From Methylobacterium oryzae (GTDB taxonomy: Bacteria > Pseudomonadota > Alphaproteobacteria > Rhizobiales > Beijerinckiaceae), in assembly GCF_021398735.1 (NCBI RefSeq), contig NZ_CP090349.1, forward strand, positions 1,122,501-1,186,500: 64,000 nucleotides of DNA. Direction: 5' to 3'. Positions 1 to 64,000 of this stretch are shown here, piece after piece. A program made the translations under genes and the position numbers. How positions within the stretch are numbered: position 1 is the stretch's first letter; every line of letters begins with the position of its first letter. The notes beneath the pieces were generated by a model. The model had not been told where the DNA came from. It worked only from the letters and a program-made list of their open reading frames with translations, and did not search any database.

Positions 1-55
1 CCACGAATAGCGACGTTAATAGGCCGATGGTCTTCTCGGGACCGGGGAGGGGTCG

Positions 56-238
56 ATGAGCATTTTCCAGATTAGGCAGACGAAGAGCGGCGCGGTGCTC
101 TGGACGGGGGCGGCCGACGACGAGCAGACGGCCCTCGACGCCATGGCGCGCGAGGCGGGCTATCGCGACTTCTCGTCCCTGCCGGACACGATCCGCGCCG
201 ACGGGATCGAGGCCGCGAAGCTCGACCTGATCTCCTGA
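56..238 (+). CDS. small hypothetical protein
   Basis: Encodes a 60-residue acidic, soluble-looking protein with no signal peptide or membrane segment. A strong purine-rich ribosome binding site (ggggagg) lies about 6 nt before the ATG, and the third-position GC bias is typical of the replicon, so translation is plausible. I do not recognise a family. It is convergent with the glycosyltransferase genes to its right, which end at 311. Confidence 0.55.
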   Translation: MSIFQIRQTKSGAVLWTGAADDEQTALDAMAREAGYRDFSSLPDTIRADGIEAAKLDLIS

Positions 239-310
239 GTCCGGACATGAGTGCGGACTGAGGCACCCGCGCCGGCGCGGCGACCGCCCGCTCCGTCGCG
301 GCCCGGCCGT

Positions 311-1345
311 TCAGAGATCCGCGATCAGGGTCTGGATCGTCGCGGCGCAGGTCCGGACCGCGTCCGGGTCGTGCAGGCCGCCGATCACCGATGGGTCGAT
401 GGCGCGGGCCGCCGCGATGAGGCCAGGCCACGCCGCGGCCGAGGGCCAGCCGGGATGAACGATCGCGGCCCCGAGCCGGGCCAGAGCCTCAGCCTTCTCG
501 GTCTGCTCCCCGTAGGCACGCTCCTCCGGGAGGCAGACGAAACGCTTCCGCTGCGCGGCCGCCAGGGCGACCACGCCGTCGCCGCCGCCGCCCACCAGCA
601 AAGCCGCCCGGGCGACCCGCGCCTCGACGTCCGGGACCCAGCCGTGCAGGTGCAGGTTGCCGGGGACGGCGCCCGAGCCTGATACCGGTCCCAACACGTG
701 CCACGGCCGGTCCGGCACCGCCCGCGCGGCCGCGGCGAGATCCCCGAGGTCGCCCCCCGCGCCGCCGCGGCCGAACACGACCACGATCTCGCGTCCCGCC
801 TCGATCGGGGCCTGCGCCGGCGCGCCCAGGAAGCCCGCGTAGAGCGTCTTGGCCCGGACCCAGTCCGGCACGGCCGCGCCGTCGAGCGCCGCGGGGAAGG
901 GGGCCAGCAGCCGCGTCGCGCCGCGGAAGGCCTCCAGATGCGGCCGGTCGGTCCGCGTCCCCGCGAGCCGCACCACCAGGGTCGGCACCGACAGGAGGCG
1001 CGCCAGGAGCGCCACCTCCACCGAGACGTCGACGACCAGGAGGGCCGGCTCGGCCCGCTCCGCCCAGGCGGCGATGCGCGCCATCCGCGCGCGGACCCCC
1101 GGATGGTTGAGCGGCGCGTAGTGCAGGGCCTCGGGCCGCCCGGTCGCGCCGTCCCGGCCGTCGAAGGCTCCGTCGCCGAGGGGGCGGTCGTCGGGCAGGT
1201 CGACGATGTCGAGGCCGGCGGTGTCGAACCCGGCCAGCGTCCCGAGGATCGTGCAGGGCCGGTCCAGGGCGCGGGCGACGGCCCGGGCCCGCTGGAGATG
1301 GCCGGCGCCCTGGTGATGGACGTACCAGCCGATGCCCCGGGTCAC
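311..1345 (-). CDS. glycosyltransferase, GT28/MurG-like fold
   Basis: Encodes about 344 residues. The N-terminus has an HHQGAGHL segment resembling the GxGH nucleotide-sugar loop of MurG/GT28-type transferases. The C-terminal half has a glycine-rich LVGGGGDG segment followed by a PEER..EQ stretch, in the position where such enzymes bind the donor nucleotide. The GTG start at 1345 is chosen because it overlaps the stop of the upstream GT2 gene by 4 nt (GTGA), a usual translational-coupling arrangement; the longer open frame upstream is out-of-frame read-through of that gene. It probably acts with its two neighbours on a cell-surface or secreted glycan. The acceptor cannot be told from sequence. 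Confidence 0.75.
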   Translation of the reverse strand: MTRGIGWYVHHQGAGHLQRARAVARALDRPCTILGTLAGFDTAGLDIVDLPDDRPLGDGAFDGRDGATGRPEALHYAPLNHPGVRARMARIAAWAERAEPALLVVDVSVEVALLARLLSVPTLVVRLAGTRTDRPHLEAFRGATRLLAPFPAALDGAAVPDWVRAKTLYAGFLGAPAQAPIEAGREIVVVFGRGGAGGDLGDLAAAARAVPDRPWHVLGPVSGSGAVPGNLHLHGWVPDVEARVARAALLVGGGGDGVVALAAAQRKRFVCLPEERAYGEQTEKAEALARLGAAIVHPGWPSAAAWPGLIAAARAIDPSVIGGLHDPDAVRTCAATIQTLIADL

Positions 1346-2436
1346 GCGGCGTCCCTCAGGGACGACGCGAGGGCGTCGAGATCGGCGACCGCCTGGTCGA
1401 GGGCGCAGTCCCGCGCCGGCGGGCTGCGCGACTCGAGGATCCGGTCGGCCCGCTCCACGAAGGCGATGTCGTTCGGGCAGGCCCCGACGGCGGCGAGGTC
1501 GTCGGCGTCGAGACCGAGCCGTGCGCAGGCCGCGGCGCGGGCCTGCGGGTCGAGGTGGAAGGCCCGGCGCAGGGCCGCGCGGCGCAGGATCAGCGCCTGC
1601 CAGTGCGCGGCCTCCGGCAGCAGGTAGGCCTCCCCGTCGAGGACGCGGGTCCGGCGCAGCATCTCGGTGGCCATGCCGCCCGAGACCCGCCCCTGGTGGC
1701 GGGACGAGACCAGCACCTGCACGTCCGGGCAGTGGCGCAGGCGCGCGCCGTTGGCGCGCAGCAGCCCGACGAGGGCGTTGTCCTCGCCGCAGGGCAGCGC
1801 CGGCAGCCCGCCGACCGCCCGGTACAGGATCGCGGGAACGGCGAGGCTCGCGCCGGTATGGTCGCCGTGACGGGGGGCGGGATCGTAGGGCGGCGGGTCG
1901 AGCAGATCCTCCAGGCGTCGGACGCCGGACCAGTAGCGCTCGATGCGCGCGTGCAGGTCCGTCAGGGCGGGGTCCGGCGTGCCGTCGTCGTCGATCACCA
2001 GCCGGCCACCGACGATGTCGGCGGCCTCCAGCGCGCGGAGGTTGGCCGCGACCCACTCGGCCGGCAGGCGGGCATCCGCGTCGGTGGTGAGGAGGATGCC
2101 GTCCGGCTCCCCGTCCGCCTCCAGCCACTCGGCCCCGGCATCGAGCGCCATGCGCCGCGCCGTGCCGACATGGGCGTCCGCGCCGCCGAGCTCGACCGCG
2201 ATCAGCCGGAGGGTCAGGGTCGCGAGGATGCCCGAGGCCTCAACGTCCCGCACCGCCTGGACGGTCCCGTCCGTGCAGTTGTTGGCCAGCACCACGACGC
2301 GCAGGGGCGCCCGCGCCGAGACGCCGTTCTGCGCGGCCAGGGAGGCGAGCAGGCGCGGCAGGCGCTCGGCCTCGTTCCGGGCGGGGATGCAGACGACGCA
2401 GGGCGGTGGGGCCGGATGGTCGGCGTCGGTGGTCAT
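1342..2436 (-). CDS. glycosyltransferase family 2
   Basis: Encodes 364 residues with a GT-A fold. The N-terminus reads CIPARNEAERL, the usual start of GT2 enzymes, followed by LANNCTDGT around residues 50-58. The metal-binding DAD (DxD) lies at residues 119-121. A GEDNALVG segment further on fits the ED acceptor-site motif. No membrane helices are evident, so it is likely cytosolic or peripheral. It transfers a sugar from a nucleotide donor to an unknown acceptor. It overlaps the downstream GT28-like gene by 4 nt and lies 107 nt after the GT4 gene, so the three are probably one transcription unit. Confidence 0.85.
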   Translation of the reverse strand: MTTDADHPAPPPCVVCIPARNEAERLPRLLASLAAQNGVSARAPLRVVVLANNCTDGTVQAVRDVEASGILATLTLRLIAVELGGADAHVGTARRMALDAGAEWLEADGEPDGILLTTDADARLPAEWVAANLRALEAADIVGGRLVIDDDGTPDPALTDLHARIERYWSGVRRLEDLLDPPPYDPAPRHGDHTGASLAVPAILYRAVGGLPALPCGEDNALVGLLRANGARLRHCPDVQVLVSSRHQGRVSGGMATEMLRRTRVLDGEAYLLPEAAHWQALILRRAALRRAFHLDPQARAAACARLGLDADDLAAVGACPNDIAFVERADRILESRSPPARDCALDQAVADLDALASSLRDAA

Positions 2437-2543
2437 GGCAGGTCTCCCGTGGCACCCTCGTGCGCCGCGGAGGTCGTGGGCGGCCCGTCATGCCGCCGGG
2501 CTCCGGGCTCGGGTGCGGATTGCGGCGCGCGGATCCGCGCCGT

Positions 2544-3638
2544 TCAGCCGCGTCCTCCGGCGACGCGCAGGGCCGGCCGCGCCCGCTCGGCGCAGCGCGC
2601 GATCACGGCGTCGTAGGCCTCCAGGTAGCGCCCGGTCATGGCGGCGGCATCGTAGAGCGCCTCGGCGCGGTCGCGACAGGCCCGGCGCGACAGGCCGGCG
2701 GCCTCCCGGATCGCCACCGAGAGATCCTGCGGGTCGTCCGGGCGGGCGAGGCGGCCGCAGGACGCGTCCAGGATGTCGGGCATGGCGCCGCGCCGGAAGG
2801 CGGCGACCGGCGTGCCGCAGGCCAGGGCCTCCGCCACGACGAGGCCGAAGGGCTCCTCCCAGCGGGGCGAGACGATCGCCACGCGGGCCCGGCCGAGATG
2901 ATGGGCGAGGTCCCGGTGGGAGAGATGGCCGAGATGCGTCAGGTCCGGCCCGAGACGCGGGGCGATCTCTGCGGCCCAGTAGCCGGGATTGAGCTTGGGA
3001 CCCGCGAAGGTCAGCGGCAGCCCGGCGGCGCGCGCCGCGTCGATCGCGAGGTGCAGCCCCTTCTCGGGCACGATCCGGCCCGACCAGAAGGCGAAGGGCG
3101 TATCGTCGGCAGCGTGTGAGAACGCGAAGGTCGAGAGGTCCACGCCGTTGTCGACCACCTGGGCGCCGGGCACGAGATGCGCCCATTCCTGCGCCAGCGA
3201 CGGGGACACCGCCAGGAAGGCCATGTCGGGGTCGGCCTGGACGACGCCGCCGACCAGGGAGTCGAAGGGCGGCGTGTGCAGCACGGTGACCCAGGGCAGG
3301 CCGAGCCGGGCGCTCTCGCGCAGCGGCAGGGCGTGCAGCGCGTTGTTGTGGACGAGATCGAAGCCTCCGGCCGCGACCATCTCCATCATGCGCCGGTAGG
3401 CGTCCTCCTCCTCCCGGTCGATCGCCTCCTCCCGCTCCGGGTCGAGGAGCGCGTCCCCGGTCGGATCGCAGAGCATGACCGGGTCGAGCGCCGGGTCGGA
3501 CCCGCGGCTCGCGAACAGCGTGACGTCGTGCCCGTGCCGCTTCAGCGCGACGGTCAGGAGATGCGTGTGCATCTCCAGGCCGCCGGCGTAGGGCTGGCCG
3601 ATCGGGTATTTCAGATGTGCGAGGACAGCGATCTTCAC
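2544..3638 (-). CDS. glycosyltransferase family 4 (GT-B)
   Basis: Encodes 364 residues. The N-terminus (MKIAVLAHLKYPIGQPYAGGLE) is the acceptor-side glycine loop of GT4 enzymes, and a W-SGRIVPEKGL segment begins the donor-binding domain. The EEPFGLVVAEALACGTPV stretch carries the E-x7-E donor-site signature. It is the first gene of a minus-strand glycosyltransferase run (GT4, GT2, GT28-like). The 330-nt region upstream is divergent to the SPFH gene and should hold its promoter. Function beyond glycan or glycolipid synthesis cannot be assigned. Confidence 0.88.
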   Translation of the reverse strand: MKIAVLAHLKYPIGQPYAGGLEMHTHLLTVALKRHGHDVTLFASRGSDPALDPVMLCDPTGDALLDPEREEAIDREEEDAYRRMMEMVAAGGFDLVHNNALHALPLRESARLGLPWVTVLHTPPFDSLVGGVVQADPDMAFLAVSPSLAQEWAHLVPGAQVVDNGVDLSTFAFSHAADDTPFAFWSGRIVPEKGLHLAIDAARAAGLPLTFAGPKLNPGYWAAEIAPRLGPDLTHLGHLSHRDLAHHLGRARVAIVSPRWEEPFGLVVAEALACGTPVAAFRRGAMPDILDASCGRLARPDDPQDLSVAIREAAGLSRRACRDRAEALYDAAAMTGRYLEAYDAVIARCAERARPALRVAGGRG

Positions 3639-3968
3639 GCGCGCACCGAGTCCGGTTGGGTGGGGATTTCTGCCGCCCGCAGCGGCGCGAAAGGACTTCT
3701 TTCCGCAGCGAGGGTGGCGGGGATCATGCCGAATATTTCTTCAACAAGCGTTGCGTTGACGGGGTCCGAGCGACGACGAACGCGACGCTTGCCGGCTTCC
3801 TAAGCGCGGCGGCCTGAACCATTGATGATCGACATCCGCGGGTGACCGTTCACGCCGCGGCGCGGCACGCCTCCGGGCTGCCCCGCGGACACGCGGTCGC
3901 GGAGCCCCGATCGGCCTGTTAGGCTGCGCGGCCGCGCCGGCCGTGGCGCCGTCAGGGGAGGGGTGTCG
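3639..3968. other. divergent intergenic region
   Basis: A 330-nt gap between the GT4 gene (minus) and the SPFH gene (plus). It must contain both promoters, but I see no clear -35/-10 pair, strong hairpin or RNA gene. A purine-rich ribosome binding site (aggggagggg, about 3953-3962) precedes the SPFH start. Confidence 0.5.
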
Positions 3969-4949
3969 ATGGGGCTTCCGTTGGGGCTGAGCGTGTTCGC
4001 CGTGGGCTTGGCGGTGCTGGCGATCATCACCCTGGCCGCGGGCGTGAAGATCGTGCCCCAGGGCCACGTCTACACGGTGGAGCGCTTCGGCCGCTACGCC
4101 CGCAGCCTCGACGCCGGCCTGGGCCTGATCACGCCCTTCGTCGAGCGGATCGGCCGCAAGGTCAACGTGATGGAGCAGGTCATCGACGTGCCGAGCCAGC
4201 AGGCCTTCACCCGCGACAATGCCGGCGTCACCATCGACGCGGTGGTGTTCTACCAAGTGCTCGACGCGGCGCGCGCCTCCTACGAGGTCTCGAGCCTCGA
4301 CCTCGCGGCCACGACCCTGACCATGACCAACATCCGCACCGTGGTCGGCTCGATGGATCTCGACCAGCTCCTCGCCCACCGCGACGAGATCAACGAGCGC
4401 CTGCTCCGGGTGATGGACGCGGCGGCCTCGCCCTGGGGCGTCAAGATCAACCGGATCGAGATCAAGGACATCGTGCTCCCGGCCGACCTCGCGGGGGCGA
4501 TGGCCCGGCAGATGAAGGCCGAGCGCGAGAAGCGCGCCTCGATCTTGGAGGCGGAGGGGCAGCGCGCCGCCGAGATCCTGCGGGCCGAGGGGCGCAAGCA
4601 ATCGGCGATCCTGGAGGCGGAGGGCCGGCGCGAGGCCGCGTTCCGCGACGCGGAGGCGCGGGAGCGCTCGGCCGAGGCCGAGGCGGCGGCGACCGGGATG
4701 GTCAGCCGGGCGATCGCCGAGGGCGACATCGCGGCGGCGAACTTCCTCGTGGCCGAGAAGTACGTCGACGCGGTGCGGGCGATCGCCACCGCGCCGAACC
4801 AGCGGGTCGTGGTGGTGCCGATCGAGGCGGCGGCCCTCGCCGGCACGCTCGGCGGCATCGGCGAGCTCACCCGCACGGTCTTCGGCGACGGCGCCGCCGC
4901 GCCCCGGCGCACCGGGACCCCGCCGAACGTCGCGGCGCCGCGGGCCTGA
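3969..4949 (+). CDS. SPFH/band-7 stomatin-like membrane protein (QmcA/HflC type)
   Basis: Encodes 326 residues. One N-terminal membrane segment (about residues 1-22) is followed by a PHB/SPFH domain; the VPQGHVYTVERFGRY and Q-x-F-TRDN...VDAVVFYQV stretches are typical of stomatin/paraslipins. A long Ala/Glu/Arg coiled coil follows (about 180-245). ATG 3969 is preferred over GTG 3963 because aggggaggg ends next to the GTG but lies about 8 nt before the ATG. The next gene encodes NfeD, the usual partner of this SPFH class, 5 nt downstream. The pair probably forms a membrane microdomain or quality-control scaffold. Confidence 0.9.
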   Translation: MGLPLGLSVFAVGLAVLAIITLAAGVKIVPQGHVYTVERFGRYARSLDAGLGLITPFVERIGRKVNVMEQVIDVPSQQAFTRDNAGVTIDAVVFYQVLDAARASYEVSSLDLAATTLTMTNIRTVVGSMDLDQLLAHRDEINERLLRVMDAAASPWGVKINRIEIKDIVLPADLAGAMARQMKAEREKRASILEAEGQRAAEILRAEGRKQSAILEAEGRREAAFRDAEARERSAEAEAAATGMVSRAIAEGDIAAANFLVAEKYVDAVRAIATAPNQRVVVVPIEAAALAGTLGGIGELTRTVFGDGAAAPRRTGTPPNVAAPRA

Positions 4950-4954
4950 CGCCG

Positions 4955-5410
4955 GTGACGCTCGATTCCCTCGCCGGAACCCTCGGGGCCCTCGGGGCGG
5001 CCTGGAGCTGGGTCATCGCCGGCCTCGTGCTCGCCGGTGCCGAGATCCTGCTGCCCGGCGTGTTCCTGATCTGGCTCGGCCTCGCCGCCGTCGCGACCGG
5101 CCTCGCGGCCGCGGCGCTGCCCATGCCCTGGCAGGGCCAGACCCTGCTGTTCGCCGGTCTCGCCGTCGCCTTGGTGGCGCTCGCGGCCCGCCTCCAGCAC
5201 CGCGGCAGGCGGGCCGGGCCGGACCTGAACCGCGCCGACCGCGGCCTGATCGGGCGCGAGGGCGTGCTCGACGAGCCGATCGTGCGGGGCGCGGGCCGGA
5301 TCCGCTTCGACGACACGCTGTGGCGGGTCGAGGGGCCCGACCTGCCCGCCGGTCGCCGGGTGCGCGTCACCGGGATCGGCGGCACGGTCCTGCGGGTGGA
5401 GGCGGCCTGA
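4955..5410 (+). CDS. NfeD family membrane protein
   Basis: Encodes 151 residues from a GTG start, 5 nt after the SPFH stop, so the two are almost certainly co-transcribed and coupled. Two to three hydrophobic helices (about residues 18-75; WSWVIAGLVLAGAEILLPG is the familiar NfeD start) lead into a C-terminal OB-fold domain of about 65 residues. This is the short NfeD1b form without the ClpP-like protease domain. NfeD proteins pair with stomatin/paraslipins in the inner membrane. Its stop lies 9 nt from the end of the convergent PEPC-like gene. Confidence 0.88.
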   Translation: MTLDSLAGTLGALGAAWSWVIAGLVLAGAEILLPGVFLIWLGLAAVATGLAAAALPMPWQGQTLLFAGLAVALVALAARLQHRGRRAGPDLNRADRGLIGREGVLDEPIVRGAGRIRFDDTLWRVEGPDLPAGRRVRVTGIGGTVLRVEAA

Positions 5411-5419
5411 GGACCGCGC

Positions 5420-8299
5420 CTACCCGAACGCCCCGACCTCGTGCTGGATCATCCCCGAGATCTCCCGCACCTGATCGAACATCCGGCGGATCGGCTGGAA
5501 CAGGTTGGCGTGCTCCGCCTCGTAGGTGCCGACGTCGCGCGGGCCGGCCGGCTCGCCGAAATTGAGGCCGAGCGTCGGGTCCGGCGTCACCGGGAAGATC
5601 GCGTCGAGGAGCTTCAGGCAGCCGTCGATGTCCAGCCGCAGGAAGCGCTCCAGCAGCTGCTCGCGGGAGATGCCCGCCTGCGGCCGGAAGCCCGGGATGT
5701 GCACCGCCAGGAACCAGATCCGGTGGATCAGCGCGAGGCGCAGGGCGTGGAGCAGCGTCAGCCGGGCCGACATGGCGGGCAGGTCCGGGGCGGCCGCGCT
5801 CAGGGCGAGCCAGTCCCGGGTCAGGCGTCCGAACAGGTTCCGCAGCGCGGGGGCGAGGTCGAGGCGCTCCAGCGCCCCCGAGATCACCACCAGCTCGTCC
5901 CGGCGGAAATCCTTCTGGGTGCGCCGCGCCCGCTCCAGCCACACGGCCGGGTCGAGGGTGTCGATGTAGGCCCGTAGCACGTCGAGGTCGCCGACTGAGG
6001 CGGCGTGCTGGACCAGCCGGAAGGCCCGGGAGAAGCGCACCGAATCGCGCCGCATCTCGCGGAACAGGTCGGGGCCGCGCTGGGCCGCCCGGCCGATCCC
6101 GTGGAGGGAGTTCGCCAGGAAGCCGAGCTGGTGCAGGATCGCGTTGTTGGGGATCGCCCGCATCTGGCGCGGATGGGTGATCCGCGCAGGGCCGCCATTG
6201 TCGGTCTGGCGCGCCACCGGGCGCGACCCGGTCCGGTCGATCAGACTCGGGCCGAAGGTGCCGAGGAGCGCCGCGTAGCCCGGGTCGTCGACCAGCGACT
6301 CCATGTCCTGGCGGGCTGCGGTGAAGAATTCGAGGGCGAAATCCGGCTCGGCGTAGATCGGGTCGACCTTGCCGTCGGAGGCCCTCGGTCGGTCGTTCAG
6401 GGCGTAGTCCGAGAACGAGTCCTCCTCCGTCACGTCGAGCGCGTAGACGTGCTCGGCGATGCGGGCGACGCTGGCGCGCGCCAGCGCCTCGGTGCCGTAC
6501 AGCAGGTAGCCGTCGGTGCCCTGGAAGCTCGATTCGAGCCGGACGCGGATGCCGGCCTTGCGGGCCCGGTCCCGGGCATCCTCCGGGGCGAGGTAGGCGA
6601 GGCGGTCGCGCAGGGAGGTCGGATGCGCGCCGCGCCCGATCGATTCGCCGTGCGTGTCGAAGATCGCGAGCTCGACGTCGGACAGGCCGTTCTGGACCAG
6701 CATCTCGGTGATGCGCAGCCGCAGCCGCTCGATCCAGAAGGTCGCCGCGAGCTGGCCGACGTAGCGGCCCGAATCGGAGTAGCCGAACTGCACGGTGAGC
6801 CGGCCGATGCGCTTCAGGTACTGCCGCCAGTGCGGGTTGCGCAGGGCGTCGTCGAGCACCCGGATGCCCTGCTCCAGCGCGCTCGCCGTCTCGAACAGCG
6901 GCGTGATCTCGAGCTTGTCGGCGATGCCGTAGTGGCGCGCGAGCCAGAGGGCGGCGAGCAGGGTGTAGCCGGTCTCGGTCTCGGCGATGAGGAAGCGCAC
7001 CGGATGGGTGCCGTCCACGTGCTTGAGGATCTGGGCGATCGTCATCATCAGCCGCGCCGCCGAGGCCCGCTCGGCCGCGAGCGCCCCGAAATCGACCGCC
7101 ACCGGGCGGACGTCGTTCAGCAGCGTGTGGATCGTCGCGAGGTGCGAGCGGCGGCGGGCCGCGTCGGTGGGCTCGCCCTCCAGGTCGATCACCCGCCGCA
7201 CCGCGTTGTGGATCTGGCTGGCGTTCAGCCGGAAATGCGGCAGGGCGTTCGACAGGCCGTGCGTCGCGACGCCCGCGCGCAGGACGGCGATCCGGCGCTG
7301 GTCGGCCGCGTCGTCGGCGGCCTCCAGGGCCTTGGTCAGCGCGGCGACGAGGGCGCCGGCATCGGTCTGGGCGCGCTCCCGCTCGATGATGAGGGCCAGG
7401 GCGAAGCGGTGCACCGCCTCCAGGGACGGCTGGTCGCCGAGGCGCGGCGCCACGGTGAGCTGGCGGTTCACGGCCGCCAGGGCGTTCTCCGCGAGGGCCC
7501 GGACCTCGCGGCAGGCGGGGATCTCGGGCAGGTCGCGCATCACCCGGTCGAACTGCATGCGCTTCGAGATCAGCCGGTAGCGCAGGGTGTCCCACCAGCC
7601 GATATCGGTGCGCCCGTCGGTGTCGCAGCCGACCCAGCTGGCGATGGCGAAGGGGCGGGGCGTCAGCTCGGTCCAGCGGTCGGGCCAGCGGGCGCGGGCG
7701 GCGTCGAGCAGGGCGCCGTTGAAGGCGTCGAGGGCGAGCCGGCCGTTATTGGCCGCCGCGCAGGCCTGCTCGAACTCGACATCCAGGGTGATCGGCGCGT
7801 CCGGCCGGGTCGACAGGGCCGCCGCGCGCGCGACCAGCCCTGCGCGGTCCCTGGCGTCGGGCAGGCTCGCGGCCTCGGCGAGGAGGCCCGCGACGGCTCG
7901 GGGCATGCCGAAGGTGGGGTGGGCCGTGAACACCACCGCGAAGGCGGTGCGGTGGATCAGGGCCGCGAAGGCCTCGACGCCGTCCGGCCGGTCGGGTGCC
8001 GCCGCCACGAGCCGCGCGGGGATCGCCGCCTGCGGATCCTCCGGCCCGGCATCGAGCCCGACATAGGCCCGCAGCCGTTCCGCCCGCGCCGCCAGCGCTG
8101 CGGCACGCAGGCGCACGAACAGGCCGTCCAGGTCGCCCGTCGAGATCTCGTTCCGGTCGAAGCGCCGGGTGATCGCCAGGGTCACCGCCAGGACGGGATT
8201 GCGGAACGGGTCCTCCCGGGCCTGATCCCGGGCGGCCTCGATCAGTCCGAGGAGGTGCGCCTCCAGTTCCTCGGGCTCGCGGCTCGGCTCGTGCTGCAT
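5420..8299 (-). CDS. phosphoenolpyruvate carboxylase family protein, catalytic residues altered
   Basis: Encodes about 959 residues (an alternative ATG at 8329 adds ten), the normal length for PEP carboxylase. Family landmarks seen: TAHPTF near residue 127, PLFET, GYSDS near 505 (metal ligands kept), IGRG, SRPVAR and MRAIP. By eye against E. coli PEPC, however, the Lys after GYSDSxK is Arg, the FHGRGG catalytic loop reads FDTHGE (His and Arg replaced), and the invariant C-terminal QNTG is absent; the chain ends in GAFG. It may not carry out PEP + bicarbonate to oxaloacetate. It stands alone, not among serine-cycle genes. Family membership is sure; activity is doubtful. Confidence 0.8.
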   Translation of the reverse strand: MQHEPSREPEELEAHLLGLIEAARDQAREDPFRNPVLAVTLAITRRFDRNEISTGDLDGLFVRLRAAALAARAERLRAYVGLDAGPEDPQAAIPARLVAAAPDRPDGVEAFAALIHRTAFAVVFTAHPTFGMPRAVAGLLAEAASLPDARDRAGLVARAAALSTRPDAPITLDVEFEQACAAANNGRLALDAFNGALLDAARARWPDRWTELTPRPFAIASWVGCDTDGRTDIGWWDTLRYRLISKRMQFDRVMRDLPEIPACREVRALAENALAAVNRQLTVAPRLGDQPSLEAVHRFALALIIERERAQTDAGALVAALTKALEAADDAADQRRIAVLRAGVATHGLSNALPHFRLNASQIHNAVRRVIDLEGEPTDAARRRSHLATIHTLLNDVRPVAVDFGALAAERASAARLMMTIAQILKHVDGTHPVRFLIAETETGYTLLAALWLARHYGIADKLEITPLFETASALEQGIRVLDDALRNPHWRQYLKRIGRLTVQFGYSDSGRYVGQLAATFWIERLRLRITEMLVQNGLSDVELAIFDTHGESIGRGAHPTSLRDRLAYLAPEDARDRARKAGIRVRLESSFQGTDGYLLYGTEALARASVARIAEHVYALDVTEEDSFSDYALNDRPRASDGKVDPIYAEPDFALEFFTAARQDMESLVDDPGYAALLGTFGPSLIDRTGSRPVARQTDNGGPARITHPRQMRAIPNNAILHQLGFLANSLHGIGRAAQRGPDLFREMRRDSVRFSRAFRLVQHAASVGDLDVLRAYIDTLDPAVWLERARRTQKDFRRDELVVISGALERLDLAPALRNLFGRLTRDWLALSAAAPDLPAMSARLTLLHALRLALIHRIWFLAVHIPGFRPQAGISREQLLERFLRLDIDGCLKLLDAIFPVTPDPTLGLNFGEPAGPRDVGTYEAEHANLFQPIRRMFDQVREISGMIQHEVGAFG

Positions 8300-8392
8300 C
8301 GGTCGGTCCCGGCTCCGGTCTGCCCGCATCTACCCGGTCCGCCGGCCCACGCAAGGAGCGTTCCGCACGTGACCCGGGACTGATCGGCTACT

Positions 8393-8452
8393 GACCGAGG
8401 ACGTGACCGGGGACGTGACCGGGGACGTGACCGGGGACGTGACGGGGAACAC
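8393..8452. repeat. 12-bp tandem repeat, about five copies
   Basis: Four near-identical 12-bp units (gaccggggacgt; the first has one change) are followed by a degenerate fifth. They lie in the promoter-side gap between the PEPC-like gene (minus) and a small membrane protein gene (plus). An open frame running through the repeat (TGDV units) has no good ribosome binding site and is not called. Copy number could vary between strains. Confidence 0.85.
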
Positions 8453-8531
8453 AACCGCGACGCGGCGGGGCGATATCGACGATGGGATGGGGTGGCGGCG
8501 GCCTGAACCGCAGGCTAGAGCTGACCTCCTG

Positions 8532-8834
8532 ATGGAGCGCCTGTTCATCATCCTGGCTATTCTGGTCTTCGCTGTCGCCATCGTCGCCGTGGCCGCGATG
8601 GCGGCGCGCGGCCGGCGCGAGCCCCTGCGCATGGGTTCCGAACTCGACATCGAGGACGAGGACCTCGTCCTCGGCTCGGTCGGACCGCGCAAGAGCCCGA
8701 TCGACCGCAGCGCCCAGGTGCTCGACCCGCGCGTGCTCGATCTGGACGCGATCGAACTGGAGCCGATCCGCGCCCTCGACCGGACGCAGCGCGACGCGGC
8801 GCTCCGCGGAGATCCGCCGGGAGCCGGGCGATGA
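8532..8834 (+). CDS. small single-pass membrane protein, unknown function
   Basis: Encodes 100 residues: an N-terminal hydrophobic helix (about residues 4-24) followed by a charged tail rich in Asp, Glu and Arg. The start is set at ATG 8532 because the upstream part of the frame is only the tandem repeat and carries no ribosome binding site; even here the site is weak. Its stop overlaps the next start by 4 nt (ATGA), so it is probably translated together with the secreted protein that follows. I do not recognise the family. Confidence 0.55.
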   Translation: MERLFIILAILVFAVAIVAVAAMAARGRREPLRMGSELDIEDEDLVLGSVGPRKSPIDRSAQVLDPRVLDLDAIELEPIRALDRTQRDAALRGDPPGAGR

Positions 8835-9532
8835 AGCGATGCGCGCGCGGGGTGGCCGGGCTGCTGCTCGCCGGTCCTCTCTGCCTGTCGACGATGCAGG
8901 CGACCGCCGCGCCTGCCGGCAAGCCGGCGCCGGCCGCGCCTCCCCAGGCTTCGCCCGCGCAAGTCGCGCCTGCGCCGGCCGCGGCCGCCGCGACGGCGCC
9001 GCCGGGCCAAGCCGCCCCTCAGGCGGCGAGCCCTACGCCCGCCGCCGGCCCGACCCTCGAGCAGCCCTGCGGGACGCAGGCGGCCCGCTTCGAGAGCGCC
9101 AAGGGGTTCAAGATGGTGATCACGCGGGCCGGGCAGGTCCGCACGACGAACCCGCTCAGGCCGCTCACGCCCGAGGTGAACGAGGTTCTCCAGGTCGTGA
9201 TCGCCGGAAAGGTCGCCACGGCCTACGGGCCCGATTTCACCACGCTGCGGCGCGGCGGCGCCGCGTCGGGTGTCGAGGCGATGCTGGGCAGCCCGATCCA
9301 CTGGGAGCCGACGCTCCCGACCTTCCCCGACCCGATCGCGATCGTCAGCGAGGAGGGGACGCCCCTGGCGCAGCTGACCTTCCGCGCCTGCGAGGCGCCG
9401 CCCGCCGTCAAGGCGCCGAAGGTGCCGAAGGCCGAGGCCCGCAAGAAGGCGCCCCGCCAGGCGGCACCGAAGGCCGCGGCCCCGAAGACGCCTCCCGGCT
9501 TCTCCATGCCCCAGGGGGCGATCGCCGAGTAG
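8831..9532 (+). CDS. secreted Ala/Pro-rich hypothetical protein
   Basis: Encodes 233 residues. The N-terminus is a Sec signal peptide (basic MKRCARG, a hydrophobic core, cleavage likely near ATAAPA). Residues about 28-75 are a low-complexity Ala/Pro linker, then comes a folded domain of about 105 residues with two Cys (CGTQ, FRACEA) and a Lys/Ala/Pro-rich tail. It is probably periplasmic. It is coupled to the preceding small membrane gene by an ATGA overlap. No family recognised. Confidence 0.65.
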   Translation: MKRCARGVAGLLLAGPLCLSTMQATAAPAGKPAPAAPPQASPAQVAPAPAAAAATAPPGQAAPQAASPTPAAGPTLEQPCGTQAARFESAKGFKMVITRAGQVRTTNPLRPLTPEVNEVLQVVIAGKVATAYGPDFTTLRRGGAASGVEAMLGSPIHWEPTLPTFPDPIAIVSEEGTPLAQLTFRACEAPPAVKAPKVPKAEARKKAPRQAAPKAAAPKTPPGFSMPQGAIAE

Positions 9533-9535
9533 CGG

Positions 9536-9895
9536 CTACTTCTGCTTGGCGATGACCTTGTCCTTGATGCCGTCGTAGACGCTCTGCGGGATGATCTTCT
9601 TCGAGACGAGATCGTCCTTCCCGCGATACGGCCGTCCCTTGATGATCGCGGCCGCGCGCGCCGCGCCGATGCCGGGCAGCGCGTCGAGCTCCTCGGTGCT
9701 GGCGCTGTTGAGATCGATCAGCGCCCCCTTGGCGGCGTTCGGCGATCCGGCGACGGGCGCGCTCGGGGCGGCGGGCTTCGCGGGGGCCGTCGGTGCCGCG
9801 GTCGTCGGCGCCTGCGGCGCCTGCGCCAGGGCCGGGGTCGCGACGAGGCTCGACAGGAGGGCGAGGAGGGCGAGGGTCTTGGTGGAGGAAGCCAT
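9536..9895 (-). CDS. secreted helix-hairpin-helix (ComEA-like) protein
   Basis: Encodes 119 residues: a signal peptide (cleavage near ALAQA), an Ala/Pro/Thr linker, then a C-terminal HhH DNA-binding domain ([28 protein letters not shown]), the pattern of ComEA and related HhH proteins. In this family the domain binds double-stranded DNA in the periplasm during uptake; here there is no other competence gene nearby, so that role is only inferred. It is convergent with the gene before it (stop to stop 3 nt). Confidence 0.8.
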
Positions 9896-10120
9896 GGCGT
9901 TCTCCCGAGAGGCGCGGCCCGCACCGCGGTGCCGTCCGGCCAGATCTGCGCCGCTCCGCTTGAACCCGCCCTTAACGGTTGTGGTCCGGCACCCCTAGTC
10001 ACGGGCCGGCGCCGGAGCTATAAGCCCGGCCTCATCCGTATCCCGCGGTGTGCGTGGCGATCCTCGATCGAGGAGCCGCCCGCGCGCCGCTTTGTCCGCG
10101 GCGTCACGAAGGATCCTGCC

Positions 10121-10309
10121 ATGGCCGTTCCGAAGCGAAAGACCTCCCCCTCCCGCCGCGGCATGCGCCGCTCGGCCGACGCCCTCAAGGCGCCGACCTA
10201 CGTCGAGGACAAGGATTCCGGCGAGCTGCGCCGTCCGCACCACATCGACCTGAAGACCGGCATGTACCGCGGCCGTCAGGTCCTGAAGGTGAAGTCGGCC
10301 GAGGCCTGA
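10121..10309 (+). CDS. rpmF: 50S ribosomal protein L32
   Basis: Encodes 62 residues starting [18 protein letters not shown], the standard bL32 N-terminus, with the basic composition and length expected of the large-subunit protein. The second half lacks the CxxC...C zinc ligands (it has [16 protein letters not shown]), i.e. the zinc-free type usual in alphaproteobacteria. The ATG at 10121 has gaagga upstream. The gene is transcribed alone, divergent from the ComEA-like gene. Confidence 0.96.
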
Positions 10310-10320
10310 GCCTCGCGAGG

Positions 10321-10344
10321 GCGGCGCCTCAGGCGAGGCGCCGC
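10321..10344. terminator. bidirectional hairpin between convergent genes
   Basis: A perfect 10-bp GC stem (gcggcgcctc / gaggcgccgc) with a 4-nt loop lies just after rpmF and overlaps the end of the convergent hypothetical gene. There is no T-run on either side, so it is terminator-like but not a classical intrinsic terminator. Confidence 0.5.
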
Positions 10345-10643
10345 GCGGCCTCCGCGTAGCGCGCGGCGGCCATCCGGGTCCGTTCCAGGCGCGACGGCAG
10401 CAGCGTCGGATCGCCCGCCATCAGCAACTGCGCGATGAAGCCGGCGCGGGGTCTCCCCGCGGCCGCGCGTTCCGCTGTCAGGGGGGCGGGCGGCTCATCG
10501 GACCGGCCCCCGTCGATCAGGGCGAGCGCCTGGACCTCCGTCCGCGCCGTCTCGGGGGAGGTGTCCGCGTCCGGGACCGGCGCGCGCCGGGTGGAGCGGA
10601 CCTGTGTCGGGCCGAGACGGCTGACTGTTCCGATACGCACCAT
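10329..10643 (-). CDS. hypothetical protein upstream of the rpmF 3' end
   Basis: Encodes 104 residues. ATG 10643 is chosen over GTG 10649 because GGAG lies 9 nt before it. The protein is basic with a disordered Pro/Thr/Ala middle and a helical C-terminus (FIAQLLMAG...RYAEAARRLA). The conserved-looking C-terminal helix pair suggests a small cytosolic protein. I do not recognise a family. It follows phaR on the same strand at 93 nt. Confidence 0.55.
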   Translation of the reverse strand: MVRIGTVSRLGPTQVRSTRRAPVPDADTSPETARTEVQALALIDGGRSDEPPAPLTAERAAAGRPRAGFIAQLLMAGDPTLLPSRLERTRMAAARYAEAARRLA

Positions 10644-10736
10644 GCGCACATTCTCCGCACGTTTCCGTGCCCGTGTCGCAAAGGTGGGGCCGACGTTTAC
10701 CGATCGTCAACCCTTCGTCCGGTCGGTCCGGCCGAA

Positions 10737-11333
10737 TTACTTTTTCGCGAGCGCCTCCAGGCGCTGCTGCATCTCCAGCATCTGGCGCTTGAGATCGTCC
10801 AGCTCGCCGCCCCCGTAGGTCGCGGGCTGAGTCGCGGCCGGCGCGGTCGGCTGGGCTCCCGGCGCGGGCGGGGCGAAGCCCGTGAACATCTTCATGGCAT
10901 CGCCGAAGAAGTTCATGTTGGTGCGCACCTGCTGCTCGATGGCGTTCTGGAACGCCGCCGGGCCGAAGCTCTGGGCGAACTTCTCGCGCAGGCCGTCCTG
11001 GTCCTTGGCGAAGTTCGCCATCGAGAATTCGAGGAAGCTCGGCACCATCGTGCGCATGCTGTCGCCGTAGAAGCGGATCAGCTGGCGCAGGAACGCCACC
11101 GGGAGCAGGTTCTCGGCGCCGGCCTTGTTCTCCTGCTCGAAGATGATCTGCGTCAGGACCGAGCGGGTGATGTCGTCGCCCGTGCGCGCGTCGTAGACGA
11201 CGAAATCCTCGCCGTTCTGCACCATCGTGGCGAGGTCCTCCAGCGTCACGTACGTCGAGGTGCCGGTGTGATAGAGGCGCCGGTTGGCGTACTTCTTGAT
11301 GACGGTCTGGGTGGCCTTGACGGTATCCGCCAT
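10737..11333 (-). CDS. phaR: polyhydroxyalkanoate synthesis repressor PhaR
   Basis: Encodes 198 residues. The N-terminal PHB/PHA accumulation regulator domain is plain (IKKYANRRLYHTGTSTYVTL...DLATMV, about residues 11-70), followed by the PHB_acc region (LRQLIRFYGDSMRTMVPSFLEFSM) and a C-terminal Pro/Ala linker with a coiled coil (LKRQMLEMQQRLEAL). The ATG at 11333 has AAAGG upstream; the longer frame to 11420 has no site. PhaR binds phasin and PHA gene promoters and PHB granules, releasing DNA when polymer accumulates. It is divergent from phaA-phaB. Confidence 0.94.
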   Translation of the reverse strand: MADTVKATQTVIKKYANRRLYHTGTSTYVTLEDLATMVQNGEDFVVYDARTGDDITRSVLTQIIFEQENKAGAENLLPVAFLRQLIRFYGDSMRTMVPSFLEFSMANFAKDQDGLREKFAQSFGPAAFQNAIEQQVRTNMNFFGDAMKMFTGFAPPAPGAQPTAPAATQPATYGGGELDDLKRQMLEMQQRLEALAKK

Positions 11334-11658
11334 CGGGAACGGCCTTTCTGGACTCGGGACCGGGGGGCGTTGCAGACGCGCGGTGCTGTCTGACGGGGGC
11401 TGTCTTCGCGCCCGCAACACGATCCTTAAAGCCTTCCCCGGGCGCAGAAAACAGCAAACTGCAGCTGTTCAACGCAGAATAATGCAGAGCGGTCGGGGCG
11501 GTCGCGCCATTTCAGTCTCGCGGTCGCGTCATCGGCGCGTTTGGCGCGTTGATCCACAACCTTGACTTCGCCCACCTCAGGCCCTTCATCCCAGGGCCGG
11601 CACAGAGCGCGCCCCGGGACGTGGAAGGCGCGCCGGCTCGCGAGAGGAGAACGTTCAC
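11334..11658. promoter_or_regulatory. divergent phaR / phaA regulatory region with GCAG-rich segment
   Basis: This 325-nt gap must drive both phaR and phaAB. Between 11441 and 11490 the motif GCAG recurs four times (11444, 11461, 11474, 11484), partly as CTGC/GCAG palindromes, in a locally AT-richer patch. Alphaproteobacterial PhaR is known to bind TGC/GCA-rich sites, so this is a candidate operator; the assignment is inference. Confidence 0.4.
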
Positions 11659-12843
11659 ATGGCAGGCAGCGAAGAGATCGTCATCGTCGGGGCGGCGCGC
11701 ACGCCGGTCGGCTCGTTCGGCGGCGCCTTCGGGGCGGTGCCGGCCCACGAGCTCGGCGCGACGGCGATCAAGGCCGCCCTGGAGCGCGCCAAGGTCTCGC
11801 CCGACGAGGTGGACGAGGTGATCTTCGGCCAGGTCCTCACCGCGGGCGCCGGCCAGAACCCCGCCCGGCAGGCCGCCATCAAGGCCGGCATCCCCGAGAA
11901 GGCCACCGCCTGGGGCCTCAACCAGGTCTGCGGCTCGGGCCTGCGCACGGTCGCGATCGGCATGCAGCAGATCGCCAACGGCGACGCCAAGGTCATCGTG
12001 GCCGGCGGCCAGGAATCGATGTCGCTGTCGCCCCACGCGCAGTACCTGCGCGGCGGCCAGAAGATGGGCGACGTGAAGCTCGTCGACACCATGATCAAGG
12101 ACGGGCTCTGGGACGCCTTCAACGGCTACCACATGGGCCAGACCGCCGAGAACGTCGCCCAGGCCTTCCAGCTCACCCGCGAGCAGCAGGACCAGTTCGC
12201 GACCCGCTCGCAGAACAAGGCCGAGGCCGCCCGCAAGGAGGGCCGGTTCAAGGACGAGATCGTCCCCGTCACGGTGCCGGGCAAGAAGGGCGACACGGTC
12301 GTCGACACCGACGAGTACATCCGCGACGGCGCCACCCTGGAGGCGATGGGCAAGCTGAAGCCGGCCTTCACCAAGGACGGCACCGTCACGGCCGCCAACG
12401 CCTCGGGCCTCAACGACGGCGCCGCCGCCTTGGTGCTGATGTCGGCCTCGGAGGCCGAGCGCCGCGGCCTGACCCCGCTCGCCCGGATCAAGTCCTGGGC
12501 GACCGCGGGCGTCGACCCGAAGGTGATGGGCACCGGCCCGATCCCGGCCTCGCGCAAGGCCCTGGAGAAGGCCGGCTGGAAGCCGTCCGACCTCGACCTG
12601 ATCGAGGCCAACGAGGCCTTCGCGGCCCAGGCGCTGGCCGTGAACAAGGACATGGGCTGGGACGACGCGAAGGTGAACGTCAACGGCGGCGCCATCGCCA
12701 TCGGCCACCCGATCGGGGCCTCGGGCGCCCGCGTCCTCGTCACCCTGCTCCACGAGATGAAGCGCCGCGACGCCAAGAAGGGCCTCGCCACGCTCTGCAT
12801 CGGCGGCGGCATGGGCGTGGCGATGTGCGTCGAGCGGACCTGA
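11659..12843 (+). CDS. phaA: acetyl-CoA acetyltransferase (beta-ketothiolase)
   Basis: Encodes 394 residues, the usual thiolase length. Seen: the nucleophile Cys in NQVCGSGLR (about residue 90), the NEAFAAQ motif, the catalytic His in [16 protein letters not shown] and the second catalytic Cys in CIGGGMG. It condenses two acetyl-CoA to acetoacetyl-CoA, the first step of polyhydroxybutyrate synthesis, and also feeds the ethylmalonyl-CoA pathway in methylotrophs of this group. ggaga lies upstream of the ATG. phaB follows at 114 nt. Confidence 0.96.
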
Positions 12844-12957
12844 TCGGTCTGTCACGACAGTATCGGCCCACAACATAGACTTAAGGCCGAAGTCAGAAAA
12901 AATCGCGTGCGGACGCCATCCGCACGCGGCATCAAGTGATGCGAACAGGAGGAAACA

Positions 12958-13686
12958 ATGGCTCAAGGACGCGTCGCCCTCGTGACGGGCGGCACCCGCG
13001 GCATCGGCGCGGCGATCTCGAAGCGGCTCAAGGACAAGGGCTACAAGGTCGCCGCCAACTACGCCGGCAACGACGAGGCGGCCAACGCCTTCAAGGCCGA
13101 GACCGGCATCCCCGTCTTCAAGTTCGACGTGGGCGATCTCGCGAGCTGCGAGGCCGGCATCAAAGCGATCGAGGCCGAGCTCGGCCCGGTGGACATCCTG
13201 GTGAACAACGCCGGCATCACCCGGGACGGTGCCTTCCACAAGATGACGTTCGAGAAGTGGCAGGCGGTCATCAAGACCAACCTCGACTCGATGTTCACCT
13301 GCACCCGTCCGCTGATCGAGGGCATGCGCAGCCGCAACTTCGGCCGCATCATCATCATCTCGTCGATTAACGGCCAGAAGGGCCAGGCCGGGCAGACCAA
13401 CTACTCGGCCGCCAAGGCCGGTGTGATCGGCTTCGCCAAGGCGCTCGCGCAGGAGAGCGCCTCGAAGGGCATCACGGTCAACGTGGTGGCGCCGGGCTAC
13501 ATCGCCACCGAGATGGTGATGGCGGTGGCGGAGGATATCCGCAACAAGATCATCTCCACGATCCCGACCGGCCGCCTCGGCGAGGCCGACGAGATCGCCC
13601 ACGCGGTCGAGTATCTGGCGAGCGACGAGGCCGGCTTCGTGAACGGCTCGACGCTGACCATCAACGGCGGCCAGCACTTCGTCTGA
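12958..13686 (+). CDS. phaB: acetoacetyl-CoA reductase
   Basis: Encodes 242 residues of the SDR family. Seen: the TGGTRGIG nucleotide loop (residues 10-17), NNAGIT, the catalytic Ser in IIISSINGQKGQ, YSAAK (Tyr and Lys) and a C-terminal NGGQHFV typical of PhaB/FabG-like reductases. The INGQKGQAGQTNY stretch is characteristic of PhaB. It reduces acetoacetyl-CoA to (R)-3-hydroxybutyryl-CoA with NADPH. An ideal aggagg site precedes the ATG. It forms one unit with phaA; the PHA synthase is not in this window. Confidence 0.95.
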   Translation: MAQGRVALVTGGTRGIGAAISKRLKDKGYKVAANYAGNDEAANAFKAETGIPVFKFDVGDLASCEAGIKAIEAELGPVDILVNNAGITRDGAFHKMTFEKWQAVIKTNLDSMFTCTRPLIEGMRSRNFGRIIIISSINGQKGQAGQTNYSAAKAGVIGFAKALAQESASKGITVNVVAPGYIATEMVMAVAEDIRNKIISTIPTGRLGEADEIAHAVEYLASDEAGFVNGSTLTINGGQHFV

Positions 13687-13691
13687 TCGCC

Positions 13692-13723
13692 GCGGGCGCG
13701 CCGGTTCGACCCGGCGCGCCCGC
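13692..13723 (+). terminator. hairpin after phaB
   Basis: A perfect 13-bp GC-rich stem (gcgggcgcgccgg / ccggcgcgcccgc) with a 6-nt loop starts 5 nt after the phaB stop. There is no T-run, but the stem is strong and its position is right for the end of the phaAB transcript. Confidence 0.7.
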
Positions 13724-14114
13724 CCTGTGGGCGAGCCGCCCCACCGCGCCGGACGCGCAACTCTCCGTCCGGTGAGCGTTCCTTCCGACACTCCGCGCGG
13801 CCGAGCCCGACGACGGCGCTCCCCGCGCCGGCCCCACCTGCCGGCGACCGTCCCGGGCCGCGCCGGTTCGGCCCACGCGCCGCGCGCGCCGCCGGCCGTG
13901 GTCGCGGGCCCGGACCATCCGACCCATCAAGCGTGACGAAAGTCCTTCCCCGCGTGCGGAATCGCGCGTCGGGCGGGATAACGGGCATTGCGGGCAGCGA
14001 TCGAGCCGCCGGCCCGCGTGTTCTGAGACACGAACAATTCGAACGGCCTCGTATAGACCTCCTTCCATCGGCTCACGGATGGTCCTGCCGATAGAAATCG
14101 AGGTCCTGAGGATC
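13724..14114. other. intergenic, no gene supported
   Basis: About 390 nt of mostly GC-rich sequence turning AT-richer after 14020 (promoter-like character for the next gene). Short open frames here are rich in Arg/Pro/Ala and look like chance frames. I see no RNA gene or repeat. Confidence 0.5.
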
Positions 14115-14591
14115 ATGAACAACTGGTTTCACGGTAAATTCGGCGTTCAGTTTATCGGCGCGAGCCAGAATTGTTCTTCCCGCACGACCGCGATCCGTGA
14201 CGACCGCTCCGGGCTGCCCGCAATCGCGAAGCTCGGGCTCGCGGCGGCCTGTGCCCTGGGGCTGGCGGCCTGCGTCACCCCGCAGGAGCGCCACGCGCTG
14301 GATCAGAACCAGTGCTACGCTTTCGGCTTCGAGCCCGGCACCGACGGCTTCGCCGAGTGCATGATGGGGCTCCACCAGCAGCGCGCCGTCGCCCAGTCCA
14401 ACAGCAACCTGTACTGGCAGGCGCAGCTCGCCGAGCAGAACCGCCGCCGCGAGGCCCAGCAGGACCTCTACAAGGTCATGAGCCTGCAGCGCACCGGCGA
14501 CGCGCGGTTCCCCGTCTGCGGCGCCTCCTCGGACGGCGGCATGGATCGCCGGACCATGACTTGGTACGGCCCGAACTGCCGCGCCCGCTGA
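14115..14591 (+). CDS. putative lipoprotein, unknown function
   Basis: Encodes 158 residues from ATG 14115 (gagga 4-5 nt upstream; the ATG at 14079 has no site). After an unusually long N-terminal stretch of about 40 residues comes a hydrophobic segment ending in a lipobox-like LAACVTP. The mature part contains paired Cys (NQCYAFGFEPG, FAECMM), a Gln/Asn/Arg-rich helix and a C-terminal FPVCGASS...GPNCRA, suggesting disulphides in the periplasm. A start nearer the hydrophobic segment is possible. No family recognised. Confidence 0.6.
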   Translation: MNNWFHGKFGVQFIGASQNCSSRTTAIRDDRSGLPAIAKLGLAAACALGLAACVTPQERHALDQNQCYAFGFEPGTDGFAECMMGLHQQRAVAQSNSNLYWQAQLAEQNRRREAQQDLYKVMSLQRTGDARFPVCGASSDGGMDRRTMTWYGPNCRAR

Positions 14592-14612
14592 TCCGGATCG
14601 AGGGAGGTTCCC

Positions 14613-14852
14613 ATGTCCGACATGACGACGCGCGGCCCGCGCAACCCGAGCCAGATCATCTTCGTGACGGTGGCCCTGATCGGCATCGCCGTCGGGTTCG
14701 CGACCGCCAGCCTCGTGTGGTTCACGCTGGCCGTTCTCGGCTCCGCCGCGCTGACCTGCGCGGGGTACGGCCTGATCCGGCGGCGGCTCGGCTGGAAGCC
14801 GCTGAACGGCGAGTACCTGTCCAACCTCCTCTACGTGCTGAGCCCGTACTAG
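14613..14852 (+). CDS. small two-helix membrane protein
   Basis: Encodes 79 residues with two hydrophobic helices (about residues 14-34 and 37-56) joined by a short turn, a basic RRRLGW linker and a C-terminal SNLLYVLSPY. A good gggagg site is present. It is 21 nt downstream of the putative lipoprotein and probably co-transcribed with it. Function unknown. Confidence 0.6.
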   Translation: MSDMTTRGPRNPSQIIFVTVALIGIAVGFATASLVWFTLAVLGSAALTCAGYGLIRRRLGWKPLNGEYLSNLLYVLSPY

Positions 14853-14973
14853 ACGGACACCACGCATGCCCCCGCGGTCGCGCCGCGGGGCTCATCGGCG
14901 GGCGGCGCAGGTCCACGAAGACCTGGCCGCGCCGCGCACCCATCCCCCAGACCGCGCCGCCTCCGAGGCCACC

Positions 14974-15063
14974 ATGACGCTCGCCCTCATCATCACCGGC
15001 TTCCTGATCGTGAACTTCGTGATGGCCGGCCTCTTCTCCCTCGTGGCCCTCTGGGCCGACTGA
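14974..15063 (+). CDS. possible 29-residue membrane miniprotein
   Basis: ATG 14974 opens a 29-residue frame that is almost wholly hydrophobic (MTLALIITGFLIVNFV...), ending ALWAD. The longer frame beginning at 14866 has an N-terminus that looks non-coding. The ribosome binding site is weak (gagg about 9 nt upstream). The even hydrophobic pattern makes it worth listing, but it may be chance. Confidence 0.35.
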   Translation: MTLALIITGFLIVNFVMAGLFSLVALWAD

Positions 15064-15072
15064 GCGGCGGCG

Positions 15073-16299
15073 CTAAGGAGCGCCGACGCAGTTGGCGTAG
15101 AAGGTCGTGGTCGCGGGCCAGTCGGAGAAGACCCCCAGCACGCCCACCTGACCGTGCAGGACGTCGAGCAGCCGCAGGATGTCGCCGTCGCCGGTGACCA
15201 CCGGCTTGATCGACTGGTAATAGTACCCGCCGCCGCCCTTCAGGGGGCCCGAGCGCTCCAGCGACCACGCGATCAGCCCCAGCCCGGCCGCCTTGGCCTC
15301 CCGGGCGTAGGTCGAGGGCTCGATCGTCCCGTCCGGGCCGGGCCGGACCAGCATCCACAGCGGCGGCGCCAGGATCTTCACGCCCTTCCGGGCGAGCTCG
15401 GCCATGCCGGGCTGCCACGTGGCGGGCTTCTCCGGGTCGAAGCCCTTCGCGGTCTCGTCCCGGTCGTCGAGGAAGATCGCCTGGCGGCCGAATTCCGGAT
15501 CCTTCTCCAACCAGTAGAGGATGTCGCGGAGCTGGAAGCTCTGCGGGTAGACGTCGGAGGCCGGGATCCCGGCCTCCCGGTACTCTTCGACCAGCTGCTG
15601 GGCGTACATGTCCTGCGTGTAGGTGCCCTGGAACGGCATCGGGACCTGGGGCGCCTTCAGCTCGGGGGTGAATTTCCGCCCCATCCCCTTCACCAGCGCG
15701 ATGTACTCCTTGTGCGACATCAGCGTGCCGGTGCCGGCGTAGAGGTCGGTGCGCCAGCGCGGCGTGGCGTTCATGTAGGCCGCCACCGTGGTGGCGTCCG
15801 GGTCGGACGCGTCCATCTTCCCGTTCAGCGACTTGAATTCGTCCAGCGTCAGGTCGCTGGTGCAGCACTTGGCCGAGGCCTTCCGCCCGTTGGCCGGGTC
15901 GGCCGGCGTGAAGCCCTGCGTGCACTTCGCCGCGAGCTCGGGCCGGGCGAGGATGTCGGTGGTCGTGTGCAGGTCGCACTGGCTGTGGCGGCAGACGAGC
16001 TGGCGGTCCTTGGTGAAGGCCACGTCGCACTCGATGATCCCGGCGCCCATCCGGTACGCGGCGAGCAGGCCCTCCCGGGTGTGTTCGGGAAACATCAGCG
16101 GCGCGCCGCGGTGCGAGATCGAGAAGGTCCGGGGCGTGTAGGTCCGGTCGACGCCGCAGGCGGCGAGCCTGTCCTTGAGCGGGCCGGGCTTCAGCTGGTC
16201 GACGAGATAGAAGGGCCGGGGGCCGAGCTGGGCGGCCTCGCCGGCGAGCGCGGCGCCCGCTCCCAGAAGCAGCCCCAGCCCCAACATGATCGCACGCAT
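15073..16299 (-). CDS. glycerophosphodiester phosphodiesterase, secreted
   Basis: Encodes 408 residues: a signal peptide (cleavage near ALAGEA) and a GDPD TIM barrel. Seen: [13 protein letters not shown] (catalytic His and Glu), [11 protein letters not shown] (metal ligands) and [13 protein letters not shown] with the second His. The region [11 protein letters not shown] gives the later Glu/Lys. It hydrolyses glycerophosphodiesters to glycerol-3-phosphate plus alcohol, probably in the periplasm as in GlpQ. It is longer than GlpQ by an insert with several Cys (AKCTQ, AKCCTSD). GGGAGG precedes the start. Confidence 0.88.
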
Positions 16300-16394
16300 C
16301 GCGAACCTCCCGTTTCAGGCCGCCGGTAGAGGGGGACGGTGACAGGGGCGTGACCCCGCACGCCCCGGCGCGCCGCCGCCATGATAGCGGCGGA

Positions 16395-16823
16395 TCATCC
16401 GCGCGGCGTCGGCCGCCAATCGGGCGGCGCCATCTCGAAGCCGGCGAAGTCGAAGCCCGGCGAGACCGTGCAGCCGACGAGCGTCCAGGCGCCCAGGCTG
16501 GTGGCGGTCTGCCAGTGGCCGGCCGGCACGACGCATTGCGGGCGCTGCCCGGCGGCGAGGTTCGGCCCGAGATGCCGGGCCTCGGCGTCGTGCCCGTTGG
16601 GGCTCGTGGTGATCACCAGCGGCGCGCCGGCGTGCCAGTGCCAGATCTCGGTGGCGTCGACCCGGTGCCACGCCGAGACCTCGCCGAGATCGAGCAGGAA
16701 GTAGATCGCGGTGCCGACCGAACGGCCGTCGACGGTCCGTGGATCGCGGAACGTCTCGCGGTAATGGCCGCCCTCCGGATGGGGCTTCAACCCCAGAGTC
16801 GCGATCACCTCGGCTGCCGTCAT
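16395..16823 (-). CDS. cupin-fold protein (DUF985 family)
   Basis: Encodes 142 residues. PHPEGGHYRETF near the N-terminus, AIYFLL..G..SAWHRVDATEIWHWH and GHWQTA are the conserved stretches of DUF985 cupins. The His-rich WHRV...WHWH pattern is a metal-binding cupin core. ATG 16823 is preferred to 16883 because GGGAG lies directly upstream and the extra residues do not match the family. Biochemical role unknown. It is divergent from the RNase D-like gene. Confidence 0.82.
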   Translation of the reverse strand: MTAAEVIATLGLKPHPEGGHYRETFRDPRTVDGRSVGTAIYFLLDLGEVSAWHRVDATEIWHWHAGAPLVITTSPNGHDAEARHLGPNLAAGQRPQCVVPAGHWQTATSLGAWTLVGCTVSPGFDFAGFEMAPPDWRPTPRG

Positions 16824-16921
16824 GTCCAGCTCCCTGTCGGTCCCGGCCGCGCGGATCGTCCGCGGCTTGCCGGCACTTGGCACCGATGCTACCGGCCGAA
16901 AACCCGCAAGGTCCGAGAACG

Positions 16922-17545
16922 ATGCCGAGCCCGACCGTACGTCTCCACCGCGGCGACCTGCCCGCCACCTACGACGCGGGGCGGGCGGTGGCCATCGACA
17001 CCGAGACGCTCGGTCTCAACCCGCATCGGGACCGCCTCTGCGTGGTGCAGCTCTCCACCGGCGACGGCACGGCCGACGTGGTGCAGATCCCGCAGGACGG
17101 GCCGGAGCCGGTCGTGCTCAAGCGGGTCCTGGCCGATCCCGGCATCCTGAAGATCTTCCACTTCGCGCGGTTCGACGTGGCGGTCCTGTACAGGGCCCTC
17201 GGCGTGATGCCGAGCCCGGTCTACTGCACCAAGATCGCCTCGAAGCTCGCGCGCACCTACACGGATCGCCACGGGCTGAAGGACGTGGTCCGCGAGCTGG
17301 TCGGCGTCGACCTGTCGAAGCAGCAGCAATCCTCGGACTGGGGCGCCGAGACCCTGTCGCAGGCCCAGCTCGACTACGCGGCCTCGGACGTCCTCCACCT
17401 CCACGCGGCCCGGGAGCGGCTCGACGCGATGCTGGCCCGGGAGGGTCGTACCGACCTCGCGTCCGCCTGCTTCGGCTTCCTGCCGACGCGGGCGCGCCTC
17501 GACCTCGACGGCTGGCCCGAGACCGACATCTTCGCGCACACCTGA
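16922..17545 (+). CDS. ribonuclease D-like 3'-5' exonuclease
   Basis: Encodes 207 residues, a single DEDDy exonuclease domain without the HRDC domains of full-length RNase D. Seen: AIDTETLGL (ExoI, Asp and Glu), ILKIFHFARFDVAVL (ExoII) and QLDYAASDVLHL (ExoIII, Tyr and Asp). It is the short form common in alphaproteobacteria, acting on RNA 3' ends in the cytosol. ATG 16922 is chosen because the family starts here and the longer frame overlaps the divergent cupin gene. Confidence 0.88.
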   Translation: MPSPTVRLHRGDLPATYDAGRAVAIDTETLGLNPHRDRLCVVQLSTGDGTADVVQIPQDGPEPVVLKRVLADPGILKIFHFARFDVAVLYRALGVMPSPVYCTKIASKLARTYTDRHGLKDVVRELVGVDLSKQQQSSDWGAETLSQAQLDYAASDVLHLHAARERLDAMLAREGRTDLASACFGFLPTRARLDLDGWPETDIFAHT

Positions 17546-17656
17546 TCGTCCGGCGGGGCCTGCACACTTCCTGTGCGGAGTGAGACTTTCCTGTCACCGC
17601 ACCGCGATAAGTCGCTGGTAGGTTGTGGCTGCCTGGGCTTCCGAGTCCCGGCCAGG

Positions 17657-17699
17657 CCCTCCTCGCCGGTCGCCCACCCGATCAGGCCGGCGAGGAGGG
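17657..17699 (-). terminator. hairpin downstream of the VOC gene
   Basis: A perfect 13-bp stem (ccctcctcgccgg / ccggcgaggaggg) with a 17-nt loop, starting 11 nt past the VOC stop on the minus strand. It has no T-run. It also lies downstream of the convergent RNase D-like gene and could serve both. Confidence 0.6.
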
Positions 17700-17709
17700 T
17701 CCGTCGCCC

Positions 17710-18348
17710 TCAGGTCAGGTTCCGCGGACCCGACGGCGTGCTGATCCGGGCGGTCCAGCGCGGGCCCCGGCCGGCCACAACCTGCGGTGGAGCGACGAGG
17801 CCCAGCGCCGCGTGAAGCCCCGCGACGGCGTCGGGATCCGGATCCGTTAGGACGAGCGCCTCCAGACCGGCGCCGAGATCCGGCATCGTCGCGGCGGGAT
17901 TGCCGCGCGGTCCCCACGCCATCGCGCAGGGCGCGGCACCGTCCGCCGGCCACGCCCCGCCCGGGGGCACCGCGAAGCGCCAGGACAGGTCGCCCCGGGT
18001 CATCGTCGCCGCCGCGCCGAGGAGCGCGCCGTGCGCGGCGAGGAGGCCGTCGAGATCGTCCGCGCGGGCGACGAAGCCGCGCAGCCGCCGGCCCGAATCC
18101 CAGTCGGCCCGCACCCGCGCCGCGTCGCCGAGGCCGAACCAGCGGGCGCCCGACGGCGGCGGCGCCTCCGGATCGACGGCGATCACCTCTAGGAACAGGG
18201 CGTCGCCGAGGCGCAGCAGGTGGTTGCGCGTGCCCATCTCGCGGTGGCGACCGCCCTCGGGCATGGCGAGGCCGAGGCAGTCCCGCACATGGGCCACGCC
18301 CTCCGCGAGGTCGGGCGCGACGACGACGAGGTGGTCGAGGGTGAGCAT
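17710..18348 (-). CDS. VOC superfamily / glyoxalase-like protein
   Basis: Encodes 212 residues starting MLTLDHLVVVAPDL, a typical beta-alpha-beta start of VOC proteins, with GTRNHLLRLGDALFLEVIAVDP forming the second strand pair. The overall pattern resembles the glyoxalase-like domain family of about 200 residues (two modules, metal-binding His and Glu). The substrate is unknown. ATG 18348 is where the family starts; the longer frame is Pro/Arg-rich shadow. Confidence 0.78.
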   Translation of the reverse strand: MLTLDHLVVVAPDLAEGVAHVRDCLGLAMPEGGRHREMGTRNHLLRLGDALFLEVIAVDPEAPPPSGARWFGLGDAARVRADWDSGRRLRGFVARADDLDGLLAAHGALLGAAATMTRGDLSWRFAVPPGGAWPADGAAPCAMAWGPRGNPAATMPDLGAGLEALVLTDPDPDAVAGLHAALGLVAPPQVVAGRGPRWTARISTPSGPRNLT

Positions 18349-18484
18349 CGTTCGGGCTCCGTGTGCGCGGGCACCTATGCAGCCGGCCGCCGGGCATGCC
18401 CGGGACCGCACCGGTCCCGACCCGGTCTCGGCGCTCACGGGCTGCCTCGGGTGAGGTGGCGAGGGGTAACGTCTGAGCGTCCCC

Positions 18485-18520
18485 AAGAAAAAGGCCGGGG
18501 CCCCGCGAGAGGCCCCGGCC
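18485..18520 (-). terminator. rho-independent terminator of glnA
   Basis: On the minus strand a 10-bp stem (ggccggggcc / ggccccggcc, 8-nt loop) is followed by a TTTTTCTT run, about 45 nt after the glnA stop. It is the clearest intrinsic terminator together with the one after lon. Confidence 0.85.
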
Positions 18521-18566
18521 CGGAGGTGCGTGCCGGGCCGGGCCTCGTGCCCGGCCGGCTCTCACA

Positions 18567-19976
18567 TCACAGCGAGTAGTACTGCACGAACTCGATCGGG
18601 TGCGGCGTCATCTCGTAGCGCAGCACCTCGGTCATCTTCAGCTCGATGAACGAGTCGATCTGGTCGTCCGAGAACACGCCGCCCTCCTTGAGGAAGGCCC
18701 GGTCCTTGTCGAGGCTGTTCAGGGCCTCCCGGAGCGACCCGCACACGGTCGGGATCTTCTTCAGCTCCCGCGGCGGCAGTTCGTACAGGTCCTTGTCCAT
18801 GGCCGGGCCCGGGTCGATCTTGTTGCGGATGCCGTCGAGGCCGGCCATCAGCAGCGCCGAGAAGGCGAGGTAGGGGTTCGCCATCGGGTCGGGGAAGCGG
18901 ACCTCGACGCGCTTGGCCTTCGGGCTCTTGGTCCACGGGATGCGGCAGGAGGCCGAGCGGTTGCGCGCCGAGTAGGCGAGCAGCACCGGCGCCTCGTAGC
19001 CCGGCACCAAGCGCTTGTACGAGTTGGTCGACGGGTTGGTGAAGGCGTTCAGCGCCTTGGCGTGCTTGATGATGCCGCCGATGTACCAGAGGCACTCCTG
19101 GGACAGGCCGGCATACTTGTCGCCCGCGAAGACCGGCTTGCCGTCCTTCCAGATCGACTGGTGGACGTGCATGCCCGAGCCGTTGTCGCCGTAGACGGGC
19201 TTGGGCATGAAGGTCGCGGACTTGCCGTAGCTCTGCGCGACGTTGTGGATGCAGTACTTGTAGATCTGCATGTGGTCGGCGAGCAGGGTCAGCGTGTCGA
19301 ACTTCATGCCGAGCTCGTGCTGGGCCGAGGCCACCTCGTGGTGGTGCTTCTCGACCTTCACGCCCATGGACTGCATGGCCGCGAGCATCTCGCCGCGCAT
19401 GTCCTGCGCCGAGTCCTGCGGCGGCACCGGGAAGTAGCCGCCCTTGGTCTGGACCCGGTGGCCGAGGTTGCCGCCCTCGTAATCGGTGAAGCCGTTGGTC
19501 GGCAATTCGGTGGAGTCGAGCTCGAAGCCCGTGCGGTACGGGTCGGCGCCGAACTTCACGTCGTCGAACACGAAGAACTCGGCCTCGGGGCCGACGTAGA
19601 TCGTGTCGCCGATGCCGGTCTGCTGCAGGTAGGCCTCGGCGCGCTTGGCGGTGCCGCGCGGGTCACGGCCGTAGGGCTCGCCGGTGGCCGGCTCCAGCAC
19701 GTCGCAGACGATCGACATGGTCGCGGCCGAGAAGAACGGGTCCAGCGTGGCGGTGACGGGATCCGGCATCAGCAGCATGTCGGACTCGTTGATCGCCTTC
19801 CATCCGGCGATCGAGGAGCCGTCGAACATGGTGCCCTCGTCGAAGATCTCCTCGTCGATGAGCGACACGTCGAACGTGACGTGCTGCCACTTGCCGCGCG
19901 GGTCGGTGAACCGGAAGTCCACGTAACGCACGTCGTTGTCCCGGATCGTCTTCAGCACCTCGGCCGCAGTCGTCAT
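18567..19976 (-). CDS. glnA: glutamine synthetase type I
   Basis: Encodes 469 residues, the standard GSI-beta length. Seen: the DGSSIAGW latch (MFDGSS), [11 protein letters not shown] metal ligands, [10 protein letters not shown], the glutamate-binding NRSASCRIP and the adenylylation loop with Tyr398 in [10 protein letters not shown], so activity is presumably controlled by GlnE. It makes glutamine from glutamate, ammonia and ATP in the cytosol. ATG 19976 is preferred over 19985 because GGAGG abuts the earlier ATG and lies 9 nt before this one. Unlike many alphaproteobacteria there is no glnB directly upstream; glnII is divergent instead. Confidence 0.97.
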
Positions 19977-20308
19977 CGTGGGCATCCTCCAGGGATCTCT
20001 GAATCGGCTCTCGTGGCGCACCCGCACGCGGTCGCGCGCCGGCAAGCGGCGCTTGATATCCGGCGCGGGCGTGCCTTGCCACCCGCCGGACAGCGGAATC
20101 GGCCGACGGATGAGACGATCGGCCCGTTCGCGCACCCGATCTCGTAACCGTGATCGGCAGCTCCGTTTCTAGGGCACCGTTGTTCTCCGGCAATGGCCTT
20201 CCTGGCACGATCCATGCAATTGCGGCCGCAGCCGTCGACGAGGCGGCAAGCCGTTCGCGTCTTCCCGGGTTGCCCAGGTCGCGCATCGATACGGACGAGA
20301 GAACCGGA
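19977..20308. other. divergent glnA / glnII intergenic region
   Basis: A 332-nt gap holding the promoters of both glutamine synthetase genes. A sigma-54 element faces glnII (separate entry). I could not pick out a convincing NtrC inverted repeat or a glnA promoter by eye. Confidence 0.5.
20203..20218 (+). promoter_or_regulatory. sigma-54 (-24/-12) promoter of glnII
   Basis: TGGCAC-GATCC-ATGCA matches the RpoN consensus TGGCAC-N5-TTGCA at all but one position, with GG and GC separated by the required 10 nt. It lies 90 nt before the glnII start and points toward it. glnII of rhizobia is RpoN/NtrC-dependent, so the same control is inferred. Confidence 0.8.
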
Positions 20309-21343
20309 ATGACCAAATACAAGCTCGAGTACATATGGCTCGACGGGTACACGCCGACCCCGAACCTCCGCGGTAAGACGCAGATCAAGGAATTCGACAG
20401 CTTCCCGACCCTCGAGCAGCTCCCGATGTGGGGCTTCGACGGCTCGTCCACCAAGCAGGCCGAGGGCGGCAGCTCCGACTGCATGCTGAAGCCCGTGCGC
20501 CACTTCCCCGACCCGGCCCGCAAGAACGGCGTGCTGGTGATGTGCGAAGTGATGATGCCGGACGGCGTGACCCCGCACGAGTCCAACAAGCGCGCCACCA
20601 TCTTGGACGATGCCGGCGCCTGGTTCGGCTTCGAGCAGGAGTACTTCCTGTACAAGGACGGCCGCCCGCTCGGCTTCCCGGCCTCCGGCTACCCGGCGCC
20701 GCAGGGCCCGTACTACACCGGCGTCGGCTACTCGAACGTCGGCGACGTCGCCCGCAAGATCGTCGAGGAGCACCTCGACCTCTGCCTCGACGCCGGCATC
20801 AACCACGAGGGCATCAACGCCGAGGTGGCCAAGGGCCAGTGGGAGTTCCAGATCTTCGGCAAGGGCTCCAAGAAGGCCGCCGACGAGATGTGGATGGCCC
20901 GCTACCTCCTGCAGCGCCTCTGCGAGAAGTACGGCATCGACGTCGAGTACCACTGCAAGCCGCTCGGCGACACCGACTGGAACGGGTCGGGCATGCACTG
21001 CAACTTCTCGACTGCGTTCATGCGCGAGCACGGCGGCAAGGCCTACTTCGAGAAGCTCATGGAGGCGTTCAAGAACGCCCGCGAGGAGCACATCGCCGTC
21101 TACGGTCCGGACAACCACATGCGCCTGACCGGCAAGCACGAGACCGCCTCGATCCACGAGTTCTCGTACGGCGTGGCCGACCGCGGCGCCTCGATCCGCG
21201 TGCCGCACTCCTTCGTGAACAACGGCTACAAGGGCTACTTGGAGGACCGCCGTCCGAACTCGCAGGGCGACCCCTACCAGATCGCCTCGCAGGTGCTGAA
21301 GACGATCGCTTCCGTGCCGACCGAGGCCGCTGCAGCCGCGTAA
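20309..21343 (+). CDS. glnII: glutamine synthetase type II (eukaryote-type)
   Basis: Encodes 344 residues, typical of GSII, which is much shorter than GSI. Seen: YIWLDGYTPTPNLRGKT at the N-terminus, MWGFDGSSTKQAEG (latch), GFEQEYFLY metal site, INAEVAKGQWEFQ and NGSGMHCNFST. It lacks the adenylylation loop. The enzyme makes glutamine under nitrogen limitation in rhizobia and relatives. ATG 20309 follows gagagaa and fits the family start. Its promoter is sigma-54 type, and a GstI-like small gene lies convergent downstream. Confidence 0.97.
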   Translation: MTKYKLEYIWLDGYTPTPNLRGKTQIKEFDSFPTLEQLPMWGFDGSSTKQAEGGSSDCMLKPVRHFPDPARKNGVLVMCEVMMPDGVTPHESNKRATILDDAGAWFGFEQEYFLYKDGRPLGFPASGYPAPQGPYYTGVGYSNVGDVARKIVEEHLDLCLDAGINHEGINAEVAKGQWEFQIFGKGSKKAADEMWMARYLLQRLCEKYGIDVEYHCKPLGDTDWNGSGMHCNFSTAFMREHGGKAYFEKLMEAFKNAREEHIAVYGPDNHMRLTGKHETASIHEFSYGVADRGASIRVPHSFVNNGYKGYLEDRRPNSQGDPYQIASQVLKTIASVPTEAAAAA

Positions 21344-21368
21344 GACGCGGAGCTTCGACAGACGATAC

Positions 21369-21394
21369 GAAGCCGGGCCCTCGGGTCCGGCTTC
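21369..21394 (+). terminator. hairpin after glnII
   Basis: gaagccgggccc and gggtccggcttc pair over at least nine base pairs (one G-T) about 25 nt after the glnII stop. It has only a weak T stretch. Confidence 0.6.
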
Positions 21395-21610
21395 GCCGTT
21401 TCCGGGGTAACGGGCTTCCGATCTACCACGTCCTCGGGGTTGGAGCGCGGCGCAGGCCTCGACGGAGGCCTCCGGGGATCGCGCGGACCGTCGGGCGCCC
21501 TCTCGAGGCCCGCTGGCGCGGGCACGTCAGGATGAGTGGGTCGGGTGAGGGAGCCCGTCGGGCCCGCTCGACGGCCGCAGGGGCACCATCGCTCCCGAAT
21601 TACCTCCACC
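21395..21610. other. intergenic, nothing recognised
   Basis: About 216 nt between the glnII hairpin and the stop of the small convergent gene; no gene, repeat or RNA seen. Confidence 0.5.
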
Positions 21611-21790
21611 TCAGGGCCGCCGCGGGCGCTCGTCCTCGCGGATGGCGGCCTCGTGGTACCACGCGCCCCCGCCGAAGCTCGGCACGGGCGAAGGCTTCGC
21701 CTCCGGAGCCGCCCGGGCGGTCTCGCGCGCGCGTCGGAACGCGGACAGATCGTAGATCTTGGCGGTCTCGCGCGGGTCCGTGGCGGCCAT
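21611..21790 (-). CDS. DUF2735/GstI-like small protein near glnII
   Basis: Encodes 59 residues. A perfect AGGAGG precedes ATG 21790, so the longer frame to 21898 is rejected. The N-terminal ETAKIYDLSAFRR and the C-terminal GGGAWYHEAAI resemble, from memory, the DUF2735 family, which includes GstI, the small protein that inhibits translation of glnII in Rhizobium leguminosarum. There gstI lies divergent upstream of glnII; here the gene is convergent downstream, so the link to glnII is by neighbourhood and family resemblance only. Confidence 0.55.
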   Translation of the reverse strand: MAATDPRETAKIYDLSAFRRARETARAAPEAKPSPVPSFGGGAWYHEAAIREDERPRRP

Positions 21791-21974
21791 CGCACTTCCT
21801 CCTGCATCCGGTTCGAGCGGCCGGTCGGGCCGGTCGTTCCCGATGATGTGGGGTGCGGGAAGCGGCGCTCCAGGGCCGGAGGCGCCGATGCCGGACATTC
21901 GCGCAGTGCGAAATCTTAGGCAGTGTCGCGCGGTGCGCGGCCGCCGGCGGTCCTGGACCGCGGGCGGGCTCGGG

Positions 21975-22433
<459 letters not shown>

Positions 22434-22507
22434 TTAGAGCGCTTCACCGGAATCTGGCGCGATTTTAGTCAGGGCTGATCGGTGCACGGGCAGAGGCGGA
22501 GACGGAT

Positions 22508-24010
22508 ATGCGGTTGCTGACGGTTGCGGCAATGAGGCGGGTCGATGCCGCGGCAATCGAGGGCGGCGTGCCGGGCCTGACGCTGATGGAGGCGGCCGGG
22601 GCCGCTGTGGCCGGGCGCGCCCGGGCGAGGCTCCCGGCCGGTGGCCGCGTCGTCGTCCTGTGCGGGCCGGGCAACAACGGCGGCGACGGCTTCGTGGCCG
22701 CGCGCCTGCTGGCCGAAGCCGGCTACGCGGTCGAACTCCTCTGCCTCGGCGCGGTGTCGGCGCTGACGGGGGACGCCGCGCTCGCGGCCGCGGCCTGGAC
22801 GGGGCCGGTGCACCCGGCCGAGGGCGGCGCGCTGCCGTCCGGCGACCTCGTGATCGACGCCCTGTTCGGCGCCGGCCTGTCGCGCGACCTCGACGGCGCC
22901 GCCCGCGCGCTCGTCGAGGCGGTGAACGAGGCCGGGATGCCGGTGCTCGCCGTCGACGTGCCGAGCGGGGTCGACGGCGATACCGGCGCGGTGCGCGGCG
23001 CCGCCATCCGGGCAGTGGAGACCGTGACCTTCGTGACCTTCAAGCCCGGGCACCTGCTCCAGCCTGGGCGGGGCCTGTGCGGCCAGCTCAGCCTCGCCGA
23101 TATCGGGACCGGCCCGGCGGCGCTGGAGGCGGGCCTGGCCGCCCGCGCGCCCCTCGACCGGAACGGGCCCGACCTGTGGGGCCGGGACTTCCCGCGCCTC
23201 ACCGGCGCGAGCCACAAGTACACCCGCGGCCACGCCCTGGTCCTGTCCGGGCCGGCCACCAAGACCGGCGCCGCCCGGCTCGCCGCCCGCGGCGCCCTGC
23301 GGGTCGGGGCCGGGCTCGTCACCGTCGCGTCCCCGACCGCCGCGCTGCCCGAGAACGCCGCCCACCTCACGGCGATCATGCTGCGGCCCTGCGAGAGCGC
23401 CGACGACCTCGACGACCTGCTCACCGACGAGCGGCTGAACGTGATCCTGGCCGGACCCGGGCTCGGCACCGGCGAGCCGACCCGGGAGCGCGTGGCCGTC
23501 GCGGCCGCGGCCGGGCGCGGCCTCGTCCTCGACGCCGACGCGCTGACGAGCTTCGCCGGCAAGGCGCCGCTGCTCGCCGCCCATCTCGCCGACGGGGACG
23601 CGCGGGCCGTGCTGACCCCGCATGCCGGCGAGTTCGCGCGGCTCTTCGACGGGACGGACGCGATGGCCGAGGGCGCCGACAAGGTCGCCCGGGCCCGCGC
23701 GGCGGCCGCGCTCACCGGTGCCGTGGTAGTCTTCAAGGGGGCCGACACGGTGATCGCGGCCCCCGACGGCCGTGCGGCCATCAACGACCACGGCAGCCCC
23801 TATCTCGGGACGGGCGGGTCCGGGGACGTGCTCGGCGGCCTGATCGCCGGCCTGCTCGCGCAGGGCATGGAGCCCTTCGCGGCCGCCGCGGCCGGCGTCT
23901 GGCTCCACGGGGATGCGGGCCTGCGCCACGGGCCGGGCCTGATCGCCGAGGACATCCCCGAGTTGATGCCGGCGGTCCTGCGCGACCTCGTCGCGTCGAC
24001 CGGGGGCTGA
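22508..24010 (+). CDS. nnr: bifunctional NAD(P)HX epimerase / dehydratase
   Basis: Encodes 500 residues in two domains. Residues about 1-210 form the YjeF-N epimerase (LCGPGNNGGDGFVAARLL, the DALFGAGLSRD stretch and VDVPSGVDGDTG). Residues about 220-500 form the ribokinase-like ADP/ATP-dependent dehydratase (LSGPATKTGAARL, LAGPGLGTG, VLTPHAGEFARLF and GTGGSGDVLGGLIAGLLAQG). It repairs hydrated NADH and NADPH in the cytosol. GGAGACGG precedes the start. It is divergent from glnB and convergent with the next gene, so it is monocistronic. Confidence 0.95.
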   Translation: MRLLTVAAMRRVDAAAIEGGVPGLTLMEAAGAAVAGRARARLPAGGRVVVLCGPGNNGGDGFVAARLLAEAGYAVELLCLGAVSALTGDAALAAAAWTGPVHPAEGGALPSGDLVIDALFGAGLSRDLDGAARALVEAVNEAGMPVLAVDVPSGVDGDTGAVRGAAIRAVETVTFVTFKPGHLLQPGRGLCGQLSLADIGTGPAALEAGLAARAPLDRNGPDLWGRDFPRLTGASHKYTRGHALVLSGPATKTGAARLAARGALRVGAGLVTVASPTAALPENAAHLTAIMLRPCESADDLDDLLTDERLNVILAGPGLGTGEPTRERVAVAAAAGRGLVLDADALTSFAGKAPLLAAHLADGDARAVLTPHAGEFARLFDGTDAMAEGADKVARARAAAALTGAVVVFKGADTVIAAPDGRAAINDHGSPYLGTGGSGDVLGGLIAGLLAQGMEPFAAAAAGVWLHGDAGLRHGPGLIAEDIPELMPAVLRDLVASTGG

Positions 24011-24026
24011 CACGGCGGCCGACCGC

Positions 24027-25529
24027 TCAGGTGACCTCGAACATCGTCCAGAGGCCGGTGTCGAACCGTTCCAGCACCGTGGCGCTGATCAGCCAGCGCC
24101 CCGGATTGTCCGCCAGGAAGCCGATCCGGGCCGTCCGCCCCTCCAGGAGCTGGAACGTGTCGAGCCAGTAGGGCTCCCAGCCGTCGTCCAGGGGATGAAG
24201 CAGGCGGAAGCAGTGGCCGTGCAGGTGCAGGGCCTGCGGGAAGGCGGTCTCGTTGCGCAGGGCCAGCACCACCACCTGCCCGCGCTTCACCGAGAAGATC
24301 GGCGCGAGGCCGGCGGTGCCGCTCGCGCCGTTCACCGACCAGATCTTCTGCGGGTCGCCCGTGTAGACCGGATCGGGCGCGGGGCCGTCCTTGGCTCCGT
24401 CCTTCACTCCGTCCTTGCCCTTCGGCACGAAGGCGCCGCCGGTGATCACCACGTCGCGGCGCAGGGCGTTCTGGAGCTTGATCTCGGCCGGCAGGCGCTT
24501 GTTCTCGCCGATCGGCCCGATCGGGGGCCGCTTCTCGGTGATCCGGGCACCCTTGGTGACGACGCTCGCCAGGACCAGGCCCTTGCCGATCAGCGCGTGG
24601 ATCTCGCAGGTGGCGCCTTCCTCCTCCGGCAGGTCGACCAGCAGGTCGTAGCGGGTGCCGGGCGGGAAGGGCAGGGTCGCCCGCAGGGGCTCGAACGTGT
24701 CGGTGGGCTGGCCGTCGACCGCCGCCACGTAGACCTTCACGCCCTCGAACTTGATGCGCGTTGCCCGGGCGTTGCAGGCATTGCCGAGACGCAGGCGGAT
24801 TCGGGAGCCGGGCCTCGCCTCGAAGGCGCCCGGCACCGGCTTGCCGTTGACGGTCACGAGATTGCCGAGGCGCCCGTGCGCGGCCGCGAGCGCCGTCTGC
24901 CCGAACGGCATGAGGGTGCCGTCGTCCTGGAGCCGCCAGTCCTGCAGGACGACGCTGACGTCGGCGTCGACCGCGGGCGGGTTCGTCTCCTCGACGACCA
25001 GCATGCCCGCGAGGCCCCGGCCCGACGGCTCGCTCGCCCCGCCGACGACCAGGGGCCGGATCAGGTAGGAGCCGGCATCCGGCGGCGTGAAAATGTAGAG
25101 GAAGTCGCTGCCCGGCGGGATCGGCGCCTGGGTCACGCCGCCGACACCGTCCATGGCGTTGACGTTGCGCACCCCGTGCCAGTGCAGCGACAGCGGCTTG
25201 TCGGTCCGGTTCTCGACCTTGAGGCGCAACGCCTGCCCGAGCTTCACCCGGACCACGGGCGGCAGGGCCTTGCCGTCGAAGCACCAGACCGCCGTCTCGG
25301 GTGCGGGGTCCGGCCTGAACCGGGCCTTGCCGGGCGCCGCCGGCAGGGCCGCCGGCGCGGGCTCGGGCTGCGGCTGGACGGGCGCGGATGTCCCCGGCGC
25401 GGCGGCCGGCGCCTGGGCCCGCGCGGCCTCCGGCGCGAGCCCGAAGGCCGCCGCGGCGGCGAGCAGGGTTCGTCGCGACGGCGTGCCGGCGCGCGAATCG
25501 GTCGGCGGCACGGTGCGGGATGGCGGCAT
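24027..25529 (-). CDS. multicopper-oxidase-fold protein lacking most copper ligands (SufI/FtsP-like)
   Basis: Encodes 500 residues with a Tat-type leader (SRRTLLAAAAAFGL, residues 18-31), an Ala/Pro linker and three cupredoxin domains. HWHG (residues 116-119) and a C-terminal HLHGHCF are present. The HSH site of a laccase reads LIRP (about 157), and the final HCHxxxH copper site reads SATVLERF. Without these His/Cys residues the type 1 and trinuclear sites cannot form normally, so electron transfer to oxygen is unlikely. A structural role as in FtsP/SufI is possible; the substrate is unknown. Confidence 0.82.
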   Translation of the reverse strand: MPPSRTVPPTDSRAGTPSRRTLLAAAAAFGLAPEAARAQAPAAAPGTSAPVQPQPEPAPAALPAAPGKARFRPDPAPETAVWCFDGKALPPVVRVKLGQALRLKVENRTDKPLSLHWHGVRNVNAMDGVGGVTQAPIPPGSDFLYIFTPPDAGSYLIRPLVVGGASEPSGRGLAGMLVVEETNPPAVDADVSVVLQDWRLQDDGTLMPFGQTALAAAHGRLGNLVTVNGKPVPGAFEARPGSRIRLRLGNACNARATRIKFEGVKVYVAAVDGQPTDTFEPLRATLPFPPGTRYDLLVDLPEEEGATCEIHALIGKGLVLASVVTKGARITEKRPPIGPIGENKRLPAEIKLQNALRRDVVITGGAFVPKGKDGVKDGAKDGPAPDPVYTGDPQKIWSVNGASGTAGLAPIFSVKRGQVVVLALRNETAFPQALHLHGHCFRLLHPLDDGWEPYWLDTFQLLEGRTARIGFLADNPGRWLISATVLERFDTGLWTMFEVT

Positions 25530-25677
25530 GGGATCTCGGCTGCGGCTCGCGACGGACCCGCTCCTTAGCGGCGCGCGGGCTCCCGCGCCACAGGGGCAAG
25601 TTTTTTGCTGCGGGCCCGCCGGCCCATGCTATAGGGCGCGCTTCCGGCGGCCGGCGATGCGCCGGATGTCGGCGCGC

Positions 25678-25762
25678 GCGGGCGTGGCGGAACTGGTAGA
25701 CGCGCTGGATTTAGGTTCCAGTGTCGCAAGACGTGGGGGTTCGAGCCCCTCCGCCCGCACCA
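25678..25762 (+). tRNA. tRNA-Leu (anticodon UAG)
   Basis: An 85-nt cloverleaf including an encoded CCA. The 7-bp acceptor stem gcgggcg/cgcccgc closes it, the anticodon stem ctgga/tccag encloses loop TTTAGGT with anticodon TAG, the long variable arm of a class II tRNA is present, and the T-loop reads GTTCGAGCC. It lies 130 nt upstream of tig on the same strand. Confidence 0.95.
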
Positions 25763-25893
25763 GGACCTCTGCTGAGGTTGCGGTCCCCTCGGGACCCTCC
25801 GCCCCGTACCCGACATCTCGGCATCCCGGTCCGCGCGAGCACGACGCCGGCCCGGCCGGCGAACCCAGGTTTCTTTGAAGAGCGACGACGACG

Positions 25894-27327
25894 ATGCAGG
25901 TGACCGAGATCAACGCCCAGGGGCTGAAGCGCGAGTTTCAGGTTCTGCTGGCCGCCCAGGAACTCGAGGAGCGCCTGACCAACGAGCTGTCCGGCATGAA
26001 GGACAAGGTGCAGCTCAAGGGCTTCCGTCCCGGCAAGGTGCCGGTCGCGCACCTGCGCAAGGTCTACGGCCGCTCCGTGATGGCCGAGGTGGTGCAGAAC
26101 GCCGTCAACGAGGCGAACCGCCAGATCGTCACCGATAACGGCCTCAAGCTCGCCCTGGAGCCGCAGGTCGAGTTCCCGACCGACCAGGCCGAGGTCGAGA
26201 AGGCGCTCGACGCCAAGGGCGACCTCGCCTTCAAGGTCGCCCTCGAGGTGATGCCGAGCTTCGAGCTCGCCGACCTCTCCGACGTCAGCCTGACCAAGCT
26301 CGTGGCCAAGCCCGCCGACGCCGAGGTCGACGAGGCCCTGGAGCGCATGGCCGGCCAGAGCCGTCCGTTCACCGAGCGCGAGGAGGGCGCCGAGGCCCAG
26401 AGCGGCGACCGCGTCACCATGGACTTCGTCGGCCGCATCGACGGCGAGGAGTTCCAGGGCGGCAAGGGCGAGGGCATCGACCTGGAGCTCGGCTCCGGCT
26501 CGTTCATCCCGGGCTTCGAGGAGCAGCTCGTCGGCGCCAAGGTCGGCGACAAGCGCCTCGTGAAGGTCACCTTCCCGGCCGAGTACGGGGCCGAGCACCT
26601 CGCCGGCAAGGACGCCGAGTTCGACGTGACCGTCACGAAGATCCAGGCGGCGGGCGAGGCGAAGATCGACGACGAGCTCGCCAAGTCCATGGGCATGGAG
26701 TCGCTGGAGAAGCTCCGCGAGGCCGTTTCCGAGGCGATCGGCCGGGATTTCGAGGCCGCCTCGCGCCGCCGGCTCAAGAAGGAGCTCCTCGACGCGCTGG
26801 ACGGCAAGTACGCCTTCGAGCTGCCCCCGTCGCTGGTGGCCCAGGAATTCGCCGCCGTCTGGGCCCAGGTCGAGCAGGACCTCAAGACCCGCGGCAAGAC
26901 CTTCGAGGACGAGGACACCACCGAGGAGAAGGCCCAGGCCGAGTACCGGAAGATCGCGGAACGGCGCGTCCGTCTCGGTCTCGTGCTTGCGCAGGTCGGC
27001 GAGAGCGCCGATATCAAGGTCTCGGACGAGGAGGTGAACCAGGCCCTCATCGCCCGGGTCCGGCAGTTCCCGGGCCAGGAGCAGCAGGTCTGGGACTTCT
27101 ACCGGAAGAATGCGCAGGCGCTCGCGGAACTCCGCGCGCCCTTGTTCGAGGAGAAGGTCGTCGACCACGTCCTCGGGCAGGTCAAGCTCGTCGAGGAGCC
27201 CGTCTCGAAAGAGGCGCTTTTCGCGGACGAAGATGACGACGACACGACCGGCGGCAAGCCGGCAGACAAGGCCGAGGCCAAGGGCGAGTCCAAGACCGAC
27301 GCCAAGACCGAAGCCAAGGCCGACTGA
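25894..27327 (+). CDS. tig: trigger factor (ribosome-associated chaperone)
   Basis: Encodes 477 residues: the ribosome-binding domain (about 1-130, with [18 protein letters not shown], the tail signature), the FKBP prolyl isomerase domain (about 150-245, [20 protein letters not shown] and [13 protein letters not shown]) and the C-terminal chaperone arms (about 260-440). A Lys/Ala/Glu repeat tail follows ([20 protein letters not shown]), longer than in E. coli. It binds nascent chains at the tunnel exit. It begins the tig-clpP-clpX-lon series. Confidence 0.97.
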
Positions 27328-27397
27328 GTCCCGCTCTGTCCCAGGACGGCGGGCAAGGGTTAGGCGATGGTTAAGCATCGCCGGTGTTCGCTGACAT

Positions 27398-27432
27398 GCC
27401 CGGGGCTGCCCTGATTCGCGGCAGCCCCGGGC
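27398..27432 (+). terminator. strong hairpin between tig and clpP
   Basis: A perfect 13-bp stem (gcccggggctgcc / ggcagccccgggc) with a 9-nt loop lies 70 nt after the tig stop and 21 nt before the clpP start. There is no T-run. It may end part of the tig transcript or stabilise the clpP leader. Confidence 0.65.
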
Positions 27433-27453
27433 CTCACTCCGGGGCAGGATGAG

Positions 27454-28080
27454 ATGAGAGATCCGATCGACGTCTACAACAACGCGCTCGTGCCGATGGT
27501 CGTCGAGCAGTCGAGCCGCGGCGAGCGCGCCTTCGACATCTACTCCCGCCTGCTCCGCGAGCGCATCATCTTCCTCACCGGCCCCGTGGAGGATTACGGC
27601 GCGTCGCTGATCGTGGCGCAGCTGCTCTTCCTCGAGGCGGAGAACCCGAAGAAGGAAATCTCCTTCTACATCAACTCCCCCGGCGGCGTGGTTACCTCGG
27701 GCCTGTCGATCTACGACACGATGCAGTTCATCCGCTGCCCGGTGACGACCCTCTGCGTCGGCCAGGCCGCCTCGATGGGCTCCCTGCTGCTCACCGCCGG
27801 CGAGCCGGGCCACCGCTTCGCCCTGCCGAACGCCCGGATCATGGTCCACCAGCCGTCCGGCGGCTTCCAGGGTCAGGCGACCGACATCCTGATCCACGCC
27901 CGCGAGATCGAGGCGCTGAAGCGGCGCCTGAACGAGATCTACGTGAAGCACACCGGCCGCGACTACGACACGATCCACACGGCGCTGGAGCGCGACAACT
28001 TCATGACCGCCGACGCGGCCAAGGAGTTCGGGCTCATCGACGAGGTGATCGAGAAGCGTCCCGAGCCGGCGGCCGCCTGA
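27454..28080 (+). CDS. clpP: ATP-dependent Clp protease proteolytic subunit
   Basis: Encodes 208 residues. The Ser-His-Asp triad is present: Ser in GQAASMGS (about residue 110), His in MVHQPSGG (about 135) and Asp further on in the region after the handle helix. PGG loop (SPGGVVTSG) is intact. It forms tetradecamers that degrade substrates fed by ClpX or ClpA. The ATG at 27454 follows a purine-rich stretch (gcaggatgag). clpX follows at 184 nt. Confidence 0.97.
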
Positions 28081-28264
28081 CCGGCCCGCGTCGCCTGACC
28101 GCCGCGGCGCGGCCTTGATCCCGCCGCGGCAGCGTGTTTGCATCGAGGTTCGGGCCCTTCGGTCAAAGGCGCGCAGCACACTGTTTCTTTAAACGGGCCC
28201 CCTACATTCATGCGATGCGCGTCCGCCCCTTGCCGGCGGCGGACGCGAGGAATCGGAGACCGAT

Positions 28265-29536
28265 ATGAGCAAGACTGGCGGCAACGACTCGAAGAGCACG
28301 CTGTATTGCTCGTTCTGCGGCAAGAGCCAGCACGAGGTCCGCAAGCTGATCGCCGGCCCCACGGTGTTCATCTGCGACGAGTGCGTCGAGCTGTGCATGG
28401 ACATCATCCGCGAGGAGTCGAAATCCTCGCTGGTGAAGAGCCGCGACGGCGTGCCGACCCCCAAGGAGATCCGCCGCGTCCTCGACGACTACGTCATCGG
28501 CCAGGACTTCGCCAAGAAGGTCCTCTCGGTCGCGGTGCACAACCACTACAAGCGGCTCGCCCACGCGACGAAGCACAACGACGTCGAGCTGGCCAAGTCC
28601 AACATCATGCTGATCGGGCCGACCGGCTCGGGCAAGACCCTGCTCGCGCAGACGCTGGCCCGGATCCTCGACGTGCCGTTCACCATGGCGGACGCCACGA
28701 CGCTGACCGAGGCCGGCTACGTCGGTGAGGACGTCGAGAACATCATCCTCAAGCTGCTCCAGGCCTCGGACTACAACGTCGAGCGGGCCCAGCGCGGCAT
28801 CGTCTACATCGACGAGATCGACAAGATCTCCCGGAAGTCCGACAACCCGTCGATCACCCGCGACGTGTCGGGCGAGGGCGTGCAGCAGGCGCTCCTGAAG
28901 ATCATGGAGGGCACGGTCGCCTCCGTCCCGCCCCAGGGCGGAAGGAAGCACCCGCAGCAGGAATTCCTGCAGGTCGACACCACCAACATCCTGTTCATCT
29001 GCGGCGGCGCCTTCGCGGGGCTGGAGCGGATCATCTCCCAGCGCGGCAAGGGCACCTCGATCGGCTTCGGCGCGACCGTGCAGGCCCCGGACGACCGCCG
29101 CACCGGCGAGATCTTCCGCTCGGTCGAGCCGGAGGACCTGCTGAAGTTCGGCCTCATCCCCGAGTTCGTCGGCCGTCTGCCGGTCCTGGCGACCCTGGAG
29201 GACCTCGACGAGGCCGCGCTGAAGAAGATCCTGCAGGAGCCGAAGAACGCCCTGGTCAAGCAGTACCAGCGGCTGTTCGAGATGGAGAACGTCGACCTGA
29301 CGTTCCAGGACGAGGCGCTGTCGCTCGTCGCTCGCAAGGCGATCGAGCGCAAGACCGGCGCCCGCGGCCTGCGCTCCATCCTGGAGACGATCCTGCTCGA
29401 CACGATGTACGACTTGCCGGGCCTCGAGTCCGTGGAGCAGGTGGTCATCGGTCCGGAGGTGGTGGAGGGCAAGTCGCGCCCCCTCTACATCCACGGCGAC
29501 CGCAACAAGGACACGCCCGCGAGCGTCAGCGCGTAG
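28265..29536 (+). CDS. clpX: ClpX, AAA+ unfoldase of the ClpXP protease
   Basis: Encodes 423 residues. N-terminal four-Cys zinc-binding domain (CSFCGKS...CDECVELC, residues about 16-42), Walker A GPTGSGKT, Walker B VYIDEID, and the IGF loop (SIGFGA) that docks to ClpP. It recognises tagged and native substrates, unfolds them with ATP and passes them to ClpP. Good aatcggaga site upstream. Position after clpP is the conserved order. Confidence 0.98.
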
Positions 29537-29558
29537 GCACTCGGCAGGGTTGCATCAG

Positions 29559-29580
29559 GCGCCCGGCCCAGGCCGGGCGC
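29559..29580 (+). terminator. hairpin after clpX
   Basis: A perfect 10-bp inverted repeat (gcgcccggcc / ggccgggcgc) with a 2-nt centre, 23 nt after the clpX stop; no T-run. It separates clpX from the lon promoter region (29581-29782), in which I recognise no clear promoter. Confidence 0.6.
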
Positions 29581-29782
29581 GCTGCGGGGATCGCCTTGAA
29601 AACGCGCTTCCTCGCAGCCACCTCAGGCTCAGCGCGGTGGCCGCACGCTCCTTCGAGGTCCGGTCCGCGTCGCCAGCCGCAAAGTTAGCGAAATCCGACC
29701 CTCGCGGCCCGGTCGGCACCCGGCTGTAGGCGCGCTCCGTGCATGGGGGCGCCGAACCCGGGCGTCCCTGAGAGGAAGTCAC

Positions 29783-32209
<2,427 letters not shown>

Positions 32210-32230
32210 GCCGCCCGATCGATTGAGACG

Positions 32231-32263
32231 AGCCCCCGGTGCCCCGAGCCCCGGGGGCTTTTT
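32231..32263 (+). terminator. rho-independent terminator of lon
   Basis: A 9-bp stem (agcccccgg / ccgggggct) with an 11-nt loop runs directly into a ttttt tract, 22 nt after the lon stop. Confidence 0.88.
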
Positions 32264-32292
32264 CATGCGCGAACGCGAGCGCGGAGGCCCGG

Positions 32293-33012
32293 ATGCGCAT
32301 CCTGCTGATCAACCCGAACACGAGTGCGCACGTCACCGATCTCGTCGCCGGCCATGTCCGCACCCAGCTCGGCGGCCGTGCGGAGCTGCGCGCCGTCACC
32401 GGCCGGTTCGGAGCCCGCTACATCGCGAGCCGGGCGGCGGCGGCGATCGCCGGCCACGCGGCCCTCGACGCTCTCGCGGAGCACGGCGCCGGCTGCGATG
32501 CGGTCTACCTAGCCTGCTTCGGTGATCCGGGCCTCCTCGCCCTGCGTGAGCTGTCGCGGGTACCGGTCATCGGCATGGCGGAAGCGGCCTGCCGCGAGGC
32601 CGCTGCGTCCGGTCGCTTCGGGATCGTCACCGGGGGCGCGGCCTGGGAGCCGATGCTGCGGGAGTTCGTGGCGGCCCTCAACCTCGCCGACGCCCTCGCG
32701 GCCCTCCGCACGGTGGCTCCGAGCGGCGGCACCATCGCCCGTGACCCGGACGCGGCCCTGGAGATCCTCGCCCAAGCCTGCCGCGCCTGCGCGGGGGCCG
32801 GCGCCGAGTCGGTCATCCTGGGCGGTGCCGGTCTGGCCGGGCTCGCCGCGCGGATCGCTCCCCAGGTTCCCGTTCCGGTGATCTGCTCGGTCGAGGCGGG
32901 GACCCGCGCGGTTCTGGCCGCGGGCGCATTCGGGCAGGCCCCGTCGAGGCCTGACCCTGTCGAGAGCATCGGCCTGACACCCGCGCTGGCGACGCGGCTC
33001 ATCGACCCCTGA
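32293..33012 (+). CDS. Asp/Glu/hydantoin racemase family protein, second Cys missing
   Basis: Encodes 239 residues starting MRILLINPNTS, the hallmark of the hydantoin racemase group. The first catalytic Cys is Cys75 in LACFGDPGL. The second, which lies in an LGCAG motif in the characterised enzymes, is Gly178 here (VILGGAGL). Two-base racemisation needs both Cys, so the product may be a lyase, an isomerase of another kind or inactive. GGAGG lies about 7 nt before ATG 32293; the longer frame overlaps the lon terminator. It is probably monocistronic. Confidence 0.8.
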   Translation: MRILLINPNTSAHVTDLVAGHVRTQLGGRAELRAVTGRFGARYIASRAAAAIAGHAALDALAEHGAGCDAVYLACFGDPGLLALRELSRVPVIGMAEAACREAAASGRFGIVTGGAAWEPMLREFVAALNLADALAALRTVAPSGGTIARDPDAALEILAQACRACAGAGAESVILGGAGLAGLAARIAPQVPVPVICSVEAGTRAVLAAGAFGQAPSRPDPVESIGLTPALATRLIDP

Positions 33013-33073
33013 TAAGGATCCGGGGTGCGGACCCTTGCACCGGACCGGGACCATGCCGTAACGGTCGCCAGCC

Positions 33074-33149
33074 GGGCGGTTAGCTCAGTTGGTAGAGCGT
33101 CTCCTTTACACGGAGAGGGTCGGGGGTTCGAGTCCCTCACCGCCCACCA
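33074..33149 (+). tRNA. tRNA-Val (anticodon UAC)
   Basis: A 76-nt cloverleaf including encoded CCA. The acceptor stem gggcggt/accgccc, a D-arm AGCTCAGTTGGTAGAGC, the anticodon stem TCTCC/GGAGA around loop TTTACAC (anticodon TAC) and T-arm GGGGGTTCGAGTCCCTC are all in place. Its 3' half is the left attachment site of the island that follows. Confidence 0.96.
33109..33145 (+). repeat. left attachment-like repeat inside tRNA-Val
   Basis: The 37-nt segment from the anticodon-stem 3' side to the acceptor 3' strand of tRNA-Val. It is repeated with two mismatches at 36127-36163. tRNA 3' ends are the usual target of tyrosine recombinases. Confidence 0.7.
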
Positions 33150-33489
33150 AGATTGTTTCTCGTTTTCCATTGTTTGCTGATGTGAGGCCGGCAAATTCCG
33201 GCCTCAACAACCGTTCTGACGGCGCCTTACGGCACCGTGTTCCGGCTAGGCCGCGGCCCACAGGAGAGGACTGGTGAAGCCGCGGTCGACGGCTCGAGCG
33301 CCTCGGTCATCTTCTGGCCGTCGCGCTTGCGCTGCTGCGCCTAGGACACGCCGAGCCGAACCGAGCTGGTGCGCCTCAAGGGCGAGATGAAGGCGCTGGA
33401 AAAGGTCTCCGTCCAGAAGACATGCGGGATTAGTTCGAGCGGCAGGCTGCCCGCTGACCGGCTTGGCGGGGCGTGCTAACCTAAGCCGC
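33150..33489. other. island left end, no gene supported
   Basis: About 340 nt after tRNA-Val without a convincing gene. A short frame ending near 33430 (reading ELVRLKGEMKALEK) is coding-like and may be the debris of a lost gene, but has no start or family I can name. Confidence 0.4.
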
Positions 33490-33711
33490 ATGCCCCGCTG
33501 GCTCCAATTCGCCCTCGGCCTCGTCACGCTGATCGCGCTCGCCGCGGGCATCGTGCGTACGCTCGTGCGTCACATGCCGGGCGCGGTCGCATCGTGGCTC
33601 GGGCCGTGGGCTTACGAGGCGTTGATCCTGCTGCTGGCCGTCAGCGTCGTGGCGATCATCGTGCGGGCCGCCCAGGGCTATCGCTCTCCTCGATCTGATA
33701 AGGTGCGGTAA
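33490..33711 (+). CDS. small two-helix membrane protein
   Basis: Encodes 73 residues with hydrophobic helices at about residues 5-23 and 39-59 and a basic C-terminus. ATG 33490 is selected because the helix starts directly after it; the ribosome binding site is weak. Its stop overlaps the start of the next gene by one base (TAATG), which suggests coupling. Function unknown; it lies within the island. Confidence 0.5.
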   Translation: MPRWLQFALGLVTLIALAAGIVRTLVRHMPGAVASWLGPWAYEALILLLAVSVVAIIVRAAQGYRSPRSDKVR

Positions 33712-34097
33712 TGCTCCGCCGGCTCGCGATCCTCCTCCCTTTGCTCGTCTCCACGGTCGCGCACGCTGCGGGCCCCGGAGCCAGGGCGGTGGGCACCTTC
33801 GAGCACCAGGAGGACGGCTACGAGCAGGGCGTCGAGGTGAAGGCCGCGGGCGCAGCCGGCTTCACGGCCCAGTTCTCAACGGGAACCAAGGGCTGCGGCG
33901 GTGAGGTGACGATGAAAGGGCGGCCGACCGGACCCGACACGGTCGTCTTCAGCAAAACCAACGGTGGGCAAACCTGCCGGATCACCGCCCGCTACGCTTC
34001 GGATTTCCGGTCCGTCGTCCTGGAAGAACAGGGCTGCACGATGTGGCACGGCGCCTCGTGTGAGTTCCAAGGGACGTTGAAGCGAACGGGACGCTAG
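33711..34097 (+). CDS. secreted hypothetical protein with four Cys
   Basis: Encodes 128 residues: a signal peptide (cleavage near AHAAG) and a small domain of about 108 residues with Cys in GTKGCGG, GQTCRI, QGCTM and ASCEF, suggesting two disulphides in the periplasm. Coupled to the preceding membrane gene by a TAATG overlap. Codon use is still GC-rich, like the chromosome rather than like the AT-rich core of the island. No family recognised. Confidence 0.6.
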   Translation: MLRRLAILLPLLVSTVAHAAGPGARAVGTFEHQEDGYEQGVEVKAAGAAGFTAQFSTGTKGCGGEVTMKGRPTGPDTVVFSKTNGGQTCRITARYASDFRSVVLEEQGCTMWHGASCEFQGTLKRTGR

Positions 34098-34245
34098 CTG
34101 CCCCGCTACGAGGCGGCGCGCCTGTGGAGGCACCGATAAATCTGACGAGGGCGAATATCAGTACTAGGACACAATTACAGAGTGGGCCTGTTGCAAAAGC
34201 AGGAGGATCTACGGATGCTTCGCCCTGATTCGAGGGCGGGCTCAC

Positions 34246-34491
34246 GTGTCGATGGCGTTCAATCAGATTTTATTTTCGATTTTTGTGTATCTAGGTGCCG
34301 CTATTTGCGGGGCAGTGGTGGGTGGAATACTGGGTTTTCTCGTCGGTGCTTGGTATGTTGACATCATGAAGGTAACTCAGCGAGAAGGCACGGCCGGCTA
34401 TATGGTCGTTTTGCTTTTCACGCCAATCGGGGCGTCCTTGGGAGCCGTTGCTGCCCTCATCGCGCTGATCATTCGCCGTCACTATTATTGA
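34246..34491 (+). CDS. AT-rich small membrane protein
   Basis: Encodes 81 residues, mostly two hydrophobic helices with glycine-rich stretches (AAICGAVVGGILGFLVGAW and the helix before the terminal IIRRHYY). The start is GTG 34246 (gagggcggg 5 nt upstream) or ATG 34252. Its codon use (many TTT, ATT, GTT) is unlike the surrounding chromosome, pointing to horizontal origin. Function unknown. Confidence 0.6.
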   Translation: MSMAFNQILFSIFVYLGAAICGAVVGGILGFLVGAWYVDIMKVTQREGTAGYMVVLLFTPIGASLGAVAALIALIIRRHYY

Positions 34492-34494
34492 TGA

Positions 34495-34794
34495 GTTCAA
34501 TCAGGCATTGTCGGGCGCCAACTCGACCTGGCTGAACTGCCGCGCGCACTGCGCCACACCTTCGCGACGGGGGGCATGAGGGCGGGCGTGCCGTTCGGCA
34601 AGGTTGCTCGAGCACTCGGCACCAACGAGCAGGACGTGGAGCAGGTTTATGGCCACCACCTCCCGGAGCATCTGCGCGGCGTTGTGGAGACCGTGTCTCG
34701 GGGTGGTCGGGCGGAAGGCAGACAGGAACTCCATCGAAAAGCGACACAGAATCATGCACATAAGTGCAGAATAACAATCTTGATTACGGCTTAA
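34495..34794 (+). pseudogene. C-terminal remnant of a phage-type tyrosine recombinase
   Basis: Read in the frame of 34495, this piece encodes LPRALRHTFATGGMRAG, then GKVARALGT, then VYGHHLPEHL. This order (R-H-T box, LG turn, Tyr-containing end) is the C-terminal catalytic half of phage integrases: Arg and His of the RHT box and a Tyr in VYGHH are present. There is no start codon in a good context, and a stop lies just before it; the N-terminal and core-binding domains are gone. It is the probable trace of the enzyme that integrated the island at tRNA-Val. Confidence 0.75.
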
Positions 34795-34797
34795 ATA

Positions 34798-35523
34798 TTA
34801 CTTTGGCCGCGCTTTTATCACATGTTGAACTGAAAAAAGGGCGGGCGCGATCCTGCAGAGCTGGCCGAGCACAAAACTCTTCTGATCTTGAGGGAGAAAG
34901 CGAAAGGGCGTGTAGCGGTATACGCCCATCCAGCCACCCGCGGCACCGCGAATATCTTCAACTTCATATCCCGCCGCCTCGAACAAACGACGTACACTCC
35001 TGCGCGTGAACCATCGGAGATGTGTGGCATCCATTATCCCGGTCGGCTTGTAGTTAAAATTTCCGAATAATAATTGCGCTCTTACGGTCCAATGCGCAAC
35101 ATTTGGAATAGAGGCCAGCACGCGACCATCTGGCGCCAGCGAATTTTTTACTTCTCTCAACATTTCTGCTGGGTCTACAAGATGCTCTAAAACGTCTGCA
35201 AATAAGATGTAGTCAAATTTCTCGTTTCTCTGTGCGAAAGTTTGATCATAAACACCAGTGATGACATTTAATCCTTCTGTGCGCGCTTGCTCGGCTCTCT
35301 CGGGATGAGGCTCAACGCCAACTACATCAAGAGAGAGAGCGTCTCTCAGTGTGGATGTGATCGTCCCTGTTCCGCATCCAACATCTAATAGCTTTTTGTT
35401 TTTTTTCATAAACGAAATCAATAATCCCGTGCTTTCGTATCGATTATTGTTTCTGCTGTTATACCTCAGAGAAGAAACATTCTGTTTGCTGAGTCCGGCG
35501 ACGGCCTCTCGAGTATGTGTCAT
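34798..35523 (-). CDS. SAM-dependent methyltransferase, AT-rich
   Basis: Encodes 241 residues from ATG 35523 (GGAG 9 nt upstream; the ATG at 35538 lies inside that site). It is a class I fold: motif I LLDVGCGTGTIT, an acidic residue after VVGVEPH, and FDYILFADVLEHLVDP as motif II/post-II. This resembles the Methyltransf_11/23 type that acts on quinones, lipids or sugars. The 3' part is rich in Arg/Phe. Base composition is clearly AT-richer than its neighbours and it has no partner genes, so it is probably acquired. Substrate unknown. Confidence 0.8.
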   Translation of the reverse strand: MTHTREAVAGLSKQNVSSLRYNSRNNNRYESTGLLISFMKKNKKLLDVGCGTGTITSTLRDALSLDVVGVEPHPERAEQARTEGLNVITGVYDQTFAQRNEKFDYILFADVLEHLVDPAEMLREVKNSLAPDGRVLASIPNVAHWTVRAQLLFGNFNYKPTGIMDATHLRWFTRRSVRRLFEAAGYEVEDIRGAAGGWMGVYRYTPFRFLPQDQKSFVLGQLCRIAPALFSVQHVIKARPK

Positions 35524-36126
35524 GTTCGGAAGCTCCATTCTGTCGCCTGCGTTGTTATAGGCATTTTCGGAATCGGCTTAGGGCCGATCCGTCAGCAGAT
35601 TTTGATGCTCAAAAATATGGAAAAATCAGCATTCATGAGTGACAAATAAACAAACAACAGTCAAGAAGTCAGAGGTCCGCCAATAGGGTTTTTCAATCGT
35701 CCATAGGTCTATACGAGAGCTTGCCGACAAGCTGGCCGAGATCCGCGCCGGGGTCGCGCAGTTGGAACGGACTGCGGCGATCGCGACGTGCCGGGAGGTC
35801 GGGTGCGATATACGGCGCGCCGGCGGGCGCAATGTGGCCGGCGGCGTCAGGTGCTGTTCCGCGCTCGACAGCGTCTGTACCCGGTGCGGCGATAGAGACG
35901 ATGGCGACAAGGCCGAAGCAGTCGAGCGACAAGCCGGGTGCGACGACCGCGTGACCAATTACGGGCCGACATGGGTGCGCTGTAGAACACAGGGAGCATC
36001 CGACGAACCGGCCCGGAACAGGTCTCCGGACATTTTCCGGAAACGAAGGCCCGACGGGCCTCCAGATGGCCCGCTACGTTTTTTTTCCTGTGCCGTCGCT
36101 CTACGGCCTGGGAATGCCAATCCTTC
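35524..36126. other. island right end, no gene supported
   Basis: About 600 nt with no convincing complete gene. AT-rich sequence near 35560-35720 gives way to GC-rich sequence. Around 35710-35800 a frame reading LADKLAEIRAGVAQLE looks like a coding relic. A T8 tract at about 36078-36085 follows an imperfect hairpin (aggcccgacgggcct, near 36046-36060) but the two are 18 nt apart. Confidence 0.4.
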
Positions 36127-36163
36127 CACGGAGAGGGTCAGGAGTTCGAGTCCCTCACCGCCC
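36127..36163 (+). repeat. right attachment-like repeat, partial copy of tRNA-Val 3' half
   Basis: 37 nt matching tRNA-Val 33109-33145 at 35 positions by eye, both changes G to A. The 5' half of the tRNA is absent, so this is not a tRNA gene. It is the expected right junction of an element that entered at the tRNA. Confidence 0.72.
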
Positions 36164-36208
36164 GCCGGCGCTCCGGCGCCCGCCTCCGTCGACGGTGAGG
36201 GCGGGCGG

Positions 36209-36523
36209 CTACCGGTAGCCGCCGTTCGGCAGCCGTCCGTGATACGGCGTGTTGCGGCAATGGCCCCACGGTCCGCGCCAGTAGCCGGGCGGGCAGCCGT
36301 TCCCCGCTCGCACCTGATACCAGCCGCCGGGCAGCGGACCGACATAGGGCGTGCTGCGGCAGTGGCCCCAGGGGCCGCGCCAGGCGCCCGGCCCACATCC
36401 CCCCGCCACGAGCGTGATCGGCGCCGCGAGGCCCGGATCGGCCACGACCGGCATCGCCTGCGCGGCCGAGACCGGCAGCGCCGCCAGGGCTACGGCCGCG
36501 GCAGCTTTCGTTAAGATATTCAT
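36209..36523 (-). CDS. GCG_CRPN-type secreted repeat protein
   Basis: Encodes 104 residues: a signal peptide (cleavage near AAQAMP), then a GCGPGAWRGPWGHCRSTPY unit and a second related CPPGYWRGPWGHCRNTPY unit, each followed by a G-LPGG/LPNGG segment. This is the short repeat layout of small secreted proteins annotated as GCG_CRPN domain proteins in Methylobacterium and Bradyrhizobium. Role unknown, perhaps envelope-associated. Two adjacent ATGs (36526, 36523) follow GGAG; the second has better spacing. Confidence 0.75.
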   Translation of the reverse strand: MNILTKAAAAVALAALPVSAAQAMPVVADPGLAAPITLVAGGCGPGAWRGPWGHCRSTPYVGPLPGGWYQVRAGNGCPPGYWRGPWGHCRNTPYHGRLPNGGYR

Positions 36524-36890
36524 CATCACTCTCCGGGAAATCGGTCCGTATTGATCGCCCCGATCTTTCACAGAACTCATCAATACCCCCCGCAGATGCA
36601 TTAAATATCGGCCATGAAAGAAAATGGTTCCGGAAATGCGATCAATCCGATGCATTGGCGCGGCGCTTCCGCGCCGGCATCGCCGGTCAGCGGGAGCGCC
36701 GCTGGCGACCGGCAGCCGCGTCCGGCCCCGGAAAGAGCTGCAACCGGAAATCTCAACCGGAGGTGGTTCATGATGAAGCTGAAGGCAAATGCCTGAGGCC
36801 GTGACGCTCAGTCATACCTAAGAATCGGTACTGTAAGCCTCGGAATAGACGTGGGCATCTTCGCGGAATCACTTCGAAGCGGAGAGTGCG
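36524..36890. other. intergenic, no gene supported
   Basis: About 365 nt between divergent genes. A short plus-strand frame (36614-36796) has no good ribosome binding site and an ordinary-looking shadow composition. Probable promoters for the two neighbours are not identifiable by eye. Confidence 0.45.
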
Positions 36891-37853
36891 ATGCCAGTCA
36901 CGATTCCGGATCGCCTGGGGCTCGGCGTCGCCGATGCCGGGAACGGCCTCTCCGCCCGCGCGGCCGAGGCACGGTCGCGGCTCGTCCGCTGGATCGTGGG
37001 TAATCGCGCGCAGGCGCGCGTCCCGACGCGGATCCTGACCGACGACGAGATCGCCGCGTTCCGGCGCAACGGGTTCGTCACCGTCCCGGCGATCACTACC
37101 GCCGAGGAGCTCGACACCCTGCGCGGCGCCTATGACCGTCTGTTCGAGGAGGCGCGCGGCTGGAAGGACGGGAGCCTGTTCGACCTCGTCGACGTCGACC
37201 GCGGCGCCAGCGAGGCGCGCTCGCCCCAGCTACTCAACCCGTCCCGCTTCGAGCCGCTCCTCCGGGACATCCTGTTCCGGGCCAACGCCCAGGCCATGTC
37301 GCGCCAGCTCCTGGGGAACCGCGCGGCCCTCGTCTTCGAGCACGCGATCCGCAAGCCGCCGAAGATCGGCGCCGCCACCGCGTGGCACCAGGACGAGGCG
37401 TTCTACGCCGCCTACACGAATTACCGGGCGATCACGGTCTGGATGCCCCTGCAGGACGTCTCGCCGGAGAACGGCTGCATGCTCTACGTCCCGGGCAGCC
37501 ACCGTGAGCCGCTCCTCCCCCATCGCAGCATCGGCGGCGACCCGCGGATCCACGGGCTCGAGGCCCTCGGCGTTCCGGTGGAGCGCGCGGTCCCGTGTCC
37601 GCTCCCGGCGGGCGGCGCCACCTTCCACGATTGCCGGACCCTGCACTGCGCCGGGCCGAATCTCAGCGCCGGACCGCGGCGCGCCTACGCCCTCGGCTTC
37701 GGGGTCCGCGCGCCGGAGCACACGCTCCGCCACGAGCATCCCTGGAACGCCGAGAAGCGCACGCTGCGGCAGGAGCGCGAGCGGCAGGCCCGCGGCGGGC
37801 TGGCCCGGTTGAAGGCGGGCGCCAAACAGCAGATCAAGGCGCTCATCCGCTGA
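36891..37853 (+). CDS. phytanoyl-CoA dioxygenase (PhyH) family protein
   Basis: Encodes 320 residues. The Fe(II)/2-oxoglutarate facial triad is visible: His166 and Asp168 in AWHQDEAF and His252 in TLHCAGPN, followed by basic residues for 2-oxoglutarate binding (GPRRAY). VPGSHRE is the typical PhyH loop. The family hydroxylates varied small molecules; the substrate cannot be deduced. A gcggagagtgcg site precedes the ATG. It is convergent with the minus-strand hydrolase/SDR pair. Confidence 0.87.
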   Translation: MPVTIPDRLGLGVADAGNGLSARAAEARSRLVRWIVGNRAQARVPTRILTDDEIAAFRRNGFVTVPAITTAEELDTLRGAYDRLFEEARGWKDGSLFDLVDVDRGASEARSPQLLNPSRFEPLLRDILFRANAQAMSRQLLGNRAALVFEHAIRKPPKIGAATAWHQDEAFYAAYTNYRAITVWMPLQDVSPENGCMLYVPGSHREPLLPHRSIGGDPRIHGLEALGVPVERAVPCPLPAGGATFHDCRTLHCAGPNLSAGPRRAYALGFGVRAPEHTLRHEHPWNAEKRTLRQERERQARGGLARLKAGAKQQIKALIR

Positions 37854-37889
37854 GGGAGGCCCCGCCCGCGGGGCTCGTGACCGGGTCCG

Positions 37890-38813
37890 TCAGGCCTCCG
37901 ACCGCACCGCCAGGGCCGCGCGCACGACCGCGTCGGTCTGCAGGTGGTGCAGCATGTGGCCGGCCCCCGGAAGGGACTCGAATCGCGCCCCGGGGATCAG
38001 GCCGGCCGCGCGCCGGCCGTGCAACTCGGTGTTCACCACCAGGTCGGCGCTGCCGCCCAGGATACGGGTGGGCCGGCGCAGGGACCGGTAGCCGAGGACG
38101 CTACGCGCGAGCCCCGGCCAGAGCCAGCCCGCATCCTCGCCCTCGGCGGTGATCTGCGCCGGGCGACCCGCGAGGGCGAAGGGGAAGTCCCGCGCGAAGC
38201 GCGCCGGCATCGCCTCGGGGAAGAACATCGCGTTCCACAGGAGCGGGAGCAGCGCCCGGTCGCTGCTGGCGCCCAGGAACGCCGACAGCGCGTCGCCGCC
38301 GAAGGGCAGCGCCCGCGGCCCGAACAGCACCTGCTCCAGCCGCGGCTCGGGGAAGCAGATCGGCGCCAGGGCGACGATGCCGGCCACCTCGTTCGGATGG
38401 AGCATGCCGTAGGCGAGGGCGACGGCGCCCCCGAACGAGTGGCCCAGGATGACCGGGCGCTCCAGGCCGAGGCGCCGCACCGCCTCCCGGATGGACGCCG
38501 CCTGATCCCAGATGTCGGCGCCGCCGCCGCGCGGCCGGCGGCTGAAGCCGTGGCCCGGGCGGTCGACGGCGACCACGCGGAAATGCTCGGCCAGAGCCGG
38601 CACGGGCCCGAGCCAGACGTCCTCCAGGCACATCAGCGTGCCGTGGATCGCCACGAGGTCCGACCCGGCGCCGGTCTCCGCGTAGGCGATCGTCCGGTCG
38701 TCGGCCAGGGACACGATCCGGCGCGGCACGATCCGGGGATCGGCCTCGGTGCCGGTCCCGGCCTCCCGCGCCGGTCGGGCGGGGCCGGGCAGGGTCTCCG
38801 TCGCGACAGCCAT
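37890..38813 (-). CDS. alpha/beta hydrolase
   Basis: Encodes 307 residues with an alpha/beta hydrolase fold: oxyanion HGTL region after LVAIHG, VVAVDRPGHGFS, nucleophile Ser in LGHSFGGAV, Asp in GSADLVV and His in GAGHMLHH. It lacks a signal peptide, so it is cytosolic. The start ATG abuts the SDR stop codon (TAA then ATG), so the two are translationally coupled and may act in sequence. The substrate is unknown; esterase, lactonase or epoxide-type hydrolysis are all possible. Confidence 0.85.
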   Translation of the reverse strand: MAVATETLPGPARPAREAGTGTEADPRIVPRRIVSLADDRTIAYAETGAGSDLVAIHGTLMCLEDVWLGPVPALAEHFRVVAVDRPGHGFSRRPRGGGADIWDQAASIREAVRRLGLERPVILGHSFGGAVALAYGMLHPNEVAGIVALAPICFPEPRLEQVLFGPRALPFGGDALSAFLGASSDRALLPLLWNAMFFPEAMPARFARDFPFALAGRPAQITAEGEDAGWLWPGLARSVLGYRSLRRPTRILGGSADLVVNTELHGRRAAGLIPGARFESLPGAGHMLHHLQTDAVVRAALAVRSEA

Positions 38814-39827
38814 TTACAGGCGCCGCCGGCGCCCGGACGAGGTGCCGAGCACCGCGAAGGCCGTGGCCGCGCCGACGCCGAGGAGGCCGGCCGCCGCCGC
38901 GAGGGGGTGCAGGGTCGCGCGGGTATAGGCGCTGGTCCGCATGACCGGGACGGGCGGGTCGCCCCGCGTCTCGCCCGCCGAGACCGGCGAGTGCAGCGCG
39001 CCGTCCGGGTTGCGGGGCGCGCTCCGGCGCTTCTGGAGCGCGATGATGGCCGGGCCGAGATAGTCGTAGGCGCCGGGCGCGAATTCCTTGCCGGCCACGA
39101 AGGCCTTGCCGGCCCCGCCCACGAAGATGTCGCGCTGCGGGTGGACGGCCGCGTGCAGGATGGCGTTCGCCACCTCCTCCGGCGGGTAGATCGGCGGCGG
39201 CAGGCTCGGCTCGCGGTCCATGTAGTTGCGCGCCCGCTGGGGCAGGGGGGTGTCGATCGAGGCGGGCTTGATCAGCGTCACCGAGATCGGTGCGTTCTCG
39301 TCCATCAGCTCCATGCGCAGGGCGTCGGTGAAGCCCTTCACGGCGTGTTTCGAGGCCGCGTACATGCCCTGGAACGGGAAGGCGAGGTCGGAGGCGATGC
39401 TGCCGACGTTGATGAGGGCGCCGCCGTGTTGGCGCAGGTGCTCGGTCGCCACGAGGGAGCCGTAGACGGTCCCCCAGAAATTCGTCTGGATCAGGCGCTC
39501 GTGGTCGGCGTCGCTGATCTCGCGCAGCCGGCCGTAGATCGAGCCGCCGGCCACGTTCACCCAGGTGTCGAAGCCGCCGAAGGTCGCCTCGGCCCGGTCG
39601 GCGACCGCCTGCACGTCGGCCCGCCGGCCGACATCGGCGACGACGTCGATCGCCTTGCCGCCGACGCCCTCGATCTCGGCGCGGATGCGCGCCAGGGCGT
39701 CGCCGCTGCGCGCCGCCAGCACCACCCGGGCGCCGCGCTCGGCCGCCATCCGGGCCGTTGCGAGACCGATGCCCGACGAGGCGCCGGTGATCACGATGAC
39801 CTGCTCGCGGAGCGGCTTGTGCTTCAT
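38814..39827 (-). CDS. short-chain dehydrogenase/reductase with C-terminal membrane segment
   Basis: Encodes 337 residues. SDR core (about 8-250): TGASSGIG, NVAGG, catalytic Ser in INVGSIAS, Tyr and Lys in YAASKHA. Beyond it is an extra tail of about 80 residues ending in a hydrophobic helix (LAAAAGLLGVGAATAFAVLG) and a basic RRRR end, suggesting that the enzyme is membrane-anchored. ATG 39827 is the family start; the longer open frame is shadow. NAD(P)H use and substrate unknown. Upstream of the coupled hydrolase. Confidence 0.85.
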   Translation of the reverse strand: MKHKPLREQVIVITGASSGIGLATARMAAERGARVVLAARSGDALARIRAEIEGVGGKAIDVVADVGRRADVQAVADRAEATFGGFDTWVNVAGGSIYGRLREISDADHERLIQTNFWGTVYGSLVATEHLRQHGGALINVGSIASDLAFPFQGMYAASKHAVKGFTDALRMELMDENAPISVTLIKPASIDTPLPQRARNYMDREPSLPPPIYPPEEVANAILHAAVHPQRDIFVGGAGKAFVAGKEFAPGAYDYLGPAIIALQKRRSAPRNPDGALHSPVSAGETRGDPPVPVMRTSAYTRATLHPLAAAAGLLGVGAATAFAVLGTSSGRRRRL

Positions 39828-39952
39828 GCGGTATCCCCAGCGCTGCGGCGCGGCCGCACGGGAGCGGCCACACGCTAGGCTATCGATCGGGGTGGCCGCA
39901 TGTTCCGGGCGCGCCTGCGGGTGATCGGGTCGCAGGCTGCCCGGCCGGGCGC

Positions 39953-41383
39953 TCAGCGCCCGTAGATATCCTCGACGCGGATGATGTCGTCCTCGCCGGT
40001 GTAGGAGCCGACCTGGACCTCGATCAGCTCCAGCGGGATCTTGCCCGGGTTGGCCAGCCGGTGCATCGAGCCGATCGGCAGGTAGACCGCCTCGTTCTCG
40101 TGGACCAGCACCACCCGCTCGTCGATCGTGACCTCGGCGGTGCCGCGCACCACCACCCAGTGCTCCGCCCGGTGGTAGTGCTTCTGCAGCGACAGCCGCC
40201 CGCCCGGCACCACCTGGATCCGCTTCACCTGGAAGCGCTCGCCGAGGTCGATGCGCTGGTACCAGCCCCAGGGCCGATACATCCGCAGGTGCGCGTCCGC
40301 CTCCGGGGCGCCCTGCGCCCGCAGGGCGCCGACCAGCTCCTTCACCTTGCCCGAATGCGCCTTGGAGGCCACCAGCACCGCGTCGGGGGTCGAGACAACC
40401 ACGACGTCCTCCAGGCCCACCACCGCGGTCAGGCCCTCGCCCTGGCTGTGCACGAGGCTGTTCTTCGTGCCGATCAGCGACACCCGGCCGCGCACGGCGT
40501 TGCCGGCCTCGTCGTGGTCCAGCACCTGCCAGACCGCGTCCCAGGTGCCGACATCCGACCACGCGAACGACACCGGCAGCACGCCGGCCCGGGCGGTCCG
40601 CTCCATCACCGCGTAGTCGATCGAGATCTTGGGCGCCTGGGCGAAGGCCGCCGCGTCGAGGCGCACGAAGTCGAGGTCGGTCACCGCCGCCTCCAGGGCC
40701 GCGCGCGCGGCCGCTAGCACCTCGGGGACGAACGCCTCCAGCTCGGCCAGCATCAGGTCGGCGCGGAACAGGAAGTAGCCCGAGTTCCACAGGGCGCCGT
40801 CGGTGATCAGCGCCTCGGCGCCGGCCCGGTCGGGCTTCTCGACGAAGCGGGCGACGCGGGCCGCGCCCGGGGCCTCGGCGATCGGCTCGCCGCGGCGGAT
40901 GTAGCCGTAATCGGTGGCCGGCCGGTCGGGCTCGATGCCGAGCGTCATCGTGTAGCCGGCCTGGGCGCCGGCGGCCGCGCGCCGCACGGCGTCGACGAAG
41001 GCCGCCGTGTCGGGCACGACGTGGTCGGCGGCCATGATCAGCACTACGGCCTGCGGGTCGCTGGCGGCGGCGTGCAGCGCCGCCACCGCCACGGCGGCGG
41101 CGGAGTCGCGGCCCTGCGGCTCGAGCAGGATGTCGGCGGAGAGACCGAGCTGGTCGCGCTGCTCGGCGACGATGAAGCGGGCCTCGGCCGAGGCGATGAC
41201 GGTGGGCGTGGCGAAGACCGTGGCGTCCGACACCCGCGCCAGCGTCGCCTGGAAGGTCGAGCGCTCGGCGTCGACCAGCCGGGCGAACTGCTTGGGCATG
41301 CTCTCCCGCGAGGCCGGCCACAGCCGCGTCCCCGTCCCCCCGCACAGGATCATCGGGTGGATCTGGATCGAAGGTCGGGACAT
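39953..41383 (-). CDS. manC: mannose-1-phosphate guanylyltransferase / mannose-6-phosphate isomerase
   Basis: Encodes 476 residues in two domains: the nucleotidyltransferase ([27 protein letters not shown] metal site, [14 protein letters not shown]) and a C-terminal cupin type II phosphomannose isomerase (residues about 350-470; [29 protein letters not shown]). It makes GDP-mannose, donor for surface polysaccharides. GGGAG lies upstream of the start. It stands next to an SDR and selA rather than in a polysaccharide operon. Confidence 0.94.
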
Positions 41384-41573
41384 GGTGACGTCTCCCGAGA
41401 GGGCTCGGCGGGGTCGGCGCGGCCGAGCCCGCCCCGCGCGGGTGCGATGGACTCTCGGGCGCCGATTTCAGGATCTGCCCTTACCGTCGGGCCGGGACCG
41501 GAACAACCTGCGCGCATTATCCGCGCGTCGACGGGCTGGCTCCGTGCACCGGGATGGTTATCTCTGGCCTGCC

Positions 41574-43028
41574 ATGAACGCGCCCGTCCCCACCCAGCAG
41601 GCCGACGACCCGGCGCCGTCCCCGCGCCGAATTCCCGCGGTGGAGCGCCTCGTCGGCGGCGCGCCGCCGGCGGAGCTCGAGACCTACGGGCGGACGGCCT
41701 TCACGGACGCGATCCGGGCGGTGCTGGCCGAGATCCGGGCCGGGGGCGGCCCCGTCCCGGACGCGGAGTCGATCCGGGCCGCGGCGTCGGCGCGGCTCGC
41801 CGCCGAGCGCCGGCCGTCGCTGCGGCCGGTCTTCAACCTGACCGGCACGGTGCTGCACACCAATCTCGGCCGCGCCCTGCTGCCCCGCTCGGCTGCGGAG
41901 GCGGTGGCCGCCGTGATGGTGCAGGCGAGCAACCTCGAGTTCGATCTCGAGACCGGCGCCCGGGGCGAGCGGGACGACCATGTCGAGGGCCTGATCTGCC
42001 GCCTGACCGGCGCCGAGGCCGCGGTGGTGGTCAACAACAACGCGGCCGCGGTGCTGCTGGTGCTGAACGCGCTCGCCATGCGCAAGGAGGTGGTGGTCTC
42101 CCGCGGCGAGCTCGTGGAGATCGGCGGCTCGTTCCGGGTGCCCGACGTGATGGTGCGGGCCGGCTGCCGCCTGCGCGAGGTCGGCACCACCAACCGCACC
42201 CACCTGCGCGACTACGCGGAGGCCCTGGGACCCCGCACCGGCCTCGTGATGAAGGTGCATCCGAGCAACTACGCCATCGCGGGCTTCACCGCGGCGGCCG
42301 ATCCCGTGGCCCTCTACGCCCTCTGCCGGGAGCGCGGCGTGCCGCTGGCGGACGATCTCGGCAGCGGCAGCCTCGTCGACCTCGCGGCCTACGGGCTGCC
42401 CCCCGAGCCCACGATCCGCGCCGCCCTGGAGCGGGCCGACGTCGTCACCTTCAGCGGCGACAAGCTGCTCGGCGCGGTCCAGTGCGGCATCGTGGCCGGC
42501 CGGAAGGACCTGATCGCCCGCGTGCGAAAGAATCCGCTGAAGCGGGCCCTGCGCGTCGACAAGATGACCTACGCGGCCCTCGAGGCCGTGCTGCGGCTCT
42601 ACCTGCACCCGGAGCGGCTGCGCGCGGAGCTCCCGACCCTGCGGCTCCTCACCTGCGACCGCGACAGCATCGCCGCCCAGGCCGAGCGCCTCGCCCCCGC
42701 AGTGGCGGAGCGGCTCGCCGGCCGCGCCGCGGTCACGGTCGCCGAGTGCATCAGCCAGATCGGATCCGGCGCATTGCCGGTGGAGACGCTGCCCAGCGCC
42801 GCCCTGGTCCTGGCGCCGGCCTCGGCGGGCAGCCGCGGGGCGGGCGGCCGGTGCCGGCAGCTCGCCGAGGAGTTGCGCCGGCTCCCCGTGCCGGTGATCG
42901 GCCGGATCAGCGACGAGGCCGTCCGCCTCGATCTCCGGACGCTCGAGGACGAGGCCGGCTTCCTCGACAGCCTGGCGGCGCTCCCGCCCGTCGCGGGCGG
43001 GGGACGAACACCGAGACGAACCCCATAG
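41574..43028 (+). CDS. selA: L-seryl-tRNA(Sec) selenium transferase
   Basis: Encodes 484 residues, PLP-dependent. Seen: [17 protein letters not shown], the [13 protein letters not shown] stretch, DDLGSGSL and the PLP-Lys297 in [13 protein letters not shown]. With selenophosphate it turns Ser-tRNA(Sec) into Sec-tRNA(Sec). The family start fits ATG 41574. I see no selB, selD or tRNA-Sec in the window, and the nearest downstream gene encodes a MarR protein, so the rest of the selenocysteine system must be elsewhere, or the enzyme is an orphan. Confidence 0.95.
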
Positions 43029-43151
43029 GGTTGTTAAGAGAACGGGCCGGACGACCGGAGCTTGCGCGCCGGTATCCCGTGTTATGGTATGGTGACGAAC
43101 CCGCGGTCGCGGTCGAGAATGGCGGTGCGTGGACCGCGATGGGCAAACGAT

Positions 43152-43622
43152 ATGGCGTATATTGCCGATACGGCTGAGGCGCAGCCGGAGACGGATCCGC
43201 TGCTTCTCGATAATCAGCTCTGCTACGCGCTCTATGCTGCCGCGCATCGGATGACCAAGTCGTACCGGCCGCTGCTCGAGCGGCTCGGACTGACCTATCC
43301 GCAATATCTGGTCCTGCTGGTGCTGTGGGAACAGGACGGCGTCACGGTCTCCGAGATCGGCCGGCGCCTGCGCCTCGATTCCGGCACGCTGACACCGGTG
43401 CTCAAGCGCCTGGAGAGCGCGGGCTTCCTGCTCCGGACCCGGCGCCAGTCGGACGAGCGCGAGGTCGAGATCGCCCTGACGCCGGAGGGCGCCGCCCTGC
43501 GCGCCGACGCGGTCTCGGTCCGCGAGAGCGTGATGTGCCAGCTCGAACTCAGCGAGCCGGAGATCCGCGCCCTGCGCAAGGATCTGAGCCTCGTCATCGA
43601 GCGGCTCAGCGTGAACGACTGA
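43152..43622 (+). CDS. ohrR: MarR-family regulator, OhrR type
   Basis: Encodes 156 residues. Cys24 in [11 protein letters not shown] sits where OhrR proteins carry the peroxide-sensing cysteine, followed by the recognisable [24 protein letters not shown] and the winged-helix region ([31 protein letters not shown]). OhrR normally represses ohr and is released by organic hydroperoxides. No ohr gene is adjacent in the window, so targets lie elsewhere or the assignment is only to OhrR-like MarR. Start site weak. Confidence 0.75.
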
Positions 43623-43643
43623 GCGGCCCGGACGCGATCGGGG

Positions 43644-45014
43644 TCACCGCCGCAGGCGGTTGCCGAGGACGAAGCCGTACAGCCCCATCAGGATGATGCC
43701 GACGCCGCCCTCGATGCCGACCAGCAGGTTGGTGACGCGGCCGGTGGGCTTCAGGCCGATCTCGGGCGGGTTCGCGGTCATCATGTTGAGCGCGCTGTAG
43801 CTCAGGAGATCGAGGGGATTGTAGGTCGGCCCGGCCTCCGGTCCCTCCACGATGAACAGGCCGCCCGTCAGGCCGAAGAGCCCGCCGAACAGCACGATCA
43901 GCAGCGCGAAGGCGCGGGCGATGCGCGACAGGCTCTCGCCGTAATCGCACAGCCACTCGACGAAGCGGTCGGCGGTCCAGCGATAGCCGTGCCGCAGGAA
44001 TCCGGACCAGTCCCGGTCGGACCAGGCGGCGCGGGCCTGCTGCCCGGCATGGAACCGGCCCATCCGGCGGCCGCGCTTGTAGGCCCAGCTCGCCGCGTCG
44101 TGGCTGCCGATGCTCTTCCAGTTCTGCTCCAGGGCGAGGTAGCTCGCCTGGGCGGCGTCGTAGGCGCCGGCCACCTCCTCGCCGACCGCGCCGCCGAGCT
44201 GCTCGACGCTCATCCGCGTGCCGTTCAGCCACGCGCCGGCGAAGCGCGCGTGCCGCAGCCGGCAGGTCGCGAGGTTGAGCCGCACGAGGTCGGTGTCGGA
44301 GAGATCCGCCCCCGAGAGATCGGCGCCGTCGAGCTTCGCGCCGGTGAAGTGCGCGCCCCGCAGCCGCGAGCCGGCGAGACTCGCCTTGGTCAGGCTGGCC
44401 TCGGCGAAATCCGCGTGGGTCAGGTTGGCGTCGGCGAGCTTGGCCTCGTCGAGCCGCGCCCCGCGGAAGACCGTGTCGTCCGCGTCCGCCCCGGAGAAAT
44501 CCGCGCCCCACAGATCGGCGCCGGCGAAGTCGGTCCCGTCGAGCAGGGCGCCGGACAGGTCGGCGAAGCGCATCGCGGCCTGGCCGAACCGGGCATCCTC
44601 CAGCATCGCCCCGGCGAACTTCACCTGCCCGGCGACGATGCCGGTGAAGTCCGCCCCCGAGAGATCGGCCTCCGACAGGTCGGCCGCCTCCAGGATCGCC
44701 CCGGTGAAGCGGGTCGAGCGCCCGACCGCGCCGGACAGGCTCGCCCCGCGCAGGTTCGCGCCGGAGAGATCGGCCTCCTCCATGCGGGCGCGGGACAGGT
44801 CCGCGCCGGCGAGCGCCAGGCCGCCGGATTCGGCGTCGGTGACGAGGCCGGCCTCCGGCACATCCGCGAGGGCGCCCGGCCCGGCGCTCAGCTGCGACAG
44901 GTCCGCGCCCGGCTCGCGCAGGGGCGCCCCGGCGGCGATCCGGCCGACGAGCGCGCGCAGCCGCGATTCCACCGGAGCGTCCGGTCGCGCGTCGGGAGGA
45001 GTCGCCTGTTCCAT
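43644..45014 (-). CDS. pentapeptide-repeat protein with C-terminal membrane domain
   Basis: Encodes 456 residues. Residues about 65-270 are pentapeptide repeats of the A(D/N)LSG type ([23 protein letters not shown]), folding into a right-handed beta-helix. The C-terminal about 85 residues hold hydrophobic helices ([15 protein letters not shown] and [14 protein letters not shown]) flanking a polar [13 protein letters not shown] segment; the layout suggests an ion-channel-like two-helix domain. Ends just after the MarR gene on the opposite strand. Function unknown. Confidence 0.8.
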
Positions 45015-45059
45015 GGTCGTTCCTTGCCGGAAGGCGCGACCGGACGCCAGACGCTCCGC

Positions 45060-47378
45060 TCAGGGTGCGGCGGTCGCGGCCGTCACCCGCACGGTGATCG
45101 CCTTGGCGGCGGGAGTCTTGGACTGCTCGTCGTAGTGCCAGAGCGGCAGCAGGACGTTCAACTCCGGGTAGTATCCGGCGCAGTTGCCCTCGGGGATGTC
45201 GTAGGCGATCACCCGCAGCCCGCCGACGCGCCGCGTCACCTGGTCGTCCGCCTCGGTCGCCACGTCGACGCTGATCCCGTCCCTCAGCCCCAGCCGCGCG
45301 ATGTCCCGGCGGTTCATGAACAGCACGTCCCGGGTGCCCTTCACCCCGCGGAAGCGGTCGTCGTAGCCGTAGACCGTGGTGTTGAACTGGTCGTTCGAGC
45401 GCAGCGTGATGAGGTCGAGCACCTCCGGACCCCGGTCGGGCAGGTCCGGATCGGCCTCCAGGCCCTCGGGGACCGCGAAATTCGCCCTGCCGGTGTCGGT
45501 CTCCCACTTGCGGTCGCGGGCGCCCAGCGGCTTCAGCAGGCCGCCCGGGTGGAACATGCGGCCGTTCAGGTCGTGGAACACGCTCGGATAGGTCGCCTCG
45601 ATCGCGTCGCGCACACGGGCGTAGTCGGCGACCCAGGCATCCCAGTCGATGCGGGGATTGGGCGGCAGGGTCGCCTTGGCGATCTCCGCCACGATCCAGG
45701 GCTCGGAGCGCAGGTGCGGTCCGACCGGGTCGGCCACGCCCCGCGAGCCGTGGAACTGGGCGGTGGAGCTCTCCATCGATACGGCCTGCGGGCCGCTCGC
45801 CTGCCGGTCGATCTCGATCCGGCCGAGGCAGGGCAGGATGTAGGCGACGGCGCCGGTCACGAGGTGCGAGCGGTTGAGCTTGGTCGAGATCTGCACGGTG
45901 AGCCGCTGCCGCCGCCAGGCCGGTTCCATCCGGGCGGTGTCGGGCACGGCCCGCAGGAAGTTGCCGCCGAGCCCGATGAACGCCTTCACACGCCCGTCGA
46001 GAACGCCCTCGCAGGTCTCGACGGTGTTGAGGCCCTTCTCCCGCGGCGGCTCGAAGCCGTAGAGTTCCCGCAGCTTGTCCAGCGGCGCCAGCTCCGGCTT
46101 CTCGGTGATGCCGACGGTGCGCTGGCCCTGCACGTTCGAGTGGCCCCGCACCGGGCAGATCCCGGCTCCGGGCTTCCCGATATTGCCGCGCAGCAGCAGC
46201 AGGTTCACGAGCATCCGGACGGTCTCGGTGCCCTTGCGGTGCTGGGTCAGGCCCATCCCGTAGATGCCGATCACCGCCTTCGCGCGGGCGTAGACCTCGG
46301 CGGCGGCCTCCAGAGCAGTCCGGGTGAGGCCGGAACGCCGCTCCAGCGCGGCCCAGTCCTGACCGTCACAGAAGGCGACGAAGGTCTCGAAGCCGTGGGT
46401 GTGCTCGGCGATGAAGGCGTGGTCGAGCACCCGCGGCCGGCCGGCGGCCTCCGCGGCCCGGTCGAGGGCGATCAGCGCCTTGCACAGCCCGGTGAGCGCC
46501 GCGAGGTCGCCGCCGGCCTTCACCTGATGGTACTGCGTCGAGATCTTCGTGGACGAGCGGGTGAGCATCTCGACCGGCGATTGCGGGTCGGTGAAGCGCT
46601 CCAGCCCGCGCTCGCGCAGCGGGTTGAAGGTGATGATCTGCGCACCCCGGCGCCGCGCCTCCTGGAGCGGGTGCAGCATCCGCGGCGAGTTCGACCCGAC
46701 GTTCTGGCCGAAGAAGAAGATCAGGTCGGTGGTCTCGAAATCCTCCAGCAGCACCGTGCCGACCGGCGCGCCGATCGACTGCGGCAGCGCCACCGAAGTC
46801 GGCTCGTGGCACATGTTGGAGGAGTCGGGCAGGTTGTTGTTGCCGTAGAGCCGCGCGAGCAGGGCCCACATGTAGCTCGTCTCCAGCGACGCCCGACCGG
46901 AGGCGTAGAACACCACCGACCGCGGGTCTTGCGCGCGCAGCTCCTTCAGCTCACGGCCGATCTCGGCCAGGGCCTCCGCCCAGGCGACGGGCCGGTAGCG
47001 GTCCGTCGCCGGATCGTAGCGCATCGGGTGGGTCAGGCGGCCCTGCTCCTCCAGGGCGTAGTCGCTCCAGCCGAGAAGCTCCGTCACCGTGTGCGCGGCG
47101 AAGAAGTCCGGCGTCGCGCGGCGGCGCGTCTGCTCCCAGGCCGTCGCCTTGGCGCCGTTCTCGCAATACTCGAACGCCAGCGGCTTGGCGGGCTTCGCCC
47201 AGGCGCAGGAGGTGCACATGTAGCCGTCCGGCTTGTTCTGCTTGAGCAGCATCGCCGAGCCGGTGACCGGCACGCCCTCGCGGGTCAGGATCTCGACGAG
47301 GGAGCGGGCCGAGCCCCAGCCGCCCGCAGGCCCGTCATAGGGCTCGATCCGGACGTCGTCGGTGTTCTGATCGGCCAT
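45060..47378 (-). CDS. FdhF/YdeP family molybdopterin oxidoreductase
   Basis: Encodes 772 residues from ATG 47378 (GGAGG just upstream). Molybdopterin oxidoreductase domain plus a C-terminal dinucleotide-binding domain (TLRSNDQFNTTVYGYDDR). N-terminal Cys (CTSCAW...FEYCENG) may hold an Fe-S cluster. The candidate molybdenum ligand is in SSNMCHEP, a Cys, so no selenocysteine is implied although selA lies nearby. The family resembles formate dehydrogenase alpha subunits but its substrate is unsettled. It is alone, without partner subunits; divergent from a metallothionein gene. Confidence 0.87.
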   Translation of the reverse strand: MADQNTDDVRIEPYDGPAGGWGSARSLVEILTREGVPVTGSAMLLKQNKPDGYMCTSCAWAKPAKPLAFEYCENGAKATAWEQTRRRATPDFFAAHTVTELLGWSDYALEEQGRLTHPMRYDPATDRYRPVAWAEALAEIGRELKELRAQDPRSVVFYASGRASLETSYMWALLARLYGNNNLPDSSNMCHEPTSVALPQSIGAPVGTVLLEDFETTDLIFFFGQNVGSNSPRMLHPLQEARRRGAQIITFNPLRERGLERFTDPQSPVEMLTRSSTKISTQYHQVKAGGDLAALTGLCKALIALDRAAEAAGRPRVLDHAFIAEHTHGFETFVAFCDGQDWAALERRSGLTRTALEAAAEVYARAKAVIGIYGMGLTQHRKGTETVRMLVNLLLLRGNIGKPGAGICPVRGHSNVQGQRTVGITEKPELAPLDKLRELYGFEPPREKGLNTVETCEGVLDGRVKAFIGLGGNFLRAVPDTARMEPAWRRQRLTVQISTKLNRSHLVTGAVAYILPCLGRIEIDRQASGPQAVSMESSTAQFHGSRGVADPVGPHLRSEPWIVAEIAKATLPPNPRIDWDAWVADYARVRDAIEATYPSVFHDLNGRMFHPGGLLKPLGARDRKWETDTGRANFAVPEGLEADPDLPDRGPEVLDLITLRSNDQFNTTVYGYDDRFRGVKGTRDVLFMNRRDIARLGLRDGISVDVATEADDQVTRRVGGLRVIAYDIPEGNCAGYYPELNVLLPLWHYDEQSKTPAAKAITVRVTAATAAP

Positions 47379-47534
47379 GGCGCCCTCCACCCGGCGCAGC
47401 GAGCACCGGACCTGGGGAACGCGCGAGCGGGCGAATGGGATCACGGGCGCGTCACCGCGCCCGGAGAAGGGTTTCCTCGCCGCCGCCGCGGCTCTAACGT
47501 CGACATGCGGACTGTCCCGCCGGAGGAGGAAATC

Positions 47535-47708
47535 ATGGCCAGCGTCGACGTCGAGATGGTGAAGTGCGCCTGCCAGGACTGCGTCTGCGTGATCCCGGTC
47601 GCCAAGGCCGTGTCGCGGGACGGCAAGGCCTATTGCTGCGACGACTGCGCGAACGGCCACAAGGATCACGCCGGCTGCGAGCACGCCGGCTGCGCCTGCC
47701 ACGGCTAG
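47535..47708 (+). CDS. bmtA: metallothionein
   Basis: Encodes 57 residues with 10 Cys and several His arranged KCACQDCVCVI, the YCCDDCANGHK knuckle and GCEHAGCACHG, the layout of the bacterial SmtA/BmtA family. It sequesters zinc, cadmium or copper in the cytosol. The ATG at 47535 has an excellent ggaggagg site. The gene is divergent from the molybdoprotein gene; its promoter must lie in 47379-47534, and I see no obvious SmtB-type inverted repeat there. Confidence 0.93.
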   Translation: MASVDVEMVKCACQDCVCVIPVAKAVSRDGKAYCCDDCANGHKDHAGCEHAGCACHG

Positions 47709-47860
47709 GGCTTTTCCCGGTCGCGTCGCGACGGTCCGGAGGACGCGTCACCGGTCGAGCCAGCCGCGACGCGCCCCTCTCCCGCACAAGCGGGGACCTG
47801 CACCTCATTCGGCGCGGCTTCGGAGAACGACCCCGGGATGACGCGCCGCGGCGGTCGCGG

Positions 47861-48148
47861 TCAGGAGACCGCGGCGAGCTTGTCGGCCATCGACTGGTCC
47901 TTGTCGCGGCGCGTCGAGAAGATCAGCGTGAAGAAGGTCCGCTGGACGCCGAGCTCGGCGAGCCTCGCCTCGCACCGCTCCGCCAGCGCGCAGATCTCCG
48001 ACAGCTCGCCCTCGATGTTCGTGCCGTTGGGATGCATCGTGGCGGTGAGCCCGCTCGACTCGATGATCCCCTTGAGCTCGCGGACGTAGGGCGAGACCGA
48101 CGGGCCGACGCCCATCGGCACGATGCAGAGGTCGGCCGAAACTCTCAT
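47861..48148 (-). CDS. MTH1187/YqgV-type thiamine-binding family protein (DUF77)
   Basis: Encodes 95 residues in the family of small ferredoxin-fold proteins that bind thiamine or related ligands: MRVSADLCIVPMGVG at the start, HPNGTNIEGEL in the middle and a C-terminal segment beginning RTFFTLIFSTRRDK. Length fits the family. No thiamine genes or TPP riboswitch are seen around it. Cytosolic; exact role unproven. Confidence 0.85.
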   Translation of the reverse strand: MRVSADLCIVPMGVGPSVSPYVRELKGIIESSGLTATMHPNGTNIEGELSEICALAERCEARLAELGVQRTFFTLIFSTRRDKDQSMADKLAAVS

Positions 48149-48258
48149 GGTGCCTGCCTGATCCGGGAGGGGCGGCCCCGGCCGGCTGCGCGACCGGAAG
48201 CGGGGCGAGCGCGCAGCCTATCGCCGGCCGCACCGACTTTCCAGGCCGGCGCCGGCGG

Positions 48259-49161
48259 TCACGCCTCGCCGGTCTCCAGCGCCGCCGCCCGCACCGAGGG
48301 CAGGCAGGGATTGGCGTTGTCGCTGCGCCACGCGAGCCACAGCTCCGGCCCGGTCGTGGCCGGCAGGGCGATGGGCCGGAGCCGGATGTCGGCCATGCTG
48401 TTGCCCCGGGCGCTGCCCGGCACCAGCGCGACGCCGATGCCGGCGCCGACGAGGGCCAGCATCGCGTGGACCTGGTTCACCCGCTGCACGATCCGCGGCT
48501 GCACGCCCCCCGCCTCGAACAGCCGGTCGAGCAGGTCGATGAAGTAGCGCCCGCCCCGGGGTGACCACGTCACGAAGGCCTCGCCGTCGAGGTCCCGCAG
48601 GGTCGGGGCGCGCGCCGCCGCGAGGCGGTGCCCGCGCGGGACCGCGAGCAGGAGCCGCTCGCGCGCCAGCGGCGCTGTGGCGATCGCGGATTTCGGATCC
48701 TGCAGGACCGGGGCCGGCCGCAGGATCGCGAGATCGGTGCGGTTCTCGCCCAGCGCCAGGATCTGCTCGTCCGAGACCATCTCCTCCAGCACGAGGTCGA
48801 CCTCGGGCAGCGTCCGGCGGACATGGGCAACGACCTGCGGCAGCGTCCGGTAGGCCGAGGCGGCGGTGAAGCTGAGTCGCAGCACCCCGCTCTCGCCCAG
48901 GGCGGCGCGGCGCGTGATGCGCGCGGCGTTCTCGGCCGCCGCCAGCACCCGGTAGGCCTCGGCCAGGAAGGTGCGGCCCGCCGGGGTCAGGCGCACCGCC
49001 CGGGTGGTCCGCTCCAGCAGCGTCACGTCCAGCGTCTGCTCCAGCATCTGGATCTGCCGCGACAGGGGCGACTGGGTCAGGTGCAGCCGGGCCGCGGCCC
49101 GGCCGAAATGCATCTCCTCGGCGACGGCGACGAAGCTGCGGGCATGGCCGAGATCGAACAT
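48259..49161 (-). CDS. LysR-type regulator divergent from kdgD
   Basis: Encodes 300 residues: N-terminal winged helix-turn-helix (FVAVAEEMHFGRAAARLHLTQ...RQI, residues about 8-45), then a LysR effector domain (LRLSFTAASAYRTLPQVV). It lies 107 nt from kdgD in the opposite direction, the normal arrangement for a regulator of the glucarate operon. Binding sites lie in 49162-49268. Effector probably a glucarate intermediate; inferred. Confidence 0.85.
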   Translation of the reverse strand: MFDLGHARSFVAVAEEMHFGRAAARLHLTQSPLSRQIQMLEQTLDVTLLERTTRAVRLTPAGRTFLAEAYRVLAAAENAARITRRAALGESGVLRLSFTAASAYRTLPQVVAHVRRTLPEVDLVLEEMVSDEQILALGENRTDLAILRPAPVLQDPKSAIATAPLARERLLLAVPRGHRLAAARAPTLRDLDGEAFVTWSPRGGRYFIDLLDRLFEAGGVQPRIVQRVNQVHAMLALVGAGIGVALVPGSARGNSMADIRLRPIALPATTGPELWLAWRSDNANPCLPSVRAAALETGEA

Positions 49162-49268
49162 TGATGCAGGATCCGGGATAATCCAGCCAAAATCAACGTT
49201 GGACGCATTTAACGCCGGCGCCTAACCCCGGACGCGACACCGAACGGTGCGTTCCAGGGAGAGAATCG

Positions 49269-50183
49269 ATGGCGAGCATGACCCCGGCCGAGATGGCGCG
49301 CGTGCTGGGCTCCGGCCTGCTGTCCTTCCCGGTCACGCATTTCCGCGACGATCTCAGCTTCGACGAGACCGCCTACCGGGACAATCTCGGGCGGCTGGCC
49401 GACTACAGGGTTTCGGGCCTGTTCGCCGCCGGCGGCACCGGCGAGTTCTTCTCGCTGACGCCCGTCGAGATCGACCGCGTCCTGCGCGCCGCCGTCGAGG
49501 AGACCCGCGGCCGGACCCCGGTCATCGCCCCCGCCGGCCAGGGTACCGCCCTGGCGGTCGAGATGGCCCGGGCCGCCGAGGCCGCCGGCGCGGACGGGAT
49601 CCTGCTGCTGCCGCCCTACCTCGTCGGCTCCGAGCAGGCCGGTCTCGCCGCCCATATCGAGGCGGTCTGCCGCGCGACCTCGCTCGGCGTCATCGTCTAC
49701 AACCGCGCCAACGCCCAGCTCAACGAGCAGACGCTCGCCGGCCTGTGCGAGCGCTGCCCGAACCTCGTCGGCTTCAAGGACGGCGTCGGCGACGTCGAGC
49801 TGATGACCCGGGTCTACGCCGCTCTGGGCGACCGCCTGACCTATGTGGGCGGCCTGCCCACCGCCGAGACCTTCGCGCTGCCGTACCTGGAGATGGGCGT
49901 CACCACCTACTCCTCGGCGATCTTCAACTTCCTGCCCGAATGGGCGCTGTCTTTCTACGACAGCGTCCGCCGCCGGGACCGCGACGCGGTCTACCGGGAG
50001 CTGCGCGACTTCGTCCTCCCCTACATCGCGATCCGCAACCGCAAGCGCGGCTACGCGGTCTCGATCGTCAAGGCGGGCATGAGCGCCGTCGGCCGCCACG
50101 CCGGCCCGGTCCGGCCGCCGCTGACCGAACTCGACGCGGCCGAGCGCGCCGAGCTGACGGCCTTGATCGGCGACCGCCGCTGA
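49269..50183 (+). CDS. kdgD: 5-dehydro-4-deoxyglucarate dehydratase
   Basis: Encodes 304 residues of the DapA superfamily. Seen: [14 protein letters not shown] near the start, the [13 protein letters not shown] loop, the Tyr in VIVYNRANA and the Schiff-base Lys in GFKDGVGD. It converts 5-keto-4-deoxy-D-glucarate to 2-oxoglutarate semialdehyde, CO2 and water. It is the first gene of the D-glucarate cluster with the MFS transporter and gudD. A gggagag site precedes the ATG. Confidence 0.94.
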
Positions 50184-50280
50184 GCCCCGCCTCGACACCC
50201 AAGACAGACCCGCCGAGCCAACGGCGGCCACGACCCGCCTCCCGGATCAACCGGGCGGCGACGAGCCTGGGAGAACGTCC

Positions 50281-51636
50281 ATGAGTGCCAGTTCGACCGG
50301 CGCGCCGAGCACCCTGCTCGCCGCCGCCGACGCGGGTCGCCGCACCCGCGTCCGCCTGCTGATCGTCGCGATGCTGTTCGCCGCGACCACCATCAACTAC
50401 GCCGACCGCGCGACCATCTCGATCGCCGGCCCCGACATGGCCAAGGAACTCGGCCTCTCGCCGGTTCAGATGGGCTACGTCTTCTCGGCCTTCGCGTGGT
50501 CCTACGTCCTCGCCCAGATCCCGGGCGGCTGGCTCCTCGACCGCTACAGCGTCAAGTGGGTCTACGCCGCCGCCGTCGCCCTCTGGTCGGCCTTCACGCT
50601 GGTCCAGGGCGCCGTCGGCTTCTTCACCGGCCTGACCGCCGTGGTGCTGCTCTTCGCCCTGCGGCTCGCCGTCGGCCTCACCGAGGCGCCGGTCTTCCCC
50701 GCCAACGCCCGGATCGTCGCCGCGTGGTTCCCGACCCGCGAGCGCGGCATGGCCTCGGCGTTCTTCAACTCGGCGCAGTACTTCGCCACGGTGCTGTTCA
50801 CGCCGCTGATGGCGTGGATCGTCCACAACTTCGGCTGGCACCACGTCTTCACCAGCATGGGCCTGCTCGGCATCGCCTTCGCGGTCCTCTGGCTGCGCGT
50901 GGTCGACAGCCCGAAGAACCACCCGTCGATGAACCAGGCGGAGCGGGACTACATCGAGGCCGGCGGCGCCCTGCTCGACATGGACGGCCAGAGCCGGAGC
51001 AAGCAGGGCGATGCCGGCCGGACGCTGCGCCAGCTGCTCGCCAACCGGATGCTGCTCGGCATCTATATCGGCCAGTACTGCATCACCGTGCTGACCTACT
51101 TCTTCCTGACGTGGTTCCCGGTCTACCTCGTCAAGGAGCGCGGCCTGTCGATCCTGCAGGCCGGTTTCGCGGCGGTGCTGCCGGCGCTCTGCGGCTTCAT
51201 CGGCGGCATCCTCGGGGGCGTGATCTCCGACCTGCTCCTGCGCCGCGGCTTCTCGCTGACGGCGGCCCGCAAGATCCCGATCGTCGGCGGCATGCTGCTG
51301 TCGATGAGCATCATCGGCTGCAACTACGTCCAGGCGGACGCCCTGGTGGTCGGCCTGATGGCGCTCGCCTTCTTCGGCAAGGGCATCGGCGCGCTCGGCT
51401 GGGCGGTCGTCGCCGATACCTCCCCGCGGGAGAGCGGCGGCCTCTCGGGCGGCCTGTTCAACACCTTCGGCAACACCGCCGGTATCACCACGCCGATCGC
51501 GATCGGCTACATCGTCCAGAGCACGGGCTCGTTCAACGGCGCCCTGGTCTTCGTCGGCCTGAACGCCCTCGTCGCCTGCTTCTGCTACCTCGTGGTGGTC
51601 GGCGAGATCCGCCGCGTCGAGCTCAAGGCCCACTGA
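50281..51636 (+). CDS. MFS transporter, probable glucarate/galactarate permease
   Basis: Encodes 451 residues with about 12 membrane helices. N-terminal INYADRATISIAGPDM and the RERGMASAFFNSAQY loop are typical of the anion:cation symporter (GudP/GarP-type) branch of MFS. Between kdgD and gudD, so it likely imports D-glucarate or a related sugar diacid by proton symport. Inner membrane. ggga site before the ATG. Confidence 0.88.
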   Translation: MSASSTGAPSTLLAAADAGRRTRVRLLIVAMLFAATTINYADRATISIAGPDMAKELGLSPVQMGYVFSAFAWSYVLAQIPGGWLLDRYSVKWVYAAAVALWSAFTLVQGAVGFFTGLTAVVLLFALRLAVGLTEAPVFPANARIVAAWFPTRERGMASAFFNSAQYFATVLFTPLMAWIVHNFGWHHVFTSMGLLGIAFAVLWLRVVDSPKNHPSMNQAERDYIEAGGALLDMDGQSRSKQGDAGRTLRQLLANRMLLGIYIGQYCITVLTYFFLTWFPVYLVKERGLSILQAGFAAVLPALCGFIGGILGGVISDLLLRRGFSLTAARKIPIVGGMLLSMSIIGCNYVQADALVVGLMALAFFGKGIGALGWAVVADTSPRESGGLSGGLFNTFGNTAGITTPIAIGYIVQSTGSFNGALVFVGLNALVACFCYLVVVGEIRRVELKAH

Positions 51637-51729
51637 CCCGCACGCCGGACCGGCCCCGGCCGGTCCGGCCCCGCATCGATCCCGCCTCGCGCCCGGCGCA
51701 GACCGGCCGGGGGCCCCGAGGAGGACGCC

Positions 51730-53079
51730 ATGCTGAACGACAGTCGCCACGCCGCCCGCCACACGCCGACCGTGACCGCCATGAAGGTCGTGCCGGTGGC
51801 CGGCCACGACAGCATGCTGCTCAACCTCTCGGGCGCGCACGGCCCGTACTTCACCCGCAACCTCGTGATCCTGACCGACTCCACCGGCGCCACCGGCCTC
51901 GGCGAGGTCCCCGGCGGCGAGGGCATCCGCAAGACCCTGGAGGATGCCCGGGACCTCGTCGTCGGGCAGCCGCTCGGCGCCTGGAACGCGGTGCTCAACG
52001 CCATGCGGACGCGCTTCGCCGACCGCGACGTCGGCGGGCGCGGCCTGCAGACCTTCGACCTGCGCATCACCATCCACGCGGTCACGGCCGTCGAATCCGC
52101 CTTCCTCGACCTGCTCGGCCAGTACCTCGACGTGCCGGTGGCCGCCCTCCTGGGCGAGGGCCAGCAGCGCGACGCCGTCGAGATGCTGGGCTACCTGTTC
52201 TACGTCGGCGACCGCACCCGCACGGATCTCGATTACCGTGCGCCGACCGCCCGCGACGGCTGGTTCCGCCTGCGCGACGAGGAGGCGCTGACCCCGGAGG
52301 CCGTCGCCCGGCTCGCCGAGGCCGCCTACGACCGGTACGGCTTCAACGACTTCAAGCTGAAGGGCGGCGTGCTGCGCGGCGAGGAGGAGATCGCCGCCGT
52401 CACCGCGATCCACGAGCGGTTCCCCAAGGCGCGGGTCACGCTCGACCCGAACGGCGCGTGGTCCCTCGCGGAGGCGATCCGCCTCTGCAAGGGCCAGGGC
52501 CACGTCCTGGCCTACGCGGAGGATCCCTGCGGCGCCGAGGGCGGGTTCTCGGGCCGCGAGATCATGGCGGAGTTCCGCCGCGCCACCGGCCTGCCCACCG
52601 CCACCAACATGATCGCCACCGACTGGCGCCAGATGAACCACGCGATCCAGCTCGGCGCCGTCGACATCCCGCTGGCCGACCCGCATTTCTGGACGCTCGC
52701 CGGCTCGGTCCGGGTGGCCCAGCTGTGCCGCGACCACGGCCTGACCTGGGGCTCGCACTCGAACAACCACTTCGACGTGTCGCTCGCGATGTTCACCCAC
52801 GTGGCCGCGGCGGCGCCCGGCAACGTCACGGCGATCGACACCCACTGGATCTGGCAGGACGGCGAGCGCCTGACCAAGGAGCCGCTGGCGATCCGCGGCG
52901 GCCTCGTGCGGGTGCCGGAGCGGCCGGGCCTCGGCATCGAGCTCGACATGTCGGCGGTTGAGGAGGCCCACGCCCTCTACCGCGACCACGGCCTCGGCGC
53001 CCGCGACGACGCGGCCGCCATGCAGTTCCTGATCCCCGGCTGGACCTTCGACAACAAGAAGCCCTGCCTGGTCCGCTGA
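51730..53079 (+). CDS. gudD: glucarate dehydratase
   Basis: Encodes 449 residues of the enolase superfamily. Seen: the Lys acid/base region FKLKGG, metal ligands in [15 protein letters not shown] and NMIATD, and the catalytic His region WGSHSNNHF. It dehydrates D-glucarate (and often L-idarate) to 5-keto-4-deoxy-D-glucarate, the substrate of kdgD. Together they give 2-oxoglutarate semialdehyde. A 2-oxoglutarate semialdehyde dehydrogenase is not in the window. Confidence 0.95.
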
Positions 53080-53101
53080 GGCCCGGCCCGGGCCCGCGCC
53101 G

Positions 53102-54643
53102 TCAGACGCGCGAGCTCGGGCGGTAGAACGGCTCGTGCCGCGACGGGTCGATGTAGTCGGCGTAGAAGCGCCGCGCGTGGGGGAGCAGCGCCTTCGACAG
53201 CTGGCGCCGCTCGACCTCGTCGTCCGAGAGCGCCCGCGACAGGTCGTCGTGGAGCGCCTTCAGGGCGGCGTCGCGGTCGACCCGGGTGAAGCGGCCGTCC
53301 GCGTAGAGCACCTCACCCTCGCACAGAACCGCAGTGACGCCGCCGGTCTTGGCCCGCTGGATCACCGCGTCGAGGAGCGGCGTCTCCGGGTCGAGATACG
53401 GGTAGGCGATCTGGTCCCAGTCGATCAGGACCATGTCGGCGCCCTTGCCGACCTCGATCGTGCCGAGGCTGTCGCCGTAGGGGGTGGTGCGGGCGCCTCC
53501 GACGGTCGCCATGCGCAGCACCTGCGCCATGCTCGGCACGTCGGCCTCGTCCATGCCGGGCACCCGGTGGGCGCGCAGCACGAGGCGCATCTCCTGCAGC
53601 ATGTCGCGGTCGTCGTTGATGCCCGCCTCGTCGAGGCCGATCGCCGTGTTGATCCCCTTCGCCTCGAAGCGGTTGAGCGCCGCCACGCCGGAGCGCAGCC
53701 GGAAGTTCGAGGAACAGTTGTGGCAGATGCAGGTGCCGGTCGCCGCCACCCGGTCGATGTCGGACTCGTTGAGCCAGACGCCGTGGCCGAGCGTCAGGAG
53801 GGGCCCCAGCATGCCGAACCGGTCGAGGTACTCGACCGCGGTCCCGCCGCCGCGCTTCTCCGCGTAGGCCTTCTGGTAGGCGGTCTCGACGAGGTGCATG
53901 TGCATCGGCACGTCGTAGGATTCGGACAGGCCGGCCAAGCCCTCGAGGGCCGCGTCCGAGCACCAGTGCAGGTTGGCGGGGGCGAGCTGGATCTTCGCCC
54001 GCGACGCGCCCTCCTGACCGGCATGCAGGCTGCGGAAGAGCGAGAAATTGTCCTCCAGGGACATCTGGAAGCGCTCGAACCAGCGCTTCATCGGGTCCTG
54101 CAGCGGCGCCGGCAGGCTCGCCACGAAGTCCCTATCGGCCTGGTAGACGAGGCGGTTCTGGTCGCGGACCGCGAAGCAGTACGAGACCCGCATGCCGATG
54201 TCGCGATAGGCGCGCAGCACCTCGTTGGAGCGCGCCTCGACCTCTTCCAGGCTGCCGGGCATCCAGCCGTGGATGTGCTGGACCGTGGTGATCCCGGAGC
54301 CGACCATCTCGAAGGCCGAGTACAGGGTGTCGAGGTAGAGGTTCAGGTTGCGTGCCACCATGCGGGTGACGAACCACAGCTCCAGGGGCATGTCGGGGGA
54401 GCCGAGCTGCACCGGCGTCAGGCCGACATGGTGGTGGCCGTTGACGAAGCCCGGCAGCAGGATCTCGCGGCCGGACCCGATCACGGGTGCGTCGGGATAG
54501 CGGGCGTGCAGGTCCGCGTAGGTGCCGACCGCGGCGATGACCCCGTCCTTCTGAAGAACCGCGCCGTCGGCGATCTCCTCCCAGCGATCGTGGTCGAGGG
54601 TGCGGGTGATCATCCGCCGGCTGCGGATCAGCGATGTGGCCAT
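53102..54643 (-). CDS. amidohydrolase / TRZ-ATZ-type deaminase
   Basis: Encodes 513 residues. Metal site: HxH in FVNGHHHVG (residue about 73), His in MHMHLVET, His in TLGHGVWL and Asp in IGLDEAGIND. These fit subtype III amidohydrolases of the ATZ/TRZ class (8-oxoguanine deaminase, hydroxyatrazine hydrolases), zinc or iron. It is the last gene of an ABC importer operon, so it probably deaminates or hydrolyses the imported compound. The substrate is not known. ATG 54643 is the family start. Confidence 0.85.
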   Translation of the reverse strand: MATSLIRSRRMITRTLDHDRWEEIADGAVLQKDGVIAAVGTYADLHARYPDAPVIGSGREILLPGFVNGHHHVGLTPVQLGSPDMPLELWFVTRMVARNLNLYLDTLYSAFEMVGSGITTVQHIHGWMPGSLEEVEARSNEVLRAYRDIGMRVSYCFAVRDQNRLVYQADRDFVASLPAPLQDPMKRWFERFQMSLEDNFSLFRSLHAGQEGASRAKIQLAPANLHWCSDAALEGLAGLSESYDVPMHMHLVETAYQKAYAEKRGGGTAVEYLDRFGMLGPLLTLGHGVWLNESDIDRVAATGTCICHNCSSNFRLRSGVAALNRFEAKGINTAIGLDEAGINDDRDMLQEMRLVLRAHRVPGMDEADVPSMAQVLRMATVGGARTTPYGDSLGTIEVGKGADMVLIDWDQIAYPYLDPETPLLDAVIQRAKTGGVTAVLCEGEVLYADGRFTRVDRDAALKALHDDLSRALSDDEVERRQLSKALLPHARRFYADYIDPSRHEPFYRPSSRV

Positions 54644-54669
54644 GGTCGTGTCCGTGTTGGGGGAGGGGG

Positions 54670-55476
54670 TCAGACGAGCGCTTCCTGCTCGGCGAAGGCC
54701 CGGTCGACCTCGTCGCGCAGGAGCTCGGTGAGGTGCCGCCGCAAGGCCTCCGCCTCGGGCGAGAACGGGTCGCGCGGGCGGGCGAGGTCGTTGCGGACGA
54801 TCGTCTTGATCCGCCCGGGGCGGGCGGTGAACACCACCACCCGGTCGGCGAGCGCCACCGCCTCGTCGATGTGGTGGGTCACGAACAGCACCGAGGCGCC
54901 GCTGTCGCGCCAGACGTCGAGCAGGAAGTCCTGCATCTTCTGGCGGGTCTGGACGTCGAGCGCCGCGAAGGGCTCGTCCATCAGCAGTACCTTCGGGCGC
55001 ATGGCCAGCGCCCGCGCCACCGCCACGCGCTGGCGCATGCCGCCGGACAGCTCGTCCGGCCGCTTGTCGAAGGCCTCGGCGAGGCCGACGCGCTGGAGCG
55101 CCGCCCGGGCGACGCTCCGGCGCTCGGCCTCCGGCACGCCCTTCAGCGACAGGCCGAAGCTGACGTTCTGCCAGACGCTGAGCCAGGGCAGCAGCGAGGT
55201 CTCCTGGAAGATCAGGCTGCGCTCCGGCGACGGACCGGTGACGGCCTCGCCGAAGGCCAGGAGTTCGCCCCCGGAGGTGGGTTCGAGCCCGGCGATCAGG
55301 TAGAGCAGCGTGCTCTTCCCGCAGCCCGAGGGGCCGAGGAACACCACGAACTCGCCGGGCCGCACGGTCAGGTCGATGTCGCGCAGGGCCTCGTGGGCGC
55401 GGGCGGTGCCGGCCGCCCAGACCTTGGCGACGCCGCGGCACGCGACGGCGTCCTCGGATGCGGGATCAGAGGCCAA
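54670..55476 (-). CDS. ABC transporter ATP-binding protein, SsuB/TauB class
   Basis: Encodes 268 residues: Walker A GPSGCGKST, signature LSGGMRQRV, Walker B VLLMDEPF, H-loop VTHHIDEA. Its start is TTG (revcomp of caa at 55474-55476), with only a weak ribosome binding site; it overlaps the permease gene by 11 nt. SsuB/TauB-like importers carry sulfonates, taurine, nitrate or pyrimidine-like compounds; the amidohydrolase partner favours a heterocyclic or amine substrate. Confidence 0.87.
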   Translation of the reverse strand: MASDPASEDAVACRGVAKVWAAGTARAHEALRDIDLTVRPGEFVVFLGPSGCGKSTLLYLIAGLEPTSGGELLAFGEAVTGPSPERSLIFQETSLLPWLSVWQNVSFGLSLKGVPEAERRSVARAALQRVGLAEAFDKRPDELSGGMRQRVAVARALAMRPKVLLMDEPFAALDVQTRQKMQDFLLDVWRDSGASVLFVTHHIDEAVALADRVVVFTARPGRIKTIVRNDLARPRDPFSPEAEALRRHLTELLRDEVDRAFAEQEALV

Positions 55477-56395
55477 GGGAGGACCCCGCGTCGCGCGGCA
55501 GCCAGTACAGCAGCCGCCGTTGGACCAGCCGGAACAGCAGGTCGAAGGCGAAGCCGAGCAGGCCGATCAGCGTGATGGTGAAGAACACGAGCGACGGGTT
55601 GAAGGTGTTGCGCGCCAGCATGATCACCTGGCCGAGCCCGTAGCCGACGCCGGTCGCCTCGGCGACGAGCACCACCATCCAGGCGCCGAACAGGTTGAGG
55701 CGCAGCACCGCGAGCAGTCCCGGCAGGATCGCCGGCACGATCACCCGGGCGTAGATCTGGCGCTTCGACGCCCCCATGGTCCGGGCGACGTTGATGAAGT
55801 TGCGGTTGACCCCGTCGATCTGCTGGATGGTCGAGAGCACCATCGTGAAGAACAGGGCGATGAACACCATGAAGATCGCCGGGGCGTTGCCGATCCCGAA
55901 CATGAAGATCGCCACCGGCAGCCACGCGATCGGCGAGACCGGCGCCAGGAGCGTGATGGTCGGCAGGGTCAGCCGCTCGAACAGCTTGAAGTAGCGGATC
56001 GCCACCCCGACCAGGATCGACAGGGAGGCCGCCAGGGCGAGGCCCGCCAGCACCCGGCCGGTCGAGGCGAGCACGGTGATCAGCACCGCCATGGCGGGGC
56101 TGGGGCCGGTATTCATCCCGGTGCCGATCTGCCAGCGCTGCGCGGTGTTGAAGAAGCGCGCCTGCTCGGCGAGGTTGCCGAGGAAGATGTGCGGCGGCGG
56201 CAGGAGCTTGGCGTCGGCGATGCCGAGCGCCCAGAGCAGCTCCCAGAGGCCGGCGAAGGAACCGACCGAGACCAGCATCCATCCGATCCGGCGGAGCAGG
56301 GGGACGAACCCTTCGGGCAGCGCGAGGCGTTGACCGAGCGGGAGGCGCGGCCGGTCCTGCGGGACGGCGGCGGCGCGGGCGAGGAAGGTGGCCAT
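55466..56395 (-). CDS. ABC transporter permease, SsuC/TauC class
   Basis: Encodes 309 residues with about six membrane helices. The EAA-type loop NVARTMGASKRQIYARVIVPAILPG is the coupling segment that contacts the ATPase. It starts 4 nt after the binding-protein stop and overlaps the ATPase start, so expression is tightly coupled. Inner membrane. Confidence 0.9.
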   Translation of the reverse strand: MATFLARAAAVPQDRPRLPLGQRLALPEGFVPLLRRIGWMLVSVGSFAGLWELLWALGIADAKLLPPPHIFLGNLAEQARFFNTAQRWQIGTGMNTGPSPAMAVLITVLASTGRVLAGLALAASLSILVGVAIRYFKLFERLTLPTITLLAPVSPIAWLPVAIFMFGIGNAPAIFMVFIALFFTMVLSTIQQIDGVNRNFINVARTMGASKRQIYARVIVPAILPGLLAVLRLNLFGAWMVVLVAEATGVGYGLGQVIMLARNTFNPSLVFFTITLIGLLGFAFDLLFRLVQRRLLYWLPRDAGSSLGL

Positions 56396-56399
56396 CCGC

Positions 56400-57452
56400 T
56401 CAGGCCGACTTCAGCTTGAGCTTGCCGTAGAGGTCCGGGTTCTCGGCGATGACCTGTTCCAGCAGGGTCCAGTCGATCGCGTCGCGGCCGGGCTTCTTCT
56501 TGATGTAGCCCATCTCGGCGACGGAATCGGTCCGGTCGAGGATGAACTGCGTCTGGTTGCGGGCGTCGACCACCGAGGGCTGCCGGCCCATGGCGAGCTG
56601 GGCGTTGCTCATCGAGGTCTTGTAGTAGGAGCCGACGAGCTTGTTTAGGGCGGCCTGGGGGTCGCCCTCCGCCAGCGCCTGGGCCTTCATCATGCCCTTG
56701 ATCAGGGCCTTCACGGCGGCCGGGTTCTTGGCGATCAGCTCGTTGCGGACCGCCAGCACGCAGTCGGTGTAGCCCTTGCCGTAGATGTCGGTCCCGTCGG
56801 AGAGCTTCACCGCGCCCTTCACGTCGGTGAGCAGCGCCGTGCCGTAGGGCTCGATGGTCGAGATGATGTCCAGCGCCCCGGCGCGGAACGCCTCCACGGC
56901 CTCCGGGGTCGAGCCCATGTAGCGGACGGTGATGTCCTTGAAGGCGACGCCGTTCTTCTTCAGCCAGTCGTAAGGCAGGACCTCGAGCGTATCGAGCTGG
57001 AAGGTCCCGAGCGTCTTGCCCTTGAGCTTCTCCGGGCTGTCGAGGCCGGGCTGGGCCACGAGCACGCAGCCCTCGATGCCGCCGCCGGCCACGATCTTCA
57101 CGGGAGCACCCGCGTCGTAGAGGGCCATGAAGCTCGTGTAGGGCATCACGCCGGCATCGACCTGGCCCATGCCGAGGAAGGTGACCTGATCCGAGAAGGT
57201 CGGCGTGTTGACGAAGTCGATGGTCAGCCCGTCATCCTTGGCGAGCTGCATCGCCTCGGCCAGGAAGAAGTTGAGGTTGCAGAACCCGGTGCCGTGGGTC
57301 GCGCGGATGCCGGTGGCCGCCGCGGCCGGGCCGGTCAGGCCCGGGCCCACCGCCAGGGTCAGCGCGGCGGCGGTCCCGCCGAGGAAGCGCCTGCGACTGG
57401 GCTTGAACCGCGTGAGATCCGGGACGCGATAATCGCCGTGACGGTCGCACAT
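56400..57452 (-). CDS. ABC transporter substrate-binding protein, NMT1/SsuA type
   Basis: Encodes 350 residues. The Tat-like leader SRRRFLGGTAAALTLAV (about 19-35) is followed by a periplasmic binding fold with NFFLAEAMQLAKDDG..., G-QVDAGVMPY and the DTLEVLPYDWLKKNG stretch common in NMT1/THI5-like or nitrate/sulfonate binding proteins. GAGGAG lies 8 nt before the start. It is the first gene of a four-gene operon (binding protein, permease, ATPase, amidohydrolase). Confidence 0.9.
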   Translation of the reverse strand: MCDRHGDYRVPDLTRFKPSRRRFLGGTAAALTLAVGPGLTGPAAAATGIRATHGTGFCNLNFFLAEAMQLAKDDGLTIDFVNTPTFSDQVTFLGMGQVDAGVMPYTSFMALYDAGAPVKIVAGGGIEGCVLVAQPGLDSPEKLKGKTLGTFQLDTLEVLPYDWLKKNGVAFKDITVRYMGSTPEAVEAFRAGALDIISTIEPYGTALLTDVKGAVKLSDGTDIYGKGYTDCVLAVRNELIAKNPAAVKALIKGMMKAQALAEGDPQAALNKLVGSYYKTSMSNAQLAMGRQPSVVDARNQTQFILDRTDSVAEMGYIKKKPGRDAIDWTLLEQVIAENPDLYGKLKLKSA

Positions 57453-57720
57453 ATCGACTCTCCTCAGAGGGCGGATCGCGCGATCCGCCGGACGGCGCGT
57501 GCCGGTGCTGAAACGGAGGGATCGGAGCTCGGGACAGGCTCAAGGCAGTCGCGGAGATCCGGTCGCCCGGCACCTCACCACATCGACGGCACGCCAACCT
57601 CTAGCCGCCGCCGGGGCGACGCTGCGCTGGTGAATACGAACCAAGAAGCGTGCCAGACGCGGGAACCTGCGGTGTTGGCGGCGCGCCTCACCCGTCGGCG
57701 CTGTCGAGGAACGGCACCGC

Positions 57721-57811
57721 CGTCATTGCGAGCGGAGCGAAGCAATCCAGCCGCGCCACGCCTCCGGACGTCGCGCTGCCCTGGGTCACTTCGCTGCGCT
57801 CGTGATGACGG
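57721..57811. repeat. imperfect palindromic repeat (REP/ERIC-like)
   Basis: Within the 536-nt gap 57453-57988, an imperfect inverted repeat of about 90 nt: an arm beginning gtcattgcgagcggagcg pairs with an arm ending tgcgctcgtgatgac. Copies of this kind of element are scattered in Methylobacterium genomes to my knowledge. The rest of the gap has no gene I can support, though it carries the promoter of the ABC operon. Confidence 0.65.
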
Positions 57812-57988
57812 AGGTGTCGCATCGACCTGTTCGACGCCCGCGAAAGCGGCTGTCTGCCGCCGGCGTGTTCAGCCGGGCTCTTCGGCCAATGCCGGTCCCG
57901 CGCGGGCGAAGAACGCGCGGAGCGGGCCCTCGGGCAGCATCCCGAGCCTCGCGCACAGGCGGTCGTCGGGCGCCCGGTCGGCGCCGCG

Positions 57989-58882
57989 TTACGCGGCCAC
58001 GAGGTTGAAGGTGCGGTCGGCCGGCGCGAGGCTCACCCGCCGCCCCCAGTCGAAGGCGACGAAATCCTGCTCGATCCCGTCCGAGAACACCACGCCGCCC
58101 TCGTTCATCCGCGACACCACCGTGAGGGGCGAGCCGGCGAACTTGCCGCCGCGGAGTTCGGTGCCGGTGGCGACGCTCGGGAACGGCTCGCGCACCCAGT
58201 AGCCGAAGGCCGCCTCCTCGATGCCCACCTCCACGGTGAGGTGCGTCGCCTCGCTGATCGAGCGCGCCCAGCCGGTCAGGCCGGTGCCCGAGGCCACGAT
58301 CAGACCGCTCGACGAGTGGTCCTCCGCCCGCGCCCCGTCGTCGATGCGGTAGCGCGCCGATTGGTGGCTGCGGTGGCCGACGAAGATCTCGTTCAGGGCG
58401 AGCAGCCGCTCGCCGCCGTCGAAGGTCGCCTGCACCATGGTGCGCCGCTGGAGGGGCGCGGCGCCGGCCGCGCTGGCGGGCAGGAGCGCGCGCAGGGCCT
58501 CGACCCGCGCCCGGGCCAGCACGCCGTCGTAGAGGTCGGGCGCCGGGTTGACGCCGACCACCGGCTGCCCGTCGAGGTACTTGGCGACGTTGGCCACGAG
58601 CCCGTCCTGCCCCACCGCCACGACCACGTCCTCGGGGGCGAAGAGGAAGCGGTCGAGGTCGGGGCGCCGCACCAGGGCTTGCCGCCAGTCCAGCGGCACG
58701 GCGGACCGGGCCTCGGCGAGCACGGCCTGGAACTGCGCGTGGCGCGCCTCGACCTCGGCGAGCGTCTGGCCCCGGCTCTCCAGGAAGAACCGGACCTGGC
58801 CGCGGGTCGCGTGCCGGGCGATGAGCAGCTCGTAATCCGTGTCGCGGATCACGAAGACCACGCGGGGTGTGACGGCCGGCAT
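57989..58882 (-). CDS. NAD-kinase-fold protein
   Basis: Encodes 297 residues resembling NAD kinase: VVAVGQDGLVANVAKYL (residues 87-103) replaces the usual GGDGT motif but keeps the Asp-Gly (93-94), VVGVNPAPDLYDG (108-120) resembles the GIN-x-G loop, and ALNEIFVG plus SSGLIVASGTGLTGWARS match the conserved NNE and DG-x-ATPTGSTA stretches. Its N-terminal 80 residues are not NAD-kinase-like. It lies 11 nt after an SPFH gene and in the same operon as nrtR, so an NAD-linked role is likely, but the kinase motif is altered. Start has GAGGAGG. Confidence 0.72.
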   Translation of the reverse strand: MPAVTPRVVFVIRDTDYELLIARHATRGQVRFFLESRGQTLAEVEARHAQFQAVLAEARSAVPLDWRQALVRRPDLDRFLFAPEDVVVAVGQDGLVANVAKYLDGQPVVGVNPAPDLYDGVLARARVEALRALLPASAAGAAPLQRRTMVQATFDGGERLLALNEIFVGHRSHQSARYRIDDGARAEDHSSSGLIVASGTGLTGWARSISEATHLTVEVGIEEAAFGYWVREPFPSVATGTELRGGKFAGSPLTVVSRMNEGGVVFSDGIEQDFVAFDWGRRVSLAPADRTFNLVAA

Positions 58883-58893
58883 GGCGGGCCTCC

Positions 58894-59880
58894 TCAGCGC
58901 GGCGCGAGCCGCGGGGACAGCGCGCCCCGGAACTCGCCGAGGACGGCCGCCAGCAGGTCCGGCGTGACGTTGACGTGCTCGATCGTCTCCAGCTTGCCGG
59001 CGAGTTCCCGGGCCGCCAGCCCGAGCAGGACGGCGGGCGGCATGTCCCGGTAGACGGCGGCGCGGCGCTGCTCCGCGTCGGCCCGGGCTCCCTCGACGAG
59101 GCGGATCCGCTCGGCCTCCGCGGCCGCCTCCAGGCCCCGCGCCTCCGCGACGCCGGCGGCGCGGTCGCGGGCGTTCTCGGCCTCCTGCGCGATCAGCACG
59201 GTCTCGCGCCGGGCCAGCTCGGTCTTCGTGGCGAGCTCGTTCTCCGCGATGGCGCGCTCCTTCTCGACCGCCAGGGCGCGCCGCGCGAAGGTCGCCTCGT
59301 CGGCCTTCTGCTGCAGGGCCTCGAAGGTCGGGGTCTGCAGGGCGCGCTCCAGCTCGCTCGTCGGCGCGAGGTTGGTGAGCCGCACCGACACCGCCGCCAC
59401 GCCGATCTCGGCCAGCGCCGGGGCGTCGGACAGCACCCGTTCCAGCACGGCGCGCAGCGGCTCCGGACCCGCGTCGAGGAGGGCGCCGATCGGGCTCGCC
59501 CCGAGATACTGGAGCGCCGCCTGGCTGGCGATGCCGCCGAGGCGCGCCTCGATCCGCTCGATCGGCTCGCCCTGCAGGCGCCCGGTTCGGAGGTCGATCG
59601 AGAAGTCGACGCGGCTCGCCAGCAGCTCCGGATCGACGACGTGCCAGCCGATCGTCCCCTGGACCACGACGGTCTGGAAGTCCCGGCTGCGGCCGCGGAC
59701 GAAGAGCGTCATCTCGCGGTCGTCCACCGGCACCTCGCTGATGCTGGCGGTCTCGGGCCGGAACCAGAAGACCAGACCCCGCCCGCTCTGCCGGACACGA
59801 CCGTTGCGGAAGCGGATGATGTGGCTGCTCGCCTCGCTCCGAAGCTGGGCGATGACACCGATGTTGCGGACCGTGGCCAT
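58894..59880 (-). CDS. SPFH/band-7 domain protein without membrane helix
   Basis: Encodes 328 residues from ATG 59880 (GAGGAG 7 nt upstream). A band-7 domain (about 10-180; LVFWFRPETASISEVPVDDRE, VVQGTIGWHVVDPE) is followed by a coiled coil (residues about 185-290, ERAIAENELATKTELARRETVL). Unlike the SPFH protein at 3969 it has no obvious N-terminal helix, so it may be peripheral. Operon: nrtR upstream (73 nt), NAD-kinase-like gene downstream (11 nt). Confidence 0.82.
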   Translation of the reverse strand: MATVRNIGVIAQLRSEASSHIIRFRNGRVRQSGRGLVFWFRPETASISEVPVDDREMTLFVRGRSRDFQTVVVQGTIGWHVVDPELLASRVDFSIDLRTGRLQGEPIERIEARLGGIASQAALQYLGASPIGALLDAGPEPLRAVLERVLSDAPALAEIGVAAVSVRLTNLAPTSELERALQTPTFEALQQKADEATFARRALAVEKERAIAENELATKTELARRETVLIAQEAENARDRAAGVAEARGLEAAAEAERIRLVEGARADAEQRRAAVYRDMPPAVLLGLAARELAGKLETIEHVNVTPDLLAAVLGEFRGALSPRLAPR

Positions 59881-59953
59881 GATGGGCTCCTCGAAGCGCT
59901 CTCCGCCGAAGTGGATACCGGTTCGGCTCAAGAGAGCGCGTTGAAACAAAGGC

Positions 59954-60685
59954 TTAGAACTGGCCTGACCTGTCGAAGCGGAAGAGTTCGGCGGGGCGGA
60001 ACGCCGTCCCGGCCTCGCGGGCGCCTGTCGGCGCGATCCAGCCCCGGTCGCGCATGCGGCGCCGGAAGGCGGATTTGTTGAGGGGCACGCCGCGGATCGC
60101 CGCGTGCACGTCCTGAAGCTGCCGGAGGGTGAAGTGCTCCGGGAGCAGCGCGAAGCCGACATCCGTGTAGTCGAGCTTGCCGCGCAGCCGCTTCACGGCG
60201 AGCGCGAGGATGTCGGCGTGGTCGAAGGCGAGGGCGAGGGGCGCGCCGTCCTCCGCCTCGGCCGAGACCGGGCCGCCGGACTCGCCCGCCCAGGGCACGA
60301 CCAGCACCGCCGCCGCGAGCCCGGCACCGCCCGCCAGGGCCTCGACGAAGGCCGCCTCCGGCAGCAGCGCGAGGTAGGCCACCGAGACGATCCGCATCCG
60401 CGGATCCCGATCAACGGCGCCGAAGGTGTAGAGCTGCTCGAGCCGCGCCCGCCCGATGCCGGCCTTGTCGCGCAGGACGCGCTCCGCGGCGGCGTCGAGG
60501 GTCTCGGCGATGCCCACGAACCCGCCCGGCAGGGCCCAGAGGCCCGCCTGCGGCTGCTGGCTCCGCCGCAGCAGGAGGGCGGCGAGCCGGCCCGCCCGGA
60601 TCCCCAGCAGGACGAGATCGACCGCCAGGGCGGGCCGCTCGTAGGCCGCAGGATCGTAGCCTGCCAGGAACTCGGACTCGGTCAT
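59954..60685 (-). CDS. nrtR: NrtR-type Nudix transcriptional regulator
   Basis: Encodes 243 residues: a Nudix-fold domain (about 20-150) with GLWALPGGFV and a Nudix box that is degenerate (AERVLRDKAGI in place of RE-x2-EE), as in NrtR, and a C-terminal winged-helix segment (LLPEHFTLRQLQDVHAAI...NKSAFRRRM). NrtR senses ADP-ribose or related metabolites and represses NAD genes. ATG 60685 is preferred over 60733 because the longer form would contain the operator palindrome in the coding region. It heads the operon with the SPFH and NAD-kinase-like genes. Confidence 0.8.
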   Translation of the reverse strand: MTESEFLAGYDPAAYERPALAVDLVLLGIRAGRLAALLLRRSQQPQAGLWALPGGFVGIAETLDAAAERVLRDKAGIGRARLEQLYTFGAVDRDPRMRIVSVAYLALLPEAAFVEALAGGAGLAAAVLVVPWAGESGGPVSAEAEDGAPLALAFDHADILALAVKRLRGKLDYTDVGFALLPEHFTLRQLQDVHAAIRGVPLNKSAFRRRMRDRGWIAPTGAREAGTAFRPAELFRFDRSGQF

Positions 60686-60692
60686 CGGTCTT

Positions 60693-60713
60693 TTCTGCTC
60701 AAGTTGAGCATAA
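60693..60713 (-). promoter_or_regulatory. 21-bp palindrome, candidate NrtR operator
   Basis: TGCTCAA, one base, TTGAGCA is a perfect 15-nt palindrome, and extends to 21 nt with a single mismatch. It begins 8 nt before the nrtR start codon, in the place of an autoregulatory operator. NrtR boxes in other bacteria are also 21-nt palindromes; the sequence itself I cannot verify against a known motif. Confidence 0.6.
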
Positions 60714-60935
60714 CTAAGACGCAGATTGCGCATATGTCAAGCCGAGAGCGGATTCGCCGGGAAGCGCCGCGGAACGCACAGCTCCGCACCGGCTCCGCAC
60801 AGATCCGCCCGGGCACGGCCGGCCGGTGCGGTCTGAGCCTGGAAAAGGGCGAAGCTTCTCGTGGCGACCGAGGGGCTGGCGCGGGAGCTTCAGCGGCGAG
60901 CCGGCATCGATCCGCCGGTGCAGGAGGTTTCCCCG

Positions 60936-63125
60936 ATGCCGTTCTTCGCTCCACGATCCGCGGTCGAGCCCCCCCGCAACGCCGCGCTGTCACCGCTCTT
61001 CCTCGCGCTGCTGGCGCTGCTCATCATGCTCGCCTCGGCCCACGCGGCGCCGGGCCGAGACCGGGGTGGCCTCACCCTGCGCGGGCCGGCCGGCACCGCG
61101 CCGGTCGAGGCCGTCCAACTGGCGACCGACATCAGCGTCGACGTCAGCGGCCCGACCGCCCGGGCCACCGTCACCCAGGCCTTCCGCAACGTCACGGCGG
61201 ACTGGGTCGAGGGCACCTACCTGTACCCCCTGCCGGAGGACGCGGCCGTCGACGGGATGAAGCTCGTCGTCGGCTCCCGCGTGATCATCGCCGACATCCG
61301 CGAGCGGGCGGCGGCCAAGCGCGCCTACGAGGCCGCGAAGGCGGCCGGGCAGTCGGCGGCGCTGACCGCGCAGGAGCGGCCCAACGTCTTCACCAACGCG
61401 GTCGCCAATATCGGCCCCGGCGAGACGGTGGTGGTCCAGATCACCTATCAGCAGACGATCCCCGTCTCGGGCGAGACGCGGACGCTGCGCCTGCCCCTGG
61501 TGGTCGCGCCCCGCTACAATCCCGCCCCCGCCCCGGTGGACGCGGTCTCCCTCGACGGCGTGGCCGGAGCGGCCCGCGACCCGGTTCCGGATCGCGCCCG
61601 GATCAGCCCGCCGGTGCTCGACCCGGCCCTGTCGTCGCCGACCAACCCGGTCGCCGTCACCGTGCGGCTGAAGGCGGGCTTCCCCGTCGGTGACGTCCGC
61701 AGCGCGACCCACGCGATCCGCGTGACCGAGACCGGCCCGGAGGCGCGGACCGTCACGCTCGCCGACGGCGTCGTCCCGGCCGACCGCGACCTCGAGCTGA
61801 CCTGGGCGCCGGTCCCGAGCCGGGTGCCCGGCCTCGGCCTGTTCCGCGAGACCGTGGCGGGCCGGACCTACCTGCTGGCCGCCGTGAGCCCGCCGGCGAT
61901 CGAGACCGACACGGCCGCCCGGCCGGCGCGCGACGTCACCTTCGTCATCGACAATTCCGGCTCGATGTCGGGCGCCTCGATGCGGCAGGCCAAGGCCGGG
62001 CTGCTCGCCGGTCTCGCCCGCCTGACCCCGTCGGACCGCTTCAACGTCATCCGCTTCGACGACACCTGGGACGCGCTTCATCCCGCGCCCGTCCCGGCGA
62101 CGCCGGAGGCCCTGGCGCAGGCCCAGGCCTTCGTCGCCGCTCTGGAAGCCCGCGGCGGCACCGAGATGCTGGCGCCGCTCAAGGCGGCCCTCGCCGACCC
62201 GCACCCCGAGGACGGGCGCGTCCGGCAGGTCGTGTTCCTCACCGACGGCGCCGTCGGCGACGAGGAGCGGATCTTCGCGGCGATCCACGCCAATCTCGGG
62301 CGCACGCGCCTGTTCATGGTCGGCATCGGCTCGGCGCCCAACGGCCACCTGATGCGCCACGCCGCCGAGATCGGACGCGGCAGCTTCACCGAGATCCGCG
62401 ACCTCGCGCAGGTCGGCGAGCGGACCCGCGCGCTCTACGAGAAGCTGGAATCCCCCGCCGTCACCGACCTGACCGCGACCTTCTCGGTCTCGGGCGTCGA
62501 GGTCACGCCGGGCGCGCTGCCCGACCTGTATCGCGGCGAGCCGCTGGTCTTCGCCGCGCTTCTGCCGGGAGCGGCCGAGGAAACGGCCCGCGGGACCGTG
62601 ACCGTCACGGGCCGGGTGGGCGGCCGGACATGGACCCGGACGCTCCCCCTCGCCGAGGCGGGTGCGGGCGCCGGCATCTCCAAGGTCTGGGCGCGCTCCC
62701 GGATCGGCGAGACCGAGACGGCGCGCATCACGGGGCGCCTCGGCGCGGACGCGGCCGACGCCGCGATCCTGGCGCTGGCCCTGGAGCACGGCCTGACGAC
62801 GCGGCTGACCAGCCTCGTGGCCGTCGACGCCACGCCGCGCCGCGCGCCCGGCACGCCCCTCGTCGCCGCCGACCTGCCGCTGAACCTGCCGGCGGGCTGG
62901 GACTTCGCCAAGGTGTTCGGCACGGACCGGCCGGGCGCCACGCCCGCCGACGACGGGGCAGCGCGGATCGTGCCGATCCGGGCCGAGGGCGCGGCGGTCG
63001 ACCTGCCGCGGACCGGGGCCGGCATCGTGGCGCAGCTCGGCCTGGGCCTGCTCCTCGCCCTGCTGGGTCTCCTGCTCGGCACCGGCCTGACGATCGGCGG
63101 CCGGCGGACCGGGGACGCGCGATGA
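60936..63125 (+). CDS. sortase substrate with VIT and von Willebrand A domains
   Basis: Encodes 729 residues. Signal peptide (LFLALLALLIMLASAHA, about 20-36), a VIT domain (about 45-160), then vWA with MIDAS DNSGSMSG near residue 338. The C-terminus carries the cell-wall sorting layout LPRTG (690-694), a hydrophobic stretch (GLGLLLALLGLLLGTGL) and RRTGDAR. This matches the marine proteobacterial sortase target family (from memory). Its stop overlaps the sortase start (ATGA). AGGAGG precedes the ATG at 60936. Exposed, anchored in or on the envelope. Confidence 0.9.
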   Translation: MPFFAPRSAVEPPRNAALSPLFLALLALLIMLASAHAAPGRDRGGLTLRGPAGTAPVEAVQLATDISVDVSGPTARATVTQAFRNVTADWVEGTYLYPLPEDAAVDGMKLVVGSRVIIADIRERAAAKRAYEAAKAAGQSAALTAQERPNVFTNAVANIGPGETVVVQITYQQTIPVSGETRTLRLPLVVAPRYNPAPAPVDAVSLDGVAGAARDPVPDRARISPPVLDPALSSPTNPVAVTVRLKAGFPVGDVRSATHAIRVTETGPEARTVTLADGVVPADRDLELTWAPVPSRVPGLGLFRETVAGRTYLLAAVSPPAIETDTAARPARDVTFVIDNSGSMSGASMRQAKAGLLAGLARLTPSDRFNVIRFDDTWDALHPAPVPATPEALAQAQAFVAALEARGGTEMLAPLKAALADPHPEDGRVRQVVFLTDGAVGDEERIFAAIHANLGRTRLFMVGIGSAPNGHLMRHAAEIGRGSFTEIRDLAQVGERTRALYEKLESPAVTDLTATFSVSGVEVTPGALPDLYRGEPLVFAALLPGAAEETARGTVTVTGRVGGRTWTRTLPLAEAGAGAGISKVWARSRIGETETARITGRLGADAADAAILALALEHGLTTRLTSLVAVDATPRRAPGTPLVAADLPLNLPAGWDFAKVFGTDRPGATPADDGAARIVPIRAEGAAVDLPRTGAGIVAQLGLGLLLALLGLLLGTGLTIGGRRTGDAR

Positions 63126-63712
63126 GCCGGCGCACGGTGACCGGACTGGGGAGGGCCCTCGCGGCCCTCCTCACCCTCGCGGGGCTCGGGCTCGCGGCGC
63201 AGGCCGCCTGGATCCCCGCCAAGGCCGTCCTGGCCCAGCTGCTGCTGGAGCGCGCCTTCGCCCGCACCCTGGCCGAGGGTCGGCCCGCCCGGCCCTGGCC
63301 CTGGGCCGACACCGAGCCGGTCGCCCGGCTCACCGTCGCGGGCCGCAGCTTCGTGGTGCTGCGGGGCGGGAGCGGCCAGGCCCTGGCCTTCGGCCCCGGC
63401 CACCTGGACGGCACCCCGGAGGCCGGCGCGCCCGGCACCGCGGTCATCGCCGCCCACCGCGACACGCAGTTCGCGGTGCTGGGACAGCTCGGGCCCGGCG
63501 ATCCCGTCACGGTGACCGGCCGCGACGGCCGGATTCTGCGCTTCCGCGTCACCGGCACGCGGGTGGCCCGCTGGGACGCCTCGGGCATCGACCCGGAGGC
63601 CCCGGGGCGGCATCTCGACCTCGTCACCTGCTGGCCCCTGGAGGCGCTGCAGGCCGGTCCGCTCAGGCTTATCGTCGAGACCGAGCTGGCCCCGGAGCCG
63701 GAGCGTTCCTGA
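63122..63712 (+). CDS. class GN sortase
   Basis: Encodes 196 residues: an N-terminal membrane/signal helix (about 10-30) and a sortase domain with catalytic His112 (AAHRDTQF), Cys170 (LVTCWPLEA) and Arg182 (GPLRLIVE). This is the Gram-negative sortase class found beside one dedicated substrate. It recognises LPxTG-like tails; the LPRTG of the preceding gene is the obvious substrate. Periplasmic side of the inner membrane. Translationally coupled by a 4-nt overlap. Confidence 0.92.
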   Translation: MSRRTVTGLGRALAALLTLAGLGLAAQAAWIPAKAVLAQLLLERAFARTLAEGRPARPWPWADTEPVARLTVAGRSFVVLRGGSGQALAFGPGHLDGTPEAGAPGTAVIAAHRDTQFAVLGQLGPGDPVTVTGRDGRILRFRVTGTRVARWDASGIDPEAPGRHLDLVTCWPLEALQAGPLRLIVETELAPEPERS

Positions 63713-63804
63713 CGGCTCGGCGTGGACGGTCAGCTTGGCCGCGCTTGCGCGAATGTGCGGTTTCGTGCGGATCTGTGCGGGTCAAGCCCGTGCGAGCCGT
63801 GCCT

Positions 63805-64000
63805 GTGAGCGAGATTGAACTGTCCGAGGCGCAGAGCCGCGCCATTGCCCAGACCGTGCGCGAGGCGCTGGCCCGCCGGCGCATCTCGCGGCAGACGCTG
63901 GCCGAGGAGGCCCGGATCAGCATCTCGACCCTGGAGAAGGCGCTCGCCGGCCGCAGGCCCTTCACCCTGGCGACGACGATCCGGCTGGAGGAAGCCTTGG
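63805..64000 (+). CDS. XRE-family helix-turn-helix protein (partial, continues past the window)
   Basis: An open frame reading SEIELSEAQSRAIAQTV, RQTLAEEARISISTLEKAL, GRRPFTLATTIRLEEAL without a stop to the window end. The RQTLAEEARISISTLEKAL segment is a lambda-repressor-type HTH. GTG 63805 (or in-frame GTG at 63799 or 63790) is the start; none has a strong ribosome binding site. The rest of the protein lies outside the window. Confidence 0.7.
   Translation, partial: MSEIELSEAQSRAIAQTVREALARRRISRQTLAEEARISISTLEKALAGRRPFTLATTIRLEEAL

Follow-up and report, generated by a model that had tools for sequence, protein, structure and literature searches.

We have found that three genes, nrtR, an SPFH gene and the OrfY gene, lie head to tail in this 5' to 3' order on the minus strand of a Methylobacterium oryzae contig, downstream of a 21-bp near-perfect palindrome. 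By computation, the gene order is conserved, the promoter carries two dyads, one of them (site B) has the NadQ operator sequence that also precedes nadA, and the product of the last gene has a kinase fold with invariant catalytic positions. In our reading, which has about an even chance of being right, the operon would be an inducible auxiliary NAD(P) module, in which an SPFH assembly organises a NADK2-type kinase and both NrtR and NadQ control expression. The features are listed here with their positions in the window, by which we mean the whole stretch of 64,000 nucleotides that was analysed.

57989..58882, minus strand: OrfY, 297 aa; predicted NAD-kinase fold, NADK2 type
58894..59880, minus strand: SPFH / Band 7 protein, 328 aa; Pfam Band_7, long helix 175-278, no clear N-terminal membrane anchor
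59954..60685, minus strand: nrtR; Nudix-type sensor domain with degenerate Nudix box, and NrtR winged-helix domain
60693..60713, minus strand: site B, predicted NadQ-type operator by consensus fit, TTATGCTCA-ACT-TGAGCAGAA
60712..60717, minus strand: predicted -10 element TTAGTT, read directly from the sequence
60715..60735, minus strand: site A, second dyad ATATGCGCA-ATC-TGCGTCTTA, 5/9 pairs in the window, fixed-position dyad signal across promoters
60735..60740, minus strand: -35 element TTGACA, read directly from the sequence

The coordinates bear out the three head-to-tail genes of the original prediction, with gaps of 73 nt between nrtR and the SPFH gene and 11 nt between the SPFH gene and the OrfY gene. 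The near-perfect palindrome that it placed just before the first start is also there: 9/10 arm pairs of site B match, and 7 nt separate it from the ATG of nrtR, a start codon picked for agreement with homologues. The spacer between the -35 and -10 elements is 17 nt long and lies within site A, while the -10 element shares two bases with site B. TTGAC is found no more than 75 nt upstream of nrtR in 42/43 alphaproteobacterial loci. The second dyad (60715-60735) had been overlooked originally.

In total, 285 relatives were found, and the best 80 of them were studied as loci. Among these best 80, a same-strand SPFH gene lies upstream of OrfY in 79, and an nrtR-type match is near OrfY in 72, including one 25-codon remnant and one partial frame, so the synteny of the three families is indeed conserved, which the original prediction had set as a check. 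Eight loci have no nrtR match; two of them are at contig ends (L080, L090), and a diverged regulator has possibly been overlooked in four (L088, L103, L105, L110). The loci contain duplicates (L027 and L028 equal L001) and some further repeats, e.g., L004 and L038. Within the genus, the operon is present in 33/59 genomes, with the OrfY of G006 being a partial match, and missing in 26/59, which indicates that the module is dispensable.

These genes have been named before. One UniRef cluster of the family (P0108) bears a name starting with "NrtR-regulated protei", and the fuller SEED names are presumably NrtR-regulated OrfX (Band 7) and NrtR-regulated OrfY (PpnK-type). The public annotation names the same genes, but it gives names only, without function. 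Our literature search has found no paper on "NrtR-regulated" proteins, on SPFH together with NAD kinase, or on NrtR together with Nudix and SPFH; in PMC7159879, SPFH appears only in the reference list, and neither SPFH nor NAD kinase is mentioned in PMC9503650 and PMC7824862.

The nrtR product matches the Pfam families NUDIX (1.6e-10, 41.6 bits, above the cut-off) and NrtR_WHD (1e-19, 70.9 bits, cut-off 27). Since it scores 157.7 bits against the NCBIfam equivalog cut-off of 400 bits for the ADPR-responsive repressor, we assign it to the NrtR family and not to the exact equivalog. Its Nudix box reads GGFVGIAETLDAAAERVLRDKAG against the expected REUxEExG, with RVLRDK in place of REUxEE, in agreement with the degenerate box described earlier; RELxEETG is retained in the actinobacterial members L097, L101, L104, L108 and L111-L113. 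ADP-ribose releases NrtR-type regulators from DNA. As in known NrtR regulons, a two-domain regulator has its own gene behind a dyad promoter in an NAD-related setting. The operon differs from them in that SPFH and NADK2-type genes, instead of NAD-synthesis genes, lie downstream, and in that two dyads are present 22 bp apart, one of NadQ type.

For the SPFH protein, the Pfam Band_7 match has an E-value of 1.7e-8 and a score of 35.2 bits (cut-off 23.6), while a single-sequence search of solved structures returned no match. The monomer model has a mean pLDDT of 83.8 and a pTM of 0.51, and it predicts a long helix (175-278) whose structure matches are partly generic. Ring and cage proteins such as HflK/C, prohibitin, erlin, flotillin and the major vault protein likewise have a long helix after the SPFH domain; the difference here is that there is no clear N-terminal transmembrane segment and that the operon has no protease, NfeD or vault partner. 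A Kyte-Doolittle mean of 1.6 within the first 78 residues is reached by only 1/79 SPFH proteins, so an N-terminal anchor is not apparent, and the envelope scaffold of the original prediction is not supported. If the whole chain is considered, 25/79 reach the same value, 24 of them within the SPFH domain, around residues 144-155. The protein may carry a hydrophobic hairpin.

OrfY has no Pfam match and only weak NCBIfam NAD-kinase matches (best 7.8e-6), while its model predicts the NAD-kinase fold across the whole chain. Proven NAD kinases have GGDG. We have confirmed the earlier reading of GQDG at this place, and in the aligned sequences Q is found in 53/56 and D in 56/56; the GGDG Asp (D93) and the N164 and E165 of the NE motif are invariant in 56/56. 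The alignments A1 and A2 comprise 55 and 52 of the 80 loci, respectively, plus the window, with near-duplicates and broken frames excluded. As judged from the 56 aligned sequences, GQDG is a family signature, not decay. We therefore classify OrfY as a predicted NAD kinase by fold, with GQDG in place of GGDG as written and no claim on its activity.

Both by sequence and by model, the nearest protein to OrfY among the matches listed is human mitochondrial NADK2, the one eukaryotic protein on which the NADK2-type affinity is based. Besides the fold, the two share the SSGL and GTGxxxW stretches, GVNxxP and the N-terminal region, and departures of OrfY from bacterial NAD kinases other than GQDG are also present in mitochondrial NADK2. 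Given these and the invariant Asp and NE motif, the view of GQDG as the mark of an odd or inactive kinase is not supported. Nor do we regard OrfY as a bacterial NAD kinase in decay, as NADK2 is nearest by sequence and model and the catalytic positions are invariant. Two stretches of human NADK2 were compared with ordinary NAD kinases collected from 19/25 loci, in which a few starts are perhaps wrong; the first stretch gives 35.1 bits with the OrfY profile vs 32.8 bits with the ordinary NAD-kinase profile, a near tie. OrfY differs from NADK2 in being shorter (297 aa vs 391 in 7r4j), in having GQDG for GGDG, in its operon with an SPFH gene, and in that its kinase activity is putative. A 2019 study (PMC6675116) reports no consistent prokaryotic sister clade for mitochondrial-type NADK. 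In the same study, the two eukaryotic clades, mitochondrial and cytosolic, are sister groups, and this is a point against NADK2 having arisen separately from bacteria. If the affinity holds, OrfY would be a bacterial relative of a human enzyme.

The regulation of the operon can be approached from site B. A pattern of its shape, composed after site B had been seen, matches only site B in the window, and when the window was shuffled 100 times the mean number of matches was 0.00. According to the relevant part of PMC5343134, the NadQ operator consensus is ttATRCTCannntGAGYATaa (21 bp), and site B is off it by one position, with 11/12 upper-case core positions in the window and 12/12 in several relatives. 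In shuffles, 11 core positions were reached by 2/5000 and 12 by none. Close relatives of the window were delimited by SPFH identity. In the genome, the core TGCTCANNNTGAGCA occurs without mismatch at two places only, i.e., site B and the nadA leader; when one mismatch is allowed, the site B pattern occurs at 21 places vs 6 for a reversed control. The nadA leader site is present in 50/50 leaders examined, 19 of them from operon-free genomes (50/59 genus genomes are covered; one had no match and eight were left out). In addition, three Methylobacterium genomes without intact nrtR retain nadQ and site B with a 12/12 NadQ core, and in these loci nadQ is the sole winged-helix gene of the NrtR/NadQ family. 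Only one winged-helix gene of the family is found in 18/19 operon-free genomes; G033 has a second, without the operon. We have also considered nadA as a target of the NrtR of the operon and rejected it, given the nadA site in 19/19 leaders examined from operon-free genomes.

Overall, site B is most likely a NadQ operator, as far as sequence comparison can tell. The near-perfect palindrome of the original prediction is retained, while its assignment to NrtR is changed in view of the NadQ consensus match, the sharing with nadA and the persistence in three genomes without intact nrtR. Compared with the nadABC regulon of NadQ (COG4111), the likeness lies in the fit to the consensus at all but one position and in the core identical to that of the nadA leader; the difference is that section 16 of PMC5343134 gives NAD synthesis genes as targets and no nrtR-SPFH-kinase operon. 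More generally, a palindrome next to the gene of one regulator may serve a paralogue that is encoded at another place in the genome. Since the DNA-binding domains of NrtR and NadQ in this genome are homologous (43% over 109 residues), NrtR may bind site B too.

The centre of site A is 22 bp upstream of that of site B. In 42 alphaproteobacterial promoters, some of them closely related, the dyad at site A has a mean of 5.14/9 pairs vs 1.48-3.38 at 12 shifted centres, both centres having been picked after viewing the sequences; there were 46 candidates, and L035, L063 and L077 were excluded. The arm sequence of site A differs from that of the neighbouring site B and is kept. We infer that site A is the likelier candidate for the NrtR operator.

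In the proposed mechanism, OrfY would act as a second NAD(H) kinase of NADK2 type besides the housekeeping enzyme, and the SPFH protein would form a ring or cage that contacts and holds or organises it. NrtR, encoded in the operon, would repress chiefly through site A at the promoter spacer. In those Methylobacterium species that are closest to the window, its paralogue NadQ would also repress, at site B, an operator shared with the nadA leader. Under NAD shortage or breakdown, both NAD synthesis and the module would be switched on, and the OrfY kinase would then sustain the NADP(H) supply. The original prediction was right in linking the operon to NAD metabolism, and its synteny also stands; the assignment of the palindrome to NrtR is changed, and the envelope scaffold and the odd kinase are not supported. 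A widespread unnamed gene pair would in this way get a testable role in NAD(P) balance.

Site B could instead be an ordinary NrtR operator, if the NrtR of this group had shifted to a NadQ-like sequence and NadQ were uninvolved at the operon. The homologous winged-helix domains agree with this, and the taxon-specific changes of NrtR motifs described in the survey of PMC5343134, in the part considered here, would allow it; moreover, site B differs between groups (e.g., TTATTCGCACGATGCGAATAA in L043), as would be expected if operator and cognate regulator had evolved together. However, the three loci without intact nrtR keep the full NadQ core with nadQ as their only such winged-helix gene, the nadA site is present in every leader examined from operon-free genomes, and site A beside site B keeps a different arm sequence, which makes this explanation unlikely.

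Somewhat less unlikely is that OrfY is no NAD kinase and applies its fold to a different acceptor (NMN, ADP-ribose, a nucleoside or a lipid), or works as a nucleotide sensor reporting to the SPFH assembly. The Q of GQDG in 53/56, the ordinary NAD kinase already present in 24/27 OrfY genomes, the lack of a Pfam NAD-kinase match and the ADP-ribose-type regulator of the operon are all in its favour. The same regulator, whose family senses ADP-ribose as described in part of PMC9503650, would also suit an anti-phage or stress device, in which a defence enzyme breaks down NAD to ADP-ribose and the SPFH-kinase pair is thereby turned on. The patchy occurrence (33/59 genus genomes) and the copies on plasmids (68 among 72,556 records) and on one viral contig are consistent with such a device. 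Yet PADLOC models match 0/7 proteins at E 0.01, 50,697 phage records of INPHARED show no match at E 1e-5, crude ORF clustering reveals no conserved neighbours of any sort, and the links found point to NAD synthesis; we consider the defence role quite improbable. The auxiliary NAD(P) module is kept as our preferred reading.

On the viral contig, the module lies amid nicotinamide-salvage-like genes, several of whose names score below curated cut-offs; at locus L211, PHROGs and Pfam were applied to 10/21 ORFs. A bolder version of the module, which we regard as a long shot, is that OrfY represents the bacterial stock that gave rise to mitochondrial NADK2 and works in a soluble SPFH ring, that the repressors NrtR and NadQ switch it on alongside NAD synthesis, and that certain large phages have it together with genes for nicotinamide salvage. 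If true, bacteria would keep a compartment-like NADP-forming machine that is echoed by mitochondria with their NADK2 and prohibitin rings.

Conserved partners beyond the three module genes were sought by ORF clustering around the 80 loci (the best 80 of 285) and rejected. Clusters 0-2 are OrfY, SPFH and nrtR, as assigned by length; cluster 3 occurs in 21 loci, its example ORF being antisense to the module, and each remaining cluster in at most 8, where ORF picking is crude in GC-rich DNA and recovers the module genes themselves in just 36-58 loci. A VIT-VWA gene is a neighbour in 9/80 loci, all titled Methylobacterium.

The original prediction placed three genes head to tail in the window, and this arrangement is confirmed in the order nrtR, SPFH gene and OrfY gene, with intergenic gaps of 73 and 11 nt:
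59954-60685, minus strand: nrtR, with Pfam NUDIX and NrtR_WHD
58894-59880, minus strand: SPFH gene, with Pfam Band_7
57989-58882, minus strand: OrfY, the NAD-kinase-fold gene, with weak NCBIfam NAD-kinase matches
The Pfam search gave no match for OrfY. The host genome (6.65 Mb) is close to M. radiotolerans and M. fujisawaense by best matches. Divergent from the operon lie genes for a VIT-VWA protein (60957-63125) and a sortase (63116-63712), while an amidohydrolase-like frame and an NMT1-type ABC uptake system (53102-57452) share its strand, apparently without relation to it.

We have scanned a collection of genome contigs for OrfY relatives and retained the best 80 of 285. An SPFH gene lies directly upstream on the same strand in 79 of these 80 loci, and the sole locus without it (L090) sits at a contig end. 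The SPFH-OrfY gap is no more than 30 nt in 72 of the 79 loci, and the genes overlap in 24. Of the 80 loci, 72 also have an nrtR-type match (58 co-directional, 14 divergent), a count that includes a 25-codon remnant (L035) and a 130-residue frame (L063). The taxa in the record titles include Methylobacterium, Methylorubrum, Mesorhizobium, Sphingomonas, Labrys and Roseomonas, and further Nocardioides, Mycolicibacterium, Dactylosporangium, Minicystis and planctomycete MAGs. Within the genus Methylobacterium, OrfY is found in 33 of 59 genomes, and an identical set of 24 of the 37 genomes G000-G036 has both SPFH and OrfY. Since SPFH and, mostly, nrtR are kept beside OrfY in these loci, the synteny of the three families on which the original prediction depended is borne out.

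Certain loci show further features. A VIT-VWA gene stands near the SPFH-OrfY module in 9 of the best 80 of 285 loci, all titled Methylobacterium. In seven actinobacterial loci (L097, L101, L104, L108, L111-L113) the nrtR-type neighbour has an intact Nudix box, so this regulator may double as an enzyme. In addition, PF20143 has no match in the genomes of L091, L096 and L100, all with OrfY; OrfY might be their only NAD kinase, or the search overlooked another.

Two dyads occupy the operon promoter:
60740-60735, minus strand: -35-like TTGACA, read from sequence
60735-60715, minus strand: site A, a dyad spanning the promoter spacer
60717-60712, minus strand: TTAGTT, read from sequence, 17 nt after TTGACA
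60713-60693, minus strand: site B, the dyad next after site A and the palindrome noticed originally
Their centres are 22 bp apart, i.e., two helical turns. In the 42 of 43 alphaproteobacterial promoters with TTGAC, which are partly interrelated and whose two centres were picked after inspection of the sequences, the mean number of dyad pairs is 5.14 of 9 at the site A centre (1.48-3.38 at twelve shifted centres) and 5.36 of 9 at the site B centre (1.83-3.19 at twelve shifted centres). The two-site layout is a conserved feature of the family, and the arm sequences differ between groups.

Site B, TTATGCTCAACTTGAGCAGAA, differs at one position from the 21-bp consensus of NadQ, the paralogous repressor of NAD synthesis genes, given as ttATRCTCannntGAGYATaa in section 16 of PMC5343134. 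Without mismatch, TGCTCANNNTGAGCA occurs at only two places in the genome, the operon promoter and the nadA leader; with one mismatch allowed it occurs at 21, compared with 6 for a reversed control. Among 100 scored nrtR-promoter rows, some of them repeats, 11 or 12 of the 12 NadQ core positions are reached only in L001-L007, L027, L028, L034-L036, L038-L040, L045 and L081, and the remaining promoters reach at most 10; in the shuffled control, 2 of 5000 reach 11 and none 12. The second NrtR_WHD protein of the genome (L026) is NadQ itself (7q91 match at 6.8e-92, residues 23-329), and all 59 genus genomes have a homologue.

It may be argued that NrtR itself recognises the site B sequence, as the winged-helix domains of NrtR and NadQ are 43% identical over 109 residues. 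On the other hand, all ten kept loci whose SPFH is at least 88% identical to that of the window carry 11 or 12 of the 12 core positions, seven with nrtR and three without. From this and the observations that follow, we regard site B as quite probably a NadQ operator in the Methylobacterium group concerned. In Methylobacterium sp. J-088, J-030 and J-070 (L035, L037 and L049), nrtR is absent or a 25-codon remnant, SPFH-OrfY is retained, and a 12/12 core still lies upstream of it, at 128, 163 and 68 nt from SPFH, respectively; these differing distances suggest separate losses of nrtR. Each of these genomes has a single NrtR_WHD gene, compared with two in each of five comparison genomes, and this gene is nadQ, 94% identical to that of the window's genome. 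The nadA-leader copy is intact in all 50 leaders examined, from 31 operon-bearing and 19 operon-free genomes. In 18 of the 19 operon-free genomes the search shows no second winged-helix gene of the NrtR/NadQ family (G033, with one, is the exception). The nadA site is thus independent of the operon's NrtR. The G033 gene, at G033:C1:695117-695449, is of the NrtR type.

A 2022 paper calls NadQ ATP-responsive in its title, and NrtR is described in part of PMC9503650 as sensing ADP-ribose. Most likely, an SPFH assembly would organise OrfY, which would serve as an auxiliary NAD(H) kinase, and NAD-state repressors would switch the operon. Synteny and fold are held with high confidence. The predicted kinase activity of OrfY is somewhat favoured, a putative physical SPFH-OrfY assembly has an even chance, and the working explanation with its main parts could equally prove right or wrong.

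The bare association has already been noticed by annotators, since a UniRef cluster name of the family begins "NrtR-regulated protei" and SEED has names for the SPFH-OrfY pair. Our literature search found no paper joining SPFH with NAD kinase, nor NrtR, Nudix and SPFH. Three points seem new: the NadQ-type operator together with the natural losses of nrtR, the assignment of OrfY to the NADK2 type, and the salvage-type gene neighbourhood on a viral contig. As to where NADK2 came from, there is a lead only: in PMC6675116, eukaryotic NADKs have no consistent prokaryotic sister clade, and the mitochondrial clade is reported as sister to the cytosolic one, a result that argues against a separate bacterial root of NADK2.

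The viral neighbourhood is that of a 257-kb contig; of the 132 pattern matches in the IMG/VR scan, it alone is a relative:
L204:673-9192; L210:1414-2082; L211:12988-13974: three-gene module with salvage-like genes, PRPP synthetase and a nadD-like gene
One strand carries nrtR-like, nicotinamidase-like, clpP, DUF3228, SPFH, OrfY (44% identity), NAPRTase-like and lysyl-tRNA synthetase genes; the PRPP synthetase lies inside the 19 kb fetched beside the module, and the nadD-like gene elsewhere on the contig. NUDIX, isochorismatase, CLP_protease, DUF3228, Band_7, tRNA synthetase, CTP_transf_like and Pribosyltran_N score over cut-off, while NrtR_WHD (19.8 of 27), NAPRTase (20.3 of 20.8) and the NCBIfam nicotinamidase, nicotinate phosphoribosyltransferase and nicotinate-nucleotide adenylyltransferase names fall below. 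The contig nonetheless shows the module in a setting of nicotinamide-salvage-type genes. Of the 21 ORFs of L211, 10 were tested and gave no structural phage gene, save a weak portal-family match on a Nudix protein, so the viral assignment is that of IMG/VR.

Plasmids also carry the family: 68 of 72,556 records encode an OrfY relative, each below 60% identity. The order of divergent NUDIX gene, SPFH and kinase-like gene is found on Rhizobium etli p42f, Methylomonas pUP202, Moraxella pNP7-1 and a Providencia plasmid, and on a Treponema plasmid SPFH and the kinase-like gene adjoin, with a NUDIX gene ~4 kb off. The module on Moraxella osloensis pNP7-1 (L207:4094-8841) adjoins tetR(H)-tet(H) as annotated, and on a Streptomyces yangpuensis plasmid (L212:2174-3832) the position upstream of SPFH-OrfY at which nrtR is expected holds a von Willebrand A-domain gene.
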